From a virus: a stretch of DNA of 21,542 bases. The stretch is taken from the IMG/VR virus record IMGVR_UViG_3300009155_000312, positions 1 through 21,542 of that record; one strand, given 5' to 3'. Position numbers and translations under genes: made by a program. The notes under the pieces were generated by a model that searched no databases, had not been told where the DNA came from, and saw only the letters and a list, made by a program, of their open reading frames with translations. Of the stretch, positions 1 through 21,542 are shown in pieces. The first letter of the stretch is position 1, and each line of letters opens with the position of its first letter.

Positions 1-815
1 CCTTGCATTTTGGTGCTCATGCTAAGGTTTTTAAGAGACATAAAAGGTCTCATGTGATCAATTACAGGAGTGAATCTTTCACCTCCATTTCCAATGCCGC
101 TTAATGTTTGTGGCATTAAAAACAATTCCATTCCCGTTCTATAACCATCACCAAGTTGCATTGACTCTGAAGAAACTTTTTCTTTTTGGCCATTTATCAT
201 TGCTATATCAACTGCTGTTAAACCACTTGGATTAAGGAATCCAATTAAGCTCATTGGAGGTGCAGTTTTTTCTGTTTTGTATAAACTGATTACATCAATT
301 GTGATATATGGAACACATTTTGAAAGTTCAATAGTTGGCATCGCATTTGCAAATACTTCAATTGCACCAGCGTCACGAGTCATAGGCCCAAGGTAAGGAT
401 TATTTACATTAGCTGCATAAATAACGTCAGATTTAGACCAAGCACCTTTTTTATTTTCCAAAAGATCTATTTGATTTAATTCACCTTTTGTTATTTTATA
501 AAACTGAAATTGGTCAGCATATTCTTTGTTTTCACTTAGATCGAATTCATTAAATGATAATGATCCATTTATAAGATTAGAAATATTTTCAGCATGACTG
601 ATTCCCGATGTTGCATTTCCAATATTTTCTACACTTCTATAAAATTCTAATCTATGTGAAGCAGATGATCCAGACGCAAGCAATTGTCTTGATTCTTTTT
701 TACCCGTATATTCTTTAATTTTCCAAGTCTTGTCAATAAATGACGCATCAGTTGTTGCACCAAAATACTTGGCAAGTTCATTTGTAGACTTTGTAAGAGA
801 AGGTGAACGTGGCAT
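1..815 (-). CDS. Large baseplate-type virion protein (N-terminal part, cut by left edge)
   Basis: An open frame runs from an ATG at 815 to the left edge without a stop, giving 271 residues of a longer protein. The start is supported by GAGG at 823-826, seven bases upstream, and by a TAATG junction with the stop of the LysM gene. The visible part has no signal peptide or membrane helix. It contains a segment reading NPYLGPMTRDAGAIEVFANA (about residues 138-157), then SKCVPYITIDVISLY, and near the cut FTPVIDHMRPFMSLKNLSMS. From memory, this arrangement recurs in large structural proteins beside the LysM/gp53 gene in T4-superfamily phages of aquatic bacteria; that is recognition, not a search result. 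Position after the tape measure and LysM genes fits a baseplate part. The missing C-terminal part may hold the informative domain. Coding is certain; the role is moderately supported. Confidence 0.8.
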   Translation of the reverse strand, partial: MPRSPSLTKSTNELAKYFGATTDASFIDKTWKIKEYTGKKESRQLLASGSSASHRLEFYRSVENIGNATSGISHAENISNLINGSLSFNEFDLSENKEYADQFQFYKITKGELNQIDLLENKKGAWSKSDVIYAANVNNPYLGPMTRDAGAIEVFANAMPTIELSKCVPYITIDVISLYKTEKTAPPMSLIGFLNPSGLTAVDIAMINGQKEKVSSESMQLGDGYRTGMELFLMPQTLSGIGNGGERFTPVIDHMRPFMSLKNLSMSTKMQ

Positions 816-1108
816 TATGCTACCTCAAGAACGGTTGCTAAGTCATCTGGTATGAGTATTCGCGTTCCTGGAGGTACTTGCAGCGCCCATCCGATTCCAC
901 TTGCGATTGCAATTACCCACCAATATCTTCCGTCACCATAATACTGACCTGCTAAATGATCAAGACGCTGGCTTTGCGACAACACCATTTCAGATGTTGT
1001 TATTGTTCCATTTGATATACCATTTCTAATTCTTGTAATACCTTCAGTTGTTGAAAGTCTACTTGGTTTAGAAATGATATTATCTTTTCTATATCTACTA
1101 ACAGGCAT
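815..1108 (-). CDS. LysM-like baseplate wedge protein, gp53/gpX type
   Basis: A 97-residue protein. Residues 48-87 show a LysM-like pattern of phage baseplate proteins: RLDHLAGQYYGDGRYWWVIA, then PPGTRILIP, that is, a helix, a YYG-D-RYWW core and a closing PGTxLxIP strand. T4 gp53 and P2 gpX carry comparable small LysM-fold domains; gp53 joins wedges to the central hub region. The first 45 residues are basic and polar and probably form an extended arm. The gene starts 10 bases after the preceding stop, with AAAGGA just before the ATG, and its TAA overlaps the next ATG (TAATG), so the three genes are likely co-translated. LysM folds can also bind peptidoglycan, but the size and position favour a structural baseplate role. 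Whether it is an orthologue of gp53 rather than a functional analogue cannot be told from sequence alone. Confidence 0.8.
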   Translation of the reverse strand: MPVSRYRKDNIISKPSRLSTTEGITRIRNGISNGTITTSEMVLSQSQRLDHLAGQYYGDGRYWWVIAIASGIGWALQVPPGTRILIPDDLATVLEVA

Positions 1109-1118
1109 TGATCATCCT

Positions 1119-4100
1119 TTAAAAGCCAAGTTTTTTGAAATAACCTGGTTCATTCATTGCATTATAAACTATACGAGATGCTTTAATACTCTTGTCTCTC
1201 TCAGAATTAGTCATAGTTCCAACACCATAAGGCTGATCTTCTCCACCTTCAACAACCTTATTGACAATATCACCAACAGGGTATATAGGAGCACGATTAA
1301 ACCCATCGGCATCAATACCAGGAGCAATATCATGGATTGGATCAAAACTCATTTGAACCTTACAATATCTTGGAGCTCTATTACCTGGTCCGTCATCTCC
1401 GGTACCCCATTGATGATCGGCAACGCCCCAAGTGAATCCAAGCTGGGTGACTGCCGCAGCAAGACCCATACCCCTTGAGTCTTCAAATGATTTAATAATT
1501 GTGTTTTGTGTTGGATCATAAAAATTTTGTATATCAGGACTTGAAACGTAAGTTGTTAAATCAATTGATTTTAAGTCAACAAGTCCTGTAGTAGGAAATG
1601 CTGTGGCTTTTCCAATTGATGTACTATATTCTATAGATGACAAAAACCTTACTTCAGCAAGTGGACCATTTTCGTTTATTATAACAAATGGGACGTCTTT
1701 TGTAAGAGCCACATGACCAACACCATCTCCCACTGTAATATAAGTTCCGGCAGGAGCAATAAATGGTTTGTTAGTTGTTCCAACAGGCTGGATTTCTGTG
1801 TCTTGCCACCCAAATAATCTTTTTAGATTAAAACGTGAATAATTTGATCTAATCACATCACCTAATCTTACTCGAATAATTGGCGATCCACTGATTACCT
1901 GTGAAAATGGTTGCAAGAAATTTAATCCATCAGATGTTTGAACTTTTCTTCCTTTTGACCATTGAGGATAGACCATTGTTGTCAATTTATTGATTTGCCA
2001 CCACATATAGTCAAAGTCAGATGGATTTGTTCCAATTAAATGAAATGTTACGCCAACGCTGCGCTTTGTATCTTTATATGTCATTACGTCGTCTACGCGA
2101 CCATACCCTGATGTCTTATTAAAATTGGCTGAATAACTGTCAGTAAGATCATCAAGAAATGCATGAAAAGCTACGATCTCATTTGTTCTGAGATCTTGAA
2201 AGTAAAAGGGCATGTATTCGGCGTCTAAAACACTTTCAATAGCTGAAACTTGTTCAGGTGTGAATCTATTTTTCCCATCAGGCTTAGTAGACGTTAGACG
2301 CTTTGCAACAAGACTTTTGTCACCAATAAGATTTGCGTAAATTTGTCCGCTACCTTGAGGGATAAGATGCAATGATGGAAGATCTGATGCAGCATAAGTT
2401 GTTCCTCGACGATCCGCCAATTTATTGCCGGAAACTCTAAGGCCTGCAAACCCGTGGGCCATTATTGTTTTAAAGCCCTTTGTATCTTTTGAATAATCAA
2501 ATCCATCAAGATACGCAGCACCAGGTGAAACTTCAACATCTGTTGCCCTATAATTTCGAGCAATTACTTGAGTGTACTCAAGGTCACCTATTTTTGCAAG
2601 AGTATTAACAAACTTAAAAAGCTTTGAGTCAAAAAGATCGTTAATAAAACCTATGCCACCCGCTGCTGTGTCCATAAATCCTTCACTTGCTTTAACATCA
2701 TTTGCAGCATTTTTAAGATATATGCTATCACGTTGGAGCAATCTAAACACATTCATATAATATTGGCGCTGTGGATTGTCAATAAGAAGTGCTACATACC
2801 TTAAAGCAATTTCTCCAAGTATTATTGCTGTGTTTAAATTTAGAACTAAAAACCCAAAAGGGCCTGGTTTAATCAATTTTAAATCAATTACATATGGAAC
2901 TCCAAGAAAAGATGCAAAGCCTGCAACAACACAGTCACCGTAATTCGCAATTGGGTTTGTTGGGCGATAAATTGGATTGCTAAGATCTTGACCCAAAAAA
3001 CTGCTTGCAATATTTAAAACATTTGCCAGCACAGCAAATCCAGCCGGAGGTTCAAATTTAAATTCACCCATTGCAAGCTTTTTATAAAGAGCATTTTGGT
3101 TTAGATAATCAATTTCAGTAGGAACTCTATTTTTGTCATTGTCTTTTAAAGCAAATAAACCAATTAATGCTGCTACACCAACTATGATGCCCAACAACTT
3201 TGCTGTTAAAAGAAATGCTTCCCTAGCCGTTGATGATCCAGTGTATGTGTTTGTTGGAGAAAAATAAGCTCCCCAAGAAACATCAGCATAAGATGACCCG
3301 TTGTCATCTTCACCTGAGTCGATGTTATCAAGTCCCAGACCTTGTGTTGTCCTGTTTAGCCCTTCAAATCCTTGTGAGTTTGCAGCTCTAATTTTTGAGC
3401 TTGCGTTTTTGATAACTTTTTGACCTGCCTGAACTTTCTTATCACCCAGGGCGGCATTCATCAACTGGACAGCAACATTTTTTAGATCTGCTTCTTTAAT
3501 AAATTTTGCGTCAGCAGCATCTACACTGTGGCTGAGTGTTCCTAATAGTGTATCTCCTAATTTGACTCTTTGCGATGAAGAAACGTCACGAATACTTTCG
3601 CCAGAAAATTCATTATTTTCCACCACTTGAATGGAATTATTCCCATTTTCATCACTAACTTTTAGAGTACCAACATATAAATTTTTCTTCTTAAGACTAG
3701 AACCTAAAGTCTCAACATATTTTTTAGCTTGAGAATTACTAGTTCTAACTGGACCGTCTTTTGTCTCAGATCCAATTACGGCTGGAAGAAGTTCATGACC
3801 TGTCCCAGCTGAACTTGAAGATGCTTCACCCAGAGGTCCAGTTTTGACAATTTCATCAACAACACCAAATAGCTGTGATGGCTGATTGTTTAGATCAATT
3901 GCATCTTGAAGACCTCTTTGATCAATATATTTTGGTTGAGGTTCATCAACAGGTGTCAGTGGGTAAGGGTTTGCATGGTTTGGAGGCAGCTGTCCATTAT
4001 ACTCAGTTACTATACGAAAGTTTTCGCCAGGGTTTTTACCAAGAGTCAAGTCAGACAAATAAGACTTAAGAACTCGCTTATTACGTTTAGAGATGTCGTC

Positions 4101-4178
4101 ATTTTGAAAATTAACAACACCATCACCATTTTCATCTTCAAATGTTGGATATGAGGGTGAAATTTTTGTACTTGGCAT
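1119..4178 (-). CDS. Large tail/baseplate virion protein with dockerin-like Ca loop
   Basis: A 1,019-residue protein starting at ATG 4178. A TTG codon lies directly upstream in frame, but AAGGAG at 4185-4190 sits six bases before the ATG, so ATG is chosen. Residues 15-28 (DENGDGVVNFQNDD) resemble a dockerin/EF-hand calcium loop. Residues about 120-320 are polar and serine-rich. Hydrophobic segments lie near 318-343, 411-431 and 436-466. The C-terminal third holds SDFDYMWWQINKLTTMVYPQ (about 718-738) and SPIIRVRLGDVIRSNYSRFN (about 763-783), a pairing I recognise from virion proteins encoded between the tape measure and LysM genes in T4-superfamily phages. Such proteins are thought to sit at the tail-tube/baseplate junction; this is inference. 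Its ATG overlaps the upstream stop as TGATG. It is not recognisable as T4 gp48 or gp54, although it occupies a similar place. Coding is certain; the exact role is open. Confidence 0.8.
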   Translation of the reverse strand: MPSTKISPSYPTFEDENGDGVVNFQNDDISKRNKRVLKSYLSDLTLGKNPGENFRIVTEYNGQLPPNHANPYPLTPVDEPQPKYIDQRGLQDAIDLNNQPSQLFGVVDEIVKTGPLGEASSSSAGTGHELLPAVIGSETKDGPVRTSNSQAKKYVETLGSSLKKKNLYVGTLKVSDENGNNSIQVVENNEFSGESIRDVSSSQRVKLGDTLLGTLSHSVDAADAKFIKEADLKNVAVQLMNAALGDKKVQAGQKVIKNASSKIRAANSQGFEGLNRTTQGLGLDNIDSGEDDNGSSYADVSWGAYFSPTNTYTGSSTAREAFLLTAKLLGIIVGVAALIGLFALKDNDKNRVPTEIDYLNQNALYKKLAMGEFKFEPPAGFAVLANVLNIASSFLGQDLSNPIYRPTNPIANYGDCVVAGFASFLGVPYVIDLKLIKPGPFGFLVLNLNTAIILGEIALRYVALLIDNPQRQYYMNVFRLLQRDSIYLKNAANDVKASEGFMDTAAGGIGFINDLFDSKLFKFVNTLAKIGDLEYTQVIARNYRATDVEVSPGAAYLDGFDYSKDTKGFKTIMAHGFAGLRVSGNKLADRRGTTYAASDLPSLHLIPQGSGQIYANLIGDKSLVAKRLTSTKPDGKNRFTPEQVSAIESVLDAEYMPFYFQDLRTNEIVAFHAFLDDLTDSYSANFNKTSGYGRVDDVMTYKDTKRSVGVTFHLIGTNPSDFDYMWWQINKLTTMVYPQWSKGRKVQTSDGLNFLQPFSQVISGSPIIRVRLGDVIRSNYSRFNLKRLFGWQDTEIQPVGTTNKPFIAPAGTYITVGDGVGHVALTKDVPFVIINENGPLAEVRFLSSIEYSTSIGKATAFPTTGLVDLKSIDLTTYVSSPDIQNFYDPTQNTIIKSFEDSRGMGLAAAVTQLGFTWGVADHQWGTGDDGPGNRAPRYCKVQMSFDPIHDIAPGIDADGFNRAPIYPVGDIVNKVVEGGEDQPYGVGTMTNSERDKSIKASRIVYNAMNEPGYFKKLGF

Positions 4179-4420
4179 CAAAATCTCCTTGGAAGTCGTC
4201 TGGTTGGTTCATTGCTCGTTTTGCTTTCAGCTTCTTGCTGGTCTGAAAGCATTGAAGAAAATATATCCATTGAACCTGGAAATGATGTTAATAAGGCTCC
4301 AACGGGTTCAAGACTTTCTGCAAGCTCCTTTAAAGCCTCTTCACGCTCTTCTTCAGGAACTTGTTCCAGCATCTTTTTGTAAATACTTGAATTCAAGAGT
4401 AAATTAATCATATTAGTCAT
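4178..4420 (-). CDS. Small acidic helical protein after the tape measure
   Basis: An 80-residue protein. The frame stays open upstream to 4495 inside the tape measure gene, but the likely start is the ATG at 4420, which overlaps the tape measure stop as TAATG and so depends on translational coupling; an AGG lies about seven bases upstream. The sequence is mostly predicted helix, with MLEQVPEEEREEALKELAES forming an acidic amphipathic stretch at about residues 17-36, and a basic, arginine-rich end. No family is recognised. Small proteins between tape measure and baseplate genes are often assembly factors or hub-associated parts, but nothing in this sequence shows which. The 1-base stop/start junctions on both sides suggest amounts linked to its neighbours. 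Confidence 0.65.
   Translation of the reverse strand: MTNMINLLLNSSIYKKMLEQVPEEEREEALKELAESLEPVGALLTSFPGSMDIFSSMLSDQQEAESKTSNEPTRRLPRRF
4185..4190 (-). promoter_or_regulatory. Ribosome binding site deciding the start at 4178
   Basis: AAGGAG lies six bases before the ATG at 4178. The in-frame TTG at 4181 would leave only three bases, so the ATG is preferred. The site lies inside the end of the upstream 80-residue gene. Confidence 0.8.
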
Positions 4421-7400
4421 TAGATAACCTGTCCACCAGCATATTTTTTGCCATTTAACCAATACTCTGTTGTCCTGTTTGAATTGCTCGTCCATTTAAA
4501 TTCACGGTTTAGATCACCGTTTTGCAAATACTCGTCAAAGTCAGGTGTTGCCTGAACAGTTCCAGCAACAACAAGTTGACCAGCAAGCTTCATTGCATCC
4601 ATTGTAACGTTCATATTAACTGTTACATTAACGGCGCCACCGTTCACGCTGACGGCGGCCTGGGCAAGATTAGATCCATTGTTAAAATCTTCGATTGCTG
4701 TGCCAATATCTATTACAGGAAGACCAGCAAGAATATCTCTAACTTCATTGGCCATTGAAACAATGCTCCAAACTTGAGCTGTGTCAAATGCTGCCGAATT
4801 TTCGGCAGCAGCAATGACTCTATTAATCATCACAATATAACTTTCTACAACGCCGCCTACGCTATCAAAATTATCTTTTAAGTTTAATAAATTCACATCT
4901 TTAAAAGTTGCTGCCATCGCTCCAAATGATTTAACAAGTGTTGTCAAAGGAGGTTCATCAAACGATACTTCTTCGCCAATACCAGTGATTGCACTAAAAA
5001 CAGGAGCACTTGCATCAAAAGTTTGTCCTGATAGCTTATTGTACAAACCCATAATGCTATCCATACCATTCAAATATGTGTCAATTACATTTAGAGCACC
5101 TTTCATTTTAATTTCAGAGACTTCCATTTGACCAATTTCTGGTAGCGTATTAGCATTGTCTAAAATACCAGGTATGGTTTTTATCATTGCAACAAGGTTA
5201 TTAGCAGCTGTCCACGCTTTTGAAGCCAAAGTTGCGTCAACACCTGACTCAGTGAATTTCAATGTTGCTGAGCTTGCTTTTTCCAAAAGATCAAAAATAG
5301 ACGCAATTTCAACAATTTTTTCTTTATTAAATTTAGTAGTGTCAATTCCTGCAATTTTATTCAATAAAGACTCGGAGCCAGATGTGCCATCACCAGTTAA
5401 TATATTCAGCGGTATCATAATAGCATCTTTTAAAAATTTTCCATATTCAACATCACCAACAGAAGTTGTTGATAATTTTGGTAAAGCTCCTACAATGCTA
5501 AGTGTATTTTTCATCATATCAATGATATTGTTCATCATTGGACCAATGATAGAAAGATTTTTAGAAGCAAGTTTAGATTTTTTTATTGTCTCTATCATAT
5601 CGGCATTTGTAAATTTATCAATTGCTGAGTGTATTAGAGTCATAAGGTCATCAAGCGAAGCATTCATTTCTACTGGATCGACTGTGTCAGCTCCAACAAC
5701 GCCAGAAGCAAATGTTGCAACACCAGCCAAAATTCCGCCACCAATGAGTTTTAGCAAAAACGTTCCAAGTGAATCTAGTACATCAGCATTTACATCTTTG
5801 AATTTATCAACATCTTGTTTTAAAAGATCAATAAACGAGATTTTGTCTTTTATTCCTGAATCTTTCCCCCAATTTCGAGGTTTATGTAATGCTGCAAAAG
5901 CAGAAACAACAGCTTCAGTAATTCGATTAATAATCATTGGCATTGAATAAATTGCAATGGTACCCATTCCAATGGCCGTTATGTTTTTGGCTCCGGTTGC
6001 TACACCAGAAAGTAGATCCCCTGCGCCGCTCATCAAATCTGAACCTAAGCTTGATAAACCGCCTCCTAATTTTGAGATATTTTCCATGCCATCATCAAGG
6101 CTTTTAGGCATTTCAAGCTTAAATCCATTTGTATATTTGTTAACAAGCATTGCCGCAGCGGCACCCCCGGCGACACCGGCGCCGGCGAGAGCGACATCTT
6201 TTCCGTTTTTACCAAGATCAATGCTTTCTTTCAAGTCTGTTAATAATTTTTCACCAATATTGCTGAAATCTAATGGATTTCCCGCCATCCAGTCGTCTGC
6301 AACTTTTTTTATAGAATCAAACAACGTCTTAAAAAAATTACCAATGGCTTTTATTTGTGGACTATTAAATGACAATTTTGAAAATGGATTATTTTTCAAA
6401 AAATTAGTTATTGATTCAACAATTGCAAGACCCATATCTGGAAGCTGCGCAATCAATTCAGTCAAAAGAGGTTCCATAGCGCTTTTCAAATCTTTTATAA
6501 ATCCAAAAATTGCGCCAAAGATAGACCCAATGACACCAGTTCCTCCTGTTGACTTTAAGCTTGCAGTTATATTTGGAATTTGTTTTATTACAAATGACAA
6601 CGATCCTTTAACAATATCAATCATAAAAGACGCTGCTTTTCTAATCATACTTGCAACGTTAATTCCACCAACGGCTCCATCAAACATCTTTCCAACTGTC
6701 TTATAAACGTTAGTGATAAGACCTTCAAAAGCTTTTGCGACATCACCATATTTCAACATGCTTGTGAATGTTTTAATATGACCAGCGATTGAAACTGCCA
6801 TATCGCCAAATTTGCTGAAGATATTTAACAGCTGCTTCCCACCTGTGATGCTACTTCCACCAAACAAAATAGTAGCAAACATTCTACCTGTTTCTTGGCC
6901 AATTGTTGCAACCCTAACCAATTGGGTGGCAAATTGACTTATAAGGCTCATGATTGAATTTGAGCCCATAAAGCCTCTTAAAAACCCTCCAATGAAAGCG
7001 TCTATGAATCCCTTAAGTTGATCAAATCCAACAATTACGTTTTTAATATTATCGGCAAGATCATTCATGATCTCTTCGGTCGACTTCTGCTTTTTCATTG
7101 CCGCGTCAGAGCCTTTTGCAATGTCATCATATGACATTGACAAACCTTTTGCCGAAAACGCAAGAGCAGCCTGCTGCTCTGTTAGACCAGATGTTTGAGC
7201 AAGAAGACTTCTTTCTTGACGGGTCATTGAATCAACAGATCTTCCCGTTGCAGCAAATGCTCTTTGAACTTCTTGAAGTCTTGCTGCTGGATCCTGAAGA
7301 TTCATCATCTTCAAAGGATCAAGAACCATTCCAAACCCTTGAGCTAATTGAGCAGCGGCATCGGCCCCTGACTCGAATTCATCAAACTTATCGACAAGAC

Positions 7401-8418
7401 CAGTTAATTCATTGATTTCAATACCTAATTTTCTTGTGAATGTTGCAGCTTTTGTCATCTCTGTGACGTAATCACCTGTCATTCTACCAAGCATTTTAAA
7501 GTTTGAAAGAGCCTTTCCAACATCAGATCCAAGAACTTTTGTTGAAACGCCCCATTGCTTTCCAATCTTATTAACAGATTCCATAATGTCTTGGCTGAAT
7601 GATTTTACTGATTTTCCTGATAGCTGGGCCAAAACACCAACTTGCTTCATTGCCTCGCTGCTAAAATTTAAACCCTTTTTCAACACATACAATTGGGCAG
7701 TTGCATCAGCAACTTGTTTTTCTCCTAAATTATCAAATGATGCACCCAGGTCTGAAATGATTCCATCCATTGCCTGTAGTTTTTCAATTCCTCCTTGCAC
7801 ACCTGGAGAAAATTTAGAACGGAAAGCGCCAGAAAATCCACTTGCTGCATTTAAAGAAGATGATAAACCTTGTGCTGTGTTTTTTATTGTTCGTGACGTA
7901 GTTTCATTAAAGCTACCGTATTTATCTCTAATCTCTTCAAGAGCTCTAGCATAATCATACCCTGCTTTTGCAAGCTCGGCGGCTTTTTCTATTAAGGTAT
8001 CATAAATTGTGTTCAAAAACCCAAATGCAGCCGCAGTAGGTCCCATAATTGCAGTTGACACTGAATTTAAATTAGTTAAAAGAAGGGTAGCGCCTTGCTT
8101 TAAAGCGTCAAAAACGACATCAACACCAGGAATAGATCCAACAAAACTTTTAATAGTATCAAGAAAAGAGCTTGCACCTTCGGAGAGCCCGCCAAATATG
8201 GAATCAAGAAAAGTCAATGATTCTGAAAATTTATCAAGCTCAGTTGATGCACCAGCAATAGATTGCGTAATTCCACTTGAAATTTGTGATTGATCACCAA
8301 GAATGTCGGGACCGCCAGAAGGTGCAGATGCAGAAGGGGATCTTTTATTAAGAGTTGCATTTAATCCGTTTAAAGCATCTACTAAAGTATTAAGCTGCTC
8401 TGAAGTGATATCACCCAT
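4420..8418 (-). CDS. Tail tape measure protein
   Basis: A 1,332-residue protein and the longest gene here, in the place expected for the tape measure: after the gp26/gp51-like chaperone frames and before the baseplate genes. Most of it is predicted helix with many short Ala/Gly/Ser/Lys-rich segments. Several hydrophobic stretches are present: near residues 120-135, about 737-758 (an Ala/Gly-rich run), about 809-831 and about 883-913. Such segments are typical of tape measures, which fill the tube, set its length and are ejected into the cell envelope before DNA. Using the usual rule of about 1.5 angstrom per residue, it predicts a tail near 200 nm, against roughly 100 nm and 590 residues for T4 and gp29. 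No lysozyme or peptidase motif was seen. The Shine-Dalgarno sequence is weak (AGGG nine bases upstream). Confidence 0.85.
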   Translation of the reverse strand: MGDITSEQLNTLVDALNGLNATLNKRSPSASAPSGGPDILGDQSQISSGITQSIAGASTELDKFSESLTFLDSIFGGLSEGASSFLDTIKSFVGSIPGVDVVFDALKQGATLLLTNLNSVSTAIMGPTAAAFGFLNTIYDTLIEKAAELAKAGYDYARALEEIRDKYGSFNETTSRTIKNTAQGLSSSLNAASGFSGAFRSKFSPGVQGGIEKLQAMDGIISDLGASFDNLGEKQVADATAQLYVLKKGLNFSSEAMKQVGVLAQLSGKSVKSFSQDIMESVNKIGKQWGVSTKVLGSDVGKALSNFKMLGRMTGDYVTEMTKAATFTRKLGIEINELTGLVDKFDEFESGADAAAQLAQGFGMVLDPLKMMNLQDPAARLQEVQRAFAATGRSVDSMTRQERSLLAQTSGLTEQQAALAFSAKGLSMSYDDIAKGSDAAMKKQKSTEEIMNDLADNIKNVIVGFDQLKGFIDAFIGGFLRGFMGSNSIMSLISQFATQLVRVATIGQETGRMFATILFGGSSITGGKQLLNIFSKFGDMAVSIAGHIKTFTSMLKYGDVAKAFEGLITNVYKTVGKMFDGAVGGINVASMIRKAASFMIDIVKGSLSFVIKQIPNITASLKSTGGTGVIGSIFGAIFGFIKDLKSAMEPLLTELIAQLPDMGLAIVESITNFLKNNPFSKLSFNSPQIKAIGNFFKTLFDSIKKVADDWMAGNPLDFSNIGEKLLTDLKESIDLGKNGKDVALAGAGVAGGAAAAMLVNKYTNGFKLEMPKSLDDGMENISKLGGGLSSLGSDLMSGAGDLLSGVATGAKNITAIGMGTIAIYSMPMIINRITEAVVSAFAALHKPRNWGKDSGIKDKISFIDLLKQDVDKFKDVNADVLDSLGTFLLKLIGGGILAGVATFASGVVGADTVDPVEMNASLDDLMTLIHSAIDKFTNADMIETIKKSKLASKNLSIIGPMMNNIIDMMKNTLSIVGALPKLSTTSVGDVEYGKFLKDAIMIPLNILTGDGTSGSESLLNKIAGIDTTKFNKEKIVEIASIFDLLEKASSATLKFTESGVDATLASKAWTAANNLVAMIKTIPGILDNANTLPEIGQMEVSEIKMKGALNVIDTYLNGMDSIMGLYNKLSGQTFDASAPVFSAITGIGEEVSFDEPPLTTLVKSFGAMAATFKDVNLLNLKDNFDSVGGVVESYIVMINRVIAAAENSAAFDTAQVWSIVSMANEVRDILAGLPVIDIGTAIEDFNNGSNLAQAAVSVNGGAVNVTVNMNVTMDAMKLAGQLVVAGTVQATPDFDEYLQNGDLNREFKWTSNSNRTTEYWLNGKKYAGGQVI
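4789..4810 (-). repeat. 10-bp palindromic hairpin inside the tape measure gene
   Basis: The arms TGCTGCCGAA and TTCGGCAGCA pair perfectly around two bases. It encodes an Ala-rich stretch, which may explain part of it. No T-run follows, so it is not a terminator by sequence. Confidence 0.4.
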
Positions 8419-8460
8419 TCTGGCAATCCCTATATCGATTAAATATCAAGATTGAAAATT

Positions 8461-8712
8461 TCAGAAAGGCCAATCCATTCCAAAGTCTTTCTTAAAATTT
8501 TCTGCTGCTGATTTTTTTTCATCAAGTGCAACCATGACTGCATCAATTGTTGAATTATTAGATGAAAGAGTTTCATATAACATTTTTGATGCAAGCATAG
8601 CCCTACGCAATGAATCTACTTGCGTAGGGCTTCCTACAAACTTTGGTTGCTTTCCACCTTCAAGAATATACTCACCTACTGAACTAAACACTTCTAGTAA
8701 TGGATTTGGCAT
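8461..8712 (-). CDS. Small unknown protein between chaperone frames and tape measure
   Basis: An 83-residue protein. The frame also opens at a TTG at 8724, but a strong GGAGG (8718-8722) lies five bases before the ATG at 8712 and overlaps the TTG itself, so 8712 is the start. The sequence is helical, with no membrane segment or cysteines, and ends in DFGMDWPF. No family is recognised. Its place directly before the tape measure is where many tailed phages encode tail assembly chaperones, so a helper or scaffold role is possible but unproven. The coding sequence contains a perfect 12-bp hairpin (8599-8631), which is unusual for a short gene in AT-rich DNA. Confidence 0.7.
   Translation of the reverse strand: MPNPLLEVFSSVGEYILEGGKQPKFVGSPTQVDSLRRAMLASKMLYETLSSNNSTIDAVMVALDEKKSAAENFKKDFGMDWPF
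8599..8631 (-). repeat. Perfect 12-bp inverted repeat inside the 83-residue gene
   Basis: The arms AGCCCTACGCAA and TTGCGTAGGGCT are exact reverse complements separated by nine bases. The stem is much richer in G and C than the surrounding gene. There is no T-run after it on either strand, so it does not look like a terminator. It could be an RNA structure affecting translation or mRNA decay ahead of the tape measure gene. Confidence 0.6.
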
Positions 8713-8717
8713 TTGAA

Positions 8718-8722
8718 CCTCC
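8718..8722 (-). promoter_or_regulatory. Ribosome binding site deciding the start at 8712
   Basis: GGAGG sits five bases before the ATG at 8712. It overlaps the alternative TTG start at 8724, which therefore cannot be the start. Confidence 0.82.
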
Positions 8723-8730
8723 AACTCTAA

Positions 8731-9030
8731 TTATGTAAATCTACGAAGTCTTGCAGGAGATTCTGCTCTATTAAGACCCATTAACGCACGTGTTTGTGCA
8801 TCATTTTGGTGTGCAGCTCGGGTGGGAACATTATCTTTGTCAGAATTTTTTGTAAGCTCTCGATTTAATCTTTCAATAAACCAAACTCTGTATGTTATTG
8901 GAATATTGTAGCACTCCCAATATGAAAATCCCATGTAATACATGAGAAGGAAGGAGTGCTCAAGATAAATTTGTCGATCTTCAGGTTTCAGGCCAAAAAA
9001 ACCCGGCACCCAGCGGTACCCGCACCTCAC
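8731..9030 (-). CDS. gp51-like second frame, probably made by frameshift from the gp26-like gene
   Basis: A frame of 99 codons that overlaps the end of the gp26-like gene by 50 bases. A stop codon (TAA) lies immediately before the GTG at 9030, so that GTG is simply the first codon of the open frame. GAGG is only three bases upstream, too close for good initiation. The residues YLEHSFLLMYYMGFSYWECY and the following YRVWFIERLNRE match a short helical family that follows gp26-like genes in T4-superfamily phages and is often annotated as gp51 or baseplate hub assembly protein. A T7 run (8995-9001) in the overlap would let ribosomes pass from the gp26 frame into this one, giving a fusion of about 361 residues, as in the gpG/gpGT chaperones of other phages. 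Coding is well supported; the means of expression is inferred. Confidence 0.7.
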   Translation of the reverse strand: MRCGYRWVPGFFGLKPEDRQIYLEHSFLLMYYMGFSYWECYNIPITYRVWFIERLNRELTKNSDKDNVPTRAAHQNDAQTRALMGLNRAESPARLRRFT

Positions 9031-9817
9031 TTACCTCATTACATGAATTACAGTCATAGTCAGACTTCATGTCAATTCCAGGCTCATTCTGTTCAATATA
9101 TTTTCTAAGAGCCATAGAATCGCGAGCAGGCATGTTTCTAATAAAAGAGTTAATTGCTCCACGATCGGTTCGTCCATCAATTGAGATAATTGCATACTGA
9201 AGACGAGTTGTGACAACGTTATCAGCAATTGCTCCCTGCTTCTTAGTACGCTCTTGAACGGTAAGAATCTCTTCCTCGTCGCGGCCTGTAATAAACTTAA
9301 ACACAACAGACTTCTTGGTCAATGGAAGCTTAAACTCAAATGCGTTTTGTCCCTTTGAAACAGGCTCAATTTCAAGTCTCTTGATTGGCATGTTTGAAAG
9401 ATCAAATGTCTGCTTTGATCTATTTCCGCACTTTGGACAATCGGACTCAACAACGTAATCCTTTCCATAGCCAGTGATGCGCAATGCAACCATTACAGCG
9501 TTTCTATCACCAGACAACATATCTGGAACGTTAATCTTCTTATCAATTAAACAACTCTTGATTAACTCAGTGATGACTGTTCCTTTCTTAATAAGGGCTC
9601 GTGAAGTCAAAATATCTTCCTCACGTGCAGTCATTGATCTGATGTCAACTGTTTCTGAACAATGCAATGGTGAATCAACTGAATAGGTTACTCCATTAGA
9701 AGGAAGTGGAACGGATTCAACAGGAATCTCAAATCCGAAATCATCCTTCATAACATCCTTTACCTGAATTCCAGCAGGGACTGCACCACCAAAAAGATCA
9801 CTACGATTTTCTCCCAC
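8981..9817 (-). CDS. gp26-family baseplate hub / tail assembly chaperone with zinc-ribbon cysteines
   Basis: A 278-residue protein of the T4 baseplate protein (gp26) family. The hallmark is IRSMTAREEDILTSRALIKK at residues 59-78, followed by VITELIKSCL. A pair of CxxC motifs, C127-C130 and C256-C259, looks like a split zinc ribbon. The start is GTG at 9817, supported by AGGAG (9824-9828) six bases upstream. The protein ends GAGFFWPET just after a T7 run in which the overlapping gp51-like frame becomes reachable. In T4, gp26 and gp51 are needed for hub assembly; the position here, before the tape measure, is also that of tail assembly chaperones. The gene has its own 56-base leader, containing a TACTTATA element, after the enzyme cassette. 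Family assignment is confident; the split between structural part and chaperone is not resolved. Confidence 0.82.
   Translation of the reverse strand: MGENRSDLFGGAVPAGIQVKDVMKDDFGFEIPVESVPLPSNGVTYSVDSPLHCSETVDIRSMTAREEDILTSRALIKKGTVITELIKSCLIDKKINVPDMLSGDRNAVMVALRITGYGKDYVVESDCPKCGNRSKQTFDLSNMPIKRLEIEPVSKGQNAFEFKLPLTKKSVVFKFITGRDEEEILTVQERTKKQGAIADNVVTTRLQYAIISIDGRTDRGAINSFIRNMPARDSMALRKYIEQNEPGIDMKSDYDCNSCNEVSEVRVPLGAGFFWPET
8995..9001 (-). promoter_or_regulatory. Candidate ribosomal frameshift site (T7 run)
   Basis: On the coding strand the gp26-like frame reads GGG TTT TTT TGG. Slippage of the phenylalanine tRNA from TTT (second codon) forward by one base re-pairs perfectly with TTT and places GGC in the A site, entering the gp51-like frame; a -2 shift would give the same frame. 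Three bases upstream is a possible 6-bp hairpin with a GCTG loop (9005-9020). The zero-frame stop follows three codons after the TGG. Confidence 0.5.
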
Positions 9818-9860
9818 AAACTTCTCCTAATAACATGTAATTCTTAAACTTAATATCTTA

Positions 9861-9868
9861 TAAGTAAA
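9861..9868 (-). promoter_or_regulatory. Possible promoter element before the gp26-like gene
   Basis: The 56-base gap 9818-9873 reads TTTTACTTATAAGATATTAAG on the coding strand, sharing TACTTATA and ATATTAAG with the leader of the second sheath gene. It lies about 44 bases before the GTG start. It is not a clean T4-type late promoter (TATAAATA). The gap also holds the AGGAG ribosome binding site at 9824-9828. Confidence 0.25.
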
Positions 9869-9873
9869 ATGAA

Positions 9874-10908
9874 TTAGGTTGAAACCCACAATCTCATGTT
9901 ATTCACTCTATTTTTTATTGTTTTGTAAAATTCAAAAACCAACCCATTATCACCATCAGCAATATTTTGCATCATGTTTAGGAGTTGTGTTGCTTCATTT
10001 TTATTAAAAAATGTTCTAAATCCCTTTTCAAATCCTTGTGATGCAGCCTTTAGATATCTGTGAATTTCTAAAAGCATTTTGTCTGACTTAAGCTTATCAT
10101 GATTTCCCACTAAACCATTAATTCTTTCAATTATTTGTTCGCTAGTGTAGTAGTTGCTTTTTTCTGAGAATATTGAATATATTGGAGCTTGAATCCTTTG
10201 AATATCAGCATATGTTATATTTGGAATCTTAAAGTCTTTTGATGCGCCGGTTGCAAAAACGCCTTCTGATGATCCTCCAAAAGTACTTTCACCAAAAATC
10301 TCAAGAAAGTATCTTGAAACAAGCATTTCAGTTTCTACTTTCATTGCTTTTGTAATTTTTGGACTAGAAGCAAGATTGTCACGAGCGTGTTGAATTTTTT
10401 GACGAAGTTCTGGAGGGAGTGGTTTTGGTCTTTTTATAATGTCGTCTTTGCAAAGAAACTTTACATATTTTTGATTTGTATTGAGAAGCATGCACAAATT
10501 CTTTGACATTGCACCTGTAAATTCAATAGCAATTGGAATATCACCAATTACATAATCAATGTAATCAGGTCTATTCTCTGGCTTAATAACTTCAAATTTG
10601 TATGTTGCATTTGTCCTTTTCATTAAATTTGAGTATTTAAGTGTTTTTGCAACACCTCCAATATCAAATTTAGGCGAATGAGGCGCGCCTTTTTTAATAC
10701 CGTCTTTTTGATTTGCTGTTATCCAACCATTCTCAATTTTAACATCTAAAAACTGACCTGCCAACTTTTCAGTAAAAGTTAATAGTGGTTCTCTTCCAAG
10801 AATGTCGTCAAGAACATTTAGAATATCTGTATATTCTAAGTCTTGAATTCTGGGTGTACCTTCAGAGATTATCACTCGAAGATATTTTTGAAAAGTTGAT
10901 ACATTCAT
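9874..10908 (-). CDS. Nucleic-acid-ligase-like phage protein (probable nucleotidyltransferase fold)
   Basis: A 344-residue protein. Residues 46-61 read TEKLAGQFLDVKIENG, which resembles ligase/mRNA-capping motif I (KxDG) with lysine 48 in place but alanine where aspartate is usual. Residues 106-130 form a strand-rich section (KFEVI...IPIAIEFTG) like the middle motifs, and EGVF at 215-218 followed by KDFKIPN (224-230) resembles motifs IV and V. The spacing fits the ligase fold and recalls an unassigned phage family (DUF6267-like, from memory) with EKxDG and EGVVF motifs that often sits beside a nucleotidyltransferase gene. The C-terminal third is helical. Its ATG overlaps the upstream stop as ATGA, with AGGA eight bases before, so the two are co-translated. 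Whether it joins nucleic acids, transfers a nucleotide to something else or has lost activity is unknown. Confidence 0.55.
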   Translation of the reverse strand: MNVSTFQKYLRVIISEGTPRIQDLEYTDILNVLDDILGREPLLTFTEKLAGQFLDVKIENGWITANQKDGIKKGAPHSPKFDIGGVAKTLKYSNLMKRTNATYKFEVIKPENRPDYIDYVIGDIPIAIEFTGAMSKNLCMLLNTNQKYVKFLCKDDIIKRPKPLPPELRQKIQHARDNLASSPKITKAMKVETEMLVSRYFLEIFGESTFGGSSEGVFATGASKDFKIPNITYADIQRIQAPIYSIFSEKSNYYTSEQIIERINGLVGNHDKLKSDKMLLEIHRYLKAASQGFEKGFRTFFNKNEATQLLNMMQNIADGDNGLVFEFYKTIKNRVNNMRLWVST

Positions 10909-11666
10909 ATCATCAATCCTATAAGATTACGAATCATATTTTCAACAGTGGGTTTCCACACTGTGCGCGGACAACTATTTGCAGCTGATGTTTTTAGTGT
11001 CTCATAAATTTCTATTGCTATATCCATTGGAACAGGAGGGAGAAGCTTAATAAACTTTTCACGCTCATCATTACAAAGATAATTTCTCATCTTTGTTCCG
11101 CTGATGTCAATTGTTGCCGATCTTGAAAGACCAACCTTGCTAATTGTTGATTGAAGAAGTCCAGGATATTTCTTTTCAAGATTTTTATCAGGATAATTTG
11201 TGTTGATGTCTTCTTCATCAGAATAAATGTTAATTACCAAATCTCTTATGTCAACTTCAATTTCAGCATAAGGAATTATAACTGTTGTTTGATTAGCTTC
11301 TTTTGCTTGTTGAACTGCATCAAGAATTGTATAAACACATAAAACGGGTGATGTAGGTATCCCATCATCTGGTGTCATAATCTTTGTATTTTTTGGAAGC
11401 TTAAGATTTGGTATCAAAAGATTTTTCCAAATGTATCGCATATCACTTCCATAAACAGGAGTATCACCTGCAATTGGAACTTCACCTTTTGAAGTTTTCT
11501 TGACACCTCTGCTAGAAAATGAAACAAAAACAAGAACTAGATCATTTTCAGGACCTTCAGTTCTTTTGATTTCATTGCTGACAACTCCCATTGCAGCAAA
11601 CTGAACAAGCAGATGGTGACCAAGGTGATATGGCTTGGCCGACATTGGAACTAGTCCGATATTCAT
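10905..11666 (-). CDS. Cytidylyltransferase/NMNAT-like nucleotidyltransferase
   Basis: A 253-residue protein of the HxGH nucleotidyltransferase superfamily. The N-terminus MNIGLVPMSAKPYHLGHHLL carries HLGH at residues 14-17 after a short first strand, and ISGTKMR at 188-194 is the second signature (ISxTxxR), which binds the triphosphate. The superfamily includes NMN adenylyltransferase, pantetheine-phosphate adenylyltransferase and glycerol-phosphate cytidylyltransferase; the substrate cannot be decided here. The end of the domain, EKFIKLLPPV, then helices, resembles other phage-encoded members. A strong terminator lies just upstream, so the gene probably needs its own promoter or read-through; a CATACTTA element lies 20 bases before the ATG. 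It overlaps the ligase-like gene by four bases, suggesting a joint job. An NAD-related or nucleotide-transfer role is plausible but unproven. Confidence 0.72.
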   Translation of the reverse strand: MNIGLVPMSAKPYHLGHHLLVQFAAMGVVSNEIKRTEGPENDLVLVFVSFSSRGVKKTSKGEVPIAGDTPVYGSDMRYIWKNLLIPNLKLPKNTKIMTPDDGIPTSPVLCVYTILDAVQQAKEANQTTVIIPYAEIEVDIRDLVINIYSDEEDINTNYPDKNLEKKYPGLLQSTISKVGLSRSATIDISGTKMRNYLCNDEREKFIKLLPPVPMDIAIEIYETLKTSAANSCPRTVWKPTVENMIRNLIGLMI

Positions 11667-11685
11667 AGTTAAATTCCACTCAAAT

Positions 11686-11693
11686 TAAGTATG
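11686..11693 (-). promoter_or_regulatory. Possible promoter element before the nucleotidyltransferase gene
   Basis: The coding strand reads CATACTTA about 20 bases before the ATG at 11666, similar to GATACTTA in both sheath leaders. A promoter is expected here because the preceding hairpin should end transcription, but the element is short and could be chance. Confidence 0.22.
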
Positions 11694-11700
11694 AAGCTTT

Positions 11701-11743
11701 AGAAAAACAAAAGGCACGACTTTTGAAAAAGTCGTGCCTTTTG
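11701..11743 (-). terminator. Strong intrinsic terminator after the tail tube gene
   Basis: A perfect 17-bp inverted repeat (11708-11724 with 11727-11743) around a GA/TC centre, with core GGCACGAC/GTCGTGCC, is followed on the minus strand by TTTTTCT. It begins 11 bases after the tail tube stop. The A-rich outer arm gives it some terminator character on the plus strand too, but no plus-strand gene is present. Confidence 0.85.
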
Positions 11744-11754
11744 TCATTACTTTA

Positions 11755-12243
11755 TCAGTACTGTAGAACGCAGTTGTCGAAGCGCATATCCAACTGGATT
11801 TCTAGAAGATCGTCACCGTCATATCCAAGATCACCAAAGTTTGCTGACGTAATGAAAGCACCCTTGATGTCCCAAAGTTCGATAACAGTTCCAACTGGAT
11901 CAATTAGCTTTAGCTGACAATCACGCTTGTAAAAGTCTGCATAGCCTGCTCGACCGCTCACGCTTTCAAAGTGGGTACGAATCCACTCCATTACCTGCTG
12001 GGCACCAGATGGTGCAATAGCATCATAAAGTGTGACCGAAAGCGTGTCAAAAGTTGTCTTGCCAGCGATGTAACGACGTGAGTTGATCCAAGGGATTTCC
12101 TTTTCGTCAGTCTTTACGCTTGGGCGCTTTGTTGATTTGATAAGATAAGCGTCAATACCCTCAATAGAAAAAACCCATCGATTTTTCCTCTTAGGTTCAA
12201 ACTTATTGGGAAGCATATCAGCGACTGAAAGTGTTTCTGCCAT
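11755..12243 (-). CDS. Tail tube protein (gp19-like)
   Basis: A 162-residue protein, almost the length of T4 gp19 (163). It shows the tail tube pattern: PNKFEPKRKNRWVFSIEGID near residues 12-31, then a strand-rich body with IPWINSRRYIAGKTTFDTLSV (about 50-70), VMEWIRTHFES (about 83-93) and LKLIDPVGTVIELWDIKGAF, a strand typical of the T4 gp19-like family. Hexameric rings of this protein stack to form the inner tube through which DNA passes. It follows two sheath genes, the usual sheath-tube order, and has a good AAGGAG (12250-12255) six bases before the ATG, fitting the high output needed. A strong terminator follows directly. Confidence 0.92.
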   Translation of the reverse strand: MAETLSVADMLPNKFEPKRKNRWVFSIEGIDAYLIKSTKRPSVKTDEKEIPWINSRRYIAGKTTFDTLSVTLYDAIAPSGAQQVMEWIRTHFESVSGRAGYADFYKRDCQLKLIDPVGTVIELWDIKGAFITSANFGDLGYDGDDLLEIQLDMRFDNCVLQY

Positions 12244-12282
12244 TTTAAACTCCTTTTTGATTAACTATTACTGAGATATCGA

Positions 12283-15200
12283 TTATTCAAGAGATCCAGC
12301 TGCAACAAAGTCAATTGATATGAATTCAGCAGCCTTGGTAGGCTGAAGATAGATTTTTCCACGAATTGTGTTATTTTCAATATCGGCCTGAGTTGTTGTA
12401 GTTGTATCAATCTGCACGCGATATCTCTCGACACCTCTTTGCGACTGAACCTGCTTCATTATAGGTGTTACGAGTGCATTGAATCTAGCAATAGTAGATT
12501 CACGATTTGGCTCAAACAAAAGTGTATTGGCAACAGCCTTCACTCTACGACGAACCTCAATCAAAAGTCTGCGAACGTTAACGCGATCAAGTGATGAACC
12601 TTCATGCAATAGTGTTCTTTGTCCTGAAATAACAATGCTTGGTGCTGCGCCTGTTGGAACACTTACCAAAGGATTGATACCAGCGTCATAGACGGTATCA
12701 ACATTTTCATTGATAAACAAGGTGTCAAGAGTTTCACCTGGGATTGTTGCTCTGTTATAGCCTGCTGGGGCTGTCCAAGCAAATCCCACTGTGTCATTCA
12801 ATGAATATGCACCAAGAACCATTGTTGATGTTGGCAATCTAACTGTCTGGGCAATTCCAGTTCCAGGATCTACTGAAACATTCACATTCGGGAAGTAAGC
12901 TGCTCCAAACGAGTTGTTCAATCCACGGTTGCGGAATCGACTAGTTGTGTAGTTTAGATTTACGTTAGGATATGAATCTGATGAGATTGATGCAGTGATG
13001 TAATTGTTATTATCATCCTTCAACTCAATGTCCATAACATACAAAGCGTCAAATCTTGTTTGCATTGAGCTAAGTGTGTAATCTGTAACAGCTGGATGGC
13101 GCATGTCTGGGATTGCAAGAAGGCTGATGTCTGAGTATGTCTTTTCACTCATAATATCAACTGCTTTACGATATGCCGCAACTGTTGGTCCAGAAAGCTG
13201 TCCTTGATTTGAGTTATCAAGCTCACGTCTAACAGCTGCATCTCTCATATAGAACTTGTCCGCATCAAAAATATTCAATCCGTCAAATCCACCCTGCATG
13301 AATGCAGTAAACTTCAAATAAGAGGTAGTTCCTGTTTCTTTGAAATCTACATTGGGATCAACAAATCTACCAGTTAGTGATGCATTGAGAACGCCACCTC
13401 TTTGATAAACAGCCTCATCCCAACGTGTTGAATCAATCTTGTCAGAACTTGTCATTATCTGAATATTTTCAAGAGTGAAAAGATTGTTATTGAATCTGTC
13501 AGCGTCAAGAACTGAGCCATTAACATTAGCAGTTCCAGTATTATCACCAACCCAAGGGTTGAGATAAGAAGTATGAAACTTTGGAAAGTACTTTGTGTAT
13601 GCAAGAAGACTGTTAGCATCTAGCAACTGTGTTCCATCGTTTGGCTGTGTCAATGTGTTGTATGTTGTGAACTGTGTTCCCCAATACAACTTGCTTTCAC
13701 CATAAACACCATCTGCTCCGGCGGTACCACCAACATTGATGCTACGACGATAAGGGATTGGAAGCTCCTTAGCGTTAGTCAATGGAACATTTAGGTGTGA
13801 ACTGTTACCAACTGATCCAGTTGCAAGCAATCCATTTCCTGATGTTACAAGGTGATAATAACCACGATGTCCAACAGGCATTGTGTTAGATGGAATCATT
13901 TTGTTGATAACATCATCACTAATTTCTACGCGAACAATTCTAGATGACTTTCCGTAAAGACCTTCTTCAACAACCTTTTGTGAATCAACTGATCTGTCGA
14001 AGTCGTAATAAACGTTAAGGTCGCCAATCTTCTTTCCTATAAAGCTTTCACTGTCAGGATCTAGATTACAATTAGCATAAGACTCTATAACGCCAGCAAG
14101 GTCACCATCTTCAGCATCCCAATTTCTAATCTCAACAGTAAATTTTGCGTATGCTCCAGCAACTGTTGGATACTTAATGTCCTTGATTGACACCTTGTAG
14201 AGTGAGTTTGAGTATTCACCATCTGAACGTGCATGAATCTTAAATAGATCGTAGCGTGTTCCACCAAAATTTTGTGAAACAAAATATGGTGTCATTGGAT
14301 GTGTGTATCTATCCTGAAAACCTTCATAGTTAGGTGATGTGGTGGTTCCATCATTTCTTGACTGTGATCCAGAAAGACAGAATACAATCTCTTCAATGGC
14401 TGTTCCTACACTGACTCTTCTAATGTTTGCTTCGTTAGATACACCTGAACCGGTTGGAACAGCAAGAACAGTAGGAATGTCATAGTGGTTGTAAAGAACG
14501 TAACCATGCTCTTCCAAAAGAAGTGGATCACGGTTAAACTTTGTACCAAAATAATCATTTGATGTTGGATCAAAAGATGATGTCAAAATGCTTGGATAAG
14601 AAACTGAATCATTGTGTCCATTTAGGAAAAGAACAAACTTCTGATTACCGCCTTGAAGATCCAAAGAACCTGTGAACCATCCTTTAGCAGGTGACTTTGT
14701 AGTTGCAGTGGAAGAGTACGTATCTGACGTTACGCCTGGTGCTGAGCTAGATAGAGTAATCTGAACACCAGATGCTGCAAAGAGAACACCTCTAACAATT
14801 GGCTGGGCAGCAGTTGATGACTGAAGACCAGCACCTGAAAATGCCCATGATCCAGCAGACTCAGACATGTAGCATCCAAGGAAGTATGTTCTTCCTTCAA
14901 TACCTGTAGCTGTTGCATATGGGTTATTTGCAAGTTGACCTGTCGATGTTTGCACTTTTTGTGAGCCTACAACGAAACCTGCATTTGTTACACTACCAGC
15001 GTTTGGAGACGACAGACTGCGTGTCTTACAATCACCTGCACCCAAAACTCTTACATAAGTTCCAGCTGAAGCATTGTTCAACCACTCATGCAACGCAAAT
15101 GGTGCATGATAGTGAGCATCTGGTTGTCCAAATTCTTTTGCAAACTGTGTGTTATCAGCAAATGTTAGAGGAACAAATGCTGTTCCCTGAGTAGCAGTGC

Positions 15201-15291
15201 CAACAACGCCAGCCGAACGGCCGGATGGCTGTACTTCAGTCGATCCGCCGGTAAGATCTATTTCTCTTAGGACTATGCCTGGGGCTGCCAT
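12283..15291 (-). CDS. Tail sheath protein, second copy (gp18-like paralogue B)
   Basis: A 1,002-residue sheath protein, longer than T4 gp18 (659). The N-terminus APGIVLREIDLTGG is the arm that links neighbouring subunits, leading to TYVRVLGAG near residue 86. The C-terminal domain (from about residue 901) contains LDRVNVRRLLIEVRRRVKAV, LLFEPN and, close to the end, AAEFISIDFVAAG, the conserved sheath core. FDGLNIFDA is another shared block. It matches the upstream sheath gene in these blocks and in the middle (IGKKIGD, SLYKVSI, VGHRG), so the two are tandem paralogues that diverged a good deal. AAGGAG (15298-15303) lies six bases before the ATG. Sheath subunits contract to drive the tube through the host envelope. 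Whether this copy makes the main sheath or a minor part cannot be told. Confidence 0.9.
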   Translation of the reverse strand: MAAPGIVLREIDLTGGSTEVQPSGRSAGVVGTATQGTAFVPLTFADNTQFAKEFGQPDAHYHAPFALHEWLNNASAGTYVRVLGAGDCKTRSLSSPNAGSVTNAGFVVGSQKVQTSTGQLANNPYATATGIEGRTYFLGCYMSESAGSWAFSGAGLQSSTAAQPIVRGVLFAASGVQITLSSSAPGVTSDTYSSTATTKSPAKGWFTGSLDLQGGNQKFVLFLNGHNDSVSYPSILTSSFDPTSNDYFGTKFNRDPLLLEEHGYVLYNHYDIPTVLAVPTGSGVSNEANIRRVSVGTAIEEIVFCLSGSQSRNDGTTTSPNYEGFQDRYTHPMTPYFVSQNFGGTRYDLFKIHARSDGEYSNSLYKVSIKDIKYPTVAGAYAKFTVEIRNWDAEDGDLAGVIESYANCNLDPDSESFIGKKIGDLNVYYDFDRSVDSQKVVEEGLYGKSSRIVRVEISDDVINKMIPSNTMPVGHRGYYHLVTSGNGLLATGSVGNSSHLNVPLTNAKELPIPYRRSINVGGTAGADGVYGESKLYWGTQFTTYNTLTQPNDGTQLLDANSLLAYTKYFPKFHTSYLNPWVGDNTGTANVNGSVLDADRFNNNLFTLENIQIMTSSDKIDSTRWDEAVYQRGGVLNASLTGRFVDPNVDFKETGTTSYLKFTAFMQGGFDGLNIFDADKFYMRDAAVRRELDNSNQGQLSGPTVAAYRKAVDIMSEKTYSDISLLAIPDMRHPAVTDYTLSSMQTRFDALYVMDIELKDDNNNYITASISSDSYPNVNLNYTTSRFRNRGLNNSFGAAYFPNVNVSVDPGTGIAQTVRLPTSTMVLGAYSLNDTVGFAWTAPAGYNRATIPGETLDTLFINENVDTVYDAGINPLVSVPTGAAPSIVISGQRTLLHEGSSLDRVNVRRLLIEVRRRVKAVANTLLFEPNRESTIARFNALVTPIMKQVQSQRGVERYRVQIDTTTTTQADIENNTIRGKIYLQPTKAAEFISIDFVAAGSLE

Positions 15292-15329
15292 TAAAAACTC
15301 CTTAATATTCTCATTTAGCTATAAGTATC
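15292..15329 (-). promoter_or_regulatory. Leader of second sheath gene, resembles that of the first
   Basis: The coding strand carries TGATACTTATAGCT, then ATATTA and AAGGAG. The order TGATACTTA, GCT, ATATTA, AGGAG is the same as in the first sheath leader, with small gaps. It may be a phage late promoter duplicated with the gene, or simply a retained leader. TGATACTTA here overlaps the stop of the first sheath gene. Confidence 0.35.
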
Positions 15330-18300
15330 ACACGAACTCGACACCAGCAGGCGTGATGATGAAATCAACAGCAATAAATTCAACTGATCTTGTTGGAATA
15401 ACAACAATGCGACCATTCAATCTACTTGCTGCAACATCTTCAGCTGTGTTGTTTGTATCGTCCATCACAATCTTGTAGTTCTCAATACCAGCCTGAGCCT
15501 TGATGAGAGCGAGGATTGGTGTTGCTTGGCTAACAAATGTTTTTCTTGTTGTTGCATCATTTGGCTCGAAGAGAAGACCTCTAGCGACGTCCTGGATGAC
15601 CCTCTTAATTTCGAGGAACAATCTTCTAACATTTACTCTGTCAAATGCTGATTTAGTAACCTGAAGAGTCTTCTGACCAAAGATTACGAAACCTGAGCTT
15701 GGGAACGTTGCGACAGGATTGATTCTGTTTTCATAGAGGTAATCACGATCGGATGTGCTCAATCTAACGTCAACGTTTGAAACAAAGTCAAGGGCTGCGC
15801 GGTTGAAACCTGCTGGTGCATACCATGGGTAAGAAACCTTGTCGCTGTATGAAAGAGCTCCGAGAGCAGCTACTGATGCTGGAACCTTCACACGTCTATT
15901 ATATGTTGTGTCATTGACATAAACATCTGGGAAGTATGTAGCAGAGTAATTGCTGTTTGGTGCGCGACTAGTGAGAGCGTCAGCTGTCTTTGTTACATTT
16001 GGCTTCAGTGTAGAATCTTCAAAGATTCTAGTATTAGAATCTGAATATGAAGGAATGTCAAGCAAATACATTTCAAGAGCGTAAGTTGGAAGTCTTCTCA
16101 TAATGTAATCGGTAATCAAAGGATCTTTGATTCCGGGAGTTGCAATGATATTGGTGTTAACAGTAAGCTTATCGGTCATAAGCTTAGATGCAACTTTGTA
16201 GCTATTAACAGCATTGTTGCTCAAACCATTACCGTTTGGATCATATCCAAGACCAGAGCGAGCAATATTTGCTGCTCCACCGGCTGCAAGTCCACCTGGC
16301 TCAGTTGAAGTAGCGCGATCTCCCATTCTTGCCGCGGCTGCATCCATAATGTTTAGTCCATCAAATCCACCATAGAACATGGTTGAGAACTTTGAATAAT
16401 CACTAAACTTATTGAAAAGTGCAGCTGAACCTGAAAGTACCGAGGCAATTGTTAGACGATTTCCAATTGTATCTGAGATGGTGTATGTTGATGCGTCAGG
16501 GGTTCCATTGCGAACGTATGCTGCTTCCTTCATGTGGGCATCAGATGTTCCTGTGACATCATTGATGCTTGTGTTTGAAAACGCAACCCTTGCCAATGTA
16601 AATTTGTTGGCGTTGAATGCATCGGCATCAGAGCCAGTAATGAGTGCATCAAGCTTGCTAATTCCTTGGAAGCGTGAGTATGCTGAAACAATATTGTTGA
16701 ATTCAGTTCCATCATTTGAATTCATGACTGAATTTTCAATTGTTCCATCAATTGTTCCAGATGGAACAAGTCGCTCAAACTTAACGCCCCAGTGATATCT
16801 GGAATCTGGAATCTCAAGAATACCTGGCTCACCAATGTATGAAAGACCATTCACTTGACCCTTTGTGACCTTGAATCTAAAAGGAAGTGGTGGAACAATA
16901 GATCCTGTAAGTCCAGTTTCAACTGAACTGCTACATGCAAGTCTTGGAAAAGCTCCTGCTGTTCCAAATGTGCGCCCGCCAAGAGTGAGAGAGCTTGCAG
17001 TGTCGGTAAGTGTCTGTGTTGTTCTAACAACAGGAATTCCTCTGAATCCAAATGGTAGTGCATTCTTTGGAACTGCGCCATTGTCAAGAACAGATGATAC
17101 AATTACTCTGACATACTTGCTTGCATTTGGAAACTTGCCGCTGATCATCAATCTCTGCTCAGCTTCATCAGTTGCATCAAAGTTAAACGTAACTTTTCTG
17201 TCACCAATCTTTTTTGCAATGTAGTTGCTGCTAAGTGGATTTAAATCACAACCGCCGTAATACTCAAGTACTTTTGTTGATGTGTCTGTGTCGTAAAGAT
17301 CTCTAATAGCAACATCAAATGTTCCATAAGGATTCTTTGGATCAGTTGATGCTCTGATGTTAGAGATTGACACTTTGTAAAGACCGTTTCCAGATGAACC
17401 ATCGGTTATTGTCTCAAAGTGGAAAAGATCATGTTCCATATTTCCAAATGGCTGAGAGATAAATGATGGAGTACGTGAAGTTGTGTAACGAGTATCATAC
17501 TTTCCAAAATTCTGGAGCCACGAGCTGGTGCTTCCTGATGTGATAGCAACACATCTATCACCTGCTGTGTCAATTCCTGCAACTTCATTATCAACAGGAA
17601 AATCTAGATAGAGAAGATGCTGTTCTTCTTGGAACTTCTTTGGGTCAGTATTAAGAACTTTTGCAAAGTAATCTGTGTTATTTGGATCAAATGAAGCAGT
17701 CAGCATCTTAATGCCAGGATTGCCATCAAACGATGCAAATGATGATCCAACTGATGATGAAATTGCAAACTTAAACTTTAGATAAGTTGTTGATGAGGAG
17801 TCAAGATCGACTGATGCGACGTCATCAATTGTGGCGCCTGTTCCTGTCCACTGTGAATTGGCACCGGTCATATCAAGAACCATTCCGCGGGCGCCTGTAG
17901 GAAACATAATAACGCCGCGAACAATGTTCAGTGTGTCGCTGCTTGCTGGGTTAAAGCTTGGGTTGTCGCTGAAAACTGGAAAACCCTTCCACTCAGATGG
18001 TGTAGCTGTGCTTGCTGGTAGTGCGTGACGAGCTGTAAGAAATTGAACAGCACCTGACTTTCTTAAATCAAGAGCTGGTAGTCCTTGTGTAGAACCTGTT
18101 ACTCGGAATCCTGCATTTTTGACTGTTCCGTTTGCAGCAGTGCTTGATACATCTGCTGCCGATGAATTTGCACCTGCGCCAAGAACTCTTATGAAAGTGA
18201 GTGCTCCCTTATTCTTGAGAAATTCATTAGCGGCGTATGAAGCAGGACGCTCAGGATCGAGACCTCCAAACCTTGCCGTAAAATCAGAAAAAGAACCTAC

Positions 18301-18441
18301 AGTTGTTGGAACGAATGCTGGGCCGGCTGCGGCTGCTCCAATCAATCCACCTGGGACGCCTGTTGGCTGCGCTCCAGGCGCTGTGAGCTCAATCTCCTGC
18401 TCAAAAAAACCAGGAGAGCGAAAAGTCTGTTCAGACATCAT
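15328..18441 (-). CDS. Tail sheath protein, first copy (gp18-like paralogue A)
   Basis: A sheath protein of 1,036-1,037 residues. Two ATG codons are adjacent (18441 and 18438); AGGAG at 18444-18448 is two bases from the first and five from the second, so the second is probably used. RSPGFFEQEIELTAPG at the N-terminus is the subunit-linking arm, with LTFIRVLGAG near residue 88. The C-terminal core begins near 933 with FDRVNVRRLFLEIKRV, LLFEPN and SVEFIAVDFIITP, as in the next gene. FDGLNIMDAAA is present in the middle. T4 gp18 has 659 residues, so both copies carry about 350 extra residues, probably surface domains. It follows the gp15-like gene after a 54-base gap holding the leader motif, and precedes the second sheath copy. 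Confidence 0.92.
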   Translation of the reverse strand: MMSEQTFRSPGFFEQEIELTAPGAQPTGVPGGLIGAAAAGPAFVPTTVGSFSDFTARFGGLDPERPASYAANEFLKNKGALTFIRVLGAGANSSAADVSSTAANGTVKNAGFRVTGSTQGLPALDLRKSGAVQFLTARHALPASTATPSEWKGFPVFSDNPSFNPASSDTLNIVRGVIMFPTGARGMVLDMTGANSQWTGTGATIDDVASVDLDSSSTTYLKFKFAISSSVGSSFASFDGNPGIKMLTASFDPNNTDYFAKVLNTDPKKFQEEQHLLYLDFPVDNEVAGIDTAGDRCVAITSGSTSSWLQNFGKYDTRYTTSRTPSFISQPFGNMEHDLFHFETITDGSSGNGLYKVSISNIRASTDPKNPYGTFDVAIRDLYDTDTSTKVLEYYGGCDLNPLSSNYIAKKIGDRKVTFNFDATDEAEQRLMISGKFPNASKYVRVIVSSVLDNGAVPKNALPFGFRGIPVVRTTQTLTDTASSLTLGGRTFGTAGAFPRLACSSSVETGLTGSIVPPLPFRFKVTKGQVNGLSYIGEPGILEIPDSRYHWGVKFERLVPSGTIDGTIENSVMNSNDGTEFNNIVSAYSRFQGISKLDALITGSDADAFNANKFTLARVAFSNTSINDVTGTSDAHMKEAAYVRNGTPDASTYTISDTIGNRLTIASVLSGSAALFNKFSDYSKFSTMFYGGFDGLNIMDAAAARMGDRATSTEPGGLAAGGAANIARSGLGYDPNGNGLSNNAVNSYKVASKLMTDKLTVNTNIIATPGIKDPLITDYIMRRLPTYALEMYLLDIPSYSDSNTRIFEDSTLKPNVTKTADALTSRAPNSNYSATYFPDVYVNDTTYNRRVKVPASVAALGALSYSDKVSYPWYAPAGFNRAALDFVSNVDVRLSTSDRDYLYENRINPVATFPSSGFVIFGQKTLQVTKSAFDRVNVRRLFLEIKRVIQDVARGLLFEPNDATTRKTFVSQATPILALIKAQAGIENYKIVMDDTNNTAEDVAASRLNGRIVVIPTRSVEFIAVDFIITPAGVEFV

Positions 18442-18478
18442 TGCTCCTATGCTAATATACTAGTCTAAGCTAAGTATC
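18442..18478 (-). promoter_or_regulatory. Leader of first sheath gene with shared motif
   Basis: The coding strand reads TGATACTTAGCT, then TATATTAGC and AGGAG before the two ATG codons. The same blocks in the same order occur before the second sheath gene. The motif starts about 30 bases upstream of the start codon in both cases. No standard -35/-10 pair or T4 late promoter is clear. Confidence 0.35.
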
Positions 18479-18495
18479 AAGCAAAAAGCAAAATA

Positions 18496-19755
18496 TCAAC
18501 GTGATTTCAAATCATTATTAGTTTTAAACGTTTTGCGAATGTTGGTCAAAACTTCCTCTCCGTGTGCATTAGACACCCTTCTGGCCTTTAATGTAATCTC
18601 TACTTGCTGCCCAGTTATAGGGTCTTCTGTAAGTGTTCTAGTGACACTATTGACCATAGTTGATGATGTTCCTGTGTCACCAACTGAAGTGTCTGGATTC
18701 AGAATTTTAGATGTTCCAGCTGTTTGCAAACCGCCCGCGGCCATAGCGCTTTGAGATGATGGTGATGACCCAATTGCTTGTAATGGAACAGGATCATCCA
18801 CAGTTGCAATGTTGTCTAAGATATGCCCATCAATTCTCATGTCTTGGACATTTCCTCTTTGAACTTGGTCATTAACACCATTTATAATCTCAAATGATAT
18901 CTGTGTAGCTGATGATAACTTTCTAACTCCACTTGGAATACCAGGAAGCTTAGGATTGATAATGAACCCTTGCACTGTTGCCTTTAGTGAATTCTTAATA
19001 ACACGTTCGTCATCAGTCATATTGTCAAATGTGTTGTCAGTGCTAATGTCTGAATCAAACGTAGCAACAAACCAATATCCAGAATCAGTTTCAATCCTAC
19101 AAGTTCGTGCTTTTACGTTGTGATAGCTGCTCATAATAAGAGTCAAGATGTCATTGCTGTGCTGAACGTATTGCGTCCATAGAGTAATTTCATAAGTAAG
19201 AGTAAAAAACTTAGGAGTAGGAATCGTTATTGTCTCGTAAATACCAACTCCAAGGCTAGGCTCTAATAAGCGACCTCCAAGTGTTCGACCAGCAGAAGTT
19301 TGATTTTCTCGTCTAGATGTTGCCTCATCAACATTTTTAAAATTTTGAGAATTTATCAATCTTTGATAAACTGCATCTTCTTTTGATAGACGTCGTTTAA
19401 TATCAATTGTTCCAATGTCGCCCATTTCAACCAAACGATCAGCTTTTTGGTCAAGTCCAGTTCGAGAAATAGTCACCAAAGGAATGATAAGAGCACCATT
19501 TTTGTCTCTTACGGGTTCTTTTCTTCTATTAATTGCAAATCGCTCACCTGTAGAGAAAATAATGGGAACCTTTTTTATTTCTCCATCTTTTTTAGCATAA
19601 ACAATGGGAATGTCTTTGTCAAATAGATTAAAAAACGCTCTATCAATGTCTTCTATACCACAACTTGGAACGTCGACCCTTTCACCAGTCTCTGAGTATC
19701 CAAGATCGATTGATTTGTCGCCATATTTTCTTTTTGTATTAAATCGTGTGCTCAT
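18496..19755 (-). CDS. Tail completion and sheath stabiliser protein (gp15-like)
   Basis: A 419-residue protein, longer than T4 gp15 (272). Near the N-terminus, DRAFFNLFDKDIPI and KKVPIIFSTGERFAI match the gp15 pattern of a helix then a strand ending VPI-(Y/F). PLVTISRTGL follows, and a second conserved block lies at about residues 170-270: KFFTLTYEITLWTQYVQHSN, a helix DILTLIMSSYHN, and later LKATVQGFIINP, as in the gp15 motif of a YELSIFTRY strand, a helix and a closing strand. T4 gp15 caps the top of the tube and sheath and joins the tail to the neck. The C-terminal 130 residues are polar and probably flexible. It starts by ATGA overlap with the gp14-like gene. Order 13-14-15-18-19 as in T4 supports the call. 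Confidence 0.78.
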   Translation of the reverse strand: MSTRFNTKRKYGDKSIDLGYSETGERVDVPSCGIEDIDRAFFNLFDKDIPIVYAKKDGEIKKVPIIFSTGERFAINRRKEPVRDKNGALIIPLVTISRTGLDQKADRLVEMGDIGTIDIKRRLSKEDAVYQRLINSQNFKNVDEATSRRENQTSAGRTLGGRLLEPSLGVGIYETITIPTPKFFTLTYEITLWTQYVQHSNDILTLIMSSYHNVKARTCRIETDSGYWFVATFDSDISTDNTFDNMTDDERVIKNSLKATVQGFIINPKLPGIPSGVRKLSSATQISFEIINGVNDQVQRGNVQDMRIDGHILDNIATVDDPVPLQAIGSSPSSQSAMAAGGLQTAGTSKILNPDTSVGDTGTSSTMVNSVTRTLTEDPITGQQVEITLKARRVSNAHGEEVLTNIRKTFKTNNDLKSR

Positions 19756-20405
19756 TCATCACCATAAAATGATGAACTTACGCCATCATTAGTAACTTTT
19801 TTAGGACCTGTTAGTGGAGTATCAAGCTTTCCATCGGCCTGGAGCTCGCGCCTATCATTTGTGGGACCAAGATCATTTTGCTCAGCGCCTCTTTGTTGAA
19901 CAAATTGCTCCTGAACAACAGGCTCAGTGTCATATGTTAATGCTTGAGGGCCAAGTGGCTTCTTATCAATAAGTCCTTCACGTGCCTGCTTACCTGTCAA
20001 CTTATAACCTGTCACATGTTCGACTTGTCCAAAAATTTTGCTAACGGTATTGACCTGTGTAAGCTCAAAGAAAATTGAACCATATGAAATAAAGTCACCC
20101 ATCTTCATTCTAAAATTCTTATCAGATAGATCTCTAGCATGAACGCGCACTTCGATATTGTGAAATTTGTCAGTTCCAAATTTATTTGTTTTTATTTCAG
20201 CTGGTGACCAATCAACAAGTGCGTCAATCTCAACGGGAGGGTCAAATATTTTTTCAATTGACTCCTCATAAATGTCGTGAATGGAAGTAATGTCAGCTCT
20301 TACTGGATAGTAGTAAATTTTTTGCCCGATGATGTCCTTCACGATCTCTTTGTTGAGATCACTAATGAAATCAATTTCGCGAGGTGTGATAAAAAGTCTT
20401 GCCAT
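19752..20405 (-). CDS. Neck protein (gp14-like)
   Basis: A 217-residue protein. The motif IGQKIYYYPVRADITSIHDIYEESI (start near residue 27) corresponds to the T4 gp14 segment with a VYYVPRE-type strand followed by an acidic stretch; FHNIEVRVHARDL and KMGDFISYGSIFFELTQVNT (near residues 110-130) match the gp14 blocks that end in a GD(L/F)I-F-E-V strand. T4 gp14 (256 residues) forms the neck with gp13, seals the filled head and gives the tail its docking site. The last 60 residues are polar, rich in Gln and Asp. It starts three bases after the gp13-like stop and overlaps the gp15-like gene by four. Similarity is judged by eye and is distant. Confidence 0.68.
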   Translation of the reverse strand: MARLFITPREIDFISDLNKEIVKDIIGQKIYYYPVRADITSIHDIYEESIEKIFDPPVEIDALVDWSPAEIKTNKFGTDKFHNIEVRVHARDLSDKNFRMKMGDFISYGSIFFELTQVNTVSKIFGQVEHVTGYKLTGKQAREGLIDKKPLGPQALTYDTEPVVQEQFVQQRGAEQNDLGPTNDRRELQADGKLDTPLTGPKKVTNDGVSSSFYGDE

Positions 20406-20408
20406 GTT

Positions 20409-21542
20409 TTATCCGATCGAGATAACACGGCCCATTGGGACCGGGATAGCTTTTAGTAACTTTTGAAGATTATCAACCTCAGCTGCCTTTGTTTCTACAA
20501 GTTTGCTATATGTCATTGACTCTAGCATTTCTTTTAGATCAGTTTTTAGTTTTTCTTTTTCTTCCTTTCCTGAGCTTTTAAGATCATCTCCATCAAGCTG
20601 AAGATCGCCGCCAGGAATAGGCACTGACTTAAACTTAGATCTAATCATACCAAGAAGTTCTTTGCAAAGAGCAAGTGTGTATTGTCTTACCCACTGTCTT
20701 GCCATAGAATTTACTTTTGAATAGACAAAGTTTCCATAAGGAACGTTAGAAAGATTAGAAACACCATCAATTGACTTATCAGGAAATGCTGGTGACAAAG
20801 GGTTTGATTCAAACCCTACACGAACCCAAAGCTTTAATGGATTAACAGCAGTTGGAGTAGGAAAGATTCTTAGTTTTGTACCAGTCACTCTATAGCTGTA
20901 GTTTGAGCGACGAACTCTATTTGAGATATTCATCTGACCACCACGAAGAATGTCTTCAAAAACAGGAAGAACATAAAACACTGTTTCTGGTGTGAATGAT
21001 TCAAACGAAAACTCATTGTTTAGATAGTTGATTGCAGATGTTGTATCAAAGAATCGATAAGCAGCCGATGGATTGAAATGCATTATTTCAAAAATACGCA
21101 TTTTACGACGCTCAGGGTTCAATGATGAGCTCACAACAGCAATTCCAGTTGATGGATCAACCAAGTCCGTGTAAAGATCATAATCTTGAACGTTTTGCTT
21201 CAAAGTAATTGAGCCAGAAACGGTATTATATGTTCCACCAAGACCAGCCTCAACACCATAAGGCTCAGCAAGTCTTATGACATAGTTGAGAGTGTCACGT
21301 GGTAATTTTTGTGTGGCTTCATTTAAGCTGCCCGTTTGCATTCCAAGCAAAGAAATCAATTGACTTTTTGCTTGATATTGATTCACAAGCGAACCATATT
21401 CTAAAAATGCCTCTTCAAGACATGACCAAATTTGTTTTCTTGTGAGTTCAACTGACAAAATATCATCACCTAAGCGTCTTTTAACAAAAGTAATCATTGC
21501 GTCAGCTTCAGTTTGAAAATCTGAGTCAGAGTCAAAAAACCC
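20409..21542 (-). CDS. Neck protein (gp13-like), cut by right edge
   Basis: The frame stays open through the right edge, giving at least 377 residues. The ATG at 21497 is not the real start: 15 further codons upstream (GFFDSDSDFQTEADA) read like protein and lead into MITFVKRRLGDDILSVELTR, so the gene starts outside the window. The block RRLGxxxxxVELTxxQIxxxxEEA resembles the N-terminus of T4 gp13, where RRLGAPxxNVELT-QIYDCI occurs. Further on, ILRGGQMNISNRVRRSNYSY and LRIFPTP form a strand-rich section. T4 gp13 (309 residues) forms the neck collar with gp14. The final 70 residues are charged and helical (KSSGKEEKEKLKTDLKEML). The immediate neighbours, gp14- and gp15-like, are in T4 order. Confidence 0.72.
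   Translation of the reverse strand, partial: GFFDSDSDFQTEADAMITFVKRRLGDDILSVELTRKQIWSCLEEAFLEYGSLVNQYQAKSQLISLLGMQTGSLNEATQKLPRDTLNYVIRLAEPYGVEAGLGGTYNTVSGSITLKQNVQDYDLYTDLVDPSTGIAVVSSSLNPERRKMRIFEIMHFNPSAAYRFFDTTSAINYLNNEFSFESFTPETVFYVLPVFEDILRGGQMNISNRVRRSNYSYRVTGTKLRIFPTPTAVNPLKLWVRVGFESNPLSPAFPDKSIDGVSNLSNVPYGNFVYSKVNSMARQWVRQYTLALCKELLGMIRSKFKSVPIPGGDLQLDGDDLKSSGKEEKEKLKTDLKEMLESMTYSKLVETKAAEVDNLQKLLKAIPVPMGRVISIG

Follow-up and report, generated by a model that had tools for sequence, protein, structure and literature searches.

The window, that is the whole stretch of 21,542 nucleotides analyzed here, carries on its minus strand a contractile-tail block, which was read from the list of open reading frames (ORFs) and from profile matches (Table 1). 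The order along the block is tail tube gene, two extra genes, gp26-like gene, tail, 87-aa ORF and probable tape measure gene, and the succession of tube, chaperone and tape measure is also present in relatives, where a tape measure protein is annotated at the equivalent place; the probable tape measure protein of the window itself found no family match in profile searches. The gp26-like protein matches the family PF12322 (T4_baseplate) with an E value of 1.2e-17 and 64.8 bits, above the curated cutoff of 24.5, and phrog_150 with an E value of 2.6e-19. The block also holds a sheath stabilizer weakly like T4 gp15. An Rfam search returned no match, and neither did a direct search of phage records with the second ORF.

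Table 1. Features of the tail block discussed in the text (window coordinates)
Feature	Position	Strand	Description
Probable tape measure protein	4420..8418	-	1332 aa, downstream; assigned from size and position only
Second ORF	8731-9030	-	overlaps the gp26-like ORF by 50 bases (8981-9030)
+1-frame "T" domain	8731..8994	-	87 aa, GLKPEDRQ...RRFT, TAA at 8731-8733; proposed access by frameshift
gp26-like 0-frame product	8981..9817	-	278 aa, GTG start; C-terminal end ...VPLGAGFFWPET, then stop
Proposed shift site GGG TTT TTT TGG CC	8991..9004	-	T7 run at 8995-9001; 0-frame A-site codon TGG
6-bp hairpin	9005..9020	-	present in the window, not conserved
Anti-SD-like TGAGGTG	9023..9029	-	counterpart in the window of the conserved GGAGGT(G); lies 22-28 nt before the first Phe codon
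Tail tube protein	11755..12243	-	upstream, same block; phrog_4542 tail tube, E 2.6e-28

Two other parts of the block deserve a mention. There are two adjacent tail sheath genes (12283-15291 and 15328-18441), each encoding about 1000 aa and both containing PF17482. Furthermore, the region 9874-11666, between the tail tube and the chaperone, holds two genes that are absent from this place in the annotated relatives examined: one encodes a 344-aa protein with no match, and the other a 253-aa protein whose PYHLGHH motif recalls nucleotidyltransferases (weak matches only).

Within the overlap the gp26 frame reads GGG TTT TTT TGG CCT, and a tRNA on the P-site TTT could re-pair one base forward onto another TTT, after which the next codon is GGC. 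Read in this way, the window encodes a 361-residue fusion in which VPLGAGFF is followed by GLKPEDRQ, with the predicted junction peptide VPLGAGFFGLKPEDR for a +1 shift versus VPLGAGFFFGLKPEDR, which has one Phe more, for a -2 shift. The overlap, its coordinates, the run of seven T and the 361-residue fusion had all been described in the original prediction, and each was found to be exact when the window was read again.

The conservation of this arrangement was followed in IMG/VR, where a search with the gp26-like protein gave at least 600 matches, of which the best 80 loci were examined. The window and these 80 nearest viral contigs form a set of 81 sequences that, as nearest relatives, are mutually dependent, and the counts were redone on 58-60 representatives less than 85% identical. 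In all 81 sequences (the window and the best 80 loci from the at least 600 matches) the +1 frame stays open past the gp26 stop, for about 190-260 nt where the contig is complete, while the remaining frame closes sooner or lacks conservation. The core YTT TGG CCT is likewise invariant (81/81), the site occurring as TTTTTTTGGCCT in 59 sequences, as TTTCTTTGGCCT in 18 and as TTCTTTTGGCCT in 4, and YTT can re-pair on TTT in the +1 direction in every one of them. All 46 representatives with Phe at the second codon encode it by TTT, the other 12 of 58 having CTT; with TTC making up 38% of Phe codons there, codon usage gives P 2e-10 for this uniformity, uncorrected for ancestry. CCT is found in 60 of 60 representatives, partly by force, as these bases also specify Leu when read in +1.

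Outside these 81 sequences, eight of nine relatives from phage records also continue in the +1 frame at or near the same Phe codon, namely Microcystis Mel-JY01, Flavobacterium immuto, Bacillus SP-15, Listeria LIS04, Streptomyces BRock, LuckySocke, Streptococcus GXN1 and the huge phage LR756508. A different case is the huge phage LR756511 (L004), which lies inside the +1 clade and has T TTT TTC with the tail domain in the -1 frame; it also has an ATG overlapping the gp26 stop, and both a -1 shift and an own start are possible.

One alternative is that the second frame encodes a separate protein, made by an internal start or by reinitiation and with no frameshift at all. The original prediction had argued that this frame has no well-placed ribosome binding site, which is somewhat overstated for the window, where the GTG at 9030 stands directly after a TAA and has GAGG 3 nt upstream, and a GGAGGT lies upstream in many relatives. 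Furthermore, in two loci (L203 and L207, at about 2190-2510 of the locus) the tail domain stands in an ORF by itself, which has an ATG and an N-terminal extension and does not lie in the +1 frame; in these two the tail appears to be translated from an independent start, and the fusion is not universal. Annotators also treat gp51 of the cyanophage P-SSM2 as separate, recording two genes with gp51 beginning at an ATG 2 nt past the gp26 stop. Against all this, the +1 frame of 31 of 58 representatives is free of ATG, GTG and TTG ahead of the site. The first start codon past the site is usually codon 15-18, most commonly codon 17, which lies within the conserved domain, and its use would usually remove helix 1. 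Finally, in an alignment of 57 tail sequences conservation sets in with the residue that immediately follows the slip (GLTPxDKE...), and with a separate start the site and its codon bias would have no purpose. Separate synthesis of the tail is for these reasons considered improbable, and the +1 frameshift joining the gp26-like to the gp51-like frame, as first predicted, agrees with the run and the overlap kept in relatives and with the general lack of a usable start.

A shift of two bases backward, with one extra residue, would lead to the same final frame; the seven T of the window leave room to slide back, and a -2 frameshift is known in phage Mu (PMC5009743). The original prediction had placed it on an equal footing with the +1 shift, a parity that is lost once the relatives are considered, as TTTCTTTGG (18/81) and TTCTTTTGG (4/81) do not let the P-site and the A-site tRNA both pair again after a step of two bases backward, and the -2 reading is regarded as very unlikely. 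The seven consecutive T could also have caused the RNA polymerase to slip and make the long form at the transcript level. This too is a highly doubtful explanation, given that in about one-fourth of the sequences the run is interrupted and only 3 or 4 T long and that BRock, LuckySocke and GXN1 have only TTT C. Homopolymers are also prone to sequencing and assembly errors, and yet the chance of such an error here is negligible: isolate genomes and many independent metagenomes share the arrangement, variants that are not homopolymers occur and the second frame is conserved, and the relatives refute it.

The bases just before the Phe-Phe pair differ between this family and a second one, described below, in which the tail continues in the -1 frame. 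The preceding codon ends in T in none of the 60 representatives of the +1 family (21.7 expected, P 1.5e-12, uncorrected for ancestry) and in 49 of 49 members of the -1 family (30.2 expected, P 6.5e-12, likewise uncorrected). Since a T at this place would create the -1 heptamer T TTT TTT, the +1 family avoids what the -1 family requires; a canonical X XXY YYZ heptamer in frame with the tail is absent from the +1 family and present in the cyanophage branch. In both families an excess of synonymous constraint is concentrated in the last approximately 10 codons.

The two families also differ in their surroundings. In the +1 family an upstream element resembling a Shine-Dalgarno (SD) sequence, GGAGGT(G), is kept as GAGG in 57 and as GGAGG in 43 of the 60 representatives, with a strong codon bias at codons -10 to -8 that goes beyond coding needs, and none of the start codons within usable reach of it is conserved. 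To our knowledge, its spacing of about 25 nt before the slip codon fits no stimulator described so far. The -1 family has GGAGG about 10 nt upstream of the site, a distance typical of known -1 sites, and a stem-loop that begins some 5 nt past it; 86.5% of its cells are paired versus 29-52% in slid versions, and 30 cells are compensatory. The stem was picked out in folds of single sequences, and a count of each of its pairs supported it; automatic RNAalifold had found little in this family. As for the 6-bp hairpin that the original prediction had noted in the window, it does exist, but among relatives only 58.5% of cells are paired and the covariation is no higher than in shuffles; it was rejected as a stimulatory element.

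The domain encoded in the +1 frame is small. Structure prediction, in which the 0-frame and +1-frame halves were folded apart, gave for the tail three predicted helices with a pLDDT of 72, and a fold search with this T domain found weak matches only; a sequence search against solved structures had no match for either half. DUF6760 was matched by 39 of the 57 members of the tail family (best E 1.1e-7), below the curated cutoffs, and the window's own copy gave no DUF6760 match. The description of the second frame as gp51-like was borne out by profile comparison in two steps, from the tails of the window family to those of cyanophage gp51 (E 2.4e-7) and from these to the C-terminus of T4 gp51 (E 2.1e-5); a direct comparison with the single T4 gp51 tail found no match, and the link runs only through the cyanophage tails.

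In T4 both gp26 and gp51 match PF12322, and gp51 has an additional C-terminal tail of about 48 residues that matches phrog_634. The phages P-SSM2, S-PM2, HTVC008M, Aeh1, KVP40 and PhiW-14 have instead a single PF12322 gene each, which ends in T TTT TTC (T TTT TTT in HTVC008M); the stop follows directly or after one more codon, and the gp51 tail (phrog_634) continues in the -1 frame. The same arrangement occurs in all 80 of the 80 viral contigs found with these six phages. On the basis of these sequences, cyanophages and other T4 relatives appear to slip by -1 at this same Phe-Phe end, and the comparison suggests that T4 has split the short and the long forms into the paralogous genes 26 and 51. 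According to Sullivan et al., the first approximately 200 residues are lacking from cyanophage gp51 (PMC3037559), and a frameshift would explain this gap. In Aeh1 (L101/L235), the gp51 tail, reported as missing, is present without annotation in the -1 frame behind GAT TTT TTC.

A tree of 64 gp26 domains has long branches, and its deep placements are unsure. The -1 sequences of the T4 relatives cluster together, and the T4 pair falls within this cluster (98/88); the +1 sequences stand on the opposite side and have among them LR756511, with its -1 arrangement, and the two phages with separate genes. Fused proteins from injection systems are at the base. These last proteins combine PF12322 and DUF6760 in a single ORF and were found in bacterial gene clusters resembling contractile injection systems (L228, L230 and L239), which also contain a sheath, a tube and a Pvc16-like gene. 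One such fused ORF, in G202, matches PF12322 with E 2.3e-9 and DUF6760 with E 1.4e-6, and similar ORFs occur in G269, G035 and G501. The existence of natural fusions of the two domains supports the view that both frames of the window belong to one protein. When the phylum to which the Halobacteriovorax bin belongs was searched for DUF6760, the phage contig already known was the only match.

DUF6760 was also met next to a chaperone of another family. In a Mu-like prophage (L241) the Phage_TAC_7 chaperone gene ends in GGT GGG GGC TAG and is followed, in another frame, by an ORF with matches to DUF6760 (E 1.3e-4) and, weakly, to P2 GpE (E 0.0054), both below the curated cutoffs; the gene after this ORF looks like a tape measure gene. 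DUF6760 may be a general T domain, although this bridge to the canonical T domains is weak when taken by itself.

Taken together, the site, the frame, their conservation and the homologies can be read directly in the sequences, and on this basis the gene is very probably a G/GT-type tail assembly chaperone expressed in two forms, the long one by a +1 slip. Most ribosomes would read the 0 frame and stop after FFWPET, releasing the 278-aa G form, while a minority would stall at the Trp codon TGG with Phe-tRNA on the preceding TTT, slip one base forward from TTT to TTT, and continue in the +1 frame to produce the 361-aa GT form with its small helical tail. The slip itself and the chaperone role are inferred, and the efficiency of the slip, the ratio of the two forms and the binding of partners are taken from lambda gpG/gpGT; by this analogy the G part would cover the tape measure protein, and the tail would serve to bring in tube subunits. 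The AlphaFold2 model of the gp26-like protein (pLDDT 86.5) is consistent with this role, as its best match among 941 chains of solved structures is the HK97 tail assembly chaperone 2ob9 (Z 5.8; runner-up Z 2.9); the match is weak (90 of 104 residues, rmsd 8.0, Foldseek E 2), and the likeness of the predicted fold to a chaperone is suggestive.

It has also to be considered that the frameshift is real and the protein is a component of the baseplate hub rather than a chaperone for tube and tape measure. Databases label PF12322 and phrog_150 as baseplate hub, and some genetic work places T4 gp26 in the hub (PMC3004832); on the other hand, T4 gp51 is required and yet absent from the particle, and a review tabulates gp26 and gp51 as hub assembly chaperones (PMC3004832). 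The position of the gene and the predicted fold favor a tail chaperone, and a structural hub role is judged unlikely. As the T4 hub contains the tape measure protein gp29, the hub and the chaperone readings may coincide.

Extending the chaperone reading from the window to the whole family, PF12322 proteins are likely to be the missing G/GT chaperone of the T4 supergroup, with one Phe-Phe site that was kept and is used in the +1 or in the -1 direction depending on the lineage. T4 would have exchanged this site for a duplicated and fused gene, some contractile injection systems for a fusion within one frame, and a few phages for a separate gene. If this is true, cyanophage "gp51" would be a frameshift tail and not a truncated gene. 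Furthermore, many PF12322 genes are probably misannotated, as in Aeh1 with its tail present and no gp51 annotation. A single explanation of this kind makes the function of gp26 and gp51 directly testable in T4, and two frameshift directions at one homologous site offer a natural comparison of what sets the direction.

In the literature outside subscription journals, no description of frameshifting in gp26/gp51 was found. The window gene can be compared with several characterized systems. As in lambda gpG/gpGT, P2 E/E' and Mu gp41, the gene lies between the tail tube and the tape measure, and a short form and a longer form, frameshifted at the 3' end and bearing a small tail domain, are proposed here too. 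The window family is nevertheless a different one (PF12322, with conserved CxxC pairs), it has a larger G part, and its shift would be +1 at YTT TGG, versus -1 in lambda and P2 and -2 in Mu.

With T4 the likeness is one of homology, as the window gene and both gp26 and gp51 belong to PF12322 and gp51 carries a related C-terminal tail; T4, named as the exception to G-T frameshifting in the review of Atkins et al. (PMC5009743), has two genes on opposite strands and needs no frameshift, whereas the window would use one gene for both forms. In the cyanophages P-SSM2 and S-PM2, as in the window, the PF12322 gene is followed by the tail in another frame at the same Phe-Phe; they differ in the direction, -1 at T TTT TTC, and in having an SD-like element 10 nt upstream and a stem-loop, neither of which is found in the window family.

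The +1 site of prfB, the gene of release factor 2, consists of a CTT T slip with an SD-like element about 3 nt upstream and a stop codon in the A site. A CTT T slip before a slow codon would also apply to 18 of the 81 sequences here, but the window differs from prfB in having TGG and not a stop in the A site, and the SD-like element about 25 nt and not 3 nt upstream. A parallel in direction is the tail chaperone of the archaeal myovirus HSTV-2, likened to the window gene by its description and listed by Atkins et al. as very likely +1 frameshifting (PMC5009743), so that a +1 shift in tail chaperones has a precedent.

Follow-up and report, generated by a model that had tools for sequence, protein, structure and literature searches.

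Contractile sheaths are usually viewed as one-protein polymers. The locus described here raises the question of whether a T4-like tail can be built from two sheath proteins and, if so, whether the two occupy equivalent places. The window that we analyzed is a 21.5-kb virus record (21,542 nucleotides) in which a tail module is encoded on the minus strand; we give gene order in the direction of transcription. A first-pass annotation, made from the letters and their open reading frames, proposed that the module contains two tandem, diverged tail sheath genes, which we refer to as sheath A (upstream) and sheath B (downstream).

Two sheath genes in one tail module

The proposed gene pair is borne out, with two intact open reading frames on the minus strand (Table 1), and translation of sheath A possibly begins 3 nt further on, at the second ATG, which is the start in most of its orthologs. 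The two proteins align over their full length by BLASTP (32% identity and 47% positives over 1,091 columns, E = 2e-116) and by profile–profile comparison (probability 100%, E ~5e-196, 932 columns), and the N-terminal SPG/APG..EI arm and the RVLGAG, GGFDGLNI, DRVNVRRL and LLFEPN blocks follow one another in the same order in both, as annotated. Both exceed the Pfam cut-off for the sheath C-terminal domain PF17482; for PF04984, sheath A falls below the cut-off and sheath B is not listed. Sheath A is closer than B to generic T4-like sheaths. The sequences of both match solved sheaths in the Protein Data Bank (PDB), the closest being of the T4 gp18 type.

Structure prediction of each copy, which had been suggested as a check, yields a gp18-type fold for both (pLDDT 79.9 and pTM 0.84 for A; pLDDT 83.6 and pTM 0.83 for B). 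The best structural match of both models is the T4-like sheath 9f4a (A: Z 26.7, rmsd 3.9, 438 aligned; B: Z 28.5, rmsd 4.4, 435 aligned). In these monomer models, the ends, including the N-terminal arms, are extended and of low confidence. The genomic context is that of a tail module, with the tube gene directly downstream, a baseplate-hub homolog nearby and gp23-type capsid genes in relatives. By their PF17482 and PHROG matches, predicted fold and tube neighborhood, sheaths A and B are classified as T4 gp18-like tail sheath proteins.

Table 1. Features of the tail module, listed in the direction of transcription, with positions in the window
Feature	Position	Strand	Evidence or remark
Head–tail adaptor-like protein, 362 aa	20409-21497	minus	adaptor homolog match
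Protein without family match	19752-20405	minus	upstream of sheath A
Protein without family match	18496-19755	minus	directly upstream of sheath A
Late-promoter-like motif GATACTTA before sheath A	18471..18478	minus	RATASTTA
Sheath A, 1037 aa, upstream copy	15328..18441	minus	intact ORF; phrog_23 (sheath) 3e-61, 209 bits; PF17482; predicted model
Sheath A N-terminal donor arm, residues 3-22	18376..18435	minus	nearly invariant; majority frequency 0.88
Sheath A acceptor hairpin, residues 984-1018	15388..15492	minus	strands in model; relative divergence 0.76
Sheath A last strand and C-terminal arm, residues 1021-1037	15331..15381	minus	conserved; terminal G-x-x-F type motif
Late-promoter-like motif GATACTTA before sheath B	15322..15329	minus	RATASTTA; overlaps stop of A
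Sheath B, 1002 aa, downstream copy	12283..15291	minus	intact ORF; phrog_23 (sheath) 7e-34, 118 bits; PF17482; predicted model
Sheath B N-terminal donor arm, residues 1-17	15241..15291	minus	variable; relative divergence 1.00
Sheath B acceptor hairpin, residues 953-986	12334..12435	minus	nearly invariant; relative divergence 0.38
Sheath B last strand and C-terminal tail, residues 989-1002	12286..12327	minus	tail variable
Late-promoter-like motif AATAGTTA before tail tube	12262..12269	minus	RATASTTA
Tail tube, 162 aa	11755..12243	minus	phrog_4542 3e-28; directly downstream of sheath B
Two genes without family matches	between tail tube and baseplate-hub-like gene	minus
T4 baseplate-hub-like protein	8981-9817	minus	family match
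1332-aa protein	after baseplate-hub-like gene	minus	at expected tape measure position

Three copies of the motif RATASTTA lie on the window's coding strand, one directly upstream of each of sheath A, sheath B and the tube, a count that is not above chance within the window alone. Across 1.08 Mb of related loci, it is found 219 times on the coding strand vs 16 times on the other; partial overlap among these loci inflates the counts but cannot explain the strand bias. A looser form, RATA[CGT]TTA, lies 25–47 nt upstream of 46/56 B genes and, mostly at 36–45 nt, upstream of 44/56 A genes in the related loci. The classical T4 late promoter, TATAAATA, has zero coding-strand copies in the window, where the variant RATASTTA is found. 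We infer that RATASTTA may be the late promoter of this lineage; because a copy precedes each sheath gene, A and B could then be transcribed separately.

Conservation and origin of the pair

Searches of IMG/VR with each sheath protein recovered about 100 loci. Sheath B directly follows sheath A in 73/73 informative contigs, none of which carries A without B, and 19 more contigs end too early. These 73 contigs, which are partly non-independent (40 distinct A/B protein pairs among the contigs with both genes complete), rule out an artefact or misassembly as the source of the pair. Three sheath genes are present in six IMG/VR contigs, which may in part derive from one virus. The A–B–tube order is also present in three contigs binned in bacterial MAGs; we dropped host assignment from these bins because they indicate three unrelated taxa. 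In whole-record searches, each of eight lineage records, which may be incomplete, yielded two sheaths (three in one) and one tube match, and the relatives Mel-JY01, RM378, immuto, S-SKS1, Mosig and a T-even phage yielded one sheath each. The annotation had contrasted the pair with the single sheath gene of T4, and the single gene in the whole record of the T4 relative Yersinia phage TG1 supports that contrast.

The ratio dN/dS is ~0.06 for both copies against the nearest relative and ~0.03–0.14 between near relatives, for A and B alike. By this measure both sheaths are under strong purifying selection, and the earlier view that both keep the sheath core and neither is degraded stands. Sheath B diverges at 1.16 times the rate of A, and A is more conserved than B in 96% of contig pairs.

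To place the duplication, we built a tree of 90 sheath proteins, in which A and B each form one clade with 100% SH-aLRT support. A slower, 35-protein tree recovers both groups at 100/99 or better and in 100% of 200 bootstrap trees. The two are sister clades with full support and mirrored trees, which points to one duplication before the whole lineage and runs against an origin of the copies in unrelated sheath families, the outcome that had been named as refuting the pair. The duplication is apparently later than the split of the lineage from Mel-JY01, immuto and LR756508.1. In one subclade, the third sheath branches as a later duplicate of sheath B.

Sheath pairs elsewhere in the tree have other histories. 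The two sheaths of PaBG group as sisters with 100% support, and a topology uniting PaBG gp76 with B was rejected (AU p = 0.0001); the duplication in the lineage of the window is thus separate from that of PaBG. One further contig, L099, has its own sheath pair, and its two copies group together; we rejected these as direct orthologs of A and B, as placing either copy with B was rejected (AU p = 0.002 and 0.003, with long branches present). The two sheaths of LR756508.1 fall outside both clades (test of their sister relation, AU p = 0.147), as do the two CP220 sheaths tested, which sit on long branches. By these trees, sheath duplication has at least two separate origins, in the aquatic T4-like lineage and in PaBG, and probably more.

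Constraint at the donor arms and the acceptor hairpin

In cryo-EM structures of contractile sheaths, the subunits of ring n reach with their N- and C-terminal strands into the acceptor domain of ring n-1 (PMC10811340; PMC10457771). At the tail ends, other proteins take part: the baseplate wedge protein BW1 of Milano takes up the arms of the first ring (PMC10811340), and in phiCD508 a strand of the neck terminator joins the last sheath ring (PMC11948020). We assigned the donor arms (both ends of each sheath protein) and the acceptor (a hairpin at A 986-1016 and B 957-984) by homology, not from a complex, and compared their divergence with the mean of the protein that carries them.

The copies differ in opposite directions at the two sites. 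Relative divergence of the donor arms is 0.49 in A and 1.06 in B, and that of the acceptor is 0.76 in A and 0.38 in B, each with narrow, non-overlapping bootstrap intervals; for the N-terminal arm, the values are 1.00 in B vs 0.42 in A. The majority frequency of the N-terminal arm of A lies at the 98th percentile of equal-length windows. SPGFF or SPNFF is present at this arm in 53/53 A and 0/48 B proteins, and a terminal G-x-x-F type motif is present in 53/53 A proteins. Of the 17 disjoint contig pairs, 13 show the asymmetry at the arms and 12/16 at the acceptor, a modest majority. An unguided scan of 883 windows returned the acceptor as the most B-constrained window and the N-terminal arm as the second most A-constrained; A 875-890 and A 910-924, which rank first and third for A-specific constraint, both lie in the C-terminal core. 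An attachment-helix-like segment is, like the acceptor hairpin, more conserved in B than in A. Judged from these comparisons, the constraint divergence of A and B is concentrated in the inner ring-locking (handshake) domain that forms the lattice.

Docking of beta-strands relies in part on the backbone, so constraint on the sequence bears on it indirectly. When we first compared the distance matrices of arm and acceptor by Mantel test, both cross-type pairs reached p = 0.02; with a random-segment null over 39 contigs, covariation still leaned toward these pairs but fell short of significance (p 0.13–0.15). The acceptor motif reads TNNT in A, as it does in several single-sheath phages, and TTTTT in most B copies; we discarded this contrast as a sign of change in B, since RM378 and one L099 copy also have TT. 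The first-pass suggestion that the copies differ in exposed domains survives in part: large exposed inserts occur and differ from phage to phage, but they occupy one homologous loop, in A or B depending on the phage, and it is in the handshake domain that A and B differ most strongly and consistently.

Possible arrangements and known multi-sheath systems

Starting from the observed paralogy, the conserved pair in fixed order, the selection on both copies, their predicted fold, the placement of the motif and the asymmetry in constraint, we consider it likely that A and B are both structural sheath subunits with different roles. We lean toward a two-component contractile sheath in which the copies have non-interchangeable places in the lattice. 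A and B go back to a single duplication that predates the radiation of these uncultured T4-like aquatic phages, and both have been retained since. Each would probably be a late product of its own promoter, and both would enter the virion around one type of tube. With the arms near invariant in A and the acceptor near invariant in B, and each looser in the other copy, the crossed pattern is best fitted by A docking on B. The donor arms of A would then enter the acceptor of B in a tight joint, those of B would enter the acceptor of A in a looser one, and rings of A and B might alternate along the tail, for example with tight and loose joints. To A–B docking or ring alternation specifically we give slightly less than even weight. 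More tentatively, the sheath may be a two-letter polymer of alternating A and B rings with two kinds of joint, to which the three-sheath subclade may add a ring type.

The main rival, which we regard as somewhat unlikely, assigns the trunk to one copy and a single ring at the baseplate or neck to the other, whose arms would dock into a gp25-like wedge protein or whose acceptor would take the tail-terminator strand. Such end contacts exist in Milano and phiCD508, and a fixed partner could explain the invariant arms of A or the invariant acceptor of B. There is also a precedent in Pvc3 and Pvc4, which accompany Pvc2: Pvc2 accounts for 30 chains in three PDB entries, and Pvc3 and Pvc4 each for 6 chains of a single baseplate entry. 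However, a trunk protein should conserve arms and acceptor alike, which neither A nor B does, and both copies are full-size, each with its own motif. Mixing of A and B within one hexamer (for example, ABABAB) or their interchangeable incorporation is improbable. The common core kept by both copies would allow it, and CP220 virions contain at least two gp18 types (PMC2853527), but the divergence in constraint at arms and acceptor speaks against free interchange.

Two further readings deny that A and B share one sheath, and we give both very little weight. One copy might have become a decoration, a collar protein or a decaying duplicate; B, which evolves faster and scores lower on generic sheath profiles (118 vs 209 bits), would be the candidate. 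Its core is nevertheless complete, its dN/dS is low, and the higher conservation of its attachment-helix-like segment and acceptor is what a lattice subunit would be expected to show. Marginally less probable still is the use of A or B by each virion to make two virion types, varying, for instance, in surface domains or host range. This has been raised as a possibility for CP220 (PMC2853527), and the size of the exposed loop does differ between phages. Against it stand the fixed tandem order, the lack of a tie to mobile elements, the mirrored trees, zero losses in 73 contigs and the location of the main A/B divergence in the inner domain rather than at the surface.

Two- or multi-component sheaths are already known in PaBG, CP220 and the Afp/PVC devices. 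A two-component tail sheath is documented for Pseudomonas phage PaBG and the 'Lupandier' jumbo phages (PMC7412058) and was reportedly described by Kurochkina et al. in 2018. Both PaBG proteins were found in the virion by mass spectrometry, and a duplication was inferred (PMC7412058). Like A and B, they are diverged paralogs from one duplication (38% identity, compared with 32% for A/B); unlike the tandem A/B genes, which stem from a separate duplication, those of PaBG encode proteins of ~550 aa and are 117 kb apart. The Campylobacter phages CP220/CPt10 and IBB_35 are T4-like and have several gp18 genes, three in IBB_35 (PMC2853527, PMC3322345). In contrast to the A/B pair, the CP220-type copies are partly dispersed, with one beside a transposase, and are accompanied by several gp19 tube genes, where each of our eight, possibly incomplete, lineage records has one tube match. 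The uncultured huge phage LR756508.1 (484 kb) belongs to the same super-lineage and has two diverged sheath genes ~1 kb apart, but its copies are ~830 aa and lie outside the A and B clades. Two sheath genes in some phage genomes were also noted by Evseev et al. in 2022 (PMC9230969). In the literature that we searched, of which our coverage was incomplete, we found no paper on a double sheath in the lineage of the window.

What is new is a tandem, lineage-wide sheath pair in T4-like aquatic phages with an origin separate from that of PaBG, together with its single tube gene, the B-derived third copy of one subclade and a pattern of constraint by which the roles of A and B are set apart. The separate origins in PaBG and the aquatic lineage, and probably in CP220, suggest that sheath duplication recurs in phage evolution. 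A lineage that keeps two sheaths is a natural experiment on dividing lattice position, contraction and surface domains between genes, and its crossed constraint makes alternating, zoned or end-ring arrangements a question for the bench.

The extracellular contractile injection systems also have several sheath paralogs per device (Afp2/3/4 and Pvc2/3/4), and these are among the PDB sequence matches listed, except that Afp4 is absent from the list for sheath A. They are head-less, non-phage devices with sheaths of 354–451 aa, whereas A and B are closest to the T4 gp18 type, the window encodes a head–tail adaptor homolog and five lineage records carry gp23-type capsid genes. The diffocin sheath CD1363 is built of alternating conformers in a double-ring repeat (PMC10996793). 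Its layers alternate, as we propose for A and B, but they are formed by two conformers of one protein; if our two-letter polymer is correct, the aquatic phages would encode a diffocin-type double-ring repeat in two genes instead.

Additional sheath copies and inserted loops

Sheath copy number varies beyond the tandem paralogs A and B of the window. The related records L062, L063, L065, L066, L093 and L097 carry three sheath genes in tandem, namely A, B and a third copy that is derived from B and evolving faster; the L093 record contains a single tube gene. L099, a distant relative, has its own sheath pair with two small genes in between. Its two sheaths cluster together and not with A or B, hinting at another duplication.

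Large inserts of ~130 to 400 residues occupy the same homologous loop of both paralogs, and the copy that bears the insert differs by phage. The insertion site follows residue ~124 of sheath A in L041, L046, L074 and L076, and residue ~130 of sheath B in L075, L078, L079, L081, L083 and L095. Sheath A inserts from distant phages share ~44% identity with one another and matched no Pfam family. Judged by sequence, they look as if they were a mobile surface module.

Capsid proteins and MAG-binned contigs of the lineage

The gp23-type capsid proteins of L160–L164, at 630–690 residues, are longer than those of relatives. Because their PF07068 match is split into two separate pieces, we suggest that capsid proteins of the A–B lineage may contain an inserted domain.

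The A–B–tube module is also present on contigs binned with cellular genomes: L168 (Flavobacteriales), L170 (Halobacteriovorax) and L169 (NHDW01000006.1; 305,838 bases), which was binned as a Methylococcaceae MAG. This 306 kb contig is either a mis-binned huge phage of the A–B lineage or a chimera.

Tube–hub interval and late-promoter-like motif

In most relatives, the baseplate-hub-like gene lies close behind the tube gene, whereas two genes intervene in the window; the first (253 aa) starts with a nucleotidyltransferase-like HLGH.

Coordinates of mapped features
Feature	Record	Position	Strand
Two tube–hub interval genes (253 and 344 aa)	window	9874-11666	minus
Hairpin with T run, after tube	window	about 11667-11754	
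RATASTTA upstream of sheath A	window	18471-18478	minus
RATASTTA upstream of sheath B	window	15322-15329	minus
RATASTTA upstream of tube	window	12262-12269	minus
First sheath gene	L099	49-3687	
Second sheath gene	L099	4942-7965	

The RATASTTA motif could serve as a marker for mapping the late genes of this lineage. Strand-biased and present in many relatives too, it is a variant of the T4 late-promoter sequence and a putative late promoter.
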